Positions 1 through 64,000 of a DNA stretch of 64,000 bases are shown here, one piece after another; position 1 is the first letter of the stretch, and each line of letters opens with the position of its first letter. The notes under the pieces were generated by a model that saw nothing but the letters and a program-made list of their open reading frames with translations, was not told the DNA's origin and searched no databases. Made by a program: the position numbers and the translations under genes. The stretch is from Pseudomonas sp. St316. GTDB lineage: Bacteria > Pseudomonadota > Gammaproteobacteria > Pseudomonadales > Pseudomonadaceae. The stretch lies in NCBI RefSeq assembly GCF_018325905.1, contig NZ_AP021901.1, forward strand, positions 2,480,001-2,544,000, read 5' to 3'.

Positions 1-1510
1 GGGATTTCTCGGTAAGGCTGGGCAGGCAGGCGCCGTCGACAATATGCACGCCGCCAAGGCCGGCGACTTCGCCAAGGTGATCGGTCTGCCCGATCCTGGG
101 CGTCGAGTGCATGGGCAGGGTCCCCGCATAATGGATATCCGCCCCCGGCCTGCCGATGGTGAAGCTCATGGGCATCAACAGCGCGCCCATTTTCCAATAG
201 ACCCGGCGCAGCGTTGCCTCGACAGTTTTCATGAGCCCGGGGAGCTCGGGATGCACGTGGCCGTTGATGCGCAATGAGCCGTCAGGGCGCAAGACCGCGG
301 TGTTGTTGGACAGGTGCCCGGGAAGGAAGATGTTCCCGACGAGGCAAGCGCTGAGCAGGTTTTTCAGCAGTTCGATGCTGTAGCGTTTGCTCATGGGGAT
401 CCGGTTGACAAACTCGGTCATCGGCAAGCCTGTGGTACTGAATGTCGAACCGAAAGCGCTGGTCCTGGCCGTCAGCGCCAGGGCGAACGATAGCTGGCCC
501 AGGCCGAATGTCGACACCCTGGGGGTTGCGAGCATTTTTGGCAGCCACAGCAGGAAGGCGGCCGTCGGTGATGACAACAGCGGGAGCGGGGCCGAATGGT
601 TCAGGCCCTTGAGGGCGAGCCGGGTCGTGGCCAGGGTCCCCGCCGCCAGCAGCAGGCGCGTGGCGCAGAAGCGTCGGGCGGAGCGGCGATCGGTGATCGC
701 CCATGCACCGTCCAGTTTCTGCAGTTCCTCCACGAGAAAGTCCTGGACGTGCTGGAACCCTGGGTATTGCTTGAGTTTTTGCAGCTCTTGCGAGGCGCTA
801 TACAAGGCCTGGTTCTGACAGCCCCACAAGCAGTTTCCAGACAGGTCGCAGGCCTTGCGCTCGTCCAGAGGCTGGCTCAAGACGGCTACCCTGGAGCGGC
901 CAAGGCGAAACCCCAGCTCGGGAAACGCCGATTGGCGCCGGGTGTACTGATCGAGCAGGCGCTGGTGCAGTGCGTCCAACGGCAGAGGCGGTTGCGACCA
1001 TTGATCGAGACCGAAGTAGCTTGAGAGGTCGTCGTCGGCCCGGCCACTGATACCAATCCGGCGAGATACCGTTTCATAGGACGCCTGCATTTCGGAGAAA
1101 TCGATGGGCAGCCCGGCAAAGTCGCTGGCCCCGAGCGTTGCCACGCCGCAGCCCCAGGCATTGGACAGGCCTCCGGTTGCCAGTGAGCCGATGCCGATAA
1201 AGTTGTCGGTCTCGATGCGATTGCGGGCGCTGAACCCTTCGAAAACATGGGCGTGGGTCGGCGTCTTCAGCTTGGGCGATACCGCGTCCAGCTGGTTCAA
1301 AGCGTGGAAGTTTGCGCCGAGCATCCATTTCCATTGATGCTCATCGTTTGCCCTGGCGCTGAGAAATGGACGCGTCGGCGGCGTCGCCGAGCCTGTATCG
1401 GCCTGGGCATCGACCATCAGGACTTTCAGGCCCGCCTTGACCAGCGGGTAGGCTGCCGAAGTCCCGGCCGGGCCGCTGCCGACAATGATCACATCAAATT
1501 CAGGCTTCAC
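1..1510 (-). CDS. GMC-family FAD oxidoreductase, 3' end outside window (partial)
   Basis: About 503 codons are visible and the stop lies beyond the left edge. A GTG start at 1510 gives an N-terminus with the dinucleotide-binding motif GSGPAG (residues 11-16) and, around residue 125, GGLSNAWG, a typical GMC-family segment. Near the left edge the reading frame gives HYAGTLPM and then GVHIVDGACLP, matching the conserved C-terminal His motif and FAD-contacting segment of GMC oxidoreductases. The start overlaps the upstream SDR gene by 11 bases, so the two are probably translated together. The family oxidises alcohol groups of sugars or polyols with FAD. The substrate is unknown, but the position suggests oxidation of a sugar or lipid-linked sugar in glycan synthesis. 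The family is clear; the role is inference. Confidence 0.85.
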   Translation of the reverse strand, partial: MKPEFDVIIVGSGPAGTSAAYPLVKAGLKVLMVDAQADTGSATPPTRPFLSARANDEHQWKWMLGANFHALNQLDAVSPKLKTPTHAHVFEGFSARNRIETDNFIGIGSLATGGLSNAWGCGVATLGASDFAGLPIDFSEMQASYETVSRRIGISGRADDDLSSYFGLDQWSQPPLPLDALHQRLLDQYTRRQSAFPELGFRLGRSRVAVLSQPLDERKACDLSGNCLWGCQNQALYSASQELQKLKQYPGFQHVQDFLVEELQKLDGAWAITDRRSARRFCATRLLLAAGTLATTRLALKGLNHSAPLPLLSSPTAAFLLWLPKMLATPRVSTFGLGQLSFALALTARTSAFGSTFSTTGLPMTEFVNRIPMSKRYSIELLKNLLSACLVGNIFLPGHLSNNTAVLRPDGSLRINGHVHPELPGLMKTVEATLRRVYWKMGALLMPMSFTIGRPGADIHYAGTLPMHSTPRIGQTDHLGEVAGLGGVHIVDGACLPSLTEKS

Positions 1511-2786
1511 GGTGGGCTTCACTTCCAAGCAACAACTGGCGGGCAAAGGGGCGGCCTATCAGCGCCGCTATCTTCCACGCCAGCGCTTTGACCGAGGTAA
1601 GACCCAGCGCAACCAGCGTGGCGACGAGGCGGCGAGGCTGTTGGGCGCCGAGAAACACCTGCGCCCCCTGGGGGCTGGCTTCGGCAATACCGAGTGCAAC
1701 CTGCAGGCGCCAGGACAGTTCCTGGCCGTCGGGCTTGTGCAGGACACCGGGATTGTCCAGAAGCGCCAGGAGTATCGGCCAGCGCATCATCCAGCGTGAA
1801 TGAAGGATGGCTCGGGTTTTACCCGCACGTTCCAATGCCCTGGCGTAACGACTGACCAGGCTTCTTTGCGGCGGGCGTTTGAGCAGGTAGTTCAAGAGGA
1901 TTGCGGCTTCTTGCAGAAGTCCTCGACGTTGCCCATGGCCGGAGCGATGCATGCCGTGGGCAAGCGGGCGCAACTGGATGCCGAGTTTTTGCAGGGAGCG
2001 TTCGCTGTCCATGGGCGGCAGGTGGATGAGGGAAAAAATTCGCTCCAGGCCCAATTTAGCGCTCAAGGATTGTCCGAGTGACAGGCGCAATAGCCTGAGC
2101 AAGGCCACCGGCAGAGGGACGGGCAGACGAGCGGCACGCACCCGGTGCGCGGCGATCGACATCAGGAAGCGATCAAAGGCAATCGGCTGTACGGCGCCCA
2201 GATTGAGTATCTCGGCATGAATGTCGTTGCGCTCGACGACCGCTAATATCGAGGTTGCCAAGTCGTCGACATGAATGGGTTGCACGCCAGGCGCCGGCAT
2301 CAGGATCGGAATGAACGGGCTTCGGCGCACCAGCCCTGACAACAGGCCAAAGAGCCCGCGTTCGGGGCCGCCATACACTTGGCCGGGACGGATCACGGTG
2401 CCCCCGGCGGCCAGCACGTGCTGTTCGATACGCCACTTTGTCCGGCCATACACGCCAGGGGCCGTGGCCTCGGCGGTTTGACTGGAGATGAAGATGAACC
2501 TGGCCGAGCCTTGTTGGGCACACTGGATCAGCGCCTGGGCCGCCTTGACTTCGTCGTCTGCGCCGAGGGCTGCTGTCGATGTGTCGGCCGCCAAATGGAT
2601 CAACACCTGGGTGCCCGTCGGGCACTCGGGCGCCGGGCCCCGCAGGTCATAAGGGAGCCAGGCATAGGTGGCGGGGCACGGCTGGCGCGTGGCGCACATG
2701 ACCTCGTGTCCGCTTGCCGCCGCGAGCGCTGACAAACGTTGTCCGATGTAGCCTGTCGCGCCGGTAATCAGTAGCTTCATCGTCAT
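1500..2786 (-). CDS. Extended SDR (NAD-dependent epimerase/dehydratase) with extra C-terminal region
   Basis: A 428-residue protein. The Rossmann motif TGATGYIG is at residues 8-15. Catalytic residues are visible as a Ser pair at 101-102 and Y113-x3-K117 (YGRTK), followed by RPGQVYG. This is the extended SDR layout used for NDP-sugar or lipid-linked sugar epimerisation, dehydration or reduction. After about residue 290 there are some 140 residues, basic then hydrophobic, that I do not recognise; typical family members are nearer 300-330 residues. The ATG overlaps the stop of the GtrA gene (ATGA), and the 3' end overlaps the GMC gene. SDR and flavin oxidoreductase together could perform a two-step epimerisation by oxidation then reduction, which is inference. 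A second ATG two codons in is an alternative start. Confidence 0.8.
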   Translation of the reverse strand: MTMKLLITGATGYIGQRLSALAAASGHEVMCATRQPCPATYAWLPYDLRGPAPECPTGTQVLIHLAADTSTAALGADDEVKAAQALIQCAQQGSARFIFISSQTAEATAPGVYGRTKWRIEQHVLAAGGTVIRPGQVYGGPERGLFGLLSGLVRRSPFIPILMPAPGVQPIHVDDLATSILAVVERNDIHAEILNLGAVQPIAFDRFLMSIAAHRVRAARLPVPLPVALLRLLRLSLGQSLSAKLGLERIFSLIHLPPMDSERSLQKLGIQLRPLAHGMHRSGHGQRRGLLQEAAILLNYLLKRPPQRSLVSRYARALERAGKTRAILHSRWMMRWPILLALLDNPGVLHKPDGQELSWRLQVALGIAEASPQGAQVFLGAQQPRRLVATLVALGLTSVKALAWKIAALIGRPFARQLLLGSEAHREA

Positions 2787-3190
2787 GCGCCTTCGGCGGG
2801 GTCAGCGGGAACAGGCGGGCGCGTATCTGAATGAAACACGAACAGTTTGCTGATCCAGTAGGTCAGGGCCACGCAGACCACGTCGCTGACGAATTTCACC
2901 GGGGCAGGACTGTTGACGAAATACAGCCCCACGCTGAACAGCGCCGAAGCGAGCGGAATATTGATGGCAAGCAACGAGAAATAGCGCACCGCTTGAACCT
3001 TGCTGCTGCCCCCCGTCGACTGGAACGTGAAGTGCCGGTGCAAAAAAAACGCGAACACACCGGCTACGCCTTTACCCGCGATGTTGGCCAGGACGGGTTG
3101 ATCGTTGAACAAGGCCATCAACAGCAAAAAGGTCCCCATGTCCAGCGCATAGGCCACGAGTTGGATGGTGCCGTACCTGATAAAGGTCAA
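2783..3190 (-). CDS. GtrA-family membrane protein (polyprenyl-phosphate-sugar flippase type)
   Basis: A protein of about 135 residues with four hydrophobic segments and the family landmarks HRHFTFQ in the first half and KLFVF near the end. I chose a TTG start at 3190. It overlaps the stop of the methyltransferase gene as TTGA, and GGAGGA lies just upstream. The frame stays open for about 95 codons further upstream, but that stretch is out-of-frame methyltransferase sequence. GtrA proteins are thought to flip a polyprenyl-phosphate-linked sugar across the inner membrane for a GT-C transferase. Both partners, a GT2 and a large membrane glycosyltransferase, are encoded just upstream in the same operon. 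Confidence 0.85.
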   Translation of the reverse strand: MTFIRYGTIQLVAYALDMGTFLLLMALFNDQPVLANIAGKGVAGVFAFFLHRHFTFQSTGGSSKVQAVRYFSLLAINIPLASALFSVGLYFVNSPAPVKFVSDVVCVALTYWISKLFVFHSDTRPPVPADPAEGA

Positions 3191-3933
3191 GACTTCCTCC
3201 GGATGACCACGATGTGGTGCAGCGCCAATACCCGTCTCAACGGATACAACAGTTTTTCCACGACCTTGAGCACGGGAATCAGTGCGTCGGGCAGCAACTG
3301 ACGAAAGTTCAAGCCACCGGAAATCAGGTAGCGCAGATAATTGCCGCAGATTTCCTGGTGGACGATTTCCAGGCCCGGGTGCTTGCGCTCGAACGCCTGT
3401 CTGTCGCGAACGAAGACGATGTAGCTGAGGGCCTGGTTGGCCCCGTTCATGGGCCCGGTCGTGGGGGTTTCCCAAGACGGGAAGTGCATGTCGAAGCCTT
3501 CGGACTTGAACAGGCGCTTGTAAAGAAAAGCGGCAAAGGGGCCGTGGAAGGGTTCGATCAAAATGGCGCCGCCGCCGGTCTTGAGTGTTCTTTCCAGCTC
3601 TGTGAAGAACCGATCGGGATGAGGGAAGTGGTGAAAACAGTTCTGGCCATAAAACGCCCTGACCGAGTGATCGTCCAGGCTCATTGCCTCGGCATTGAGC
3701 GCCATGTCCAGTTTCTCGGTCGCGACAATGTCCGTCGCCAATACATCAGGGTACGAATTGCGCATGGGCGCGATGCCCGCCCCCAACTCCACCTCAAGAC
3801 CTTCGACCTTGAAATAGCGGTCCGCCAGGCGATGAAACGCATGGTGAAACTCTACGAAGACTTCCCGAAGCATTCGCTTGCGTTCAAGCACTTTGCCGTG
3901 AAGCTCCAGGCGTTCGCTGCCATCGACATCCAA
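3187..3933 (-). CDS. Class I SAM-dependent methyltransferase
   Basis: About 248 residues with a motif I SAM-binding segment (VELGAGIAP, residues 48-56), an acidic residue in ATDIV after strand 2, and the FHHFPHPDRFF/LKTGGGAILIEP pattern of Methyltransf_11 proteins. The start is uncertain. The TTG at 3933 has a weak ribosome site. The frame is open 12 codons further, to a CTG (3969) overlapping the upstream stop as CTGA, and that extra stretch (RDFLSDPSLKAL) looks protein-like. In this operon it probably methylates a sugar or the glycan chain. The substrate cannot be read from the sequence. Confidence 0.8.
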   Translation of the reverse strand: MDVDGSERLELHGKVLERKRMLREVFVEFHHAFHRLADRYFKVEGLEVELGAGIAPMRNSYPDVLATDIVATEKLDMALNAEAMSLDDHSVRAFYGQNCFHHFPHPDRFFTELERTLKTGGGAILIEPFHGPFAAFLYKRLFKSEGFDMHFPSWETPTTGPMNGANQALSYIVFVRDRQAFERKHPGLEIVHQEICGNYLRYLISGGLNFRQLLPDALIPVLKVVEKLLYPLRRVLALHHIVVIRRKS

Positions 3934-3965
3934 TGCCTTGAGCGACGGGTCCGATAAAAAATCTC

Positions 3966-4988
3966 TCAGCGCTTTAATGAGTTTTCTTCCCGTAAAGAGG
4001 TTGCTCTACCACGCCTGGATTGCCGTGGCCTGCTGGGTACGGAAGCGATGTCATAACCGAGGAACGCCATGATCAGTTGCAACCCCATGAGCATGGGCAG
4101 TGCGCTGAGCATCACGGTTCCGGCTGGCGTCGCGATGCCATTCTGCGCCGATTCATACCAGTGATAACTGCCGAAAAGGGTGCCGAACAAGAACATGAGA
4201 ATCCCGATCGGCAGCTCGATCGAGGCCAGGGACATGTCGCGCAGGTAATAGTTGTAGAGCACGCGCTTGGTGAAATTGCGCAGGTGTTTGAACAGGAATT
4301 CCCCCACGATTTTCGAGATCTTGAGGTGACTGACCTCATCGCCGTATCGGGCTTGCATCGCAATATCCACCACGACGGCGCGCACGGTATTCAGGCGGAA
4401 CAGAATGTCGGTCTCGAAAAAGTAGCGTTGGCTGACCTTGTCCAGGGGTAACAGCCGGGCGACGTCGCGGTGGATCGCCGTGTAGCCGTTGGTGGGGTCG
4501 AACAGATCCCAATAACCGGTCGACAGTTTCGCCATCAGCGACAACACGGCGTTGCCGAACAGGCGAATGCGCGGCATCGATTGGACTTCTTCCAGATCGA
4601 AAAACCGATTGCCCTTGGTGTAGTCGGCTTCGCCCGCCAGGATCGGTTCGATGAACAGCGGGATCAGGGTGGGGTCCATCTGGCCGTCCCCATCGACTTT
4701 GACGATGATACTCGCGCCGTCGTCGAGAGCGGCTCGATAGCCGGTCATGACCGCACCGCCCACGCCTTTGTTGACGTCATGGGGCAGCACCTTGACCCGG
4801 GGGTCGTTACAGGAGGCCAGGACATGCCCGCCTGAGCCGTCCGGACAGGCGTCGTCGATGACATAGATGCGCCAGACCTCCGGCCCTATGGCCGCTATGA
4901 CGGCGCCTATATGAGCGGTGACCCGATAGCTGGGGATGACGACGGCGACGCGTTGCTCGTCCGTGAAAAGCGCTGTTTTTGAGTTCAT
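3966..4988 (-). CDS. GT2 glycosyltransferase, polyprenol-phosphate sugar synthase type (GtrB-like)
   Basis: A 340-residue protein with a GT-A/GT2 catalytic domain. VVIPSYR is at residues 16-22, VIDDACPDGS around 43-52 and the metal-binding DGDGQMDP around 99-106. Two or three hydrophobic helices follow from about residue 240 to 320, the layout of DPM1/GtrB-like enzymes that move a sugar from an NDP-sugar to polyprenyl phosphate at the inner membrane. It sits upstream of the methyltransferase and GtrA genes and downstream of the GT-C-like gene, consistent with a lipid-linked donor-sugar pathway. The C-terminus is basic and not diagnostic. Confidence 0.87.
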   Translation of the reverse strand: MNSKTALFTDEQRVAVVIPSYRVTAHIGAVIAAIGPEVWRIYVIDDACPDGSGGHVLASCNDPRVKVLPHDVNKGVGGAVMTGYRAALDDGASIIVKVDGDGQMDPTLIPLFIEPILAGEADYTKGNRFFDLEEVQSMPRIRLFGNAVLSLMAKLSTGYWDLFDPTNGYTAIHRDVARLLPLDKVSQRYFFETDILFRLNTVRAVVVDIAMQARYGDEVSHLKISKIVGEFLFKHLRNFTKRVLYNYYLRDMSLASIELPIGILMFLFGTLFGSYHWYESAQNGIATPAGTVMLSALPMLMGLQLIMAFLGYDIASVPSRPRQSRRGRATSLREENSLKR

Positions 4989-5000
4989 CGATATCGCCCA

Positions 5001-7496
5001 CTATTGCCTGAATGAAAGTGACTTGAACGCCAGGGGAGTGTCGGTATGCCCGGATGCATAAATGATCACGGACGTGGCATTGGCAGGGGCAACGACGTTC
5101 ATCTCATGGGTCTCCCATTGCGTGGTGCAGTCAAACGTCTCGATGCTGGTGGTAATGAAGTCGCCTTGTTCGTCCATCCAATTGGCCTGGATTCTTCCGG
5201 TCGTGGCTGTCGTTGCGCAGCGTGCCGAGACGCTGTTGGTGTACGTCTGCCCCGGCGTCACGTCGACACGCTGGGTTGCCGGTGTCTTGACACTGACGGT
5301 CAGGATCTTGCGCGCCGCGTCATAAGTCGCGGGTGACGTCAGGCTCCAGCCTTCGAGGCTGGACAGTTCTGGGTTGAGCAGGTGTTCGTAGTGCGTGTCA
5401 TTGAGCTTGCGCAGCTCCACGTCACCCAGTCTGGCATACGACGTGGACACATTGAGCAGTAGGTCCAGTCGCGCCTGGGGAACGGACTTGAGGTCGATTA
5501 CCAGCCAGCTCACCTGGCGCTGGCGCAAGCGTTGGGCAAGCTCCGGTGGCGAGGTCGCCGCGTCGAATTCGCTTTTCCACTTCAGGTTGTACCACGACGC
5601 GTAAAGGGCATCGCCATGCAAACCCGCCATCAGGGGCGACGCAAAGACCGCCACGGGCTGATGCCCGGTATTCAAGGCGTTGACGGCGTCGACCATTTTT
5701 CGAATGGGCAGGCGTTCCACCAGATAGGCATCCCGAGCTGCCGTGCTCAACAGTGCAGAGAATCTTATTTCGCCATAGTAAGTCGCGGCCTGGATGAAGC
5801 GGGTATTGGTCAGGATCAACACGGCGCCGGCCACGATGGCGAGGCTGCGCGGGAAGATCCTGGCGTCGGAAAAAGGCAGGGCCAGGATCACTGAGAACAG
5901 CGCGAAGGAGGGGAACACATAACGCAGGTAGGCGGTTGAGTGGAATGTCATGAACATCGCGCCGGCGCCGACCAGGAGGATGCACAGGGCTTTTCTGTTG
6001 CCGCTCAACAGCGCCGCGACGCCGGCGGTGGGCAGCAATAGCCATTGAAAGCCTGCCGCGCCAACCCGCCCTTCGATGAACTGAGGTGACTTGAAGACCA
6101 TTCGATAAAGGGTGTCCCAGGTCATCCCGGTACCGAAAGTGGCCGGTGGTTCGAAGTTGATATTCGGCCAGAGCGGCGAATGGAAAATGGCATTGAAAAA
6201 CGGGAACACGGGGTTGCCGGTCAAGTACCCGGCAGAGACATAAGGGGTAGCACCGGCCAGTATCAGGGCGACACTGCCCAGCAGGAGCGTCTTGACGATC
6301 CCTTGGACGGCCCAGGCCTTGTAGTGCAGCAAGAGGATCACCAGCAAGACCGGCAGTACGCTCAGGGTCACCGCCTTGGTCGCCATGGCGAAGCCCAGCA
6401 GGAGGCCGGCCAGGACCAGTTGCGACAGGCGCTCCCTGGGCTCCGGCGTGAAGCTTGAGACCTTCAGGATCGCCAGCGTTCCGGCCATCATGAACGCGGT
6501 CCACGCCGATTCTATGTGCAGGCTGCTGCTTTCAGCGAAGGCGAGGGGGGTCGACACAAAGATCAGGCTGGCCCAGCGGGCGCTGGTGGCAGAGCCCCCG
6601 GCCCAGAGGGTCATGTTGCGGATTTGCCACGCCAGCAACAAGGTGAATGCACTGTTGCTCAGGCGCGAGGCTGTTTCACCGGCCAGCATATAGACAATGC
6701 TGTAGATCCAGTCGGCCAGCATGGGCATGACCGCCCACACATAGGTGGTTGCATCGAACTTCCATTGATGCTGTTGGGCCAGGTGTGACGGAACAAAGAG
6801 GTGCATGGCCAACGCGTCATGCCCGACCTCCGGCATGAAGGCGACCAACACATAGAGGCAGGCAAAGCTGCAGATCAATACGTCGAGCCCCGTCTGGAGG
6901 GGTGTTTGCGCTGAGCGGCTGGCGCGGATTTGCCGCAACAGTTCACGGCCTATCAAGGTGACGTGTCTACGCCCTAGTACCAGCGGCAACAACAGCAGCG
7001 CGGCATACAGCCAGGGGTAGTTGATCGGCCAGTAGGCCGCCAGGCCTGTCAGTGTGCCGAACGTACCGGCTCCCACCAGCAGGTGGACGCTCCAGTCGGC
7101 CAGGGCGTCCTGCCTGAGCATCCACCTGCCGAGCACGGTCGAAGACAGTGCGAACACCGCGACGACCATCACCGGCCAAATCTGGGCGCAGGCAATGGAC
7201 AGGCACGCCAGCAAACCCAGGCAAAGAACGATCGGCGGCTTGCCAGTGAAGACGGTGAGGGCGGCCAGGCCTGTCAGGGACAGCAATATCGTCCAGGTGC
7301 CGCTGTTCATGGACACCAGTTCAAGCGTCGAAAAACCGTATGCGCCGACCACCGCACTCGCCAGTAAAACCAACAACACCACTGCGTATTTCAGGCTGAA
7401 TCTGGGCAAAATATCGTCTCGGCTGTTCAGCACCTCGGTGCCATGCAAAAGGGTGCTTATACGTCTCGGTACGTGTGCGGGACCCAGGATCCCCAC
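5001..7496 (-). CDS. Large integral-membrane glycosyltransferase (GT-C/PMT-like) with C-terminal soluble domain
   Basis: An 831-residue protein whose first two thirds contain a dozen or so hydrophobic helices. An MPEVGHDALAMHL loop carrying acidic and His residues follows a membrane segment, as in ArnT/PMT-like GT-C enzymes. The last 250 or so residues are soluble and end in a beta-rich module resembling a carbohydrate-binding jellyroll. GT-C enzymes use polyprenyl-phosphate sugars on the periplasmic side, so this is the likely transferase partner of the nearby GT2 and GtrA genes. The GTG at 7496 overlaps the upstream gene by 40 bases and gives an unconvincing N-terminus. TTG at 7448 or GTG at 7433 is more natural. 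Confidence 0.75.
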   Translation of the reverse strand: MGILGPAHVPRRISTLLHGTEVLNSRDDILPRFSLKYAVVLLVLLASAVVGAYGFSTLELVSMNSGTWTILLSLTGLAALTVFTGKPPIVLCLGLLACLSIACAQIWPVMVVAVFALSSTVLGRWMLRQDALADWSVHLLVGAGTFGTLTGLAAYWPINYPWLYAALLLLPLVLGRRHVTLIGRELLRQIRASRSAQTPLQTGLDVLICSFACLYVLVAFMPEVGHDALAMHLFVPSHLAQQHQWKFDATTYVWAVMPMLADWIYSIVYMLAGETASRLSNSAFTLLLAWQIRNMTLWAGGSATSARWASLIFVSTPLAFAESSSLHIESAWTAFMMAGTLAILKVSSFTPEPRERLSQLVLAGLLLGFAMATKAVTLSVLPVLLVILLLHYKAWAVQGIVKTLLLGSVALILAGATPYVSAGYLTGNPVFPFFNAIFHSPLWPNINFEPPATFGTGMTWDTLYRMVFKSPQFIEGRVGAAGFQWLLLPTAGVAALLSGNRKALCILLVGAGAMFMTFHSTAYLRYVFPSFALFSVILALPFSDARIFPRSLAIVAGAVLILTNTRFIQAATYYGEIRFSALLSTAARDAYLVERLPIRKMVDAVNALNTGHQPVAVFASPLMAGLHGDALYASWYNLKWKSEFDAATSPPELAQRLRQRQVSWLVIDLKSVPQARLDLLLNVSTSYARLGDVELRKLNDTHYEHLLNPELSSLEGWSLTSPATYDAARKILTVSVKTPATQRVDVTPGQTYTNSVSARCATTATTGRIQANWMDEQGDFITTSIETFDCTTQWETHEMNVVAPANATSVIIYASGHTDTPLAFKSLSFRQ

Positions 7497-9976
7497 TTGC
7501 TCTCGTAGATCGCCCGGTTCTTTTCGAAAAGCGCCTGTTTTTTCTTGGCACCCAAGGTGTCGAACGAGGCGGACAGGTGGTGGTGCACGAAGACGTCTTC
7601 GGCGCAGGCCGCGCGCATGCCACGACGCTGCACGCGACGGCAGTAATCGTCATCCTCGAAGAACCCCAGGCCATACTCCTCGCACAGGCCACCAATTTGC
7701 TCGTAGGTCGAACGCGGGAACATCACGCAGAAAAAGGCCAGGGTGTTGATTTCGAACCACTCACCCATGCGAGCGCGGGTCATTTGCGCGGCTTCGGCGG
7801 GCATGTCTTCCATGCGTTCATAGCCGGTGCTGACTTTGGCCTCATTGCCGATGTTGTTGGTGATCGGGCCAATGATGCCGATTTCCTTGTTGTCCTGCAG
7901 ATGACGGATCAAGCCTTTGATCCAACCGGCGGTGACGACCGTGTCGTTGTTCAGGACAACCAGATAGTCGCCACTGGCCGCCGCGAGGCCCAGGTTGTTG
8001 CCCGCGGCAAAACCCTTGTTGTCCGGGTTGAGGATGACGAGCCGGTCTGGATGCCCCTTGGCCCAGGCGGTGAGGTAGGCCGGGGTCTGGTCGCTGGAGT
8101 GGTTATCGACGGCGATGATTTCAAGGTTCGGGTATTGGCTCTGGGTCAACAGACTGTCGAGGCAGGCCTTGGTCAGTTCGAGGTTGTTGTAGGTCAACAC
8201 CACGACGCTGACTTTGGGCAGGGGCAGTGTCGCGATGGCCTTGCGCAAGCTGGCGGCCCGATGCTGCCAGGTCTGGCCCCGGGCGAACGATTGGCGCGCC
8301 TTTAGCGTGGCGCTGGCCTCTGGCACTGCGTTCAGCACATCGCCAATGGCCGAGATGAACTCAGTCGGCTCCTCAACCGCCCAGACCAGTTTGCCAAACT
8401 GGCTCAGTTCCGGCAGTTTCACCGCGACCACCGGTTTTCCCGCGCTCAGGTATTCATAGACCTTGACCGGATTGGTGGCGAGGGTCAGCGGCATGACCTT
8501 GAACGGAAGCAGGCAAACGTCCATGGCATAGAGATAGTAAGGCAGGGTGGCATACGGGACTTCGCCCTCCAGGACCACATTCGGGCAGGCCTTGAAGTAT
8601 TTTTTTGCCTGGACGGTATCGCTGCCGATCAACAGTATCAGGTGCTTTGGGAAGGCCTGGGCGACTTGCTTGACCAGGTCCAGGTCGAACCATTGGGCAA
8701 TGACGCCGTAGTAGCCGATGATTTTTCTGTTGGCGGGGTCCCGATAGACCTTGTCGGGACGTTGGCTGAAGAAGCTGAACTCGCAGGCGTTGCGGATCAC
8801 CTCGACGTTGCGGTTTTCCCGCTTGCCGTGTTGTTCGATCCAGTCGGATGTCGCCACCAGCAAATCCGCCCTGCGCATCAGGGCAATTTCAAGGTCGAGC
8901 AACTCCTGGGCAACGTTGCCAAAGCCTTCATGGTGATCCATGCAGTCATAAACCAGCGTGGCGTTGGGGACACGCCTTGCCAGCGGGAACCAGTAGGCAT
9001 GCTGGACGATGCAATCCACGGCACCGACGTTCGCCCATTGCAGAAGCATGGCCAGGCCTTGGCATAGCTGGTGGATTGCGGCCGCTGACGGTGGAGCATG
9101 ATAAATGGCCGGTGCGCCGAGCACCTTGAACCGGATCTGGAACAGCCGGTTGGAGCCTTCCAAGGGTTCCACTTCGAAGCCGGGGGCCTCATCGTCGATA
9201 AAGTGGTTCGAGACATAAAATGTCGTTTGTCCTGCCCGTGCCAACTCTTTGGCCAGGTTCTGTGGGCGCTGGATGCGGAAGTGCCAGTCAATCACGCCGA
9301 ACATCAGGATCATGGGTTGTCCGGAGCAAGGCGGTACTTCAAGGTTTACGGGCGGTGGCAGGTGTTGCAACGGGGTAAGGTTCGTTGGCGCCGCAGATTC
9401 GCCCGGTGTTGCCTTGCGCTGTTTCAACCAGCTTCGAAGCCGACGCGCCAGTTGGCTTTTCTGCTGGGTGGTGAGTGGCAGCCAGGCGTAGACCCGGCGC
9501 GATAACCGATACAGCTGCTTGCGTATCGAATAACGCAGCGGTGCGCGTTCGATGGCGTTGCCCCAGTCCGAAAGCTTGAACAGTTCAGCCTGCTTCGCCG
9601 CCAGTTGGGCGCGTAAATCCACAGCCCAATCGGACAGCGCGACAGCTTCGCTTTCTTTTGTCTGGAGTAGTGTTTCGACCTCTTTGAGGCGCTCTTCAGT
9701 CGCCCGCAATTGCTCGCGCAGGCGCCGGGTCTCATCTTCTTGAAGTGACACCTGAGTGCGAAACGCTTTTGAATCAAGGTTCAGTTGTTTGATAAGCCGA
9801 TCTCGATTCTCGATTTCCTTGACCAGTTGCAAGGCTTCAATGGATCTGGATTGTGTTGAGCGAGTCAGTCTGTCAATGCAATCAACAAGACGGTTGATCT
9901 GGTCCATGCGGTTTTCTGGTCCTTTGGTCAATACGGCAACGCATACCCGGTCTTTCAGGATCGATGTTGGCTTCAA
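7457..9976 (-). CDS. Two-domain glycosyltransferase (GT4-like plus C-terminal GT2) with N-terminal coiled coil
   Basis: An 839-residue protein. Residues of about 24-130 are a charged heptad-rich coiled coil. A GT-B-like domain follows, with MLFGVIDW, HFRIQRPQNLA, VYDCMDHHEGF and the C-terminal YEYLSAGKPVV typical of GT4 donor-binding lobes. From about residue 590 is a complete GT2 domain with SVVVLTYNN, VDNHSSDQT, NPDNKGFAAGNN, VLNNDTVV and FFEDDDYCRRV. It may add two sugars in sequence, which is inference. It is paralogous to the gene at 14442-16619 on the other side of the export pair. An internal ATG at 9907 (MDQINRL) has AAGGA upstream and may be the real start. Confidence 0.85.
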   Translation of the reverse strand: MKPTSILKDRVCVAVLTKGPENRMDQINRLVDCIDRLTRSTQSRSIEALQLVKEIENRDRLIKQLNLDSKAFRTQVSLQEDETRRLREQLRATEERLKEVETLLQTKESEAVALSDWAVDLRAQLAAKQAELFKLSDWGNAIERAPLRYSIRKQLYRLSRRVYAWLPLTTQQKSQLARRLRSWLKQRKATPGESAAPTNLTPLQHLPPPVNLEVPPCSGQPMILMFGVIDWHFRIQRPQNLAKELARAGQTTFYVSNHFIDDEAPGFEVEPLEGSNRLFQIRFKVLGAPAIYHAPPSAAAIHQLCQGLAMLLQWANVGAVDCIVQHAYWFPLARRVPNATLVYDCMDHHEGFGNVAQELLDLEIALMRRADLLVATSDWIEQHGKRENRNVEVIRNACEFSFFSQRPDKVYRDPANRKIIGYYGVIAQWFDLDLVKQVAQAFPKHLILLIGSDTVQAKKYFKACPNVVLEGEVPYATLPYYLYAMDVCLLPFKVMPLTLATNPVKVYEYLSAGKPVVAVKLPELSQFGKLVWAVEEPTEFISAIGDVLNAVPEASATLKARQSFARGQTWQHRAASLRKAIATLPLPKVSVVVLTYNNLELTKACLDSLLTQSQYPNLEIIAVDNHSSDQTPAYLTAWAKGHPDRLVILNPDNKGFAAGNNLGLAAASGDYLVVLNNDTVVTAGWIKGLIRHLQDNKEIGIIGPITNNIGNEAKVSTGYERMEDMPAEAAQMTRARMGEWFEINTLAFFCVMFPRSTYEQIGGLCEEYGLGFFEDDDYCRRVQRRGMRAACAEDVFVHHHLSASFDTLGAKKKQALFEKNRAIYESKWGSWVPHTYRDV

Positions 9977-10054
9977 TCAACAGACAGGCCCAGGCGCCAG
10001 TCGTGCCATAAAGCATCATAGCGGCTGCGGGACGGGGCGCCATGCATACACACG

Positions 10055-10873
10055 TCATATGACGTCGGCGAAGCCTTTGCGTGTCCGCTGGAACCAGGCG
10101 AACCCTGCGCAGGCAATCAGCACGGAGATCGCCGAATAAGCGGCCAGGTGCTCCCATTGTGGCGCCTTGCCCCAAAACATGACATCGCGAACCATTTCCA
10201 CCGGCAGCGTCAGGGGGTTTGCCTGCAGGGCGACCTGGTAACTTTGGGGCAGGGTCGAGAGTGGATAGAAAATCGGTGAGAGAAACAGCATCGCCGTGAT
10301 GATAATGCCGATGAACTGGCCTATATCGCGCAGGTAGACGCTTATCGAGGCGAGAAACCAGGAGATACCCAGCGTCAGCAACACCAATGGGAACAGCACC
10401 ACCGGTAGCAGAAGAGCGGTTACCGGAGGGGTACCGAACAGGACGATATAGAAGACCAGCCAGGCCAGGACGCTGACACCCATGTGGAACAGCGCTGCGC
10501 CGAGCGACACCAGGGGCAGGGTTTCCAGTGGGAACACAATCTTCTTGACGTAGTTGGTATTGGCCAGCACCAGGCCCGGCGCACGGTTCACGCATTCGGA
10601 AAACAGGTTGAACACCAGCAGGCCAGCGAACAGCACCAGGGCGAATTCGCTCTTGGATTCTCCGCCGCCAGACCAGCGAGCCTTGAAGACCACGCTGAAC
10701 ACGAACGTGTAGACCACCAGCATGAAAACCGGCGTGAAGAACGACCATAGAATACCGAGCATCGAGCCTTTGTAGCGACCGATGACTTCTCTGCGGATCA
10801 ACACGTAGATCAATATTCGATTGACCAGGACACTCTTGACCATGGCGGCAGGGGTGGTGCTGAACGACTGCAT
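10055..10873 (-). CDS. wzm: ABC-2 type polysaccharide/O-antigen export permease
   Basis: A 272-residue protein with about six membrane helices and the ABC-2 permease hallmark VLIRREVIGRYKGSMLG at the N-terminus, followed by WSFFTPVFMLVVYTFVF. It ends with a re-entrant SPIFYPLSTLP segment and a last helix before FQRTRKGFADVI. This is the Wzm-type channel that moves undecaprenyl-linked polysaccharide across the inner membrane. Its ATPase partner is the divergent gene about 185 bp away. It heads the leftward glycan operon. Confidence 0.92.
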   Translation of the reverse strand: MQSFSTTPAAMVKSVLVNRILIYVLIRREVIGRYKGSMLGILWSFFTPVFMLVVYTFVFSVVFKARWSGGGESKSEFALVLFAGLLVFNLFSECVNRAPGLVLANTNYVKKIVFPLETLPLVSLGAALFHMGVSVLAWLVFYIVLFGTPPVTALLLPVVLFPLVLLTLGISWFLASISVYLRDIGQFIGIIITAMLFLSPIFYPLSTLPQSYQVALQANPLTLPVEMVRDVMFWGKAPQWEHLAAYSAISVLIACAGFAWFQRTRKGFADVI

Positions 10874-11057
10874 CGGTGCTTGATCCTTAAGACAATATCG
10901 GATGCTCCTTGAGTCGCATCCTCATGGAGGGTAGGCCAAGTGTAGATTCATTCGGAGTTTTTTATCCCATCTGTGCTTAACTCATCCGCAGCACCCAGCG
11001 AAGGACTGATTCAGTAACGCCGCAATAATGGCCGTGATTCATGGAAGGGTTTTACCG
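10874..11057. promoter_or_regulatory. Divergent control region between wzm and wzt
   Basis: This 184-bp gap separates the two halves of the glycan locus, which are transcribed away from each other, so it must hold promoters for both operons. It is more AT-rich than its flanks. I could not assign promoter hexamers with confidence. GGAAGG at 11043-11048 is the likely ribosome site for the ATG at 11058. Confidence 0.5.
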
Positions 11058-13781
11058 ATGTCGTTTGAAGTGGCCATCTGCGCCGAAAACCTGAGCAAGT
11101 GTTATCAGATTTACGATGCCCCCAAGGATCGCCTGTTGCAGATGCTGGTACGCGGCAGGAAGCGTTTCTATCGCGAGTTCTGGGCCCTGGACGATGTTTC
11201 CCTGACCATCGCAAGGGGGGAGACTGTCGGTATCATCGGCCGTAATGGCAGTGGTAAATCCACCCTGTTGCAACTGATCTGCGGAACGTTGATGCCAACC
11301 CGGGGCAGTGTCCAGGGGCATGGCCGGATTGCGGCGTTGCTGGAGCTGGGGTCCGGTTTCAATCCGGAGTTCACCGGCCGGGAAAACGTCTATGTGAATG
11401 CGGCGGTGCTGGGCTTGAGTCGCTCGGAAATCGACGCTCGCTTCGATGACATCCTCGCCTTTGCCAATATCGGCGACTTTATCGACCAGCCCACCAAAAT
11501 CTATTCCAGCGGCATGCTGGTACGGCTGGCCTTCGCCGTTTCGGTCTGTGTCGAACCCGAGATCCTGATCGTCGATGAAGCCCTTTCCGTCGGCGATGCC
11601 TCGTTTCAATTCAAATGCTTGAATCGGCTGGAAGAACTGGCGGCCAAAGGCACGACCCTGCTGTTCGTCTCCCATGACATGAGCATGGTCAAGCGTTTTT
11701 GCCACAGGGTCATCTATCTGCGCGCAGGCCGGGTTGTTGCCAGCGGTTCGCCCGATGAAATGGCCGAGCTGCATTTGCTCGACATGCGCGACGAGCAACG
11801 CCGCTGGGCCAGTGGCGGGGTCATACCGGTTACGCGCAAGTCATTCATGGGCGGGCAGGAGGGGATGGCCTTTGGGACCGAAGAGGGGCATATCAGTGCT
11901 GCCTGCTTCACCAACACCCAGCAGCTTTGCTCCAGTTACCTGTATGGCGACGACATCGAGATTCGCGTCGAGGCGTTGCTGCATGAGTCGATCACCCAAC
12001 CCAACATCAGCTTCACCATTCAGGAAGCCAGGTTGCTGGTGATTGGTGGCGGCAACTTCGCACTGCAACCGGGGCCCGTTGAAAACGGCTGGCGACGTGC
12101 GTCAATCACGGTGCGCTTCCCGGCCAATCTCGCCGAGGGGCGCTACCATGTCACGCTCAAGCTGTTGCATGGCGCGACGGAAGACACCTCGCAACTGATC
12201 GAGAAGCAGGTGGCGCCCTTGGCGTTCGACATGTTGCCCAACCACAAGCATTTCCTGGGCATGGTCGACCTGGGGTTGCAGAGGCTCGACCCTCGCCCGG
12301 CCGAGTCGCTGGCCAAGGCCTGCGGGCCCCAAGGGGAGAAGGTTTTGACGCAACACCTGGAGGAGCAGCCGTGGCAGGTCGCTATATTCGGCACCTTTGA
12401 TGTCGAAAACTATGGTGACCTGCTGTTCCCGATCATTGCCGAGGCGGAGTTGTCCCGGCGCTTGGGTTCAGTCAACCTGCATCGGTTTTCCTATCACGCT
12501 AAAAAACCACCTCAATGGCCCTATGCGGTGACGTCGCTGACAGAGTTGCCTCATGTGGCGGCCAGCCTGGATGGTGTTTTGATCGGCGGTGGCTTCCTGA
12601 TCCGATTCGATAAAGTCGTTGCCCACGGCTATGGTCCGACAACCGCCACTATTCATCACCCCACCGGTTATTGGTTGACCCCGGCGCTTATCGCGCAGCA
12701 GCACGGGGTACCGGTCATGTGGAATGCCCCCGGGATGCATTGCAACGGTATCCCTGACTGGGCCAGGCCGTTGTTGACGATGGCTCTTGAGCAAAGCCAG
12801 TACGTGCGAGTCCGTGATGCACTGTCGCGCGATGCCCTCGGCGCGCTCACCCAGCAGGTCGAGATCGAAGTGCTGCCCGACACCGCGTTCGGCTTGCCCC
12901 GCCTGATCGATGAGCAGCAGCCCTCCACCGAGTTCGTTCGCCTGCGCGAGCAGGCCGGGCTGACCGGGCCCTACATCGTGATCCACGCCATTCATGTGGT
13001 GGAATCTTTTATAAAACTGTTCGAAGACCACGCCGAGGCGTTTCAGGAGTATCAGTTCCTGGTGGTGCCAATTGGTCCTGTCCTGGGTGACGATCCGTCG
13101 GTCATTGCGGCGCGCCTGCCCCAGGCCATCACCTTGTCGTTCTGGCCGCAACCGTTGCTGATGGCGGAAATTCTCAGTCAGGCCCAAGCGGTGATCGGCC
13201 ACAGCTACCACCTGGCAATCACCGCCCTGGCGTTTGGCGTCCCGGTGTTTTGCTCGGCGGATCTGACGACGGGCAAGTACACGGCATTGGCAGGGTTTGA
13301 CTCACTCCACGCGTTGCCGGACGTGGCGACGGTCGATCCGCAATGGTTTATCGCACGCGTGGGCAAGGTCCGGCCATCGCCAGCGGCTTGTGCGGCGGCG
13401 GATCGGTTGGTCGAGCACTGGGACCGTGTCGCTGCGATCATTCGTCAGGGTAAAACGTCGTCCCAGCCCGTATTGGGAGCATTCCTACAGCATCTACCCA
13501 ACCTGCTCGAAGCCGCGGCCGAGGGGCGTGATCCATTGCCGGCTGAATGGCCGGTAAGCCCGGTCGTGCCGGAGCCTGAGGTCATCGAGCCGGCGCCGGA
13601 GCCGGTAGTCGAGGCGCTTGCCCAGCAGCAACGGATTGCCCAGCTCAGTCAGCAACTGGCCCTCAGTGACGCCAGGATGCTTGAGTTGCAGAACTCCAAT
13701 TCATTTCGAATGACCGCACCACTGCGTTCCATCGCCCGTGGTATCAGAAACCTGACAGCGAACAAGAACAGACAATGCTAG
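11058..13781 (+). CDS. wzt: Wzt-type O-antigen export ATPase fused to a polysaccharide pyruvyl transferase-like domain
   Basis: From the ATG at 11058 (ribosome site GGAAGG) the protein has 907 residues; an ATG-less extension to 11028 is open. Residues 1-240 are an ABC ATPase with Walker A GRNGSGKST (61-69), signature YSSGM (149-153), Walker B ILIVDE (169-174) and H-loop His206. Residues of about 260-395 look like the Wzt C-terminal glycan-recognition beta-sandwich. Residues of about 435-770, starting VAIFGTFDVENYGDLLF, resemble WcaK/CsaB-type polysaccharide pyruvyl transferases, with GVLIGGGFL and the later VIGHSYHLAITA. A short coiled coil and an SFRMTAPLR tail end the protein. Ordinary Wzt is about 400-470 residues, so the transferase-like half is an unusual fusion. 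It could cap the chain end that Wzt recognises, which is inference. Confidence 0.85.
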   Translation: MSFEVAICAENLSKCYQIYDAPKDRLLQMLVRGRKRFYREFWALDDVSLTIARGETVGIIGRNGSGKSTLLQLICGTLMPTRGSVQGHGRIAALLELGSGFNPEFTGRENVYVNAAVLGLSRSEIDARFDDILAFANIGDFIDQPTKIYSSGMLVRLAFAVSVCVEPEILIVDEALSVGDASFQFKCLNRLEELAAKGTTLLFVSHDMSMVKRFCHRVIYLRAGRVVASGSPDEMAELHLLDMRDEQRRWASGGVIPVTRKSFMGGQEGMAFGTEEGHISAACFTNTQQLCSSYLYGDDIEIRVEALLHESITQPNISFTIQEARLLVIGGGNFALQPGPVENGWRRASITVRFPANLAEGRYHVTLKLLHGATEDTSQLIEKQVAPLAFDMLPNHKHFLGMVDLGLQRLDPRPAESLAKACGPQGEKVLTQHLEEQPWQVAIFGTFDVENYGDLLFPIIAEAELSRRLGSVNLHRFSYHAKKPPQWPYAVTSLTELPHVAASLDGVLIGGGFLIRFDKVVAHGYGPTTATIHHPTGYWLTPALIAQQHGVPVMWNAPGMHCNGIPDWARPLLTMALEQSQYVRVRDALSRDALGALTQQVEIEVLPDTAFGLPRLIDEQQPSTEFVRLREQAGLTGPYIVIHAIHVVESFIKLFEDHAEAFQEYQFLVVPIGPVLGDDPSVIAARLPQAITLSFWPQPLLMAEILSQAQAVIGHSYHLAITALAFGVPVFCSADLTTGKYTALAGFDSLHALPDVATVDPQWFIARVGKVRPSPAACAAADRLVEHWDRVAAIIRQGKTSSQPVLGAFLQHLPNLLEAAAEGRDPLPAEWPVSPVVPEPEVIEPAPEPVVEALAQQQRIAQLSQQLALSDARMLELQNSNSFRMTAPLRSIARGIRNLTANKNRQC

Positions 13782-14461
13782 ATCTCTCTCGTCTCACGCC
13801 AGCGGCGCTAAAGTCTCACCCGTTCTCATGGGCTGAAATTGGCGGTCTGTATTCGGCCGAGGATGCCGCCGCGTTGGCAGCGTCCTTCCCCCATGATCAC
13901 TTCAAGACGGTGAGTGGTTATGGTGGTGAAAAAAATTATGACTATGAGGCCCGCGCCCTGGTAGACATGGGCACCCATACCATTGCTTTCCCCGAAGAAC
14001 TGAGCGAGGCGTGGTTGAGGCTGGCGCAGGATCTTGTTTCGGCCGGCTATCGAGAGGCCATGTCGGAGCTGACCGGGATTGATCTGCGCAGCGTGCCGAT
14101 GGAGGTCAACGTTTTTCATTACGGCCCTGGCGCGAGCCTGGGTGCCCACCCGGACCTGCCCGATAAACTGGTCACCCATATCCTGTATTTCAATGAGTCC
14201 TGGGACCGCAACGACGGCGGTTGCCTGAACATCCTGCACCGCAACGATCCCACTGCCGTGGCGGCCGAGATCGAGCCCCTGGTGGGTAACTCGGCGATCC
14301 TGGTGCGTTCGGATAACTCCTGGCATGCTGTCACGCCCGTGGTGAGCGGTTGCCATTCCTCCCGCCGCAGCCTGACGGCAACGTTCTACCGACCGGGGTC
14401 CCTCAGTTCCATGTGGCCACCGGGCGACAGCACTCCACTGCATGGATACCCACGTGCTTAA
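13775..14461 (+). CDS. 2-oxoglutarate-Fe(II) oxygenase (prolyl 4-hydroxylase-like)
   Basis: A 228-residue protein. It carries the iron-binding triad H125-x-D127 (GAHPDLPD) and H184 (SWHAVTPV) plus the 2-oxoglutarate-binding Arg at 197/198 (SRRSLTATFY). The FHYGPGASLGAHPD and THILYFN strands fit the 2OG-FeII_Oxy_3 fold. It overlaps the wzt fusion gene by 7 bases and the next glycosyltransferase gene by 20, so it belongs to the rightward glycan operon. The likely role is hydroxylation of a sugar, an acyl group or a protein in glycan synthesis; the substrate is unknown. Confidence 0.83.
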   Translation: MLDLSRLTPAALKSHPFSWAEIGGLYSAEDAAALAASFPHDHFKTVSGYGGEKNYDYEARALVDMGTHTIAFPEELSEAWLRLAQDLVSAGYREAMSELTGIDLRSVPMEVNVFHYGPGASLGAHPDLPDKLVTHILYFNESWDRNDGGCLNILHRNDPTAVAAEIEPLVGNSAILVRSDNSWHAVTPVVSGCHSSRRSLTATFYRPGSLSSMWPPGDSTPLHGYPRA

Positions 14462-16619
14462 GCTCGACAGCACCTTGATCGACCGCGACGCCGCCTTGGC
14501 TCAAAGAGATGCGGCCATCAATGAGCGCGATATTGCCTTGGCAAAAGTCGACTTCCTGCAAAACACCCGTTCGTGGCGTTTCACCCGACCACTGCGCTCG
14601 CTTTTCCGGTGGATGCGTTATGGTTTCAGCGCCACGCAGGAATTCCCCGAGACGGCCGCTGCAATCGTCTACCCGGCCGCACCGCAGCCGTTGCCCAACC
14701 CTGACGTGGCCCCGGATTTCGCCACAAAAGGGCACCTGGATATTCTCTGCTTCGCCAACATTGAGTGGGCTGCACGCTTCCAGCGACCGCAGCAGTTGAT
14801 GAACCAGTTTGCGAGCAATGGTTACCGGGTGTTTTATATCGTCCCCTCCAGTGTGCCGGAACAGGGACAGCTCTATCGGTTGACCTCAGTGGCGCCCAAT
14901 GTTTTTGAAGTGGCGCTGCAGCGTGATGTGCAGGAGGCGTATTACGAAAAAGTAGTGACGCCTGAGAATCATCAGGCTTTGCTACTCGCCATGGCCGCCT
15001 TGGTCGCCGATATGCAGATAAGAACCGCCCTCTCGGTGGTGCATATTGCTTACTGGAGCCCTGTGGCACTCAGCCTGCGAGCCACGCATGGCTGGCGCAT
15101 TCTCTATGACTGCATGGATGACTGGGATGGTTTCCCGAACATCGGCGAACAGCTGCTGAGCGAGGAACAGACCCTGATTGCCCAGGCCGACCTGGTGACC
15201 GTTTCCGCTGCGTTGCTTTACCACAAGTGGTGCGCCCATAACCCACGCTGCGTACTGGTCCGAAACGCGGTGGATTTCGCTTTTTTCCGGCAGCACTGTT
15301 TTACCAATGATGTGCTTAGCGGGCTTGTCGGCCCAGTGATTGGCTACTACGGCGCCTTGGCGCAATGGCTCGACTATCCTTTGCTGGCGGCGTTGGCGGA
15401 CAGGCGGCCAGAGTGGAATTTCATCCTGGTGGGGGATGTTTTCGTCGACGATCTGGCGGGCCTTGAGCACAAGCCCAATGTGCAATTGCTGGGCAGGAAG
15501 CCTTACTCGCAAATGCCGCTTTACCTGGATCATTTCGATGCCTGCTTGATTCCCTTCAGGCTCTACAACGTGACCCATGCGGTCGATCCGGTGAAGTTCT
15601 ACGAGTACATCAGTGCAGGCAAACCGGTGATCTCCACCCCACTGGCGGAGATGAGCATCTATAAAGACTTGCTGTACTTCGCAACCGGGGTCGATGAGTT
15701 CATCGAGCAGATCGAACGTGCCTTGGCCGAGCGCGACCTGGCCCTGTACAAACGACGCGTGGAACTGGCCCGGGCCAATGATTGGAAAGATCGCTTCAAT
15801 AGCATGCAACTGGCTCTCGTCGGGCTGTATGAAAAAGTCTCCATCGTGCTGGTGACGTATAACAACCTCAATCTGACTGTTCAGTGTGTAAACAGCATTC
15901 TGCGCAATACCACCTGGCCCAACTACCAGCTCATTGTCGTCGACAACGGCTCGCAGGATGGTACGGGCGATTATCTTGAGCGCCTGCGCCAAGAGGTGCC
16001 GGCCGCGAAGGTCATCCTCAACCCGGACAACCGGGGCTTCGCTGCGGCCAATAACCAGGGCTTGCGAGAAGCCGACGGTGACATCCTGCTGTTGCTCAAT
16101 AACGACACGGTAGTGCCTGGTGGCTGGCTGGATCCACTGGTCAGGCATTTGAGAGACCCGAGTATCGGCTTGGTCGGACCGGTCACGAATGCGGTAGGAA
16201 ACGAAGCGAAAATTGAAGTTTCCTACACCGATATTCCACAGATGCAAGATTTTGCCGACCGCTACACCGAAGCCCGCAAGGGACAGTCGTTTGATATCTC
16301 GATGCTCGCCATGTTTTGCGTCGCCTTTCGCCGAGACATTCTCGAAGCGGTGGGGTATCTGGATGAAGCATTCGGTATCGGGATGTTCGAGGACGACGAC
16401 TACAGCCGTCGCGTGCAGGCCGCTGGCTACCGGACTGTCTGCGCCGAAGACGCGTTTATCCATCATTACGGGCAAGCTTCGTTCAGGAAGCTGATCGCCA
16501 GTGGTGAGTACCAGGCCCTCTGGGACAAGAACCAGGCGTACTTCGAAAGCAAATGGGGCGCGTGGCAAGCCCACGTTCATCGCGATAAGCCTGGCCTGGA
16601 GACGGCGGACAAGGGCTAG
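14442..16619 (+). CDS. Two-domain glycosyltransferase (GT4-like plus GT2), paralogue of the 7457-9976 gene
   Basis: A 725-residue protein. A short N-terminal repeat-rich helix (DRDAALAQRDAAINERD) leads into TRSWRFTRPLRS. A GT-B-like domain comes next, with DILCFANIEW, RFQRPQQLM, LYDCMDDWDGFPN, VIGYYGALAQWLD and YEYISAGKPVIS. The C-terminal GT2 domain has SIVLVTYNN, VVDNGSQDGT, NPDNRGFAAANN, LLNNDTVV and MFEDDDYSRRV. The domain order and many motifs match the leftward gene 7457-9976, minus most of its long coiled coil. It is the last gene of the rightward operon and is followed directly by the REP array. Confidence 0.85.
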   Translation: MDTHVLKLDSTLIDRDAALAQRDAAINERDIALAKVDFLQNTRSWRFTRPLRSLFRWMRYGFSATQEFPETAAAIVYPAAPQPLPNPDVAPDFATKGHLDILCFANIEWAARFQRPQQLMNQFASNGYRVFYIVPSSVPEQGQLYRLTSVAPNVFEVALQRDVQEAYYEKVVTPENHQALLLAMAALVADMQIRTALSVVHIAYWSPVALSLRATHGWRILYDCMDDWDGFPNIGEQLLSEEQTLIAQADLVTVSAALLYHKWCAHNPRCVLVRNAVDFAFFRQHCFTNDVLSGLVGPVIGYYGALAQWLDYPLLAALADRRPEWNFILVGDVFVDDLAGLEHKPNVQLLGRKPYSQMPLYLDHFDACLIPFRLYNVTHAVDPVKFYEYISAGKPVISTPLAEMSIYKDLLYFATGVDEFIEQIERALAERDLALYKRRVELARANDWKDRFNSMQLALVGLYEKVSIVLVTYNNLNLTVQCVNSILRNTTWPNYQLIVVDNGSQDGTGDYLERLRQEVPAAKVILNPDNRGFAAANNQGLREADGDILLLLNNDTVVPGGWLDPLVRHLRDPSIGLVGPVTNAVGNEAKIEVSYTDIPQMQDFADRYTEARKGQSFDISMLAMFCVAFRRDILEAVGYLDEAFGIGMFEDDDYSRRVQAAGYRTVCAEDAFIHHYGQASFRKLIASGEYQALWDKNQAYFESKWGAWQAHVHRDKPGLETADKG

Positions 16620-16630
16620 GTCGCGACAAA

Positions 16631-18611
16631 GGCCATCGCGAGCAGGCTCGCTCCCACATGGATTTTTTGGCAGCCACAAAACGCATACACACCGCAGAAC
16701 CCTGTGGGAGCTGAGCTTGCTCGCGATAGCGGTGGGGCTGCTTGCATCGATGTTGAATGTGCCGCCGCCATCGCGAGCAAGCTCGGCTCCCACAGGGGTT
16801 CTGGGGTTTTCACGATCCTGCATTCACCACACCCAAGCAACCGGCTTTCAGTACCACCGCGCCTCGCCTGGCGGGGGTTTCTCCCACAGGGATTGGGGAT
16901 TGATGCGATGCCTGTGAACAACCCGAAAAAAACGCTGGGAGCGAGCTTGCTCGCGAATAGGCCGGCACATCCAACATCACCAGAAACTGATACACCGCCA
17001 TCGCGAGCAAGCTCGCTCCCACATGGATTTTTTGGCAGCCACAAAACGCATACACACCGCAGAACCCTGTGGGAGCTGAGCTTGCTCGCGATAGCGGTGG
17101 GGCTGCTTGCATCGATGTTGAATGTGCCGCCGCATCGCGAGCAAGCTCGGCTCCCACAGGGGTTCTTGGGTTTTCACGATCCTGCATCACCACACCCAAG
17201 CAACAGCTTTTCAGTACCACCGCGCCTCGCCTGGGGGGTGTTTCTCCCACAGGGATTGGGGATGGGTGCGATGCCTGTGAACAACCTGAAAAAACGCTGG
17301 GAGCGAGCTTGCTCGCGAATAGGCCGGCACATCCAACATCACCAGAAACTGATACACCGCCATCGCGAGCAGGCTCAGCTCCCACATGGATTTTTTGGCA
17401 GCCACAAAACGCATACACACCGCAGAACCCTGTGGGAGCTGAGCTTGCTCGCGATAGCGGAGGGGCTGCTTGCATCGATGTTGAATGTGCCGCCGCATCG
17501 CGAGCAGGCTCGGCTCCCACAGGGGTTCTTGGGTTTTCACGATCCTGCATTCACCACACCCAAGCAACAGGCTTTCAGTACCGCCGCGCCTCGCCTGGCG
17601 GGGGTTTCTCCCACAGGGATTGGGGATGGATGCGATGCCTGTGAACAACCCGAAAAAACGCTGGGAGCGAGCCTGCTCGCGAATAGGCCGGCACATCCAA
17701 CATCACCAGAAACTGATACACCGCCATCGCGAGCAGGCTCGCTCCCACATGGATTTTCCGGCAGCCACAAAACGCATGCACACCGCAGATCCCTGTGGGA
17801 GCTGAGCTTGCTCGCGATAGCGGTGGGGCTGCTTGCATCGATGTTGAATGTGCCGCCGCCATCGCGAGCAAGCTCGGCTCCCACAGGGGTTCTTGGGTTT
17901 TCACGATCCTGCATTCACCACACCCAAACAACAGGCTTTCAGTACCACCGCGCCTCGCCTGGCGGGGGTTTCTCCCACAGGGATTGGGGATGGATGCGAT
18001 GCCTGTGAACAACCCGAAAAAACGCTGGGAGCGAGCTTGCTCGCGAATAGGCCGGCAGATCCAACATCACCAGAAACTGATACACCGCCATCGCGAGCAG
18101 GCTCGCTCCCACATGGATTTTTTGGTAGCCACAAAACGCATGCACGCCGCAGAACCCTGTGGGAGCTGAGCTTGCTCGCGATAGCGGTGGGGCTGCTTGC
18201 ATCGATGTTGAATGTGCCGCCGCCATCGCGAGCAAGCTCGGCTCCCACAGGGGTTCTGGGGTTTTCACGATCCTGCATTCACCACACCCAAGCAACAGGC
18301 TTTCAGTACCACCGCGCCTCGCCTGGCGGGGGTTTCTCCCACAGGGATTGGGGATGGATGCGATGCCTGTGAACAACCCGAAAAAACGCTGGGAGCGAGC
18401 TTGCTCGCGAATAGGCCGGCAGATCCAACATCACCAGAAACTGATACACCGCCATCGCGAGCAGGCTCGCTCCCACATGGATTTTTCGGCAGCCACAAAA
18501 CGCATGCACGCCGCAGAACCCTGTGGGAGCTGAGCTTGCTCGCGATAGCGGTGGGGCTGCTTGCATCGATGTTGAATGTGCCGCCGCCATCGCGAGCAAG
18601 CGCGGTCCCAC
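16631..18611. repeat. Array of about 364-bp tandem units built from REP palindromes (5 full units plus a partial sixth)
   Basis: Near-identical units begin at 16634, 16999, 17361, 17725, 18089 and 18453 (spacing 365, 362, 364, 364 and 364); the last stops after about 158 bp. Each unit carries four REP-like palindromes in two inverted pairs: CATCGCGAGCAGGCTCGC, then GTGGGAGCTGAGCTTGCTCG, then GCGAGCAAGCTCGGCTCCC, then GGGAGCGAGCTTGCTCGCG. The middle two carry an extra base compared with the usual core. A further half-site (TTTCTCCCACAGGGATTGGG) precedes the last of them. Units differ by scattered substitutions and one-base indels. The array fills the gap between two convergent genes. Long open frames through it on both strands are repeat artefacts and I do not call them genes. 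Confidence 0.95.
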
Positions 18612-18645
18612 CAAGAACCATCCCGCCTATTCGCCCAGGACTCTC

Positions 18646-19527
18646 TCAGCGCCCAGGCAAATCCTCAGCCATCAGGTGAAACGCCCTGGGCGCAAAACCA
18701 AGCCGATCGCTGGCGGGTGAATGGTCAAACACCAAGTCCTCGTTCATCCGCGCCACCAGCGCACTTGAAAGATGTCGATAGCGCGGCAGGCACCGCATGA
18801 TCGAAACGCCCCGGCTTAAGACCTGGGCGGGGAGGGGCAGCGTTCGCTCCGGACGTCCCATGGCCTGGAATATTCGCCTCACCATTGCGTGATAAGGCAA
18901 CACTTCCCCGCCTGAAAGGTTGTAGCCGCCACTGGGCAGGCCAGGCGTGCTCATCGCCGACAGGCACGCCTGGATCACGTCATCAGCATGCACCGGTTGG
19001 CGCAGTCCGGTTCCGCCGCCGATGAGCGGGAAAAAACCGAAGCGTTGAATGAAACGGGCAATTTGCGCGATGTTCTTGTCGCGGCCAAAGCCATAGATCA
19101 TGGTCGGTCGCAGGATCACCCATTCGATTTGCCGTTCGATCGCCCACTGCTCGAACTGTTCTTCTGCGCGTATCAAGCGTTGCGCCACCTCCCGTTCCCG
19201 AGCGTCCGGCGATGTTTGTTTGGTAACACGGCTGGTGGAGGACAGCGCGACGACGCGTTTGACGTGAGTGTTGGCAAGGTGCTCCAGATAATCGGGTAAC
19301 ACCCAAATGGGGGCAAATGACAGGAAGGTGTCCAGCGTCAGTCCGTGCCAGTTGTCAGCGTTTCGCCACGTCACGCCCAGGCCGGACACCTTGGGCAGAC
19401 TTCGAGTGAAGGCGCTCGTTGCGTGACCGGTTTGTGCCAGCAATGGCAGGGCGCGTTCGCCCAGGAGGCTGGAACCGCCCAATATTCCTATTCGCAATTG
19501 AAGTCTCTTATCGAAGGTTCCATGCAT
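18646..19527 (-). CDS. Atypical SDR / NAD(P)-binding sugar-nucleotide dehydratase-like protein
   Basis: A 293-residue protein with an N-terminal Rossmann strand and GGSSLLGE glycine motif, ALSSTSR where the catalytic Ser usually lies, and ILRPTMIYG, the extended-SDR segment before substrate binding. The usual Y-x3-K is not visible after the SSTS strand, so it may be an atypical SDR. The ATG at 19527 overlaps the upstream glycosyltransferase gene by 20 bases; TTG at 19497, just before RIGILGG, would avoid the overlap. It forms an operon with the GT2 gene and probably acts on a sugar nucleotide or lipid-linked sugar. Substrate unknown. Confidence 0.75.
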   Translation of the reverse strand: MHGTFDKRLQLRIGILGGSSLLGERALPLLAQTGHATSAFTRSLPKVSGLGVTWRNADNWHGLTLDTFLSFAPIWVLPDYLEHLANTHVKRVVALSSTSRVTKQTSPDAREREVAQRLIRAEEQFEQWAIERQIEWVILRPTMIYGFGRDKNIAQIARFIQRFGFFPLIGGGTGLRQPVHADDVIQACLSAMSTPGLPSGGYNLSGGEVLPYHAMVRRIFQAMGRPERTLPLPAQVLSRGVSIMRCLPRYRHLSSALVARMNEDLVFDHSPASDRLGFAPRAFHLMAEDLPGR

Positions 19528-20497
19528 GTTTAAGCCGGGTAGTCGCGTGGCGAAGGACCATCAGGCTGAATCGGAACCAGACGCCGATCACCACGCTGAC
19601 CCATAGCGCTGTGGGGTATTTGCGGCGGAAAAACTTGCGATAGAAACGCAGGATCCCCAGGTGTTTGTGCCATTCGACGAAATAGGGACGCTGGCGACTG
19701 CAGCCGCCGAATACATGCATCACCTGGGCATCTGGCACGAACAGCACGCGCCAGCCGGCCTGATGGAAGCGCATGCACCAGTCCAGGTCCTCGCAGTGAA
19801 GGAAATAGTTTTCGTCCCATAACCCGACATTGTCGATTGCTTCGCGCTTGACCAGCATGCACGCCCCGGAGATGGCCTCCACGACAATGGGGGTGCCGGG
19901 TAGCGGCTCCTTGTGCAATAAAAAGTCGGACAACAGCGATGGGAAAAAGGCTGATAGCCGCGAAAGTCCGAAAGCCCGCATGAAGGCGCGTCTGGGCGTT
20001 GGAAATACCCGGCGCCCACCGGCTTGCTCGCTGCCGTCCGGGTTGCACAGGAGCCCTCCGACCATGCCAATCTCCGGCGCGCTATGCAGCGCCAGCAGCA
20101 AGTGGTCTATGGCATCGGCGGCCAGCACGGTGTCCGGGTTCAAGAAAAATAAATTGGGAGCCGCTGACAGGCGGGCACCTTGGTTGCACGCCACGGCGAA
20201 GCCGAGGTTGGCGGCATTGCGTACGACTTTAAGCGAGTCGCCGGCAGCGTAGGTTCGCTCCACCAGCATCAGGCTATCGTCGTGGGAGTCGTTATCCACC
20301 ACGATCACGCTGGAAGCGCCGGCGGCAAACGCCGACCTTACACACGCCAACAAAAGTTCACCGGCATTGTAATTGACGATGATCACATCACACTCGCCAC
20401 GTAGAGATGATGTACTCCATTCATCAATAGCGAGCAGTTCCACTGCTTCCAACTTCATCACTCCATGGTTCAAACCTGGATACGTATGGGATCGCAA
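19508..20497 (-). CDS. GT2 glycosyltransferase, rhamnosyltransferase (WbbL)-like
   Basis: A 329-residue protein with VIIVNYNAGE near the start, VVDNDSHDDS, NLGFAVACNQG, FLNPDTVLA in the metal-binding position, GGLLCNPDGS and the acceptor-site segment FLHCEDLDWCMRFHQAG. These are the landmarks of WbbL/RfbF-type GT2 enzymes, many of which transfer rhamnose in O-antigen or priming steps. The ATG at 20459 (MKLEAVELL) is a likelier start than 20497. A pair of helices near the C-terminus may contact the membrane. It is separated from the main glycan locus only by the REP array and its SDR partner. Confidence 0.85.
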   Translation of the reverse strand: MRSHTYPGLNHGVMKLEAVELLAIDEWSTSSLRGECDVIIVNYNAGELLLACVRSAFAAGASSVIVVDNDSHDDSLMLVERTYAAGDSLKVVRNAANLGFAVACNQGARLSAAPNLFFLNPDTVLAADAIDHLLLALHSAPEIGMVGGLLCNPDGSEQAGGRRVFPTPRRAFMRAFGLSRLSAFFPSLLSDFLLHKEPLPGTPIVVEAISGACMLVKREAIDNVGLWDENYFLHCEDLDWCMRFHQAGWRVLFVPDAQVMHVFGGCSRQRPYFVEWHKHLGILRFYRKFFRRKYPTALWVSVVIGVWFRFSLMVLRHATTRLKHAWNLR

Positions 20498-21012
20498 CTA
20501 CTCAGGTCTGTATCCAAGATAGCAGGTCCGTGCCCTACGACCAGTTCCGGCCAGGACTTTCAGAAGGTTTGCCCCAAGGAAAACTGGAATACTTGCGTAT
20601 CAGCGTTATCCGGGATTCGGACCGCAAAGGCGAGGTTGGCGCTCAATGGACCGGCGGGCTATACCCAGTCACCCCGACGCCTACCGAACTGGCCACCTGG
20701 CGGAGGTCGAGCCCGTCGCATCCCTGGTATTCAGGTAGCACATGTCGGAGCAGACGCTGCTGACGTCCCAGAACACGTCGCTATTGTCGTTAGCCGAGTC
20801 TGGTGTGCAACAGTATTTGGGTTGTGACGTTTTGCTGGAAATGGGCTTGCGGCCCATGAAGGCGCTCGGCTGACCATCCGATCGAAATGCGCGACGCCGC
20901 ACTTTCATAGACAGTGACCTCTTGCGCAGCCACGTCATCAGTTGGCTCAGGGAGCAGTAGATTGGTCGAGGTAATGGGTTTCGAGCCGTCCGTGGCTCGT
21001 AACCCAGCGAAG
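20498..21012. other. 515-bp stretch with no assignable gene
   Basis: No recognised gene lies here. On the minus strand 20681-20938 (85 codons) has fairly GC-rich third positions and a Cys-containing segment (PKYCCTPDSANDNSDVFWDV). On the plus strand about 20470-20763 is open through YDQFRPG and GGLYPVTPTPTELATW. They overlap, so at most one is real, and I recognise neither. A remnant gene is possible. Confidence 0.4.
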
Positions 21013-22956
21013 CTAGAACTTGAACCGCCCCACCAAACCCTTGAGCTGACCGGAAATATCCGTCAGACGCCCCGAGCCGGTCTGCGCCGAATGGGCGAAT
21101 TCCTCGACCAACTGGGCATCGGCATGGATCTGCGCGATGTGCCGGTTGATGTCTTCGGCTACCTGGTGCTGCTCCTCTGCCGCTGTGGCGATCTGCGTAT
21201 TCTGGTCGCGAATCGAGTCCACCGAGTTGCGGATCTTGTCGAAACTGTCGCGGGCCTTCTGGATGCGTTCCACGCTGGTCTGCGACACCTGCAGGCTGCC
21301 TTGCATCTGCAGGGTGACTTCCTGGGTGCGCCGCGCGAGGTTGCCCAGCAGGCTGTCGATCTCGCCGGTGGAGTCGGCGGTACGCCGGGCCAGCGCCCGG
21401 ACTTCGTCGGCCACCACGGCGAACCCGCGACCTTGATCGCCGGCCCGTGCGGCTTCGATGGCGGCGTTCAGAGCCAACAGGTTGGTCTGTTCGGCGATCG
21501 AGCGGATGGTGTCGAGGATGGTGTTGATGTTCTTGCTGTCCTGTTCCAGCGCCTGCATGGTCTGGGTCGACTGTTGCAGGTCCGCGCTCAGCTTCAGCAC
21601 GCTGCCGGTGGCTTCGCCGATGTGATGCTGGCCATCGTGTACATCGCGATAGCCTTCATCCGCACTGGAGGCGGCCTGGCTGCAAGAGCGGGCCACTTCG
21701 TTAGCGGTGGCGACCATTTCGTTGAATGCGGTGCTCACCAGTTCCACGGCCTGGCGTTGGCGCCCGGCAGCGTCGTTCATGTTCTGGGCCACGTGGCTGG
21801 TATCGGCTGCGGCAGTTTGCAGGTCGGAAGAGGCGCTGCCGATGCGCTGCATCAGTTGCGCGATCATGGCCAGGAACTGGTTGAACCAGCCCGCCAGGGT
21901 GGCCGTTTCGTCCTTGCCTTGCACGATGAGTTTGCGGGTGAGATCGCCTTCACCTTCGGCGATTTCCTGCAGGCCGTTGGCAACACCGCGAATCGGCCGC
22001 ACGATCACGCTGGCGAAACTGGCTCCCACCGCGGCGAAGATCACAGCCAGTACGGCAGCAATGGCGGCGATCAGCCAAGTCAGGCTCGAAGCCTCGGCCA
22101 TCACTTCATCGCGTTTGATCAGGCCGATGAAGCGCCAGCCCAGGCCTTTGGAACTGACCACGTTGGCCATGTAGGGCACGCCGTCGATCTCGATCTGGGT
22201 CACGCCATCGCTGCTTTTGGCCAGCTCGGCATAGTTGGGGCCCAGGTCGGCCAGTGGCTTGAAGTTGTGCTTGGCATCGGCGGCGTCCACCAGGACGTTG
22301 CCGTTGGCTTCGACCAGCATCAGGTAGCCGCTTTCACCCAGCTTGATGTTCTTGACCAGTTCGGTCAGTTGCTTGAGCGACACGTCCAGGCAAACAACAC
22401 CCACCAATTTACCGCTGGCGTCAGCGACAGTTTGTACGGTGCCAATCAGCGACACATCATCCGGCGCCCAGTAATAGGCGTCTGTGCGCACAGTCGTGCC
22501 CGGTGCGGCCATGGCAGCCTTGTACCACGGGCGCACACGCGGATCGTACTTGGCCATTTTGGGATCGTCCGGCCAGCTCGCGTAGCCACCGTCATCCATG
22601 CCCACGGAAAGATAGGCGGTGGTCGGATGGCTCTTGGCGAATCTTTCGAAGATCTCCAGAAGCTGCTGATTGATCTCAGGGAAGGGGGCTTGTGCGGCGT
22701 CGGCGCTGGAATAGTTTTTCAAGCCCTTGGCGGCGATGACCCGCGGATCCCTGGCAAAGAGTTCGACGTTCTGGCTGATGCCATCGAAGAACTGCTTCAT
22801 GCCGTTGTCGATCTGGCGGATTTCACGGCCGCTGCTGTCCAGGAAGTTGGCTTTTGCGGCGTCGCGCAGGTTCAGCACGACAAGCACCGCCACCAGGATA
22901 ACCGGAAGGCAGGCGATGGCCGCGAACGCCCACGTCAGCTTCTGTTTGATATTCAT
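21013..22956 (-). CDS. Methyl-accepting chemotaxis protein with dCache ligand-binding domain
   Basis: A 647-residue protein. The first membrane helix is at about 9-29, a periplasmic dCache_1 domain at about 35-275, the second helix at about 285-305, then HAMP, then the cytoplasmic signalling hairpin with the invariant [18 protein letters not shown] tip. The sensor contains [10 protein letters not shown], then [10 protein letters not shown] and GVVCLDVSL. This Y/R/W/Y/D/D arrangement matches the amino-acid-binding signature of PctA-type receptors, so amino acid sensing is plausible but untested. No C-terminal CheR-tethering pentapeptide is present (it ends GRFKF). It is a single-gene unit. Confidence 0.92.
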
Positions 22957-23044
22957 GACTTCTCCCGCGGATTATTTTTAAGTGTTGGAACGGCGGAAAC
23001 AGCAGTGGTTGGCGTTGCGAGTCTCTGAAAGGGAAAAGCGCCCA

Positions 23045-23080
23045 TGCCTACGACCAATGTATCGACCAAAGTCGTAGGCA
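23045..23080. promoter_or_regulatory. 10-bp perfect inverted repeat upstream of the chemoreceptor gene
   Basis: TGCCTACGAC (23045-23054) is repeated in inverted form as GTCGTAGGCA (23071-23080), with 16 bases between. It lies about 90 bases upstream of the chemoreceptor ATG and 170 upstream of the GlxA-type gene. It could be an operator or an RNA hairpin. No T-tract follows on either strand. Confidence 0.45.
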
Positions 23081-23250
23081 CTTGAGTTCATCCATTTTGG
23101 CGCGGGTCGACCAGTAGAGGGCGTTGGCGCGATTGCACCCGGTTTGACTTGTCTGGAAGATGGCGTGGTTTGCTCTGCCCTTTCGTCCTGTGGTCAAGGG
23201 TGCCCATGTGCAGCAAACCCTCATCGTCTTTAAGGTATTAACGAGGCCCT

Positions 23251-24294
23251 ATGCCAAGCGCATTCGAGAGCGTACTTAAAAACAAGAACATGGCTTATCG
23301 ACCACTCGGGTCGGCGCCCGCCCGCCAGGCACCGATCCGCGTCGCGTTTGTATTGATGGACAACTTCTCGATGATGTCCTTTACCGGTGCGGTGGATGCG
23401 CTGGTGACCGCCAATCTGATGAGCGACATGCCCCTCTATGAAGTGCTGACGGTGGGGGTTTCAGGAGGGCAGGTCACGAGCGACCTGGGCATTGTCATCT
23501 CGACCGACATCGAACTGGCGCAGATGCCGGAAAACCAGGACGTGCTGATTGTCGCCGGGGGCTTTCGCGTGAAGTTGCAAGGCCACCCCTTGCTGCGACG
23601 CAAGCTACGCGCCAATGCAGCGTGCGGGGCGATACTGGGAGGGCTGTGGAACGGCGTCTTCTTTGTGGCCGATGCCAATCTGCTGGACGGTTTCGAATGC
23701 GCTGTCCACCCGGAAAGCCGTGCCATGATGGCGGAGGTGTTTCCCCATGTGAAGGTGTCCAGCCGGGCCTATGTCTTTGATCGAGAGCGGGTCAGTTGCG
23801 CGGGCGCCAGCAGTTCGCTGCGCATGATGCTCCAGTTGATTCGCCAGACGGGTGGCGCGGCGCTGGTGGGGGCCATCGAGGAAATTCTTCGCTGTGATGA
23901 GTCGGGCGACGATGCGACGGACTTGCCGCCGGTTTTCGTCGAGACCGACCCGACGCTGCCGGAAAGCCTCAAGCTGGCTCTGGAACTGATGTGGCAAAAC
24001 GTAGAAGAGCCGTTGACCATTGATGAGCTGGCGGCGTGCGTCAAGATTTCCAAGCGGCAGTTGGAGCGGCGGTTCTGCAGCTTTCTTGGTGCGACTCCCA
24101 CACGCTATTACCTGGAACTGCGCTTGACGCGTGCCCGCCAGCTTATCCAGCAAACCAATCGGTCCGTGACTGAAATAGCCGTGGCGACGGGCTTCGTCAG
24201 CTCCCCGCACTTCCAGCGTCGTTTCCGGGATTTTTTTGGCATGCCGCCTGGCAGCTATCGCTCGAAATCTGAGCGCAAACAAACCGTGCGTTAA
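23251..24294 (+). CDS. GlxA-family AraC-type transcriptional regulator (DJ-1/PfpI-like domain plus HTH)
   Basis: A 347-residue protein. Residues of about 28-195 form a class I glutamine amidotransferase-like (DJ-1/PfpI) domain, with a Cys in NAACGAILGG at the nucleophile-elbow position. Residues of about 240-340 are an AraC DNA-binding domain (LAACVKISKRQLERRF, then IAVATGFVSSPHFQRRFRDFFG). The ATG at 23251 has GAGG six bases upstream. Relatives in Pseudomonas include regulators of carnitine, glycine betaine and arginine catabolism. The inducer here is unknown and no catabolic operon lies beside it. Confidence 0.88.
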   Translation: MPSAFESVLKNKNMAYRPLGSAPARQAPIRVAFVLMDNFSMMSFTGAVDALVTANLMSDMPLYEVLTVGVSGGQVTSDLGIVISTDIELAQMPENQDVLIVAGGFRVKLQGHPLLRRKLRANAACGAILGGLWNGVFFVADANLLDGFECAVHPESRAMMAEVFPHVKVSSRAYVFDRERVSCAGASSSLRMMLQLIRQTGGAALVGAIEEILRCDESGDDATDLPPVFVETDPTLPESLKLALELMWQNVEEPLTIDELAACVKISKRQLERRFCSFLGATPTRYYLELRLTRARQLIQQTNRSVTEIAVATGFVSSPHFQRRFRDFFGMPPGSYRSKSERKQTVR

Positions 24295-24405
24295 AATCGC
24301 TGCGGGTAGGGGATGGCTTTTGTGAGGGGAGGAGCGTTGTAGCCAGCCAGGAGAGTTGGTGGCAACGTGAAATCACTCTGCCTTGGCGCCTGCATGGGGT
24401 CAATT

Positions 24406-25596
24406 TCACGAGTTGAGGCCTTTCGCATCATCTTTGCCCCAGGGTGTGAAGTCGAGCATCAGCGCTACAAGAATGGCCCCTGCGGAAATCAGGAAAAGCA
24501 CAGTGTGATGTCCGCCACTGGCATTGAACAGTGCTGTGTAGGAAAACCCGGCCAACGCCTGGAAGGTTGCGAACGAAACAGTGGCACGGCTCCAGGCGAG
24601 TTGTTGGCGGTGTGGGTTGGGTACCAGTTCATGCACCCGGGCCAGGGCCAAGGGCACAATGCCCGGTGGGAACGAACCGATGATTACCGCCAGTAGCGCC
24701 AACGCCATGAAGGTGTGTGAAATAGCCAGCAAGCCGAGGGCAATCGCTTGCACGAGTAGCACCAGTCGAATACTCCTGCGCGCACCCAGGTGATCGGCGA
24801 GAAAACCATAGCTCACCGGCCCGATAATCGCCCCGAGACCGTACATTACCCACACCAGTGCCCCGACGCGAGCACCGGCCCCGAGGCCGCGGGCCACGTA
24901 ATCCACCAGAAAAACCATCGCAGGCACGAGCCCGGCGGCCATGAAGGCGTACTGGGCGAACAACTGCAAGACAGCAGGAGGCGTGGGTTCGTCTGGCGCA
25001 GCGCTGGCTGTCACATGCACCGTTTCCTGGGGCCAGCCAAACCAGCTCAGCCCGGTCAGTACCAGTGACAGAGCGCCGAGCCCCAGCCAGGTGGCCTGCA
25101 GCCCCAGGCTCAAGAGCGGCGGCACAAGCGTTCCCGAACCGGCGATGCCAAGGCCGATGCCAAGGAAAATCGCACCACTGGCCAAACCTTTGCGTGCCGC
25201 CGGTACGTGGGGCAGCACCGTCGCCGCCACCAGCACCATGATCGCGCCGCCGGCGATTCCCGACAGCAGCCGCCAGGCGAAATACCAGGTGACCGACAGT
25301 GGGAAAGCACAGGCGAAAAACGCGCCGGTCACGACCAGCATCATCAGCCGCAAGGCGTTCTTGTTTGTCAGTCGGTGGGCCATGGGACGGCCGATCAGGT
25401 AACCGACCAGATTCGCCGCCCCCAGGTAGACCACGTCATTGGCCGAAAACCAATGGGCCTCGATCAACGAAGGGATCAGCGGTGTGTAGGCGAAACGCGC
25501 CAGGCCGATGCTGACGAGGCTGGCACAGAGGCCGGCGAAGATGGGCAACCAGATGCCCGTGGGCGCGGAGTCGAGCGCAGCGGATGGGGTGGTCAT
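24406..25596 (-). CDS. MFS transporter, YbfB/YjiJ family
   Basis: A 396-residue protein with about 12 hydrophobic helices. The N-terminus GLCASLVSIGLARFAYTPLIP and the AANLVGYLIGRPMAHRL loop are typical of the YbfB/YjiJ group of major facilitator proteins. Internal GVLVW-like and SYGFLADHLGARRS loops carry the MFS motif A pattern. Substrate unknown. It is divergent from a LysR-type gene whose promoter shares the 110-bp gap, so that regulator probably controls it. Confidence 0.88.
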   Translation of the reverse strand: MTTPSAALDSAPTGIWLPIFAGLCASLVSIGLARFAYTPLIPSLIEAHWFSANDVVYLGAANLVGYLIGRPMAHRLTNKNALRLMMLVVTGAFFACAFPLSVTWYFAWRLLSGIAGGAIMVLVAATVLPHVPAARKGLASGAIFLGIGLGIAGSGTLVPPLLSLGLQATWLGLGALSLVLTGLSWFGWPQETVHVTASAAPDEPTPPAVLQLFAQYAFMAAGLVPAMVFLVDYVARGLGAGARVGALVWVMYGLGAIIGPVSYGFLADHLGARRSIRLVLLVQAIALGLLAISHTFMALALLAVIIGSFPPGIVPLALARVHELVPNPHRQQLAWSRATVSFATFQALAGFSYTALFNASGGHHTVLFLISAGAILVALMLDFTPWGKDDAKGLNS

Positions 25597-25679
25597 GACA
25601 GCGATCCTGTGAAGGGTTTATGGCGTTCAGCATATCGACTATCGTTGCTGCGTTTATGCAGCGATTTCGCGCCAAAGCG

Positions 25680-25693
25680 ATGCAGATTTGCAT
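25680..25693. promoter_or_regulatory. Palindromic candidate LysR operator (ATGCA-N4-TGCAT)
   Basis: ATGCAGATTTGCAT is a perfect 5-bp inverted repeat around four bases and has the T-N11-A form of LysR-type sites. It ends 13 bases before the ATG of the LysR gene and about 85 bases upstream of the divergent MFS gene, so it could serve autorepression. Confidence 0.4.
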
Positions 25694-25706
25694 CATGGGG
25701 AAGCAG

Positions 25707-26582
25707 ATGAATTGGGATGATGCGCGGGTGTTTCTTGCTGTCAGTCGGGCGTCGACCTTGCGTGGTGCTGCGCGGGCATTGGGGGTGGATCAGGCGACTG
25801 TGGGGCGGCGCATCACGGCGTTGGAGAAATCCCTGAGTGCCGCGTTGTTCCTGCGCACCTCCGACGGTTACGCACTGACCGCCGTCGGCGAGGCGGCGCT
25901 CAAGGCGGTGGAGAAGATGGAGCATTCGGCGTTGGAGCTGGAGCGCCGGATACAGGGCCTGGATGATCGCCTGATCGGCAATGTGCGGGTTGCCACTACC
26001 GACTCATTGGCCATCGACTTTCTGATTCCGGCCATTGCTCGCTTGCATGGGCGGCACCCCGATGTGCGCGTGCAGCTGGACGCTTCCACGCAGATACTCA
26101 GCCTGGTCAAGCGGGAGACGGACATTGCCGTGCGCAACACCCGGCCCGACAACCCCGACCTGATCGCCCGGCGGATCGCGCGTTGGCCGGTGGGGCTGTT
26201 CGCATCCCAGGCCTATGTCGATGCCCATGGCCGACCGTCGCCCGGCAGCGAGTTCGAAGGCCACGACCTGGTGGTCTACCAACCCTACTTGCAGGGCAAC
26301 AAGGACTTTACCCTGGTCTGCGAGCCGATCAACCGCGGGCGGATCGTGGCAAGCCTGAGTTCGAGCCTGTTGGTGCGCCGTTCGATTGCCGCGGGCATCG
26401 GTGTGGGGGAAATTCCGGTGTATATGGGTGAGCGTGACGGTTTGCTGAGGATCTGGCCGGAACGCACGCGCCCGCTGCCTTACGAGGTCTGGCTGGTCAC
26501 CCACGCGGACCTGCGTCATACCGCACGGGTGCGGGCGGTGATCGATGAGATTGTCGAGGTGTTTGCGCTGGAAAATGAGTAA
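25707..26582 (+). CDS. LysR-family transcriptional regulator
   Basis: A 291-residue protein from the ATG at 25707, preceded by GGGGAAG. An earlier in-frame ATG at 25620 would add an unconvincing 29 residues. The N-terminal winged helix reads MNWDDARVFLAVSRASTLR, then GAARALGVDQATVGRRI. The effector-binding domain follows from about residue 90. This subtype (AaeR/DsdC-like opening NWDD/VFLAV) often controls a divergent transporter, here the YbfB-like MFS gene. Confidence 0.9.
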   Translation: MNWDDARVFLAVSRASTLRGAARALGVDQATVGRRITALEKSLSAALFLRTSDGYALTAVGEAALKAVEKMEHSALELERRIQGLDDRLIGNVRVATTDSLAIDFLIPAIARLHGRHPDVRVQLDASTQILSLVKRETDIAVRNTRPDNPDLIARRIARWPVGLFASQAYVDAHGRPSPGSEFEGHDLVVYQPYLQGNKDFTLVCEPINRGRIVASLSSSLLVRRSIAAGIGVGEIPVYMGERDGLLRIWPERTRPLPYEVWLVTHADLRHTARVRAVIDEIVEVFALENE

Positions 26583-26602
26583 AGCGCCAGCGCCAACCAA
26601 AA

Positions 26603-26696
26603 GGGAAAGCGAGCTTGCTCGCGATGGCGCAATGTCAGCCACATGAAGGCGGGCTGATCCGACGCTATCGCGAGCAAGCTCGCTCCTACAGGGGTT
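26603..26696. repeat. Inverted pair of REP palindromes (REPIN)
   Basis: Two REP cores face each other: GAAAGCGAGCTTGCTCGCGA and CTATCGCGAGCAAGCTCGCT, about 35 bases apart, in the gap between the convergent LysR and pirin genes. Confidence 0.9.
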
Positions 26697-26706
26697 ACGG
26701 GTTGCT

Positions 26707-27429
26707 TCATGGCATCTGCGGCAGTTCCTGCGGCCGCAGATCGAACACCAGCACCTCGGCATCCTGGCCATTACTCAACGTCAGGACCTGCTCTTCGCGC
26801 ACCCGTACGCCATCACCTTCCTGTAACGGTACGCCGTTGAGCTCGACAGCGCCTCGGGCCACGTGCACGTAGGCATAGCGATCCGGGGCCAGGGTCAGGG
26901 TGGCGCGTTGCTCGCCATCGAACAACCCGGCATAGACGCGTGCATCCTGGCGCACCTGGAGCGAGCCGTCGGCCCCGTCGGGGGAGATGATCAATTGCAG
27001 GCGACCGCGTTTCTGCTCGCTGCTGAAATGCTCCTGTTGGTAGCGTGGCGTGGCGCCGCTGACGTTGGGCACGATCCAGATTTGCAGGAAGTGCACCGAC
27101 TCGTCCGCGCTATGGTTGAACTCGCTGTGGGCCACGCCGCTGCCGGCGCTCATCAACTGCACGTCACCCGGGCGAATGACCGAACCTGTGCCCAAGGTGT
27201 CCTTGTGTTCCAGCGCCCCTTCGAGCACATAGGAAAAGATCTCCATGTCCCGGTGGGGATGCTGGCCAAAACCCTTGGCGGCGGCGACCCGGTCATCGTT
27301 GATAACCAGCAGGTCGGAGAAGCCCTGTTCGTTGAGGTCACGGTAGCTGGCGAACGAGAAGGTGTGGAATGAGGTCAGCCAGCCGTGACGGGCAATGCCG
27401 CGGTCCGAAGCTTTGCGAAGGGTCAGCAT
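26707..27429 (-). CDS. Pirin-family cupin protein
   Basis: A protein of about 240 residues from the ATG at 27429 (MLTLRKASDRG) with GGAG eight bases upstream; the TTG two codons earlier is too close to that site. The N-terminal cupin has the pirin metal ligands in HPHRDMEIFSYVLEG and VAHSEFNH (three His and one Glu). The C-terminal cupin includes the conserved YVHVARG strand. Pirins of this kind (YhhW-like) bind iron and some have quercetinase activity. The physiological role here is unknown. It stands alone between a REP pair and a divergent regulator gene. Confidence 0.9.
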   Translation of the reverse strand: MLTLRKASDRGIARHGWLTSFHTFSFASYRDLNEQGFSDLLVINDDRVAAAKGFGQHPHRDMEIFSYVLEGALEHKDTLGTGSVIRPGDVQLMSAGSGVAHSEFNHSADESVHFLQIWIVPNVSGATPRYQQEHFSSEQKRGRLQLIISPDGADGSLQVRQDARVYAGLFDGEQRATLTLAPDRYAYVHVARGAVELNGVPLQEGDGVRVREEQVLTLSNGQDAEVLVFDLRPQELPQMP

Positions 27430-27535
27430 GATCAATTCTCCTGATGTCTGTGGGCGAAGGCTGGACCGTTCGCCGGGTTCAGAAGAAGGTTAATGGTTAT
27501 CCACATGTTCAATAAGTAGGTGTAAAACGAAAGAC

Positions 27536-27554
27536 TGTCCGTTCTTAGTGGACA
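27536..27554. promoter_or_regulatory. Short inverted repeat in the pirin/GlxA divergent gap
   Basis: TGTCC (27536-27540) and GGACA (27550-27554) flank nine bases about 107 bases upstream of the pirin ATG. The symmetry and position suggest an operator for one of the two divergent genes. The evidence is only symmetry. Confidence 0.3.
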
Positions 27555-27608
27555 ATCGAGAATGCCTACCGGCGGGTGCTTCGCTTCGACATAATGCTAG
27601 CGATAAAC

Positions 27609-27703
27609 CCTGTGGGAGCGAGCTTGCTCGCGATAGCGGTGGGTCAGTCGCATCAAGGCCAACTGATCCGACGCTATCGCGAGCAAGCTCGCTCCCACAG
27701 AGG
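27609..27703. repeat. Inverted pair of REP palindromes (REPIN)
   Basis: CTGTGGGAGCGAGCTTGCTC and, inverted, GCGAGCAAGCTCGCTCCCAC flank a spacer of about 30 bases. It lies in the 310-bp gap between pirin and the GlxA-type gene, just before the latter. Confidence 0.92.
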
Positions 27704-27739
27704 CATTTATAGTTTCTGGATTTATTGGTGTCTTTCCCG

Positions 27740-28690
27740 ATGAAAACCGTTGCAATGGTGCTGTTCCCGGATTTTTTGCTGCTCGACATGGCCGGGCCTC
27801 TCGAGGTGTTTTCCATCGCCAATCGTTACCTGGCAGCGGACCAGCGTTATCAATTGCTGACCCTGGGGACCGAGCGCGGGGCTTTGCGGGCCTCCAACGG
27901 CGTAACGGTACAGGCCGATATTCATATCGACCAGGCATGGGCGGCCTATGACGTGCTGCTGGTGCCGGGCGGGCCGGGGGCCTATAACGACCAGCATCCA
28001 GGATTGCACACCTGGTTGCGGGCCGCGGCGCAACGAGCTACGCGCTACGGCTCCATTTGCACCGGGGCCTTTGTGCTCGGTGAAGCGGGCTTGCTCAATG
28101 GTTATCGCGTCACCACCCACTGGCATTACACCGAGCGCCTGATCCAACGATTCCCCAAGGCCCTGGTGGAAACCGACAAGATTTTCCTGCAGGACCGGCG
28201 CCTGATCACCTCCGGCGGCGTCACCGCCGGGATCGACCTGGCCCTGTCCATCGTCGCCCAGGATCACGGCCGCAAAGTCGCGTTGGACGTGGCCAAGGTG
28301 TTGCTGGTGGTGATGAAACGCCAGGGTGGACAGGCGCAGTTCAGCCCCTCGGTGGCGGCGGTGTCGACGCAGGAATCGGCCATTACCCGGGTGCAGAATC
28401 ATGTAATGGAACATCTGGAAGAAGCCTTCACCATTGAGCGCATGGCCGCGTTGGCCGCCATGAGCGCGCGGCATTTCGCCCGCGTCTTCGCCCGTGAAGT
28501 GAAGATGACACCCATGGAGTTCCTGCAAGGCGCACGCATCGACCGGGCGCGTCAGTTGCTGGAAACCACCGACCTGCCGCTCAAGACCGTGGCGTTTCGC
28601 AGTGGCTTCGGCAGTGTGCGGCATATGCGCTTTTTGTTCAGTGAAAAGCTCGGCCTGACCCCGGTGCAGTATCGCCAGCAGTTCAGTTGA
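27740..28690 (+). CDS. GlxA-family AraC-type transcriptional regulator
   Basis: A protein of about 316 residues from the ATG at 27740 (MKTVAMVLFPDFLLLDMAGP). GTG at 27729 is in frame but the family normally begins at the MKT. Residues of about 1-175 are DJ-1/PfpI-like, with ICTGAFVLGEAGLL carrying the Cys at the nucleophile elbow. Residues of about 215-315 are an AraC helix-turn-helix domain (MAALAAMSARHFARVFAREV, then VAFRSGFGSVRHMRFLF). Target genes are not evident. The divergent pirin is one candidate. Confidence 0.88.
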   Translation: MKTVAMVLFPDFLLLDMAGPLEVFSIANRYLAADQRYQLLTLGTERGALRASNGVTVQADIHIDQAWAAYDVLLVPGGPGAYNDQHPGLHTWLRAAAQRATRYGSICTGAFVLGEAGLLNGYRVTTHWHYTERLIQRFPKALVETDKIFLQDRRLITSGGVTAGIDLALSIVAQDHGRKVALDVAKVLLVVMKRQGGQAQFSPSVAAVSTQESAITRVQNHVMEHLEEAFTIERMAALAAMSARHFARVFAREVKMTPMEFLQGARIDRARQLLETTDLPLKTVAFRSGFGSVRHMRFLFSEKLGLTPVQYRQQFS

Positions 28691-28873
28691 GCCATCGGTG
28701 TCCGTCCAGGGCACCGTGATGTCCGTGGCGCTCCCTGTGCCAGCATTGTCCTGAGGGCTGCGCCTGCCAAGATAACGGCGAACCCTTTGGAAAGGATGCG
28801 CTGGAGCCAGGGCAGACGTGTTCGGCGATCCGCACGCTGACGCCCGCACCGGTTATCCAGCGCTGGATCGCCC

Positions 28874-30364
28874 ATGAACAGTTTCGTCAAACCCGATAGC
28901 GAGCAGGCGGTGAGCTTCGGTCCGTTTGCCTTCTACCGGCAGCAGCGGCTGGTCACCCGTGACGGCCAGCCCCTCGCACTGGGCGGCCGTGCCCTGGATG
29001 TCCTGCAGGTGTTGGTGGAGCACGCCGGCCACTATGTCAGCAAGCAAACACTCACCGCCCACGTCTGGCCGGACAGCGTCGTGGAGGCCATCAACCTGCG
29101 GGTGCATATCGCGGCGCTGCGGCGGGCCTTCGGTGAAGGGCGGGGCGGCGCTCGCTATATCCTCAATCATCCTCGACAAGGCTATTGCCTTGCGGTGCCC
29201 CTGGTGGCGCAAGAGCGCGTTGCGTTGCCTTTCAGTCCCCGAACCGAGCGGCACAACCTGCCCACGCGCTTGAGCCCGGTGGTGGGGCGCGACAAAGTCC
29301 TGGGGCGGTTACTGGCGCAAGTACCCCGTCAAGCCCTGACCACCGTGAGCGGCCCGGGCGGGGTCGGCAAGACCACCGTGGTGTTGCGGGTGGCGGAGCT
29401 GCTGCTCGAGCACTTTGAGGACGGTGCCTGGTTCGTTGACCTGGCGGCCGTCAGCGATCCTTCACAAGTGATGGCGCAGGTGGCCGGCGTGCTGGGCGTG
29501 CAGCAAAGTTCCCTGGCTCGCTCCCTCGAACTCTGTCGGATGTTGTTGGTGCTCGACGGTTGCGAGCATGTGCTCGATGCCTGTCGCGAACTGGTCCAGA
29601 CACTGGCTGCGGCGGCGCCCGGGATGGCGCTGCTGCTTAGCAGTCGCGAACCCTTGGACTTGCCGGGTGAAAGAATTGTGTCACTGCCGGGCCTGGCTGT
29701 GGCGTCGCCCTTGGAACCGGAGCACCAGATCGAGGCATGTCCGGCGGTGCAGTTGCTGATGGAGCGGGTTGGCGCCCGGCAGGAGGGGTTCAAGGCGGGT
29801 GGCCGCGACTGGCCGACGCTCGCACAGATCTGCCAGCGCCTGGACGGATTGCCGCTGGCGTTGGAACTGGCGGCGGCCCAGGTTGATGCCTTGGGAGTGG
29901 CTGGCGTCCTGGAACAACTGGATCACGGTTTATCACACTTGAGCCACGGACGGCGCACAGCGGTGGCCCGGCACCGCAGCCTGGGGGCGATGCTGGACTC
30001 GAGTTTCGAGCGGTTGAGCGCTGACGAACAAACCGCATTCCAGCGCCTGGCAGTGTTCGAAGGGCCGTTTACGCTCAAGGCGGCGCTGGCCGTGATCAGT
30101 TGCGCTGAACTGAGTGTCGGGAAATTACCCTCGCTGCTGTCGCGGCTGTTGAGCGTGTCACTGCTGATGGTCGAGCCGCTTGCCGAAGGGGGGCGCTTGC
30201 ATCTGCTCCACACCACTCGCGCCTATGCCATGGACAAACTGCGACGCAGCGGTCAATGGCCTGTGTTTCATCGGCGTTACGTGCTGCAAGGTGCTTGGGG
30301 AGTCCGGCGTTCAAGGCCCCAACCGTCAAGTCAGCGCTTGGAGCAGCACGCCGGCTTCCAATAG
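28874..30364 (+). CDS. Winged-helix/ATPase transcriptional regulator, C-terminally truncated
   Basis: A 496-residue protein. Residues of about 12-110 are an OmpR/PhoB-type winged helix (LVEHAGHYVSKQTLTAHVWP, then LRVHIAALRRAFG). An NB-ARC/STAND-like ATPase follows, with Walker A GPGGVGKTT (160-168), LLVLDGCEHVLD and LDGLPLALELAAAQ. Homologues continue for about 400 residues of helical repeats. This one ends soon after LLHTTRAYAMDKL, and its last 13 codons read antisense through the 3' end of the convergent paralogue. It therefore looks truncated at that junction. DNA binding and ATP binding are probably intact; the sensory part is missing. Confidence 0.75.
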   Translation: MNSFVKPDSEQAVSFGPFAFYRQQRLVTRDGQPLALGGRALDVLQVLVEHAGHYVSKQTLTAHVWPDSVVEAINLRVHIAALRRAFGEGRGGARYILNHPRQGYCLAVPLVAQERVALPFSPRTERHNLPTRLSPVVGRDKVLGRLLAQVPRQALTTVSGPGGVGKTTVVLRVAELLLEHFEDGAWFVDLAAVSDPSQVMAQVAGVLGVQQSSLARSLELCRMLLVLDGCEHVLDACRELVQTLAAAAPGMALLLSSREPLDLPGERIVSLPGLAVASPLEPEHQIEACPAVQLLMERVGARQEGFKAGGRDWPTLAQICQRLDGLPLALELAAAQVDALGVAGVLEQLDHGLSHLSHGRRTAVARHRSLGAMLDSSFERLSADEQTAFQRLAVFEGPFTLKAALAVISCAELSVGKLPSLLSRLLSVSLLMVEPLAEGGRLHLLHTTRAYAMDKLRRSGQWPVFHRRYVLQGAWGVRRSRPQPSSQRLEQHAGFQ

Positions 30365-33114
30365 GTCGGGGGTCTCGAAACCTTCGGTGAAGCGTCGATA
30401 GATGGGCTCGAGCAGCGCCTGCGCGGCATGCACCTGCCCCTGGCGCTGCCACAAACGGGCCAGGGACGTGGCGCTGCGCAGTTCCCAAGCCAGGGCCTGG
30501 TGACGACGTGCCACGTCCAGGGCGGCCAGCAGTTGCGCTTCGGCGGCTTCTTCCAGGGACGGTTCATTGCGCCCCAGCAAGGTCTCGGCGCTGGCCCGCA
30601 GGATCTCCGCCGAACACCAGCCCGCGGCGCCACTGCGGGCCCGTTCGATTTGCGCCGGGCTGACGAAGTCGCTGCGCAGGGTGACGGCGATGTCCTGGAT
30701 CAAGCCGTTTGTCGGGCGCGTTGCCAAGGGCTGGCCATCGAATGCGTCGTCGTAATGGCAAGCCCAGTCATGGAACAGTATCACCGAATGTTTTCTGGCC
30801 TGCTGTTTCAACAACTCGAGCCTTTCTCGGGCGCTCGGATAATCGCCGTTGTAGTGGGCGATCACGCAACCGGCCAGCGCCAAGGTGTAGCAGATCGAAA
30901 TACCGTGGTTGATTTGTACGGCGATCTGCAGCGCCAGGTTGGCGGTGCGCCGGGCTTTCTCGGCAAAACCTTGCAGCCAGAGGATGCGCGCCAGGACCGT
31001 CAACGCGGCCACGCTCTGATCGTATTGCACGCCGAAGCCGTGGTTGAAGCGGCTGAGGTGACCGCTCTGGGCCAGGCGCTGGATCACCTGTTCGGCTTCG
31101 CGCCGCGCCGCGCGCTGGTCGCCGATGAAGTGCAACGCCAGCACCCGCAGGCGTTGTGTGCTCAAGGACAGGGTTGGGTCGCCCTGCACGCCCAACCGGT
31201 CGAAATCCCGGCTGTGTGCCAGGGCCTGTTGGTAGTCACCGCAACTGAGCTCGACGGTCATTTGCCCGGACACGGCCCGCAGCTCGCCGGCCAAGTCCTG
31301 GCATTGCCGGGCCAGTTGCCGGGCCGTGGCGAAGGCGCGAACAGTGGCCGGCGTTCCGCCCTCGGTGTGGTAGTTGAAACTGGCGTGGGCCAGTTCCAGA
31401 GCCAGGGTCAAGCGGGGGCATGGCGCGGGGCTGGCCCGCAACAATTGCAGCGCTTTGTTGACGTAGAGACCGTGTTCCTTGAGCAGGGACAGCTCCTGCC
31501 AGAGGGGCAGGGTACGGGCGGTCAGGCGGATCGCTACGGCATGTGACCCCTGCGGGCCCAAGCCTCGGTCGAGCGCTGCGCGGATGTCGTCGCGATAGTC
31601 GGCGTAGCGGGCGATCCACAGTCGGGTGGGGGTGTTTTCCCAATCGCTTTCCGCTTGTCCCATGAGCGCCAGGCAGCGCTCGGCGTGGCGTTCCTGACTG
31701 GCCGCCAGTTCCCCGGCCTCGGCCAGTTGCTCCAAGGCATAGCGGCGGGTGGTGTCCAGCAGGCGATAGCGCACCTCTTCATCGCCGATCTCTACATTGA
31801 GCAACGATTTGGCGACCAACTGGCTGACCGACACCAGCACCTGCTCGGGCGCGACATGCTGGCCGACGATCACTGCGGCGGCGGAGGCCAGGTTGAAGCT
31901 GCCCATGAACACCGCCAGCCGCCGCAGGCAGGTCTGCTCGCAGGCCGTGAGCAACGCGAAGCTCCAGTCCAGCGTGGCGCGCAGGGTTTGCTGGCGCGGT
32001 GCGACTTCGGTGTCGTTGTGGAGCAGGGCGACGCTGTCTTGCAGTTGCCGGTGAAGCTCCTCCAGGGTGAAACGGCCAATTTGTGCGGCAGCCAGCTCGA
32101 TGGCCAGGGGAATGCCGTCCAGCCGTCGGCAGATGTCGATGACCAACGGCATCTCGTGGTCGTTCAGCTCGAAGTCGTCACGGCTGGCCATCGCCCGTTC
32201 GGCAAACAGTTGCAGCGCCGGGTATTGCAGGGCGGGGTAGCCTTCGATGGGCATTTCCCGGGGCGGGAACGCCAGGGCGTCCAGGCGCTGCACGTGTTCG
32301 CCTTCGGCGCGCAGGCCTTCGCGACTGGTGGCCAGGATATGCAGGTGAGGGGCGCCGCGCAGCAGGGTTTCGCTGAGCTGGGCGATGGCGTCGATCAGGT
32401 GTTCGCAGTTGTCGATCACCAGCAGCAGATGCCGCTCCCTGAGTTGTCGGGCGATGGCGTCCAACGGATCACCGTCCTGCAATGGCAGGTCGAGCAACGC
32501 GCACAGGTTGGGGGCGATCATGGCCGCGTCGTTGAGCGATGCCAGGTCCAGCAAATGAGTGCCGTCACGGTACTGGCCGATCAGCCGTTCCGCGACCCGC
32601 AGGGCAACGGTGGTCTTGCCGATGCCGCCGGTACCGACCAGGGTGATGAAGCGTTTTCGCGGTAGCTGGGCCACCAGGCTTTCCACCAGGGCCTGGCGTC
32701 CGATCATGCGCGTGCGCTGCAGCGGCAGGTTGCGCGCCAACGATGGATGGGGGATGCGCGCCAATTGGTCGAGGGGGCGAATGACAGCGGCGCGACAAAG
32801 CTGTAGCCGCGCTGCGCCACGGTGACGATATAGCGCTGCCCGGCCTGGCCATCCCCGAGGGCCTTGCGCAGTGCCGCGACGTGCACGCGCAGGTTGGTGT
32901 CTTCCACCACGCTCCTGGGCCAGACCTGGGCGATCAATTGCTGCTTGCTCACCACCTCGCCAGCGTGTTCGAGCAGCACCAGCAGAATCTCCACGGCCCG
33001 CCGTCCCAGGCGCAACGGCTGCCCACCCTCAAGCACCAGACGCTGGCGAGGATGGACCCGATAAGGGCCGAAATGCACCGTCTGTTCGACGGGCAGGCTG
33101 AGGTATTGGCTCAT
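30326..33114 (-). pseudogene. Winged-helix/ATPase/TPR transcriptional regulator broken by a one-base frameshift
   Basis: The gene begins with ATG at 33114 (MSQYLSLPVEQ), giving a winged-helix domain parallel to the neighbour's (LLEHAGEVVSKQQLIAQVWP). That frame runs through FVAPLSFAP and then turns to nonsense, stopping at 32704. The correct continuation (LDQLARIPHPSLARN) is in the next frame from about 32773 and runs to 30326. It covers an ATPase (Walker A GTGGIGKTT, LLVIDNCEHLID) and a long helical-repeat region. The break is at a run of five C on the coding strand (32773-32777); a sixth C would restore a continuous protein of 929 residues, the usual size. It may be a real mutation, phase variation at the run, or an assembly error. 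Confidence 0.8.
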
Positions 33115-33227
33115 GGTGCTCTCAATGTTCTGGTCCCGGTGCCTGGGCTTTACCCGAGTATATTCCTCAGGTTTTGTCTCAAGCGCAACGGTGAACAGCC
33201 TTATCCAGAGCCATCGGCAGACACAAA

Positions 33228-33368
33228 TCCTTGTGGCGAGGGGATTTATCCCCGCTGGGCCGCGAAGCGGCCCCCAAAGCCCAATCCTCAAATAAGTCTG
33301 GCACCCCGAAGTGACAGTCCTGGGGCGGCTTCGCCGTCCAGCGGGGATAAATCCCCTCGCCACAAAAG
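33228..33368. repeat. Inverted pair of a second repeat class (GTGGCGAGGGGATTTATCCC type)
   Basis: TTGTGGCGAGGGGATTTATC at about 33231 is mirrored by GATAAATCCCCTCGCCACAA ending at 33366. Each copy includes an inner hairpin: GGGCCGCGAAGCGGCCC in the left copy and a GGCGGCTTCGCCGTCC version in the right. This family differs from the GTGGGAGC REPs elsewhere in the window. It fills most of the 375-bp gap before the esterase gene. Confidence 0.9.
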
Positions 33369-33489
33369 CAAGCAATCCCCATCGGGTTCTTAACACCGGC
33401 GTCCCGAAAAAATTAACAACGTTTAACTCACGCAGGTGCCCCCCACGGCCGGACCATAAAGCGATCCACCCACCTCAAGGAGTCACGTC

Positions 33490-34311
33490 ATGAGCACCTT
33501 CATTACCCGCGATGGCACAGAGATTTACTACAAGGACTGGGGCAGTGGTCAACCGGTGGTCTTCAGCCATGGCTGGCCGTTGAACTCGGACAGTTGGGAG
33601 GCACAGATGATGTTCCTGGCGTCCAACGGCTACCGGGTGATCGCCCATGACCGTCGTGGGCACGGGCGCTCCAGCCAGCCGTGGGACGGCAATGACATGG
33701 ACACCTACGCCGATGATCTGGCCGAACTGATCGAGCGCCTGGATCTGAAGAATGCGGTGCTGCTCGGCTTCTCCACCGGCGGCGGTGAAGTAGCGCGTTA
33801 CATCGGTCGTCATGGCGCCGCGCGTGTCGCCAAGCTCGGCCTGATCTCGGCGGTGACGCCGTTGATGGTCAGGACCGCGACCAACCCTGGCGGATTGCCC
33901 ATCGAAGTGTTCGACGGTTTCCGCCAGGCCTCCCTGGCCGACCGTTCTCAGCTATACAAAGATGTGGCCAGCGCGTTTTTCGGCGCCAACCGTCCGGGGG
34001 CAAAAGTCTCCCAGGGCATGATCGACTGGTTCTGGATGCAAGGCATGCTCGCCGGCCACAAAAACACCTACGACTGCATCAAGGCGTTCTCGGAGACCGA
34101 TCTTTCCGAAGACCTGCGCAACATCGACGTGCCGACCTTGGTGGTGCATGGCGATGATGACCAGGTGGTCCCTATCGAAACCGCCGGCATTGCCGCCGCC
34201 AAGTTGCTCAAGAACTCGCAGCTGCTGATCTACCCCGGCGCGCCTCACGGCCTGACCGACACCCACAAGGACCAGTTGAACGCGGACCTGCTGGCGTTCA
34301 TCCAGGGCTGA
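33490..34311 (+). CDS. Alpha/beta hydrolase, arylesterase / cofactor-free chloroperoxidase family
   Basis: A 273-residue protein closely resembling the Pseudomonas fluorescens aryl esterase/perhydrolase. It has [20 protein letters not shown] at the start, oxyanion region FSHGWPLNS, nucleophile elbow GFSTGGGE with Ser95, acid residue in HGDDDQVVP, and His in [10 protein letters not shown]. These enzymes hydrolyse aryl esters and lactones and can form peracids. AAGGAG lies ten bases before the ATG. The second-half residues FWMQGML differ from the classical esterase, so substrate preference may differ. Confidence 0.92.
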
Positions 34312-34322
34312 TAAGCCACACA

Positions 34323-34417
34323 CCTGTGGGAGCGAGCCTGCTCGCGAAAGCGGTGGGTCAACTGGCACTTATGTCGACTGTGCCACCGCATTCGCGAGCA
34401 GGCTCGCTCCCACAGGA
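34323..34417. repeat. Inverted pair of REP palindromes (REPIN)
   Basis: CTGTGGGAGCGAGCCTGCTC and the inverted GCGAGCAGGCTCGCTCCCAC sit between the esterase stop and the LysR start. Both use the CCTG/CAGG variant core. Confidence 0.92.
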
Positions 34418-34442
34418 TTGGCATTCAACAGGAACAACACCC

Positions 34443-35390
34443 ATGAACCGCAATGACTTGCGCCGTCTCGACATGAACCTGCTGGTGATCTTCGAGGCGC
34501 TGATGTTCGAGAAAAACCTGACCCGCGTCGCCGAAAAGCTGTTCATGGGCCAGCCGGCGGTGAGCGCGGCGTTGGGGCGGTTGCGGGATCTTTTCGATGA
34601 CCCGTTGCTGATCCGCCACGGTCGCGGCATGGAGCCGACGCCACGGGCGATGGCTATTCTGCAAGAGCTGCAACCGGCCATGGACACGATTTCCGGCGCC
34701 GTCAGCCGGGCCAAGGCCTTTGATCCGTCCACCAGTTGCGACGTGTTTCGCATCGGTCTGTCCGACGATGCCGAGTTCGGCCTGTTTCCCCCCTTGCTCA
34801 GCCAACTGCGTGAAGAGGCACCGGGCATCATCGTGGTGGTGCGCCGGGCCAACTATCTGCTGATGTCGTCGCTGCTGGCCAGCGGTGAAATCAGCGTCGG
34901 CGTCAGCTACACCACCGACCTGCCGGCCAACGCCAAGCGCAAGAAGCTGCGGGACATCCCTTGCAAGGTCTTGCGCGGCGACAAGCGCCCGGGGCCTTTG
35001 ACCCTGGATGAATACTGTTCGCGGCCACACGCCATGGTCTCGTTCTCGGGTGACCTGAGCGGCAACATCGACCTGGACCTGGCCCGCATCGGCCGCAGCC
35101 GCAAAGTGGTGCTCGGGGTGCCGCAGTTCAGTGGCTTGCGGGCCTTGCTGGCGGGCACCGAGCTGATCGCCACCGTGCCCGATTACGCCGCCTGCGCGCT
35201 GGTGGAAGGCTGCGCGCTGCGCGCCGAGGACCCGCCGTTCGAGATCAACGCGGCAGAGCTGTCGATGGTCTGGAGCGGTGTGCATGACAACGACCCGGCC
35301 GAGCGCTGGCTGCGCTCGCGCATTGCCACCCACATGTCCCAATCGTTGCCGGCTGCGGCCTACGCGGATTCGGACGGAGCTCACCGATGA
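34443..35390 (+). CDS. LysR-family transcriptional regulator (NodD/NahR-like)
   Basis: A 315-residue protein from the ATG at 34443; AGGAA lies nine bases upstream. The upstream in-frame codons are REP sequence and are rejected. The opening LRRLDMNLLVIFEALMFEKN and LFMGQPAVSAALGRLRDLFDDPLLIR are typical of the NodD/NahR-like branch. The effector domain follows from about residue 90. Its stop overlaps the DoxX ATG, so it heads the cluster DoxX, ABM, amidohydrolase and probably isochorismatase, which it likely regulates. Confidence 0.92.
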   Translation: MNRNDLRRLDMNLLVIFEALMFEKNLTRVAEKLFMGQPAVSAALGRLRDLFDDPLLIRHGRGMEPTPRAMAILQELQPAMDTISGAVSRAKAFDPSTSCDVFRIGLSDDAEFGLFPPLLSQLREEAPGIIVVVRRANYLLMSSLLASGEISVGVSYTTDLPANAKRKKLRDIPCKVLRGDKRPGPLTLDEYCSRPHAMVSFSGDLSGNIDLDLARIGRSRKVVLGVPQFSGLRALLAGTELIATVPDYAACALVEGCALRAEDPPFEINAAELSMVWSGVHDNDPAERWLRSRIATHMSQSLPAAAYADSDGAHR

Positions 35391-35800
35391 ACATGACCGA
35401 CGAACGCCCGCTGCAAGACCTGGGCTTGCTGTTCCTGCGCCTCAGTGGCGCGCTGTTTTTACTCTGGGTCCACGGGTTGCCAAAGCTGTTGCACTACAGC
35501 GACGAACTGACCCGCATCGAAGACCCGTTTCACCTGGGCGCGGCGCCTACGCTGATCCTGGCGATCTTCGCCGAAGTGCTGTGTCCATTGCTGATCATGG
35601 CCGGCGTGTTGGTACGCCTGGCGTGCCTGCCCATCCTGTTCCTGCTGGCGGTGGCACTGTTGGTGGTGCACCCGCAATGGAGTCTGGAGCAAGGGCAGTT
35701 CGGTTGGCTGTTGTTGATCATCTTTACCAGCGTATTCATCGCCGGCCCTGGTCGCCTGGCGCTGAACACGCGCTTTGTTGGAGTACTTCGTCATGCCTGA
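35387..35800 (+). CDS. DoxX-family membrane protein
   Basis: A 137-residue protein with four hydrophobic helices and the DoxX pattern LRLSGALFLLWVHGLPKLLHY, then LGAAPTLILAIFAEVLCPLLI. It begins by an ATGA overlap with the LysR gene and overlaps the following ABM gene by eight bases. DoxX proteins are small inner-membrane proteins often found with redox or detoxification genes; the biochemical role is not settled. Confidence 0.88.
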   Translation: MNMTDERPLQDLGLLFLRLSGALFLLWVHGLPKLLHYSDELTRIEDPFHLGAAPTLILAIFAEVLCPLLIMAGVLVRLACLPILFLLAVALLVVHPQWSLEQGQFGWLLLIIFTSVFIAGPGRLALNTRFVGVLRHA

Positions 35801-36410
35801 ATTGCAAACCGTTGAGTCCCAGGCCAAGCCTGGCGTTGACGAAATTGTCACCCTGGTGGTCAAGCACCGGATCAAGGCCGGCCAGGATGCAGCCTACGAG
35901 GCCTGGTTGCGGCGCATCGTGCGCGTTGCCGGTGGCTGGCCAGGGCACCTGGGCGTGGACGTGGTGCGGGGCAAGCAGGACGGCTTGTCGCTGTTCACCT
36001 GCGTGTTGCGTTTCTGTTCCACCGAGGCCCTGCAACGCTGGCTGGATTCGCCCGAGCGCCGCGAGCTGGTGGAGGAGGCTACGCCGTTGCTGGCTGACGG
36101 TGACCAGACCGAAGTCGGCGCGCACAAGGAATTCTGGTTCACCCCGCTGGCCGATGCGGCCACACCGCCGCCGCGTTGGAAACAGGCCGTGGTGACGTTG
36201 CTGGTGATCCTGCCACACACCTTGCTGGTGCCACTGATCTGGGGACCGGTGCTGCAACTCAACGCCTTTCTCTCCAACTACCTGGTGGCCACGTTCCTGA
36301 TCACTCTGACCATCGTCCTCTCGGTCTGCTACGTGTGCATGCCGCTGGCGACCCGTTTGTTCGCCCCCTGGATGGAAGCCTCGAAGGCCCACGAACACCT
36401 GGAACCGTAG
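35793..36410 (+). CDS. Antibiotic biosynthesis monooxygenase (ABM) domain protein with C-terminal membrane helices
   Basis: About 205 residues from the ATG at 35793, with GGAG nine bases upstream. Residues of about 15-110 form a ferredoxin-like ABM domain (VTLVVKHRIKAGQDAAYEAW, then GHLGVDVVRG). Two hydrophobic helices follow at about 130-190. The same ABM-plus-two-helix layout occurs in proteins annotated as antibiotic biosynthesis monooxygenases. Enzymatic activity is not evident from motifs. It is operonic with DoxX. Confidence 0.82.
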   Translation: MPELQTVESQAKPGVDEIVTLVVKHRIKAGQDAAYEAWLRRIVRVAGGWPGHLGVDVVRGKQDGLSLFTCVLRFCSTEALQRWLDSPERRELVEEATPLLADGDQTEVGAHKEFWFTPLADAATPPPRWKQAVVTLLVILPHTLLVPLIWGPVLQLNAFLSNYLVATFLITLTIVLSVCYVCMPLATRLFAPWMEASKAHEHLEP

Positions 36411-36470
36411 GCGTAACCCCAGAAAACGCTTCGCCACGCAATCATTTTTTGATAGTTGAAGGAAAACCCT

Positions 36471-38309
36471 ATGAACGCCGATCTGATTCTGTTCAATGGC
36501 CAGTTCCACACCGTCGACCGGGAAAACCCCCGGGCCAGCGCCGTGGCGATCAGCCAAGGCAAATTCGTTGCCGTGGGCACCGACGCCGAGGCCATGGCCC
36601 TGCGTGGCAGCGGCACCCAGGTCATTGACCTCAAGGGCCGCACCGTTATCCCCGGGCTCAACGACTCGCACCTGCACCTGATCCGTGGTGGCCTGAACTA
36701 CAACCTGGAGCTGCGCTGGGAAGGCGTGCCATCCCTGGCCGATGCCTTGCGCATGCTCAAGGATCAGGCCGACCGCACGCCGACGCCTCAATGGGTACGC
36801 GTGGTGGGCGGCTGGAACGAATTCCAGTTTGCCGAAAAGCGCATGCCGACTCTGGAAGAACTCAACCAGGCGGCCCCGGATACCCCGGTGTTCCTCCTTC
36901 ACTTGTATGACCGCGCCTTGCTCAACCGCGCCGCGCTGCGTGTCGCCGGCTACACCCGCGACACGCCGAACCCGCCAGGTGGCGAGATCGTGCGTGATAG
37001 CAAAGGCGAGCCCACCGGCATGCTGGTGGCGCGGCCTAATGCAATGATCCTTTACTCGACGCTGGCCAAGGGACCGAAACTGCCGTTGGAGTACCAGGTC
37101 AACTCCACCCGCCAGTTCATGCGTGAACTCAATCGCTTGGGCCTGACCAGCGCTATCGACGCCGGCGGCGGCTTCCAGAACTACCCGGACGACTACGCGG
37201 TGATCGAGCAGTTGGCCCGCGAGCAGCAGTTGACGGTGCGGATCGCCTACAACCTGTTCACCCAAAAGCCCAAGGAAGAACTCAGCGACTTCAAGAACTG
37301 GACCGGCAGCGTCAAGTTGCACCAGGGCGATGACTTCCTGCGGCACAACGGCGCCGGGGAAATGCTGGTGTTCTCGGCGGCGGATTTCGAGGACTTCCTG
37401 GAACCGCGCCCCGACCTGCCTCCTGGCATGGAGCAGGACCTGGAGCCGGTGGTCCGGCACCTGGTGGAGCAGCGCTGGCCGTTCCGCCTGCATGCCACCT
37501 ACGACGAATCCATCAGTCGCATGCTCGATGTGTTCGAGAAGGTCAACCGCGACATTCCGTTCAACGGCCTGCCGTGGTTCTTCGACCACGCCGAGACCAT
37601 CACGCCGAAGAACATCGAGCGCGTACGGGCGCTGGGTGGCGGCATCGCGATCCAGGACCGCATGGCCTTCCAGGGTGAATACTTCGTCGACCGCTACGGC
37701 GCCAAGGCTGCCGAAGCCACGCCGCCGATCAAGCGCATGCTCGCCGAAGGCGTGCCGGTGGGCGCCGGTACCGACGCCACCCGCGTCTCCAGCTACAACC
37801 CTTGGACTTCGCTGTACTGGATGGTCAGCGGCCGCACGGTCGGCGGCCTTTCGTTGCACGAAGAAGGCCTGCCGCGCCTGACCGCGTTGGAACTGTTCAC
37901 CCACGGCAGCGCCTGGTTCTCCTCGGAGCAGGGCAAGAAAGGCCAGATCAAGGTGGGGCAACTGGCGGACCTGGCGGCCCTGAGCGCGGACTTCTTCAGC
38001 GTCGAGGAAGAAGCCATCAAGTGGATCGAGTCGGTGCTGACCGTGGTCGACGGCAAGGTCGTGTACGCCGCCGGTGATTTCGAAAAACTCGGCCCGGCCA
38101 GCGTCCCGGTGCTGCCGGACTGGTCGCCGGTGGTCAAGGTCCCCGGTCACTGGCGCCCGACTTCACCGTTGCAGGCCCAAGTCCACCAGTGCAGCGGTCC
38201 GTGCACGGTGCATTCCCACAGCCATGAACGGGCGCGATTGTCGAACGTCCCGGTCAGCGATTTCCAAGGTTTCTGGGGCGCGTTTGGCTGTTCCTGCTTT
38301 GCGTTCTGA
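36471..38309 (+). CDS. Amidohydrolase family protein (YtcJ-like)
   Basis: A 612-residue protein from the ATG at 36471 with AAGGA seven bases upstream. It has the flanking beta domain (ADLILFNGQFHTVDREN), the metal motif DSHLHL, a later HATYDES and WFFDHAET, and GTDATRVSSYNPW with the C-terminal Asp of metal-dependent amidohydrolases. It is longer than most because of inserts and a Cys-rich end (SCFAF). It probably hydrolyses an amide or related bond of a small molecule; substrate unknown. It follows the DoxX/ABM genes after 60 bases. Confidence 0.88.
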   Translation: MNADLILFNGQFHTVDRENPRASAVAISQGKFVAVGTDAEAMALRGSGTQVIDLKGRTVIPGLNDSHLHLIRGGLNYNLELRWEGVPSLADALRMLKDQADRTPTPQWVRVVGGWNEFQFAEKRMPTLEELNQAAPDTPVFLLHLYDRALLNRAALRVAGYTRDTPNPPGGEIVRDSKGEPTGMLVARPNAMILYSTLAKGPKLPLEYQVNSTRQFMRELNRLGLTSAIDAGGGFQNYPDDYAVIEQLAREQQLTVRIAYNLFTQKPKEELSDFKNWTGSVKLHQGDDFLRHNGAGEMLVFSAADFEDFLEPRPDLPPGMEQDLEPVVRHLVEQRWPFRLHATYDESISRMLDVFEKVNRDIPFNGLPWFFDHAETITPKNIERVRALGGGIAIQDRMAFQGEYFVDRYGAKAAEATPPIKRMLAEGVPVGAGTDATRVSSYNPWTSLYWMVSGRTVGGLSLHEEGLPRLTALELFTHGSAWFSSEQGKKGQIKVGQLADLAALSADFFSVEEEAIKWIESVLTVVDGKVVYAAGDFEKLGPASVPVLPDWSPVVKVPGHWRPTSPLQAQVHQCSGPCTVHSHSHERARLSNVPVSDFQGFWGAFGCSCFAF

Positions 38310-38328
38310 CTGAGCACAAACACCTAGC

Positions 38329-38422
38329 CCTTGTGGGAGCGAGCTTGCTCGCGATAGCGATGTATCAGGCAATGACTCTGTTGATGGGTCCGCCGCCATC
38401 GCGAGCAAGCTCGCTCCCACAG
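38329..38422. repeat. Inverted pair of REP palindromes (REPIN)
   Basis: TTGTGGGAGCGAGCTTGCTC and the inverted GCGAGCAAGCTCGCTCCCAC lie between the amidohydrolase and isochorismatase-like genes. They may protect or end the upstream transcript. Confidence 0.92.
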
Positions 38423-38454
38423 TTTGCACTTCATCCATCCAAAGGAGTCATCCC

Positions 38455-39084
38455 ATGAGCAACGTTCCCGCCTACAACCGCCTGAACAAAGACGATGCGG
38501 TCGTCCTGCTGGTCGATCACCAGACCGGCCTGATCTCCCTGGTCCAGGACTTTTCGCCCAACGAGTTCAAGAACAACGTGCTGGCCCTGGCTGACCTGGC
38601 GAAGTTCTTCGGGCTGCCGACCATCCTGACCACCAGCTTCGAACAAGGCCCCAACGGCCCGATCGTGCCGGAGCTCAAGGAAATGTTCCCGGATGCGCCG
38701 TACATCCCGCGTCCAGGCCAGATCAATGCCTGGGACAACGAAGATTTCGTCAAGGCGATCAAGGCCACCGGCCGCAAGCAACTGATCATCGCTGGCGTGG
38801 TCACCGATGTTTGCGTGGCGTTCCCGACCCTGTCGGCACTGGCTGAAGGTTTCGACGTGTTCGTCGTCACCGACGCTTCGGGCACCTTCAACGAAACCGT
38901 GCAACAAGCCGCCTGGGTCCGCATGACCGCTGCCGGCGCGCAGATGATGAACTGGTTCTCGGTGGCCTGTGAGCTGCACCGCGACTGGCGCAACGACATC
39001 GAAGGCCTGGGCAACCTGCTGTCCCAGCGCATTCCGAACTACCGCAACCTGATGAACAGCTACTCGGCGCTGACGGCCAAGTAA
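38455..39084 (+). CDS. Isochorismatase-family cysteine hydrolase (YcaC-like)
   Basis: A 209-residue protein with the isochorismatase-like fold. Asp21 is in LLVDHQTGL, the catalytic Cys120 in AGVVTDVCVAFP, and the preceding cis-peptide motif is GVVT. The length and the N-terminal NRLNKDDAVVLLVDH match YcaC. These cysteine hydrolases act on small amides or related compounds; YcaC's own substrate is unknown. AAGGAG lies upstream of the ATG. It probably belongs functionally with the amidohydrolase before it. Confidence 0.9.
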   Translation: MSNVPAYNRLNKDDAVVLLVDHQTGLISLVQDFSPNEFKNNVLALADLAKFFGLPTILTTSFEQGPNGPIVPELKEMFPDAPYIPRPGQINAWDNEDFVKAIKATGRKQLIIAGVVTDVCVAFPTLSALAEGFDVFVVTDASGTFNETVQQAAWVRMTAAGAQMMNWFSVACELHRDWRNDIEGLGNLLSQRIPNYRNLMNSYSALTAK

Positions 39085-39106
39085 GCTCAGTGATTGCTGC
39101 TGGACG

Positions 39107-39131
39107 ACGCCCGCCTTGTGCGGGCGTTTTT
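39107..39131 (+). terminator. Rho-independent terminator after the YcaC-like gene
   Basis: CGCCCG and CGGGCG form a 6-bp GC stem around a seven-base loop, followed by TTTTT. It starts 23 bases after the stop codon and reads on the plus strand. Confidence 0.88.
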
Positions 39132-39160
39132 GTGCCAGGCATTAACGCTTCGCTAGCTGT

Positions 39161-39250
39161 GCCACCGCTATCGCGAGCAAGCTCGCTCCCACACGATTCT
39201 TGTAATTACCAGGGTCCCCTGTGGGAGCGAGCTCGCTCGCGATAGCGTCG
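39161..39250. repeat. Inverted pair of REP palindromes (REPIN)
   Basis: GCGAGCAAGCTCGCTCCCAC and the inverted TGTGGGAGCGAGCTCGCTCG lie just beyond the terminator. The second copy has GAGCTCGC instead of the usual GAGCTTGC core. Confidence 0.9.
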
Positions 39251-39333
39251 GTACATTCAACAGCTGGTCAATCTGACTCACCAAGATCACAATGCCCAGA
39301 AAAACCCCATGACTGTCCACCCTAGGGATGACA

Positions 39334-40212
39334 ATGAACCCCTTCGAAGAAATGCGCATCTTTGCCCAGGTCATGGAGTCGGGCAGTTTCACCGCTGCGG
39401 CGGACAAGCTGGGGCTGTCCAAGCAGTTCGTCAGCCGCAAGCTGATGGAACTGGAACAGCGCCTGGGCGTGCGCCTGCTCAATCGCTCGACCCGGCGGTT
39501 GGATGTCACACCCCTGGGCCAGCGCTATTACGAAGCGGCGCTGCGCCTGCTCAATGAAGTCGAACAGGTGGAGCAGGGCATCAGCGGCCAGACCCGCGAG
39601 CCCCGCGGCACCATTCGCCTCAGCGCACCGCTGTCCTTCGCCGTGGCGCACCTGGGCAGCCTGCTGCCGCTGTTCCTGCAGCGCTATCCGGGCGTCAGCG
39701 TCGAGGTAGACCTGAGCGACCGCTCGGTGGATCTGCTGGGGGAGGGCTATGACCTGGCGCTGCGCATCGGCGTGCTGGAGGATTCGACGCTGATTGCCCG
39801 GCGCATCGCGACCATCGAGCGGGTGTACTGCGCCAGCCCCACCTACTTGGCGCAAAAAGGCACGCCCGCGCGGCCTGAAGACCTGCGCAATCACGACTGC
39901 TTGCCCTACGGGCACAGCCGCCAGGTGCAGTGGCGTTTTGCGGGGACTGGCAAACCGTTGACCCTGGAGGTCACGGGACGCATGCGCGCCAATAACGGGG
40001 ATTTGCTCAGGGACGCGGCCATTGCCGGCATGGGCATCACCTATCTGCCCGGCTTCATCCTCGGCGATGCCTTGAAGGATGGGCGGCTGATCAAGGTCCT
40101 GGAAGGCTTTGAGACCGAACCGCTGGCGCTGTCGGCGGTGTATCCCCAGCATCGGCAAAGTGCACGCCCAGTGCAGGCGTTGGTGGAATTCTTGCGCGAA
40201 CACATGCAGTAA
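39334..40212 (+). CDS. LysR-family transcriptional regulator (CrgA/DmlR-like)
   Basis: About 292 residues. ATG at 39334 is preferred over 39328 because AGGG lies six bases before it. The N-terminus MNPFEEMRIFAQVMESGSFT, then LGLSKQFVSRKLMELEQRLG, is the usual winged helix of the CrgA/DmlR group. The effector domain follows. No obvious target operon is adjacent; the downstream hemerythrin gene is convergent. Confidence 0.9.
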   Translation: MNPFEEMRIFAQVMESGSFTAAADKLGLSKQFVSRKLMELEQRLGVRLLNRSTRRLDVTPLGQRYYEAALRLLNEVEQVEQGISGQTREPRGTIRLSAPLSFAVAHLGSLLPLFLQRYPGVSVEVDLSDRSVDLLGEGYDLALRIGVLEDSTLIARRIATIERVYCASPTYLAQKGTPARPEDLRNHDCLPYGHSRQVQWRFAGTGKPLTLEVTGRMRANNGDLLRDAAIAGMGITYLPGFILGDALKDGRLIKVLEGFETEPLALSAVYPQHRQSARPVQALVEFLREHMQ

Positions 40213-40268
40213 AGCGCCGCAACGCATTCAGCCGTCACATGACGGCTGAAGCATCTGCGGCGCCTTGA

Positions 40269-40745
40269 TCAGGCGGCGAGATTGGCGCTGCTCAGTTCTT
40301 TTTTGTACTGCGCTTTCATGGTCTCCATGTCGGCACCCAAGGCGTCGAGTTTTGCCTTGCCCAGCAGTTTTTTCGCGAGAGGGAACATTTCCTTTTCTTC
40401 TTCCTCGATGTGGTGCTCAAGCAGTTCCTTGACCACTTTCACCCGACCGGCGAATTCCGGCTGGGTTGGATCGGTGGTTTTCAGGTCCGGCAGCACCAGC
40501 GAGTCGACGGTGCGGTGTTCTTCCTTGGCTTCGTAGTACATCTCGGCCTCGTCCTTGCCGCCTGCCTGCTTGAAAGCCGGATAAAGAATTTCTTCTTCCA
40601 GGCGGGTGTGGATGGAAATTTCCATTTCCAGTTTCGCCAACAGGTCAGTGCGTTTTTTCACGGCGCGGTCGGTCGACTCGCTCAGCTGAGTCAGGATGGC
40701 TTTGACGCGTTCGTGGTCGGCTTTCAACAGATCGATGGCATTCAT
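40269..40745 (-). CDS. Hemerythrin HHE-domain protein
   Basis: A 158-residue protein from the ATG at 40745, with AAGGAG six bases upstream. It is an all-helical protein with His/Glu ligands spaced as in HHE proteins: LLKADHERVK, SIHTRLEEEILYP, AKEEHRTVD and LLEHHIEEEEKEMFP. Such proteins bind a di-iron site and are linked to oxygen, nitric oxide or iron handling. The extension to 40817 is not needed. Confidence 0.92.
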   Translation of the reverse strand: MNAIDLLKADHERVKAILTQLSESTDRAVKKRTDLLAKLEMEISIHTRLEEEILYPAFKQAGGKDEAEMYYEAKEEHRTVDSLVLPDLKTTDPTQPEFAGRVKVVKELLEHHIEEEEKEMFPLAKKLLGKAKLDALGADMETMKAQYKKELSSANLAA

Positions 40746-40942
40746 AGGTAGCTCCTTGGCAATACACGGATGCGGGCAGGCTTCAAGCGCCGACGCCGCG
40801 TAGGAGCTGAATTGCATCAGTTGTGCCAGTCGAAGAGCGATTTAAAATCCTTTAAAAACAATAAGTTGAAACGAAGAAGGTTTCTGGCATCGTGCAGGCT
40901 GCATGAGTGGGGTGCAAAACGCGTTGCACTTTGCGCTGGTGG

Positions 40943-41023
40943 CTAGTGGCCTATGTGGCTAATTCGTGCACTCAACTTCGGCGCCAGAATTTGAGTACCC
41001 GAATTAACCGTACAGGCCACTAG
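40943..41023. repeat. 81-bp imperfect palindrome spanning the stop of the LhgO-like gene
   Basis: The left arm starts CTAGTGGCCT and the right arm ends AGGCCACTAG. Further inwards the arms match at TAATTCG/CGAATTA, ACTCAA/TTGAGT and TTC/GAA, centring on GGCGCC at about 40983. About 30 of 37 arm positions pair, several of the rest being transitions. It includes the TAG stop of the flavoprotein gene. It could be a hairpin at the 3' end of that gene or a small inverted-repeat element bordered by CTAG. It differs from the REP families. Confidence 0.8.
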
Positions 41024-42129
41024 ACATCTTCGATCCGTTGTCGGACCCGGCTGGCGATTGCCAGGCAGGACGTCAGCCCGGGCGACTCGATGCCGAACAG
41101 GTTGATCAACCCTGGCACCTGGTGTTCGGCCTCGCTGCTGATGACAAAGTCGCGGGTCGCTTCGCCGGGCGCGGAGATCTTCGGGCGGATGCCGCTGTAG
41201 GCCGGTTGCAGGCTCTGGCCCGGCAGGCCCGGCCAGTAATTTCGAATGGCCTGGTAAAACGCTTCGGCCCGAACCGGATCCACTCGGTAATCTTCCACTT
41301 CGACCCATTCGGTGTCCGGGCCGAAACGCGCCTGGCCCGCTAAGTCGAGCGTCATGTGGATGCCCAGGCCGGCGGCTTCCGGGGCGGGGTAGATCAAGTG
41401 CCGGAACGGCGCCCGTCCGGCCAGGCTGAAGTAGTTGCCCTTGCACAAAAAATCCTGGGGCACCGATTGCGCGGCCAGGCCCTCGATGCGGCGGGCGAGG
41501 GCCGGCGCCTGGAGACCCGCGGCATTGATCAGCAGGCGACAGGACAGGCTCATCTGCGCCGTGCCGCCCAATTCCAGCGTGAACCCCCCAGTGATGACGC
41601 GAGCACCCAGCAACGGCGTGTGGAAGACAATGTTCGCCCCGGCCGCTTCGGCGTCACCCAGCAAGGCCAGCATCAGGGCGTGGGAATCGACGATGCCGGT
41701 GGAAGGCGAATACAGCGCGGCGACACAGGCCAGGGCCGGTTCCAATGCCTGCGCCTGTGTTTGATCAAGCAGACGCAGGTCGTCCACGCCGTTCAGCAAG
41801 CCTCGTTCAAGCAATGTTTCGAGTCCGCCCACCTGCGCCTGATCCGTGGCAACGATCAGCTTGCCGAGCCGGCGGGTGGCGACGCCGTGGCTTTCACAAT
41901 AGGTGTACAGCCGGTGCCGGCCTTCGACGCACAGCCGCGCCTTCAGACTGCCCGGCGAATAATAAATGCCCGCGTGGATGACTTCGGAGTTGCGCGAGCT
42001 GATGCCCATGCCGATGGCTTCGGCGGCTTCGATCACCAGCACTTCATGACCGGCCCGGGCCATTTCCCGTGCCACGGCGAGCCCGACGACCCCCGCGCCT
42101 ACGACGACGCACTCGATATCGACATTCAA
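41020..42129 (-). CDS. FAD-dependent oxidoreductase, L-2-hydroxyglutarate oxidase (LhgO)-like
   Basis: A 369-residue protein from a TTG at 42129, which has GGAG eight bases upstream; the open frame to 42207 is not needed. It is a DAO-fold protein with [12 protein letters not shown] at residues 11-22, and [21 protein letters not shown], a hallmark of LhgO/YgaF-like enzymes. [11 protein letters not shown] and the C-terminal [12 protein letters not shown] complete the FAD site. It probably oxidises L-2-hydroxyglutarate or a related 2-hydroxy acid. Its 3' end lies in a large palindrome. Confidence 0.87.
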
Positions 42130-42222
42130 CGTTGTTTCTCCTTCACGGCTTGCAGGTTGCGGCTTGAGGATAGCCCTGCTTGGGAAGGGGAAGTAGCGCG
42201 GGGGCACACAGCGCTCTGAGCC

Positions 42223-42753
42223 TCAGGGGCCAGTCGCCACAGGCCAACCGACGCGTGCTGCACGCAGGAGGCTGGCCTTGACAACCTGGCGGTGAAAGGG
42301 GGCAATAACGAAAATGTAGGCCCGGCCTAGACGGTTGTGGCACTGGACCACGGTTGAGAAGACGAGCTGGCGACGGCTTTCTGGTTCTGTCTCTTCAGAA
42401 CATAGGATCGATATCCGGAAGTCGAGGTGCTTGTCGTCCTCTCCCAGCACGATTTCAGTCTGGTTCGTGCTGTAGACCTTGAAGATCCCAACCCGATCAG
42501 CAAGTGATGCTAAATGTTTGGCTGTCTTGAGACCAAAGCAGGCAACGACAGTGTCTCGGACTTTCATGAGCCTTCCGATCCAGGATGGCTGGTGGGAAAG
42601 GATGAATCGAGCGAGCACATCTGGATTGCGGGATGCGCCCGCAGGAAGCCGAATCGCAAAAGCGTCCGCCAGGTTCATCGACTTGTAAAGGTGGGTGATG
42701 CCGGACCTAGAGGGGACTGGCACGGACATAATGAGCTCAAATTCTCGAGGCAT
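42223..42753 (-). CDS. DUF2867-like protein
   Basis: About 176 residues from the ATG at 42753 (MPREFELIMSVPVP), with GGAG about nine bases upstream. It contains ITHLYKSMNLADAFAIRLP, IGRLMKVRDTVV and GEDDKHLDFRISI, and near the end VVQCHNRLGRAYIFVIAPFH, which match my recollection of DUF2867 proteins. Function unknown. It lies 24 bases after the DJ-1-type gene and is probably in one operon with it under the divergent TetR regulator. Confidence 0.7.
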   Translation of the reverse strand: MPREFELIMSVPVPSRSGITHLYKSMNLADAFAIRLPAGASRNPDVLARFILSHQPSWIGRLMKVRDTVVACFGLKTAKHLASLADRVGIFKVYSTNQTEIVLGEDDKHLDFRISILCSEETEPESRRQLVFSTVVQCHNRLGRAYIFVIAPFHRQVVKASLLRAARVGWPVATGP

Positions 42754-42776
42754 CGGGGGGCTCTCCTGAGTCCTGA

Positions 42777-43433
42777 CTACCAATTGGACGACATGCCATG
42801 TCGCGTTTCTGGTTGGGAGGTGCCAACTTTTCCTTGTCGGATACTAAGCCCGATCAAGGCATCATAGAGCGCTTGCTGCCCCGCCGGTAGAACAGGGAGC
42901 AACGTCGCACGGCGCTTGTCGACATCGAACCAGGATTCAACCAACCATCCCACCAGATAGAGCGCCGAAAGGCATCCGCCAGCGGTTGCAACGTTCCCCT
43001 GGCATACAAGAGGCTGGTCCATGGACTCAAGTCCCAGCGCTTGCAGGCTCGATCGTGCATCCGGATGGGTAGTGGCTTGGCCGCCGAGCAGCCCAAGCCG
43101 TTCGAGAATGAACGCTCCGGCGCATATGGAGCCGATTCGCTGGCGCCTGGCGTCAAGTTCAAACGACGGCAGGAAATCCGGGGCGGCCAATGCAGCGGGT
43201 ACTCCTTCCTTGCCGCTGACGAACAATACCGCGTCGGCACTGTTGGCCTCGCACAGTGGACCGTGCACCGAAACCGGCAGGCCGTGCGCCGATCGCACGA
43301 TAGCGCTGGAACCCAATATTCGGACGTGCCAGTCCTCAGTGTTGCGGCCTAAGATGTCCCACATCAGAAAGAGGTCGATGTCAGTGAATTGGTCGAAAGC
43401 AACCAGAACGATTTTCTTCAAGGCGAGCTCCAT
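42777..43433 (-). CDS. DJ-1/PfpI family protein
   Basis: A 218-residue protein from the ATG at 43433 (MELALKKIVLVAF); the frame to 43466 is open but unneeded. DJ-1/PfpI fold with LVAFDQFTDIDLFLMWDIL at the start and the nucleophile elbow ICAGAFILERLGLL (Cys). No DNA-binding domain follows, unlike the GlxA-type genes elsewhere here. It could be an isonitrile hydratase-like or stress-response protein. It probably shares an operon with the DUF2867-like gene and lies opposite the TetR gene. Confidence 0.85.
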   Translation of the reverse strand: MELALKKIVLVAFDQFTDIDLFLMWDILGRNTEDWHVRILGSSAIVRSAHGLPVSVHGPLCEANSADAVLFVSGKEGVPAALAAPDFLPSFELDARRQRIGSICAGAFILERLGLLGGQATTHPDARSSLQALGLESMDQPLVCQGNVATAGGCLSALYLVGWLVESWFDVDKRRATLLPVLPAGQQALYDALIGLSIRQGKVGTSQPETRHGMSSNW

Positions 43434-43500
43434 GAAAAGTGCTGGCGTGCAAAACGCAACGGCCATCTTGGCTGGTGTTCGCAGCGTACCAATCGGTTAC

Positions 43501-43525
43501 GCGCCATACACAGTCTGTATGGCGC
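43501..43525. promoter_or_regulatory. Perfect 10-bp inverted repeat, probable TetR operator
   Basis: GCGCCATACA (43501-43510) and TGTATGGCGC (43516-43525) form a perfect palindrome around CAGTC. It sits in the 115-bp gap between the divergent DJ-1 and TetR genes, 23 bases before the TetR start, the expected position for autoregulation and control of the DJ-1/DUF2867 pair. Confidence 0.8.
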
Positions 43526-43547
43526 TGAATAGGGAGCGAAATGACCG

Positions 43548-44102
43548 GTGAAAAAACTAACGCGTCACCATTGGATCGCGGCTGGTTTTGAGGCCCTCGA
43601 CCAAACAGGGCATATCGGCGTTTCGGCCGAGAGCCTATCGCGCCGACTGAATGTGACCCGCGGATCCTTCTATCACCATTTCCGCAATCGCGAAGATTTC
43701 GTCCGAACCTTGCTGGCCGCTTGGGAGGAAGACTACACGGAGCGCATGCTCGCTTATGCGGCGCAGGGTCGTAGCGCGGGCGAAATCCTGAAACGCTACT
43801 TGAGTATTGCCGCTGAGAAACACCCTGGGCGGGAAGTATCCATCCGAGCCTGGTCGCTGCACGATCCGTTGGTAGGCGAGTTTCAGCAGCGTGTTGACAC
43901 CCGGCGACTGGACTTTGCGATACGGGCGTGCCGCCGCTTGGTCCATATACCGGGTGAAGCAGAAGTGATGGGGCAGGTGGCCCATCTGTGCCTGATTGGT
44001 GGTCAACAGGCAGGGCTGCGGCATGATGCCGCTCGCTTCAACCGTTTCCTGAATCGAGCCTTTTCACTTTTCGAAGGGGCGCTTGCACCGTGGCGGGCCT
44101 GA
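43548..44102 (+). CDS. TetR-family transcriptional regulator
   Basis: A 184-residue protein with a GTG start at 43548. The N-terminal helix-turn-helix is at about residues 8-50 (FEALDQTGHIGVSAESLSRR, then LNVTRGSFYHHFRNREDF), followed by an all-helical ligand domain. GGGAG lies 12 bases upstream. It is divergent from the DJ-1/DUF2867 genes with a perfect palindrome between, so it probably represses them. The ligand is unknown. Confidence 0.9.
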   Translation: MKKLTRHHWIAAGFEALDQTGHIGVSAESLSRRLNVTRGSFYHHFRNREDFVRTLLAAWEEDYTERMLAYAAQGRSAGEILKRYLSIAAEKHPGREVSIRAWSLHDPLVGEFQQRVDTRRLDFAIRACRRLVHIPGEAEVMGQVAHLCLIGGQQAGLRHDAARFNRFLNRAFSLFEGALAPWRA

Positions 44103-44196
44103 GTCATGAGCTAAATCGGGTAACTGAATAAATAGCGCTCCAGGGCTAACGTTCACGCCACTGGCCTACGGTAAAGGTGTTTCCCTTACGCATGAA

Positions 44197-44226
44197 AAAA
44201 CGGCACCCAAAGGTGCCGTTTCTGTT
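44197..44226 (-). terminator. Terminator of the nuo operon (possibly bidirectional)
   Basis: CGGCACC (44201-44207) and GGTGCCG (44212-44218) form a stem with a four-base loop, with AAAAAA on the left and TTTCTGTTTT on the right. On the minus strand the run of U follows nuoN; on the plus strand it could end TetR transcripts. Confidence 0.85.
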
Positions 44227-44249
44227 TTCTACGAACTACCGTTACACGA

Positions 44250-45713
44250 TCAGCCCGTCAAGCCAGCCTGCTGAACCAGGGTCAGCAACGGCTGCGGGTA
44301 AACGCCAAGGAAGAACGCCAGCAAGGCGATGGCCAGCAGCATCACGCCGCCTGCCTTTTGCTCCCAGTGCAACTCGGCATCGTGGCGACGCAGATTCGGT
44401 TCCATCAGGTACAGGGTGACCATGACGCGCAGGTAGTAGAACACGCCGATGGCACTGCCCAGCACCAGGGAGCCGACCAGCCACCATTGGTGGGCCTCGA
44501 CGCCGGTAGCAATGATGTAGAACTTGCCGATGAAGCCGGCGGTCAGCGGGATGCCAGCCAGGGACAGCATCATCACGGTCAGCACGGCGGTCAGGTACGG
44601 ACGGCGCCAGAACAGGCCGCGGTATTCGTACAGGGCGTCGGCGTCGCGGCCGTTGTACGGCGAGGACATCAGGGTGATCACGCCGAACGCGCCGAGGCTG
44701 GTGATCACGTAGGTGACCAGGTACACGCCGATGGCTTCCACGGCCAGGCCCTTGCTGGCGATCAAGGCGATCAGCAGGTAGCCGAAGTGGGCGATGGACG
44801 AGTAACCCAGCAGACGCTTGAGGTTGCTCTGGGTCAGTGCCAGCAGGTTACCGAACAGGATCGACGCGATGGCGATGATGGTCAGCACGTTGCTCAGCAC
44901 ACCGCTGCTGGCCACGGGCGAGATCTGGAACAGTCGCACCATGACCGCGAACACGGCCACTTTCGAAGCGGTGGCCAGGAACGCCGCTACGGGCGCCGGG
45001 GCGCCTTCATAGACGTCCGGGGTCCAGAGGTGGAACGGTACCAGCGACAGCTTGAACGCCAGGCCGATCAGCATCATGCCCAGGCCCAGTTGCGCGATCG
45101 GGCTAGGCAGGCCGGTGGCCGCCAGGGCCTGGCCGATGCCGACGAAGCTCAGGGTGCCGGCTTCGGCGTAGAGCAGGGCCATGCCGAACAACAGGAACGC
45201 GGAACCGGCCGCCGACAGCACCATGTACTTGATGCCGGCTTCCAGGGAGCGCTTGTTGAAGAAGGCGTAGGCCACCAGGCCGTAGACCGGTACCGACAGC
45301 AGTTCCAGGCCGATGAACAGGCTGGCCAGGTGCTGCGCGCTGACCAGGACCAGGCCACCGGCGGCGGCCATCAGGATCAGCAGGTACAGCTCTTCGCGGT
45401 TGCCCGGGTAACCCGAACCGCCATCGCCGAGGTAGGCGTGGGCGAGGGTGACGCAGGCCAGGGTGGCGACCAGGATCAACGCCATGTACAGGCAGGCGAA
45501 GCTGTCGATCTGGATCAGCGGGGTGACCGCCAGGGGCGCGACTTTCAGGGCCGGCAGGATCGACAGCAAGGCCAGGTTCAGCCCCGCCACCGACAGCAGG
45601 AAGGTCTGTGAGTGATTGCGCCGCCAGGCGATCGCCAGCATCACCACGATGATCGTGGCGCTGGTGATCAACAGCGGCGCAAGCGCGATAAAGTGTTGAA
45701 TCGTGAATTCCAT
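44250..45713 (-). CDS. nuoN: NADH-quinone oxidoreductase subunit N
   Basis: A 487-residue antiporter-like membrane subunit from the ATG at 45713 ([15 protein letters not shown]); the extension to 45845 is nuoM sequence out of frame. About 14 helices with the conserved [27 protein letters not shown] and [14 protein letters not shown] segments carrying the Glu and Lys used in proton pumping. It is the last gene of the operon, eight bases after nuoM. Confidence 0.97.
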
Positions 45714-45720
45714 AGCGCTC

Positions 45721-47253
45721 TTACCGGGCCGAAGCGAGTTGAGAGAAGGCGGTGCCGAGCCACTGCTGCACGCCATGCATCGTGGCGGCAGAAGTGTCGA
45801 GGAACGGTTGCGGGTAGACGCCGAGGTAAACCAGCAGCATCGCAAGGCCGAGCACCATGATCAGTTCGCGACCGTCCATGCCACGCAACACTTCATCCGA
45901 CTTGGCCGGACCGAAGTAGGCGCGGTGGATCATGATCAGCGAGTAGACCGAGCCGAACACCAGGCCGGAGGTGGCAATGGCCGTGATCCATGGCGAGCTG
46001 ACGAAGGAGCCGATCAGGATCAGGAACTCGCCGACGAAGTTGCCAGTACCTGGCAGGCCCAGGGAAGCGGCTGCGAAGAACAGGCTGATGGCCGGCAGGT
46101 AGGCGATGCGCGACCAGATGCCGCCCATCTCACGCATGTCCCGGGTGTGCAGGCGCTCGTACAACTGGCCACTGAGGATAAACAGTGCCGCCGCCGACAG
46201 GCCGTGAGCCAACATCTGGATCACCGCGCCTTGCAGCGCGAGCTGGCTGCCGGAGTAGATCCCGATCAGCACGAAGCCCATGTGCGAGACGCTGGAGAAC
46301 GCGATCAGGCGCTTGATGTCGGTCTGGGCGAAGGCCAGGAACGCACCGTAGAAAATCCCGATCAGGCCCAGGGTCATGGCAATCGGCGCGAACTCGGCCG
46401 AAGCGTTGGGGAACAGCGGCAGGGCAAAGCGCAGCAGGCCGTAGGCCGCCGTCTTCAGCAAGATACCCGCCAGGTCCACGGAACCTGCGGTCGGCGCCTG
46501 GGCGTGGGCGTCGGGCAGCCAGGAGTGGAACGGCACCACCGGCAGCTTCACCGCGAAGGCGATGAAGAAGCCGAGCATCAGCACGTACTCGGTGGTCTTG
46601 GACATCTGCACTTTCAACAGATCGGCGTAGTTGAAGGTAATCACGCCGGTGTTGTTGAAGTTGACCAGCACCAGGCCAAGGATCGCCACCAACATGATCA
46701 GGCCGGACGCCTGGGTGAAGATGAAGAACTTGGTCGCCGCGTAGATCCGGGTTTTCTTGCCGTCCGAAGAACTGTGACCCCAGAGCGCGATGAGGAAGTA
46801 CATCGGCACCAGCATCATTTCCCAGAAGAAGAAGAACATGAACAGGTCCAGCGCCAGGAACACGCCGATGACACCGCCCAGGATCCACATCAGGTTCAGG
46901 TGGAAGAAACCCACGTGACGCTGGATCTCTTTCCAGGAGCAGAGTACCGAGAGGATACCCAGCAGGCCGGTCAGCAGGATCATCAGCAGCGACAGGCCAT
47001 CGAGGGCCAGGTGCACGCTGATGCCGAAGCGCGCGATCCAGGCATGCTTGAATTCAAGCGCCCAGGTCGGATCGGCGCCAGGCGCCGGTGCAAATGAATA
47101 GTCGCCGGTCGCCCACAGCCAGAGGCCGAGCGCGAGTTCCAGGGACATGGTCAGCAGCGCAATCCAGCGCGGGAGCGTGGAGCTGGAGCGCTCCGCGATC
47201 CAGCACAGCAGGCCGCCGATGAAGGGGATCAGGATTAGCCAGGGCAGAATCAT
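45721..47253 (-). CDS. nuoM: NADH-quinone oxidoreductase subunit M
   Basis: A 510-residue antiporter-like subunit of the membrane arm. Conserved [19 protein letters not shown] contains the channel Glu; [20 protein letters not shown] and [16 protein letters not shown] are the other family signatures. ATG at 47253. About 40 bases separate it from nuoL. Confidence 0.97.
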
Positions 47254-47292
47254 GACGGGCTCGTTTCCTTTCGCAAGTTCGCAAGGTTCATA

Positions 47293-49146
47293 TCAGACCG
47301 CTACCAGCACGATGGCGCCGATAACCAGTACGGCGCCAGCCGCCATGGAAGCCGCATACCAACGCAGTTGACCGGTCTCGGTACGGCTCAGGGCAGTGTG
47401 GCCGCCCTTGGCCATGCGCGGGATCAGGCCAATGGTCTGGTCGAGCGGGTCTTTGCGCAGAATGTGGCTGATCGCAAGGTATGGCTTGACGAACAGTTTG
47501 TCGTAGATCCAGTCGAAGCCCCAGGCGGCGAACCACCAGGCCGAAAGGAATCGCCCGATGCCGCTGTTGGCGATCGCCGTGACGAAACGACGCTTGCCCA
47601 GGAACAGCAGGGCGGCCAGCAGGATACCCGCCAGGGCGATGGCACCCGAGGCGATTTCCAGGCTGTGCTTGGCTTCGCCGCCGGCATGGCCGACGCTTTG
47701 CGGCAGCACATCGGCCAGCGGTGGGGTGATCATGGCGCCGACGAAGGTCGACAGCACGATCAGCACCGACAGGGGCAGCCAATGGGCAATGCCGTGGCCC
47801 GCGTGGGCTTCGGTCTTGGCTTCACCATGGAACGCGATGAAGATCAGGCGGAAGGTGTACAGCGAGGTCATGAACGCACCCACAAGGCCTGCATAGAGCA
47901 GTGCCTGGTTACCGCTGGCGAACGCTTCCCAGAGGATCTCGTCCTTGGAGTAGAAACCGGCGGTCACCAGTGGCAGGGCCGCCAGGGCCGCGCCGCCGAC
48001 GATGAAGCTGGCATAGGCCAGCGGCAGTTTCTTCCACAGGCCGCCCATCTTGAAGATGTTCTGCTCGTGGTGGCAGGCAACGATCACCGCACCGGAAGCA
48101 AGGAACAGCAGGGCCTTGAAGAAGGCGTGGGTCATCAGGTGGAAGATCGCGCCTTCCCAGGCACCGACGCCCAGGGCCAGGAACATGTAGCCGATCTGGC
48201 TCATGGTCGAGTAGGCGAGGATGCGCTTGATGTCGGTTTGTACCAGGGCGGCGAAACCGGCCAGTACCAGGGTCACGCCGCCGACGATGCCGACCAGGTG
48301 CAGGATGTCCGGCGCCAGGGCGAACAGGCCGTGGGTACGGGCGATCAGGTAGACACCGGCGGTCACCATGGTTGCGGCGTGGATCAGTGCCGAGACCGGG
48401 GTAGGGCCAGCCATCGCGTCCGCCAGCCAGGTTTGCAGCGGCAGTTGCGCGGATTTACCGACGGCGCCGCCCAGCAGCATCAGGGTCGCCAGGACGATCC
48501 AGAAGTCACCGACCTTGAAGTGCTCGGGCGCCTTGACCAGCAGTTCCTGGATGTTCAGCGTACCCAGTTGCTGGAACAGGATGAACAGGCCGATGGCCAT
48601 GAACACGTCGCCGATCCGGGTGACGATAAACGCCTTGAGTGCGGCATTCCCGTTGTTGCGGTTGCTGTAGTAGAAACCGATCAACAGGTACGAGCACAGG
48701 CCCACGCCTTCCCAGCCGAAGTACAGGAACAACAGGTTATCGCCGAGCACCAGGAACAGCATGCTGGCGATGAACAGGTTGGTGTAGGCGAAGAAGCGCG
48801 AATAACCGGCTTCACCGCGCATGTACCAGGAGGCGAACAGGTGGATCAGGAAACCCACGCCGACCACCACGCCAAGCATGGTGATCGACAGGCCGTCGAC
48901 GTACAGGGCGAAGTTCGGCGTGAAGCCTTCCACCGCCATCCATTGCCACAGCACCAGGGTGTAGTGCCCACCCTCGGGTGGTGCGACGTTGAATTGCCAG
49001 ATCACGTAGGCGGCGACAATCGCCGACAGGCCGATGGAGCCGACACCGATCAGTGCCGAGCCGTTTTCCGAGAGGCGTCCCCGGGAGAACGACAGCAGCA
49101 GGAAACCGATCAGGGGAAATACGAAAGTCAGAAAGATCATGTTCAT
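47293..49146 (-). CDS. nuoL: NADH-quinone oxidoreductase subunit L
   Basis: A 617-residue distal antiporter-like subunit with [39 protein letters not shown] pump motifs, the [20 protein letters not shown] channel segment, and the C-terminal amphipathic region with [15 protein letters not shown] spacing. It overlaps the end of nuoK by four bases (ATGA type). Confidence 0.97.
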
Positions 49147-49451
49147 CCGCGCATCTCACTGGCAGCGTCGATATCGAGCGTGTGGAAGCGGCGATACAGT
49201 TGCAGCAGGATCGCCAGGCCGATACTGGCCTCGGCGGCTGCCAGGCTGATCACCAGGATGAACATGATCTGTCCATCCGGCTGTGCCCAGCGAGCGCCCG
49301 CCACGATGAAGGCCAGGGCGGAGGCATTCATCATGACCTCCAGGCTCATCAGTACGAACAGGATGTTGCGGCGGACCATCAGGCCAACCAGGCCGAGGCA
49401 GAACAGGATGCCGGCAACCGCCAGACCATGCTCGAGAGGGATAGCAGGCAT
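49143..49451 (-). CDS. nuoK: NADH-quinone oxidoreductase subunit K
   Basis: A 102-residue subunit with three helices, from the ATG at 49451 ([14 protein letters not shown]). [16 protein letters not shown] and [19 protein letters not shown] contain the two conserved membrane Glu residues of NuoK. It is four bases downstream of nuoJ. Confidence 0.97.
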
Positions 49452-49455
49452 GTGA

Positions 49456-49956
49456 TTACTCCTTCGCCTCGTTACGGCCCAAATGGAACGCCGTGACGGC
49501 TGCGGCAAGCAGCAGCATCGAGGCGAGTTCGACCACCAGCAGGTACGGACCGAACAGGCTGATGCCCACGGCCTTGGCGCCTACGGTGGTGTGACCGATG
49601 GCCTGACCGCTCTGGTGAGCGAACAGCACATACAGCAGTTCACCCAGCAGCAGGGTGGACAGGATCACCGGTCCCGCCCAGATGCCGGGCTTGAGCCAGG
49701 AGCGTTCCTGCTGGACCGCGGCCGGGCCGAGGTTGAGCATCATCACCACGAACACGAACAGCACCATGATGGCGCCGGCGTAGGCGATCACTTCCAGGGC
49801 ACCGGCGAACGGCGCGCCGAGGGCGAAGAAGGTCATGGCCACGGCGATCAGCGAAATGATCAGGTAGAGCAGGGCGTGCACGGGGTTGGTGTTGGTGACC
49901 ACACGAAGCGTGGACACCACCGCGATACCCGATGCGAAATAGAAAGCGAATTCCAT
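49456..49956 (-). CDS. nuoJ: NADH-quinone oxidoreductase subunit J
   Basis: A 166-residue subunit with five helices. The pi-bulge helix segment [20 protein letters not shown] is the family hallmark. It lies nine bases after nuoI and just before nuoK. Confidence 0.97.
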
Positions 49957-49965
49957 CTTTCTTCC

Positions 49966-50514
49966 TTAAGGCAGCAAGCTCTTCACGTTGATCGGTTCGG
50001 CTTCGTTTTGCGCGGCGCCTTTTGGCTTACCGGCAATGGCCATACCTGCAACACGATAGAAGTTGTAATCAGGGTTTTTACCGGGACCGGAAATCAGCAA
50101 ATCTTCTTTCTCGTACACCAGGTCCTGACGTTTGAACTCGGCCATTTCGAAATCCGGCGTGAGCTGGATGGCGGTGGTCGGGCACGCTTCCTCGCAGAGG
50201 CCGCAGAAAATGCAGCGCGAGAAGTTGATGCGGAAGAAGTCCGGGTACCAGCGACCGTCTTCGGTTTCAGCTTTCTGCAGCGAGATGCAACCCACCGGGC
50301 ACGCCACGGCGCACAGGTTGCAGGCCACGCAGCGCTCTTCGCCGTCGGGGTCGCGGGTCAGGACAATGCGGCCACGATAGCGCGGTGCCAGGTAGACCGG
50401 CTCTTCCGGGTATTGCAGGGTGTCACGCTTGCGAAAGCCATGGCCGAAGATCATGACCAGGCTTCGCAGTTGGGTACCGGTACCCTTAACGATGTCGCCA
50501 ATATATTTGAACAT
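49966..50514 (-). CDS. nuoI: NADH-quinone oxidoreductase subunit I (two [4Fe-4S] clusters)
   Basis: A 182-residue ferredoxin-like subunit. [16 protein letters not shown] and [16 protein letters not shown] are the two four-Cys motifs for clusters N6a and N6b. It passes electrons from the peripheral arm towards NuoB. Preceded by nuoH at a gap of 11 bases. Confidence 0.97.
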
Positions 50515-50525
50515 GGGTCAAATCC

Positions 50526-51533
50526 TCACTGAACCGCGGCCGCAGGCGCGTTCATCAAAACGATCGCAGCGGTCACCAGCATGTTGATCAGGGTCAGCGG
50601 CAGGCAGAATTTCCAGCTGAAGTCCATCACCTGGTCGTAGCGTGGGCGCGGGATCGAGGCGCGCAGCAGGACGAACAGCATGATGAAGAACGCGGTCTTC
50701 AGGGCGAACCAGACGAAGGACAGTTGCGGCAGGATGTCGAACGGACCGTGCCAGCCACCGAAGAACAGCGTGACCAGCAGCGCCGAGATCAGGATGATGC
50801 CGATGTATTCACCGACGAAGAACATGCCCCATTTCATGCCGGCATATTCAATGTGGTAACCGTCGGCCAGTTCCTGCTCCGCTTCCGGCTGGTCGAAGGG
50901 GTGACGGTGAGTCACGGCCACGCCAGCGATGAAGAAGGTACAGAAACCGAAGAACTGCGGAATGATGAACCACAGGTTCTGGGCCTGGTACTCGACGATG
51001 TCGCGCATGTTGAACGAGCCGGCCTGGATCACGATGCCCATGAGCGACAGGCCCATGAACACTTCGTAGGACACGGTCTGGGCCGAGGCCCGCAGGCTGC
51101 CCAGCAGGGCGAACTTGTTGTTGCTCGACCAACCGGCGAACAGCACCGCATACACCGACAGGCCAGCCATGGCAAAGAAGAACAGCAGGCCGATGTTCAG
51201 GTCCGCCACGCCCCAGGTCGGGGTGATCGGGATGATCGCGAAGGCGATCAGCAAGGCGCTCATGGCGACCACCGGTGCCAGGGTGAAGATCACCTTGTCG
51301 GCAAACGGCGGCGTCCAGTCTTCCTTGAAGAACATCTTGATCATGTCGGCGGCGATCTGGAACATGCCGAACGGGCCGACGCGGTTCGGACCGTAGCGGT
51401 CCTGCCACCAGCCCAGCAGGCGACGTTCGACGAAGCTCAACAGTGCGCCTGCGACCACCACGGCCAGCAGGATCACGATGGCCTTGAGGACCGTCAGGAT
51501 CACAGCGATCACTTCAGGGGTGAACCAGCTCAT
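50526..51533 (-). CDS. nuoH: NADH-quinone oxidoreductase subunit H
   Basis: A 335-residue membrane subunit forming the quinone-chamber wall. Conserved [20 protein letters not shown] and the loop with [17 protein letters not shown] carry the charged residues linking quinone reduction to proton movement. ATGA overlap with the end of nuoG. Confidence 0.97.
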
Positions 51534-54244
51534 TGCGCTGCCTCCTGCAGACCGTCGACGGTTTTGCCGAAAATCGCTGGCGGGATGCCTGCCAGGCCGG
51601 CCGGCAGGGCCACCAGGCCGGCGCCCAGTTCTTCATTGATGCGCAGCGGCAGACGCAAGGTCTGGCCGGCCACGTTCAGGCTCAGCAGGGCACCGTCGTT
51701 GACGCCCAGGCGGTCGGCTTCGGACTTGGCCAGCGACACGTAGGCGGCTGGGATGCGTTCCTGCACCGGAGCGGCCTTGGAAGAGTTCTCTTCGCTGCCG
51801 AACAGGTGATGGAACGGCACGACCTGCCAGGTGCCTGGTGCAGGATTGAAGGCGCGCGGCACGCTGGCGAACCAGCTCAGGCCATCGCCTTGGCTTTCGA
51901 TCAGGCGGGTGCCCGGGTCGCCTGCACGTAGGTGACCACCGACTTCGTCCTGGAACTTGTTCCAGGCTTGCGGCGAGTTCCAGCCCGGCGACCAGGCAAA
52001 TGGCACCTGGGAACGCGGTTCGGTCGAGCCCGAGTAGCCTTCCATGGAGAACGAGAACGCGGTGTCGTTGTCCTGGGAGGTGCGCGGTTCGTGAACGCTG
52101 ATGTCGGCGCGCATGGCGGTGCGACCGGAGTAGCGCAGCGGTTCGCGCGCCAGCTTCAGGCCTTTGATGCGGAACGAGGCGGACGGTGCGGCGTCGACGA
52201 TGGCGGCCAGTTGCGGGCTGCTCGAAGCGACGGCGGCGGTAACGTGGTCCAGTTGCGTCCAGTCGATCGGCTGGTCCAGCAGGGTGGCGCGCAGGGCGTG
52301 CAGCCAGCGCCAGCCTTCATGAACCAGGATGCTGGCGTCCAGGTATTGCGGGTCGAAGACCTGGAAGAAGCGCTGGGCGCGACCTTCCTGGCTGACCAGC
52401 GTACCGTCGCCTTCGGCGAAGCTCGCCGCCGGCAGCACCAGGTGGGCGCGGTCGGTGGTGGCGGTTTTCTGATGGTCGGCGACGATCACGGTTTTCGCGG
52501 CGTTCAGCGCAGCGTCCACCCGGGCCTTGTCGGTACGGGTGTAGAGGTCGTTTTCCAGCACGACGATGGCATCGGCGCTGCCGTCGATCACCACTTGCAG
52601 GGCTGCGTCCACCGATTCGCCACCGAGCATGGCCAGGCCGAGGCTGTTGGCTTCCGGCACGATCAGGCTGATGGAACCGTTCTTCTCGCGCAGCTTCAAC
52701 GCCTTGGCGATGTTGGCGGCGGCTTCGATCAAGGCCTTGGAACCCAGGGAGGTACCGGCGATGATCAATGGGCGCTTGGCCGCCAGCAGGGCGTCGGCGA
52801 TGCGTTGGGCCAGGGCGGCCGCTTCGCTGTCCAGGCCTTCGACGGCCGGGGCGCTGGCGTCCAGGGCGTGGGCCACGGCGAAACCGATGCGCGCCAGGTC
52901 GTCGGGAGCGGCGTGGACGCACTCTTCGGCCACGTCGTCGAGCTTGGTTTCAGCGAGGCTGGCGATGAACAGCGGGTTCAGCGCGTGCTGGCCGATGTTC
53001 TTCACGGCGGCGTCGAGCCATGGCTGCACGCGCATGGCGTCGGCCATGTCTTCGGCCTTGCCCTTGACCGACTGGCGCAGGGCCAGGGCCATGCGGGCGG
53101 CGGTCTGGGTCAGGTCTTCGCCAAGGACGAATACCGCGTCGTGGTCTTCGATGTCGCGCATCGTCGGCACGGGCAGCGGGCTGTCCTTGAGCACTTGCAG
53201 CACCAGGCGGATGCGTTCCAGCTCGCCGGCTTCGATGCCACTGTAGAAGTGCTCGGCGCCGACCAGTTCACGCAGCGCGTAGTTGCTTTCCAGGCTGGCC
53301 CGTGGCGAACCGATGCCGACGATGTTGCGACCGCGCAGCAGGTCGGCGGCCTTGTCCAGGGCTTGGTCCAGGCTCAGCTTGGCGCCGTCTGCCAGCAGCG
53401 GCTGGCGCGGACGGTCGGTGCGGTTGACGTAGCCGTAGCCGAAACGGCCACGGTCGCAGAGGAAATACTGGTTCACCGAACCGTTGTAGCGGTTTTCGAT
53501 GCGACGCAGTTCGCCGTAGCGCTCGCCCGGGGAAATGTTGCAGCCGCTGGAGCAGCCATGGCAGATGCTCGGCGAGAACTGCATGTCCCACTTGCGGTTG
53601 TAGCGCTCGGAGTGAGTCTTGTCGGTGAACACACCGGTCGGGCAGACCTCGGTGAGGTTGCCGGAGAACTCGCTTTCCAGGGTGCCGTCTTCAACGCGAC
53701 CGAAGTACACGTTGTCGTGGGCACCGAACACGCCCAGGTCGGTGCCGCCGGCGTAGTCCTTGTAGAAACGCACGCAGCGATAGCAGGCGATGCAGCGGTT
53801 CATCTCGTGGGAGATGAACGGGCCGAGGTCCTGGTTCTGGTGGGTGCGCTTGGTGAACCGATAACGGCGCTCGTTGTGGCCGGTCATCACCGTCATGTCT
53901 TGCAGGTGGCAGTGGCCGCCTTCCTCACAGACCGGGCAGTCGTGAGGGTGGTTGGTCATCAGCCATTCGACGACGCTGGCGCGAAACACTTTCGCTTCTT
54001 CGTCGTCGATGGAGATCCAGCTGCCGTCGGTGGCAGGGGTCATGCAGGACATGACGATCCGACCACGCTTGTCGTTTTCGTCGGTGTACTGCTTGACCGC
54101 GCACTGGCGACAAGCGCCAACGCTGCCAAGGGCGGGGTGCCAGCAGAAATAAGGAATGTCGAGGCCCAGCGACAGACATGCCTGTAACAGGTTGTCTGCG
54201 CCATCGACTTCGAGCTCTTTGCCGTCTACGTGGATAGTGGCCAT
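51530..54244 (-). CDS. nuoG: NADH-quinone oxidoreductase subunit G
   Basis: A 904-residue subunit. The N-terminal part binds a [2Fe-2S] cluster ([20 protein letters not shown]) and [4Fe-4S] clusters ([10 protein letters not shown] and HxxxCxxC around GGHCHLQDM). [13 protein letters not shown] could hold the extra N7 cluster seen in many bacteria. A molybdopterin-oxidoreductase-like domain follows without a visible molybdenum ligand, as is normal for NuoG. ATG at 54244. Confidence 0.96.
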
Positions 54245-54348
54245 GGTTCAAAGTTCTTCGTTGGCCCGGTGTCAGCGGGCGTGGCTAATGGAATCTTGTT
54301 ATTCGCGTGAATCAACACAGCCGTTTACGGCGTCATCACACGAGAAGA

Positions 54349-54368
54349 CGAAGGGCACGGACCCTTCG
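54349..54368. promoter_or_regulatory. 7-bp GC-rich hairpin in the 137-bp nuoF-nuoG gap
   Basis: CGAAGGG (54349-54355) and CCCTTCG (54362-54368) can pair around a six-base loop just after nuoF. A CCTTTTT run follows on the plus strand, so as a terminator it would read against the operon. On the nuo strand no U-run follows, so it more likely affects mRNA processing or stability. Confidence 0.5.
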
Positions 54369-54381
54369 CCTTTTTAAGCGT

Positions 54382-55737
54382 TTACGCGCCGACTACGATC
54401 GGCTTTGCCAGAGGCGGGACGACGGCGCTGGTGGGCGCGATGCCGGCTTCGAACTCTGGACGGAAGTATTTGATCGCGCTGCCCAATGGTTCCACGGCAC
54501 CCGGTGCGTGAGCACAGAAGGTCTTGCCTGGGCCGAGGAAACCCACCAGACCCAGCAGGGTCTCGATGTCGCCGGCCTGGCCTTCGCCGTTTTCAAGGGC
54601 CCGCAGCAGCTTGACGCTCCAGGGCAGGCCATCGCGGCAAGGGGTGCAGAAACCGCACGACTCACGGGAGAAGAACTCTTCCATGTTGCGCAGCAGCGAC
54701 ACCATGTTGACGCTGTCGTCCACCGCCATGGCCAGGCCGGTGCCCATGCGGGTGCCGACCTTGGCGATGCCGCCGGCGTACATTTGGGCGTCCAGGTGTT
54801 CCGGCAACAGGAACCCGGTACCGGCGCCGCCAGGCTGCCAGCACTTGAGCTTGTAGCCGTCACGCATGCCGCCGGCGTAGTCTTCGAACAGCTCGCGGCC
54901 GGTGACGCCGAACGGCAGTTCCCACAGGCCAGGGTTCTTGACCTTGCCGGAGAAGCCCATGAGCTTGGTGCCCATGTCTTCGCTGCCGTCGCGGGCCAGG
55001 GATTTGTACCAGTCCACGCCGTCGGCGATGATCGCCGGCACGTTGCACAGGGTCTCGACGTTGTTCACGCAGGTCGGCTTGCCCCACACGCCAACGGCGG
55101 CAGGGAAGGGCGGCTTGGAACGCGGGTTGGCGCGACGGCCTTCCAGGGAGTTGATCAGCGCGGTTTCTTCACCGCAGATGTAGCGCCCGGCACCGGTGTG
55201 GACAAACAGCTCGAAATCAAAACCGGAACCCAGGATGTTCTTGCCCAAGAGGCCCGCGGCCTTGGCTTCTTCCACGGCACGGTTCAGGTGCTTGGCGGCG
55301 GTGGTGTACTCACCGCGCAGGAAGATATAGCCACGGTAGGTTTTCAGCGCGCGGGCGCTGATCAGCATGCCTTCGATCAGCAGATGGGGCAGTTGCTCCA
55401 TCAACATGCGGTCCTTCCAGGTGTTGGGCTCCATTTCATCCGCGTTGCACAGCAGGTAGCGGATGTTGATGGACTCGTCCTTGGGCATCAGGCCCCATTT
55501 CACACCCGTGGGGAAGCCCGCGCCGCCACGGCCCTTGAGGCCGGAGTCTTTCACGGTCTGGACGATGTCGTCCTGGGCCATGTCGCTGAACGCCTTGCGC
55601 GCAGCGGCGTAGCCATTCTTGGCCTGGTACTCGTCCAGCCATACGGCTTCGCCGTCGTCGCGCAGGCGCCAGGTCAGGGGGTGGGTTTCGGCCGAACGCT
55701 GGATGCGGTTGGCGGGCCCGAAGGAAGTCAGGGTCAT
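54382..55737 (-). CDS. nuoF: NADH-quinone oxidoreductase subunit F (NADH and FMN site)
   Basis: A 451-residue subunit. [20 protein letters not shown] is the NADH/FMN-binding glycine-rich region, [19 protein letters not shown] the conserved FMN segment, and [11 protein letters not shown] plus a later Cys bind the N3 [4Fe-4S] cluster. The ATG overlaps the nuoE stop (ATGA) and GGAGG lies in the nuoE end. Confidence 0.97.
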
Positions 55738-56231
55738 ACGTAGCCCTCCAGCAGTTTGGCGACGCCGTCAGGCTGGACGTCACCGAAGGTGTCGTCGTCG
55801 ATCATCAGCGCTGGCGCCTTGTCGCAGTTACCCAGGCAGCACACCGGCAGCAGGGTGAAGCGACCGTCGGCGGTGGTCTGGCCCAGGCCGATGCCCAGCT
55901 TGCCCTGGATCTCGCTGACCACCGATTCGTGGCCACCGATGTAGCAGACCATGCTGTCGCAGACCCGAATGATGTGACGGCCTACTGGCTGGCGGAAAAT
56001 CTGGCTGTAGAAGGTGGCCACGCCTTCGACGTCGCTGGCCGGGATGCCGAGGATCTCGCCGATGGCGTAGAGCGCGCCATCGGGCACCCAGCCACGTTCC
56101 TTCTGGACGATCTTCAGGGCTTCGATCGACGCCGCGCGCGGGTCTTCGTAGTGATGCAGCTCGTGCTCGATGGCCGAGCGCTCGGTTTCGCTCAGGGCGA
56201 AACGGTCTGTCTGGATAAGCGTGCTGTTCAT
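55734..56231 (-). CDS. nuoE: NADH-quinone oxidoreductase subunit E
   Basis: A 165-residue thioredoxin-like [2Fe-2S] subunit (cluster N1a). Ligands are in [12 protein letters not shown] and [18 protein letters not shown]. It lies two bases after nuoCD and overlaps nuoF. Confidence 0.97.
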
Positions 56232-56233
56232 GC

Positions 56234-58024
<1,791 letters not shown>

Positions 58025-58091
58025 TTATCGCTTTCGGTCAACGTAAAGAATGAAGCCAGGTTCTCGTTTCTTGTAGAGGAACAGAGCTGGA

Positions 58092-58766
58092 TCAGACTTC
58101 GTCGGGGCTGCGCAGGTTGGTGACTGCGATACGCTGTTCGCGGCGCTGTTCCTTTTGCGATGGCATGTCGGCGCGATAGACGCCTTGATCGCCAACGACC
58201 CAGGACAGTGGGCGACGCTCCTGGCCAATCGACTCCTGCAACAGCATCAGGCCTTGCAGGAAAGCTTCAGGGCGAGGCGGGCAGCCGGGCACGTAGACGT
58301 CCACGGGCAGGAACTTGTCCACCCCTTGAACGACGGAGTAGATGTCGTACATGCCACCGGAGTTGGCGCACGAACCCATGGAGATCACCCACTTGGGCTC
58401 GAGCATTTGCTCGTAGAGACGCTGGATGATCGGCGCCATCTTGATGAAGCAGGTACCGGCGATAACCATGAAATCCGCCTGGCGTGGCGATGCCCGGATC
58501 ACCTCGGCGCCAAAGCGCGCGATGTCGTGGGGCGCCGTGAAGGCGGTGGTCATTTCCACGTAGCAGCACGAAAGGCCGAAGTTGTACGGCCAAAGGGAGT
58601 TCTTGCGACCCCAGTTGACCGTGCTGTTCAGCACGTCTTCGAGCTTGCCCATGAAGATGTTTTTGTGGACTTGATCTTCTAACGGATCGGCGACGGTTTC
58701 CCGTTCGCCAATCGGATACTGCTCGTTAGGAGCATCGGGGTCGATCCTGGTGAGATTGTATTGCAT
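58092..58766 (-). CDS. nuoB: NADH-quinone oxidoreductase subunit B (N2 cluster)
   Basis: A 224-residue subunit from the ATG at 58766 ([14 protein letters not shown]), with GAGG eight bases upstream; TTG at 58772 is an alternative. The N2 [4Fe-4S] cluster ligands are the tandem Cys in GLSCCYVEM, the Cys in [11 protein letters not shown] and that in [10 protein letters not shown]. It passes electrons to quinone. Confidence 0.97.
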
Positions 58767-58776
58767 TGCCAAAGCC

Positions 58777-59190
58777 TCATTGTTTCAGCTTCGCTTGCCG
58801 CTTGCGCCGAGCTTCCGGAGCCCAATCAAGCGCCCCCACTCGGTAAAGGTAGACAAGACCTGCCAACAGAATTGCTATGAAAACGAGAGCTTCGACGAAT
58901 CCGGTCCAGCCGCTTTCGCGGACGGACACAGACCATGCAAAGAGAAAGAGGGCTTCGATATCGAAGATCACGAAGAGCATCGCGACCAGATAGAATTTGG
59001 CTGAGAGCCGCAAGCGGGCGCCACCGGTGGGTAGCATGCCGGACTCGAACGGTTCATTTTTGCTGCGGCCCCAGGCTTTTGACCCAAGCAGGCTCGACAC
59101 ACCGAGCATGAAAGCACACAGGCCAACAACGCCCAGAAGGAAAATGGCAAAGCCCCAATTGTGGGCCATGAGTCCTGTCGCTTCGGACAT
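58777..59190 (-). CDS. nuoA: NADH-quinone oxidoreductase subunit A
   Basis: A 137-residue membrane subunit with three helices, from the ATG at 59190 ([14 protein letters not shown]), AAGGA nine bases upstream. [20 protein letters not shown] and [18 protein letters not shown] are family signatures. The longer open frame up to 59349 is upstream leader sequence. It is the first gene of the operon. Confidence 0.96.
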
Positions 59191-59276
59191 GCTGGAAATC
59201 CTTAACAGAGAGCAAAGGTCTCTGAGCTTGAATGAAATAACGCAGTGACGATATGTCGCAGCAATCAATCGCGGTG

Positions 59277-59305
59277 ATTTTATGGCTAAACACCGGGCAA
59301 GTAAA
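59277..59305 (-). promoter_or_regulatory. Candidate sigma-70 promoter of the nuo operon
   Basis: On the minus strand TTTACT (59305-59300) is followed by 17 bases and TAAAAT (59282-59277). This matches the consensus at 4/6 and 5/6. It would give a 5' leader of about 80 bases before nuoA. Confidence 0.4.
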
Positions 59306-59423
59306 ATTCCTATAGCGAAATTATTTATTGGAATAAGGACATAGCGCACCTCCAGGACCCTGCGGCCCAGACCTGGTGGGCGTTGGCCGGCTATTGATCA
59401 ATAATATTTCGTGTGGAATGTAA

Positions 59424-59460
59424 CAATGATAATGACTTCCAAATGATAATTATTATTATC
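59424..59460. promoter_or_regulatory. Fur-box-like sequence (GATAAT repeats)
   Basis: ATGATAATTATTATTATC (59443-59460) matches the Fur consensus of GATAAT-type hexamers closely, and CAATGATAATGA just before it adds another half. It lies about 250 bases upstream of nuoA and 600 before the chemoreceptor. Which transcript it controls is not clear from the sequence. Confidence 0.55.
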
Positions 59461-60060
59461 TGTAGCGGCCTTTCTACGGTGCACTTAGTATTGTGCCTGA
59501 AAGACTGTCTTACATGGCCGCTACTGCAATTGTCAGCGCCGCACGTTTTACTCCTTTTCGGACTGCCCAATACTGCGTTCGATCAATTTTTCTACCCGTG
59601 CGCCGAAGTTTTGTGGGGGAGGGGGTTGGTGAAGGTTGGATCTGGGTGGGGGACTGCTCCTGTGGGAGCCAGGCTTGCTCGCGATGCCGACAACGCGGTC
59701 CCGAGGCAGACAGCGTAATCGTTCAGCGCGGGCAAGCCTGACTCCCACAGATGCAGGCTTGCTCTTACAGCGTAGGTCGCTTCAAAAAAAACGGGTGAAA
59801 AAACCAGCCTTATCAGATCAATTCGCCCAGTTGACCCCGCGCAGAACCTGTGGCCAGGGGAAATTGCACGTCAAGCGACAACGTTTTGCGAGCAAAAATC
59901 GGCGCGAGGTCTGGCTTAAGGTCTTGAAGGAGTGATATCAAATGGCTATCTTTGTGCTTCATTCGTCTAATCATCTATATCAATATTGGTTGGATTTACA
60001 CCCCCTTCTTAGATAGTCGCGTCAGTTTTCATCGTTCGCGGCTGAGACCAAAGGAACCTC
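59461..60060. other. 600-bp gene-free stretch with a REP pair
   Basis: I see no convincing gene. A short plus-strand frame after the Fur-like box (GTG at about 59492, VPERLSYMAATAIVSAARF) soon runs into repeat sequence. On the minus strand a frame ending NFGARVEKLIERSIGQSEKE is protein-like but its upstream part is REP sequence, so it could be a gene remnant. The AT-rich end at 59930-60000 probably holds the chemoreceptor promoter. Confidence 0.5.
59658..59752. repeat. Divergent inverted pair of REP palindromes
   Basis: CCTGTGGGAGCCAGGCTTGC and the inverted GGGCAAGCCTGACTCCCACA. The cores have CCAGGC in place of CGAGCT, so they are a variant of the family elsewhere in the window. Confidence 0.8.
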
Positions 60061-61983
60061 ATGACCTCTCGGATCGCGAATATGAGCGTTATGCTCAAGC
60101 TGGCTTTGGGCTTTGCTGTTGTGCTGCTTCTGACCGCTATTCTTGCCGCGGCCGGCTGGTTCAGCCTGGGAAAAATGATCGAGCGTACCGATCGAATGAC
60201 CAGCATTACCGAGCTTGGCAACCGTCTCGATCACCTGCGCAGGGCTCGCTTGCAATACCAGGTGGACAGGGGCGATGAACAAAAGGGTGCGTTTATCCAG
60301 GTGTCGCTGGAGCAGTTTGTCGCCAAGCAGAAAAGCCTGGCAAAAGAGCTGAAGAAACCTGGAAACCTGAAAAAACTTGCGCTGATCGAGCAGGCCAGCA
60401 CGCAATACCAAGTGGCACTGAATACGATGCGCGAGGCTTATCGCAATGACGTTGCCATGCGCAAGGAGATGGGCGTCAATGCGGTCAAGGGCGCGGCGCT
60501 GATTGCTCAGGTCATCACTGACGTAGAGGCAATGCCCGCCTCGGATGAGCGCCGCTTTGGCCTTTACAAGCTCATCCTCAAGGCCAAAGAGGACGTAGCG
60601 CTGGTGCGTTATGAAGTGCGCGGCTATACCGGTAACCCCAACAGCACCACCGAGCAAGCGGCCACCCGCCAGCTCGAAAATGCGATCAAGAACATTGAAA
60701 CGCTCAACAGCGCTTTCGGCCCCACCTATGCCGAGACCTTCAAGCAGCTGGAATCTGCGCTGATTGCTTACCGCCGCTCGGTACAGAACTTCACCGCCAG
60801 TAATCAGGCCATTGACAAGGCCGTGCAGGAGACCATCGATTTGGGTGACACCATCACCCGTCTGACGGATGAAATGTATGCCAGCCAACTGGTCTCCCGT
60901 GACGAAGACAGCGCCCAGGCGCGCATCCTGCAGTTGAGCTGCACTGCCTTGGCGATGCTGTTGGGGATTTTGGCCGCCCTGATCATCACCCGCCAGATTA
61001 CACGGCCGTTGCAGGACACACTGGTTGTGGTCGATCGAATTGCGGCGGGCGACCTCACACAGCACATGATCGTGACCCGTCGTGATGAACTGGGTGTCTT
61101 GCAGCAAGGTATTCAGCGTATGGGCAGCACCTTGCGCGACCTGATCGGTGGCATCCGCGATGGCGTCACCCAAATCGCCAGTGCCGCTGAAGAGCTATCA
61201 GCCGTCACCGAGCAGACCAGTGCCGGGGTCAATAGTCAGAAGACCGAGACCGATCAGGTGGCTACCGCCATGCACGAGATGTCGACCACCGTGCATGAAG
61301 TCGCGCGTAATGCCGAACAAGCTTGCGCAGCCGCATCAGAGGCTAATGAACACGCCCGTATTGGCGACCAAGTGGTCGCGCAAGCCATCGTTCAGATTGA
61401 TCGCTTGGCCAGCGAGGTCGGACGCTCAGTCGAAGCCATGAACGAGCTGGAGCAAGAGAGCGGGCGCATCGGCAAGATCATGGACGTGATCCGGGCGGTG
61501 GCTGAACAGACCAACTTGTTGGCCCTTAACGCCGCCATCGAGGCCGCTCGCGCGGGTGACGCCGGGCGCGGCTTTGCCGTGGTCGCCGATGAAGTCCGTG
61601 GGCTGGCCCAGCGTACCCAGCATTCCACCGAGGAGATTGAAAGCCTGGTGGCGGGCTTGCAGAACGGCACGCGCCAGGTATCGAGCATCATGCAAAATAG
61701 CCGCGAACTGACCGACAGCAGCGTGGAATTGGCACGCAAAGCCGGCTCCTCCCTGGGCAACATTACCCAAGCGGTTTCTGGCATCCAGGCGATGAACCAA
61801 CAGATTGCCGCCGCCGCGGTGCAACAAAGCTCGGTGGCCGAGGGAATCAGCCGGAGTGTCCTGAGCGTGCGCGATGTATCCGAGCAGACCGCCTCAGCCA
61901 GTGAAGAAACCGCAGCCTCCAGCATCGAACTGGCGCGCCTGGGTAATCAGTTGCAGCAGTTGGTCAGTCATTTCAAGGTGTGA
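60061..61983 (+). CDS. Methyl-accepting chemotaxis protein with helical bimodular (HBM) sensor domain, McpS-like
   Basis: A 640-residue protein. The start ([20 protein letters not shown]) and first helix are followed by an all-helical periplasmic domain of about 250 residues ([14 protein letters not shown], then [14 protein letters not shown]), similar to McpS. A second helix is at about 288-308, then HAMP, then the signalling domain with [21 protein letters not shown] receptors of pseudomonads bind TCA-cycle organic acids such as citrate or malate; that ligand class is inferred. No CheR pentapeptide at the C-terminus. It is convergent with aceA. Confidence 0.92.
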
Positions 61984-62003
61984 AAATCGGGGGGGGAACC
62001 GGC

Positions 62004-62030
62004 AAAAAAAAGCCCCGAACCAGTCGGGGC
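62004..62030 (-). terminator. Terminator of aceA
   Basis: GCCCCGA (62012-62018) and TCGGGGC (62024-62030) pair around five bases. Eight A precede the stem on the plus strand, giving a U-run after the hairpin on the minus strand, about 65 bases after the aceA stop. It may also end the convergent chemoreceptor transcript weakly. Confidence 0.88.
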
Positions 62031-62092
62031 GTTAGATCGTCGGCTTTGCGGTTAGCTTTTATTCGGTCCGCAAGGGCCGTTTACGGCGTGGA

Positions 62093-63418
62093 TCAGTGGA
62101 ACTGCTCTTCTTCGGTGGAGCCGGTCAGTGCGGTGACCGACGAAGTGCCGCCCTGGATCACGGTGGTCATGTCGTCGAAGTAGCCGGTGCCCACTTCCTG
62201 CTGGTGAGCCACGAAGGTGTAGCCCTTGGCGGCGTCAGCGAATTCCTGCTCCTGCAGTTTCACGTAGGCGGTCATGTCGTTGCGGGCGTAGTCGTGCGCC
62301 AGGTTGAACATGCTGTGCCACATGTTGTGAATGCCGGCCAGGGTGATGAACTGGTGCTTGTAGCCCATGGCGGACAGTTCGCGCTGGAACTTGGCGATGG
62401 TCGCGTCGTCCAGGTTTTTCTTCCAGTTGAAGGAAGGCGAGCAGTTGTACGACAGCAGTTGGTCGGGGTATTCCTTCTTGATCGCTTCGGCGAAGCGACG
62501 GGCTTCGTCCAGGTCCGGCTTGGCGGTTTCGCACCAGATCAAGTCGGCGTACGGCGCGTAGGCCAGGCCACGGGAGATGGCCTGGTCGAGGCCGGCGCGC
62601 ACCTTGTAGAAGCCTTCCTGGGTGCGGGTACCGGTCACGAACGGCTGGTCGTACGGGTCGCAGTCGGAGGTCAGCAGGTCAGCGGCGTTGGCGTCGGTAC
62701 GGGCCAGGATGATGGTCGGTACACCGGCAACGTCGGCAGCCAGGCGGGCAGCGGTCAGCTTCTGCACGGCTTCCTGGGTTGGAACCAGCACCTTGCCGCC
62801 CATGTGGCCGCATTTCTTCACCGAAGCCAATTGGTCTTCGAAGTGAACGCCAGCGGCGCCTGCCTCGATCATGCTCTTCATCAGCTCGTAGGCGTTCAGG
62901 ACGCCGCCGAAACCGGCTTCGGCGTCAGCCACGATCGGCGCGAAGTAGTCGATGTAGCCTTCGTCGCCCGGGTTCTTGCCGGCTTTCCACTGGATCTGGT
63001 CGGCGCGACGGAACGAGTTGTTGATGCGCTTGACCACGGTTGGAACCGAGTCCACCGGGTACAGCGACTGGTCGGGGTACATCGACTCGGCGGAGTTGTT
63101 GTCCGCGGCCACTTGCCAGCCCGACAGGTAGATCGCCTGGATGCCGGCCTTGACTTGCTGCACAGCCTGGCCGCCGGTCAGGGCACCCATGCAGTTGACG
63201 AAATCTTTCTCGGGACGGAAGGCTGGCTTGGCGCCCTGGGTCACCAGGTTCCAAAGCTTCTCGGCGCCCATTTTCGCAAAGGTGTGCTCAGGTTGAACCG
63301 AGCCACGCAGACGGACGACGTCAGCAGCGGAATAATTGCGCTTCACGCCTTTCCAGCGCGGGTTTTCAGCCCAGTCTTTTTCAAGGGCTGCAATTTGCTG
63401 TTTGCGTGTCAGTGCCAT
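62093..63418 (-). CDS. aceA: Isocitrate lyase
   Basis: A 441-residue enzyme of the glyoxylate shunt that cleaves isocitrate to glyoxylate and succinate. The active-site loop KKCGHMGGK (catalytic Cys203), [20 protein letters not shown] and [14 protein letters not shown] are all intact, and the length matches Pseudomonas AceA. It lets cells grow on acetate or fatty acids. Single-gene unit with its own terminator; GAGG-like ribosome site precedes the ATG. Confidence 0.97.
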
Positions 63419-63873
63419 GGAGATAAACCTCGTCGCATAGGTCTTGGTGGAAAATTCCTTGCTCCTGCCGACCAGGGGTGGCGTACAAGTCGGTTCAGGC
63501 GGGGAGGCGACGGGATGAACGATGGGCTCGAGGGGAAAGTGAGCAGGTAGGGGCGAACTGCGGGCGCATTCGGGCGTCGTGGGCCTCCATACGAACTCAG
63601 AGTGATGCCGGGTTACCTAGTTACGCTTCCGTCCCTCGGGACAACTTCGTTCCAGTCGCAACCTCGTCAAACACACCTTGTGGGCGGTACAGACACGAAT
63701 CGGCTCGCAGGGTAGTTGCAAGCGTCGACCCGAAGGCCCTTGCCAGGGCCCCTGATTAGCGGGAGCGAGGCCATCATGCCTTCGGTTTTTTGGCTCGTCA
63801 AACGTTTTGTAGTGCTTTTTTTATGGCACTACATCTTTGGTCTAATACGACTCATCAGTCAGTTTTTGGTGCT
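63419..63873. other. Gap upstream of aceA, with a short hydrophobic frame and an inverted repeat
   Basis: This gap must hold the aceA promoter; I could not assign its hexamers. A small plus-strand frame at 63776-63925 (49 residues, hydrophobic, GAGG before the ATG) overlaps the edge gene and is doubtful. TGTAGTGC (63808-63815) and GCACTACA (63826-63833) form an 8-bp stem that may end the leftward edge gene. Confidence 0.5.
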
Positions 63874-64000
63874 TCAGTTCAGGGTGTCGACCTTGACCCG
63901 CAGAATCATGTCGTCGCGGCCCTGAGTAGAGTAGCTGCGGGTCAGGCCCTGCTTGTCGGCTTGAGTCTGGCGATTGACCCCGGCCAGGGTGATCCATTCG
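63874..64000 (-). CDS. Unidentified protein, C-terminal end only (partial)
   Basis: Only the last 41 codons are in the window: EWITLAGVNRQTQADKQG, then RSYSTQGRDDMILRVKVDTLN and a TGA stop at 63874-63876. Codon use is GC-rich and coding-like. I do not recognise the family from so short a piece. Confidence 0.6.
   Translation of the reverse strand, partial: EWITLAGVNRQTQADKQGLTRSYSTQGRDDMILRVKVDTLN

What the first reader, a model, noticed from the sequence alone, without database searches (positions are those of the whole stretch)
16631..18611. REP-based tandem megasatellite of about 364-bp units
Five full units and a partial sixth (starts 16634, 16999, 17361, 17725, 18089, 18453) each hold four REP palindromes in two inverted pairs. 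REPs usually occur as single pairs, as at the six other sites in this window; here whole pairs and spacer have been amplified head to tail. Units are nearly identical, so amplification or homogenisation is recent. Two of the four palindromes per unit carry a shared one-base insertion (GAGCTGAGC/GCTCGGCTC). The copy number may vary between strains and could affect the glycan operon's 3' end.
Basis: partly seen in the sequence, partly recalled or inferred. Interest (0 to 1): 0.72.

Follow-up and report, generated by a model that had tools for sequence, protein, structure and literature searches.

The report
Repeat array with captured gene end
Between two sugar-processing genes of a Pseudomonas bacterium, a five-fold tandem repeat made of known mobile hairpin elements turns out to be a hybrid: roughly half of each repeat, including the tail end of a lipid-A-type gene, matches another place on the chromosome, which leaves a traceable record of how such hairpin elements move and multiply.

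Summary
The array is real: 16632-18611, 364-bp period, 5.4 copies, 96% matches, with 23 REP palindromes that form 11 hairpin pairs (REPINs, the last one degraded) plus one edge REP. Tandem REPIN arrays are a known kind (Bertels & Rainey 2011, passages) and common in this genome: 29 of 44 stretches compared hold one, the other 28 with base periods of 115-138 bp. What is unusual is the unit: a chimera. REPIN B, an 85-bp flank and one spacer are of the type found at the 3' end of an lpxL-family acyltransferase gene 2.48 Mb away, including the last 35 nt of its coding sequence. The rest (REPIN A, short spacer) resembles the local slot in relatives. The whole chimeric segment was found in 0 of 397 other genus genomes. 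In nine informative relatives the slot holds no REP (4), one REP, one REP pair, or a 134-bp array. A few shared sites suggest capture within this lineage. Likely route: copying of an lpxL-locus block, REPIN-REPIN recombination, then unequal crossing-over (inferred). New variant of a known kind; no function shown.

The parts
16632..18611 (.). Tandem array, 364-bp unit, 5.4 copies
   Evidence: TRF; unit alignment
16636..16657 (-). REP1: right arm of REPIN A at the left edge of the array; its left arm is not recognised by the pattern
   Evidence: left edge compared with G267 and P. zanjanensis slots
16658..16703 (.). Short spacer S (unit 1), local type: its only outside match at E <= 1e-6 among the loci held is the same slot in G267, 86.7% over 60 bp
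16704..16793 (.). REPIN B (unit 1); the unit consensus is 100% identical over 96 bp to some REPINs of the lpxL-locus array
16794..16882 (-). Captured flank of the lpxL-family gene (source about G000:16795-16882); window 16848-16882 corresponds to the last 35 nt of its coding sequence, stop included
16881..16882 (+). Chimeric junction GTTTC|TCCCAC (unit 1); the overlap between the two parents is just CT
16882..16934 (.). Spacer S' (unit 1), type of the lpxL-locus inter-REPIN spacer (87% over 62 bp)
16935..17022 (.). REPIN A (units 1/2); best outside matches are slots of G340 (88.6%) and P. zanjanensis (79.7% over a longer stretch), with other REPINs of this genome close behind (about 85%)
16997..17358 (.). 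Unit 2 (362 bp)
17359..17722 (.). Unit 3
17723..18086. Unit 4 (query)
18087..18450 (.). Unit 5
18451..18611 (.). Partial unit 6, ends in a degraded right arm of REPIN B
14442..16619 (+). Glycosyltransferase gene (GT family 2 and group 1 domains), ends 12 bp before the array
18646..19527 (-). NAD-dependent epimerase/dehydratase-family gene, convergent, ends 34 bp after the array

Best explanation
A tandem array of REPINs (paired REP hairpins, thought to be non-autonomous elements served by a RAYT transposase) whose 364-bp unit is a chimera of two loci. SHOWN by sequence: the unit holds a block of the type found at the 3' end of an lpxL-family acyltransferase gene at about 16.8 kb of the chromosome [last 35 nt of the gene - intergenic flank - REPIN - inter-REPIN spacer], with a CT overlap at the joint, set beside REPIN/spacer sequence resembling the local slot of relatives. 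SUPPORTED by a few shared sites only: the donor was this lineage's own lpxL locus, after the split from the sampled relatives. INFERRED: a copy of the lpxL block was closed on itself (circle or transient tandem duplication), entered the glycan-gene slot by one homologous exchange between its REPIN and a resident REPIN, and the resulting composite (about 230 + 134 bp) was multiplied by unequal crossing-over. The array is most likely a selfish or neutral by-product in a tolerant convergent-gene gap, not a dedicated device.
For: Array and unit. REPIN structure. lpxL-tail match: 84-94 bp at 91-92%, E 9e-29 in the whole genome; the source gene is a 295-aa lysophospholipid acyltransferase (NF004190, 638.7 bits, cut-off 377) ending at G000:16829. 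Sliding 40-bp comparison: offsets 85-157 and 181-229 match the lpxL locus at 85-100% and the two local slots at 47-75%; offsets 13, 49 and 61 match G267's slot (0.93, 0.75, 0.90) better than the lpxL locus (0.80, 0.50, 0.60). Size fits: home block from 16795 to about 17028, some 230 bp, plus one local repeat of 134 bp. Units and own home share column 40 against all nine other homes, and columns 17 and 189 against eight of nine (the exception is G239 both times; at 189 it lacks the REPIN); at 7 columns the units keep the majority state where the first copy at the present source changed. Own home, G281 and units share an indel of about 20 columns and column 75. Whole chimeric segment in 0 of 397 other genomes. 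In the 44 stretches compared no other array showed such a capture: this one matches a foreign flank over 85 bp, the other hits printed (best 40 rows) are 32-39 bp. A RAYT with the same REP type on both sides lies at G000:1768254-1768712.
Against: The circle, the single exchange and unequal crossing-over are not observed; gene conversion or template switching at a 2-nt overlap would leave much the same sequence. REPIN A's local parentage is only moderately supported: its best outside matches are 80-89%, other REPINs of this genome reach about 85%, and at offsets 301-325 the lpxL locus matches as well as or slightly better than the local slots. Spacer S' is closer to the lpxL-locus spacer of another species, G039 (94%), than to the own (87%), and the flank is as close to G281's lpxL locus as to the own (91.7% each), so a donor in a related strain is not excluded. 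Only one of the shared sites is free of exceptions, and two of the seven 'changed' columns (165, 178) lie in the first REPIN of the home array only, since inner copies match REPIN B fully. Non-neighbouring units 1 and 5 share a variant, which simple stepwise duplication does not predict.
Confidence: 0.75

Rival explanations
1. RAYT-made transduction: the cognate REP transposase cut single-stranded DNA at two C|T sites around the lpxL-locus REPIN, closed a circle that included host flank, and this circle was integrated at the glycan locus. A special case of the best explanation that names the enzyme.
For: The junction reads GTTTC|TCCCAC, with CT the only overlap. E. coli and S. maltophilia REP transposases cut at CT, and for E. 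coli sites 5' or 3' of the REP and a few distant ones are reported (PMC8266576 passages). A model in which RAYT-processed circular intermediates give REP arrays is cited in PMC3733652 (passages). A RAYT with the same REP type is present.
Against: CT at one junction is weak evidence (about 1 in 16 for a random two-base overlap, own estimate). The tag here is GTGG, not GTAG; in the Marinomonas system, which cuts CT and CA, changing GTAG to GTGG moved one kind of cut to CC, which speaks against C|T for a GTGG tag. The cuts would lie some 50 and 150 nt from the REP. The specificity of this RAYT is unknown.
Confidence: 0.15
2. Plain local tandem duplication of two neighbouring REPINs with their spacer (the first reader's model; also the published description of tandem REPIN clusters with repeated flanks).
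For: Tandem clusters of REPIN plus flank are described and are common in this genome; the short spacer is local in type.
Against: The long spacer carries the 3' end of a gene whose home is 2.48 Mb away, with the same gene end (one residue differs in one) in all nine relatives; none of the nine informative slots has that flank.
Confidence: 0.05
3. The composite was imported ready-made by horizontal transfer from another Pseudomonas.
For: Spacer S' is 94% like that of G039's lpxL locus against 87% for the own one; flank equally like G281's and the own.
Against: 0 of 397 other sampled genomes hold the whole chimeric segment; the units share a few sites with the own lpxL locus; the flanking genes are in the ordinary syntenic place.
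Confidence: 0.12
4. The array is a functional device (transcription punctuation, mRNA 3'-end protection, gyrase or nucleoid site) kept by selection at the convergent gene ends.
For: Lies between two convergent genes, 12 and 34 bp from their stop codons; strong hairpins; such roles are hypothesised for REPs (abstract of PMC3733652 as listed).
Against: Four of nine informative relatives have no REP in the slot by the pattern used and others have one REP or one pair; terminator-like sites are no more than in shuffles (3 against a mean of 2.4) and there is no promoter-like site; no Rfam match inside.
Confidence: 0.1

Closest known systems
Tandem REPIN clusters of Pseudomonas fluorescens SBW25 (Bertels & Rainey 2011, PMC3116915; passages seen)
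   Same: Head-to-tail, nearly identical REPINs with their flanking sequence; RAYT-bearing genome. That paper reports 16 such clusters, the largest of four REPINs plus a REP and over 700 bp.
   Different: Here the unit holds two REPIN types and DNA traceable to another locus including a gene's 3' end; the array is 1980 bp with 11 REPIN pairs.
GI-GIII mixed REP tandem arrays of SBW25 (same paper, passages seen)
   Same: Two REP types alternate with fixed unequal spacings in a tandem array; near-identical arrays occur at two distant places.
   Different: Those are described as arrays of single REPs (112 + 72 bp spacings); this one alternates whole REPINs. No source gene is named for them in the passages seen.
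GTAG-1 REP clusters of pseudomonads (PMC3733652; passages seen)
   Same: REP singletons or dimers repeated in tandem with segments of flanking DNA.
   Different: No inter-locus chimeric unit described in the passages seen.
SMAG palindromic-repeat loci of Stenotrophomonas maltophilia used for length typing (PMC2613905; abstract and outline seen)
   Different: Different genus; unit composition not compared.
135-bp REPIN arrays in the same genome, notably the lpxL-locus array G000:16881-18270
   Same: Same REP family; REPIN B and spacer S' are of the lpxL-locus type.
   Different: 136-bp unit with one REPIN, 10.2 copies, no captured coding sequence seen.

Membership tests
Tandem REPIN array (Bertels & Rainey type) | REPs in inverted pairs that fold into one hairpin with GTGG/GTAG-type ends outward | tested here: met
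   11 pairs in the array, the last degraded; one example of REPIN A and one of B folded, both strands, z -6.3 to -8.5. In REPIN A the left end reads CTGG instead of GTGG.
Tandem REPIN array (Bertels & Rainey type) | Nearly identical head-to-tail copies including spacer | tested here: met
   TRF; 95.9-98.1% between the five full units
Tandem REPIN array (Bertels & Rainey type) | REP type also widespread as single pairs in the genome | tested here: met
   386 matches of the unit in the genome, pairs and arrays together; five pairs and one single REP elsewhere in the window
Tandem REPIN array (Bertels & Rainey type) | Cognate RAYT gene flanked by the same REP type | tested here: met
   G000:1768254-1768712, NF047646 149.9 bits, cut-off 80; same-type REPs at 1768068, 1768136, 1768734, 1768802
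Tandem REPIN array (Bertels & Rainey type) | Unit arises from one locus (REPIN plus its own flanks) - my reading of the published description, not a stated criterion | tested here: not met
   Unit joins local sequence with an lpxL-locus block; hence 'new variant'
RAYT-mediated transposition product | Junction at the transposase's cutting dinucleotide and dependence on RAYT | tested here: inconclusive
   Junction reads C|T, but a GTGG tag went with CC cuts in one system; dependence not testable with these tools
Variable-number tandem repeat locus | Copy number differs between strains of one species | not testable with these tools
   One genome per species is held; between species the slot differs
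Rfam-listed structured RNA | Covariance-model match in the array at gathering score | tested here: not met
   Only SrbA at 63534-63756 in the whole window

The most novel reading that the evidence does not exclude
REPINs transduce host DNA: a REP transposase cutting at sites outside the REPIN made a circle that carried the end of a host gene, and this composite then founded a new array at another locus. REP elements would then shuffle gene ends between chromosomal places, as 3'-transducing mobile elements do elsewhere (that comparison is from own knowledge).
Probability: 0.14. Interest if true: 0.62.

Novelty: new variant of a known kind. Interest (0 to 1): 0.42.

Why it matters
How REPINs move and how their tandem arrays start is still open; the abstract of PMC8266576 calls REP dissemination mechanisms 'poorly understood' (listing). 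This array keeps a tag, the end of an identifiable gene, that names the donor locus and suggests the order of events: capture first, amplification later. That makes models testable which are hard to test because REPINs look alike. It also warns that assembly, gene calling and strain typing over such arrays may mislead, since long chance reading frames run through them.

Tried and rejected
1) Reading the unit as two F-R pairs: replaced by the outward-tag pairing, because single REPINs in the slots of G125 and G340 have that order and the one-base insertions of REP2 and REP3 then fall in one hairpin. 2) Post-capture homogenisation between the two arrays, suggested by 100% identity of REPIN B: dropped as a claim, because REPIN loops at the lpxL locus are alike across several species. 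3) Assembly artefact: not excluded without reads, but units carry private and shared differences and the genome is one contig. 4) Terminator, promoter or RNA-family content: nothing above chance or threshold. 5) Capture as a general habit: not seen in the other arrays compared, but only 44 stretches were compared, 43 fetched from the own genome (most chosen from the 150 or so listed of 386 matches, the rest RAYT places and two hits) plus this one; a capture from a place not fetched would be missed, and only the best 40 rows were printed. This is no census. 6) Open reading frames through the array, up to 434 aa: taken as chance frames of a GC-rich repeat; not searched for homologues. 7) Longest array: at 1980 bp this is the longest of the 29, but not the one with most REPs (26 at 4390767-4392496 against 23 here). 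8) Literature: no report of a REPIN array with a captured gene end appeared in the searches (one search returned nothing at all); the library holds only openly licensed papers, and I saw passages, not whole texts, so this is a weak negative. Not examined: six more distant slot matches (G286, G171, G165, G272, G376, G292) and P. gingeri L028, whose glycosyltransferase side did not align.

Full report
OBSERVATION. TRF reports a single array in the window, 16632-18611, period 364, 5.4 copies, 96% matches; unit starts are 16632, 16997, 17359, 17723, 18087, 18451, and the five full units are 95.9-98.1% identical pairwise. A fuzzy REP pattern finds 34 REPs in the window, 23 of them in the array; the other 11 are five pairs and one single. 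REPs in the array alternate in orientation. Pairing them as in the single REPINs of the G125 and G340 slots (GTGGGAG...CTCCCAC outward) gives: the right arm of REPIN A at the left edge, then five times [short spacer S - REPIN B - long spacer - REPIN A], then S - REPIN B with a degraded end. One example of each REPIN folds into a long hairpin on either strand (z -6.3 to -8.5; 0 of 200 shuffles as good).

SETTING. The window is 2480001-2544000 of a one-contig genome of 6,777,545 bp. The array sits between the 3' ends of a glycosyltransferase gene (stop 12 bp before it) and an epimerase/dehydratase-family gene on the other strand (stop 34 bp after it). The genome looks like a Pseudomonas near P. 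brassicacearum: among the named genomes found, the epimerase gene is most alike in P. brassicacearum CCUG 51508 (92%; records of the own genome may be left out there). The unit matches 386 places in the genome. Of 44 stretches of this genome compared (43 fetched, mostly because they hold such matches, plus this one), 29 hold an array with period 100 or more, and each of these has 4 to 26 REPs; the other 28 have base periods of 115-138 bp, one of them with only 1.8 copies (28 of 41). This one is the longest (1980 bp; next 1730 bp at 4390767-4392496, which has more REPs, 26 against 23). So tandem REPIN arrays are ordinary here, and known in kind: Bertels & Rainey describe 16 tandem REPIN clusters with repeated flanks in SBW25 and mixed GI-GIII REP arrays (PMC3116915, passages); PMC3733652 says most large REP clusters include singletons or dimers reiterated with flanking DNA (passages).

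THE UNIT IS A CHIMERA. The long spacer (about 140 bp) has two parts. Its first 85 bp or so match, at 91-92%, the region just downstream of, and the last 35 nt inside, a gene at G000:15942-16829. That gene encodes a 295-aa lysophospholipid acyltransferase of the LpxL/HtrB kind (NF004190, 638.7 bits, cut-off 377). Its last codons (KRPPGEARWY, stop) are the same in eight of the nine relatives and differ by one residue in G241, so that place is its home. The remaining 53 bp match the inter-REPIN spacer of the 136-bp array that follows this gene (16881-18270; 87% over 62 bp). The REPIN B consensus is 100% identical over 96 bp to members of that array. The short spacer is of the type found in the orthologous slot of relatives: its only outside match at E <= 1e-6 among the loci held is G267's slot (86.7%), and P. 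zanjanensis (L025) carries three copies of a related spacer there, about 134 bp apart. REPIN A is matched best in the slots of G340 (88.6% over 88 bp) and P. zanjanensis (79.7% over 123 bp), with other REPINs of this genome close behind (about 85%), so its local parentage is only moderately supported. A sliding comparison shows the switch of parentage along the unit: clear from offset 85 to 229 (bar a dip at 169), in favour of the local slots at 13 to 61, undecided or slightly in favour of the lpxL locus at 301 to 325. The two parents meet at GTTTC|TCCCAC; the only overlap is CT. Among the 44 stretches, this is the only array with a long match (85 bp) to another stretch's flank; the other hits printed (best 40 rows) are 32-39 bp.

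WHEN AND WHERE. The orthologous slot was read in nine informative relatives; none has a 364-bp unit. By the REP pattern G210, G153, G241 and G313 have no REP; G281 has one, beside unrelated sequence; G125 and G340 have one REPIN; G267 has REP-S-REP; P. zanjanensis has six REPs in a 134-bp array. A tenth, G273, is cut by a contig end right after a REP. In 398 genus genomes including the own, only the own has a match over the whole 141-bp chimeric segment (only two candidates per genome were scored). At the lpxL locus, REPIN plus spacer is old: G340, G388, G035, G173, G010 and G039 have it, and G281 has it with a truncated first arm; G125, G210, G153, G241, G273, G267, G239 and G313 do not show the same structure in the stretch read. 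Alignment of ten homes and five units: units and own home share column 40 against all nine other homes, and columns 17 and 189 against eight of nine (G239 is the exception at both; at 189 it lacks the REPIN). Own home, units and G281 share column 75 and an indel (seven other homes have 8-21 nt there; G039 lacks the region). At seven columns the units keep the majority state while the own home differs, two of these in the first REPIN of the home array only. At four columns the units differ otherwise. The simplest order is: split from the G281 lineage; capture from the own lpxL locus; later change at the lpxL locus; amplification of the composite (about 2-4% between full units against about 8% to the source). 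The evidence is thin, a handful of sites without a tree. Against it: spacer S' is 94% like G039's and the flank is as close to G281's home as to the own, so a donor in a related strain cannot be excluded.

HOW. The home block [gene tail - flank - REPIN - spacer], 16795 to about 17028, is some 230 bp; plus one local 134-bp repeat it makes about the 364-bp unit. A block closed end to end (circle, or transient tandem duplication) and inserted by one exchange between its REPIN and a resident REPIN gives the observed order. This is inference. REP transposases of E. coli and S. maltophilia cut single strands at CT beside REPs (PMC8266576, passages), and circular intermediates have been proposed for REP arrays (cited in PMC3733652, passages). 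The genome has three Y1-type transposase genes over the Pfam cut-off; the one at 1768254-1768712 is a RAYT (NF047646, 149.9 bits, cut-off 80) with REPs of this type on both sides, while the nearest REPs of the other two are of other types. The C|T junction fits but is weak evidence (about 1 in 16 by chance, own estimate), and in the Marinomonas system a GTGG tag, which these REPs carry, went with cuts at CC, which speaks against it. Amplification by unequal crossing-over is the standard explanation for such arrays (own knowledge); units 4-6, and units 2-3, share variants as it predicts, but so do units 1 and 5, which are not neighbours.

FUNCTION. Nothing here shows one. Terminator-like sites do not exceed shuffles (3 against a mean of 2.4) and there is no promoter-like site, no Rfam match in the array. 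Four of nine relatives have no REP in the slot. The array is best taken as a by-product of REPIN activity in a gap where it does little harm; that last point is inference.

VERDICT. New variant of a known kind.

Noticed in passing
window 63534-63756 (-): Match to Rfam SrbA (sRNA regulator of biofilms A), 99.2 bits against a gathering score of 69.
   Followed up: no
window 16704-18008 (+) and other frames in 16501-18679: Long chance reading frames (up to 434 aa) run through the array and could be mis-annotated as hypothetical proteins; the lpxL-locus array has the same (416 aa and others).
   Followed up: no
L163, L181, L183, L184 against L086, L161, L178, L180 (lpxL 3' flank): The spacer after the first REPIN behind lpxL reads in opposite orientation in different species (G281, G035, G173, G010 against G000, G340, G039, G388), as if inverted REPs had flipped it.
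   Followed up: partly
G000:2754834-2756068, G000:4390767-4392496: Two other REPIN arrays score best with three-fold periods (404 and 408 bp), i.e. higher-order repeats of a 135-137-bp unit.
   Followed up: no
L024/L077 between the glycosyltransferase and epimerase genes: In P. brassicacearum CCUG 51508 the slot holds some 300-400 bp of unrelated intergenic sequence next to one REP.
   Followed up: no
G000:4389060-4389487: A 78-bp minisatellite (5.5 copies, 96% matches) near the 137-bp REPIN array with most REPs.
   Followed up: no
window 11028-13781 (+): A 917-aa protein combining an ABC-transporter ATPase, a Wzt C-terminal domain and a polysaccharide pyruvyl transferase domain.
   Followed up: no
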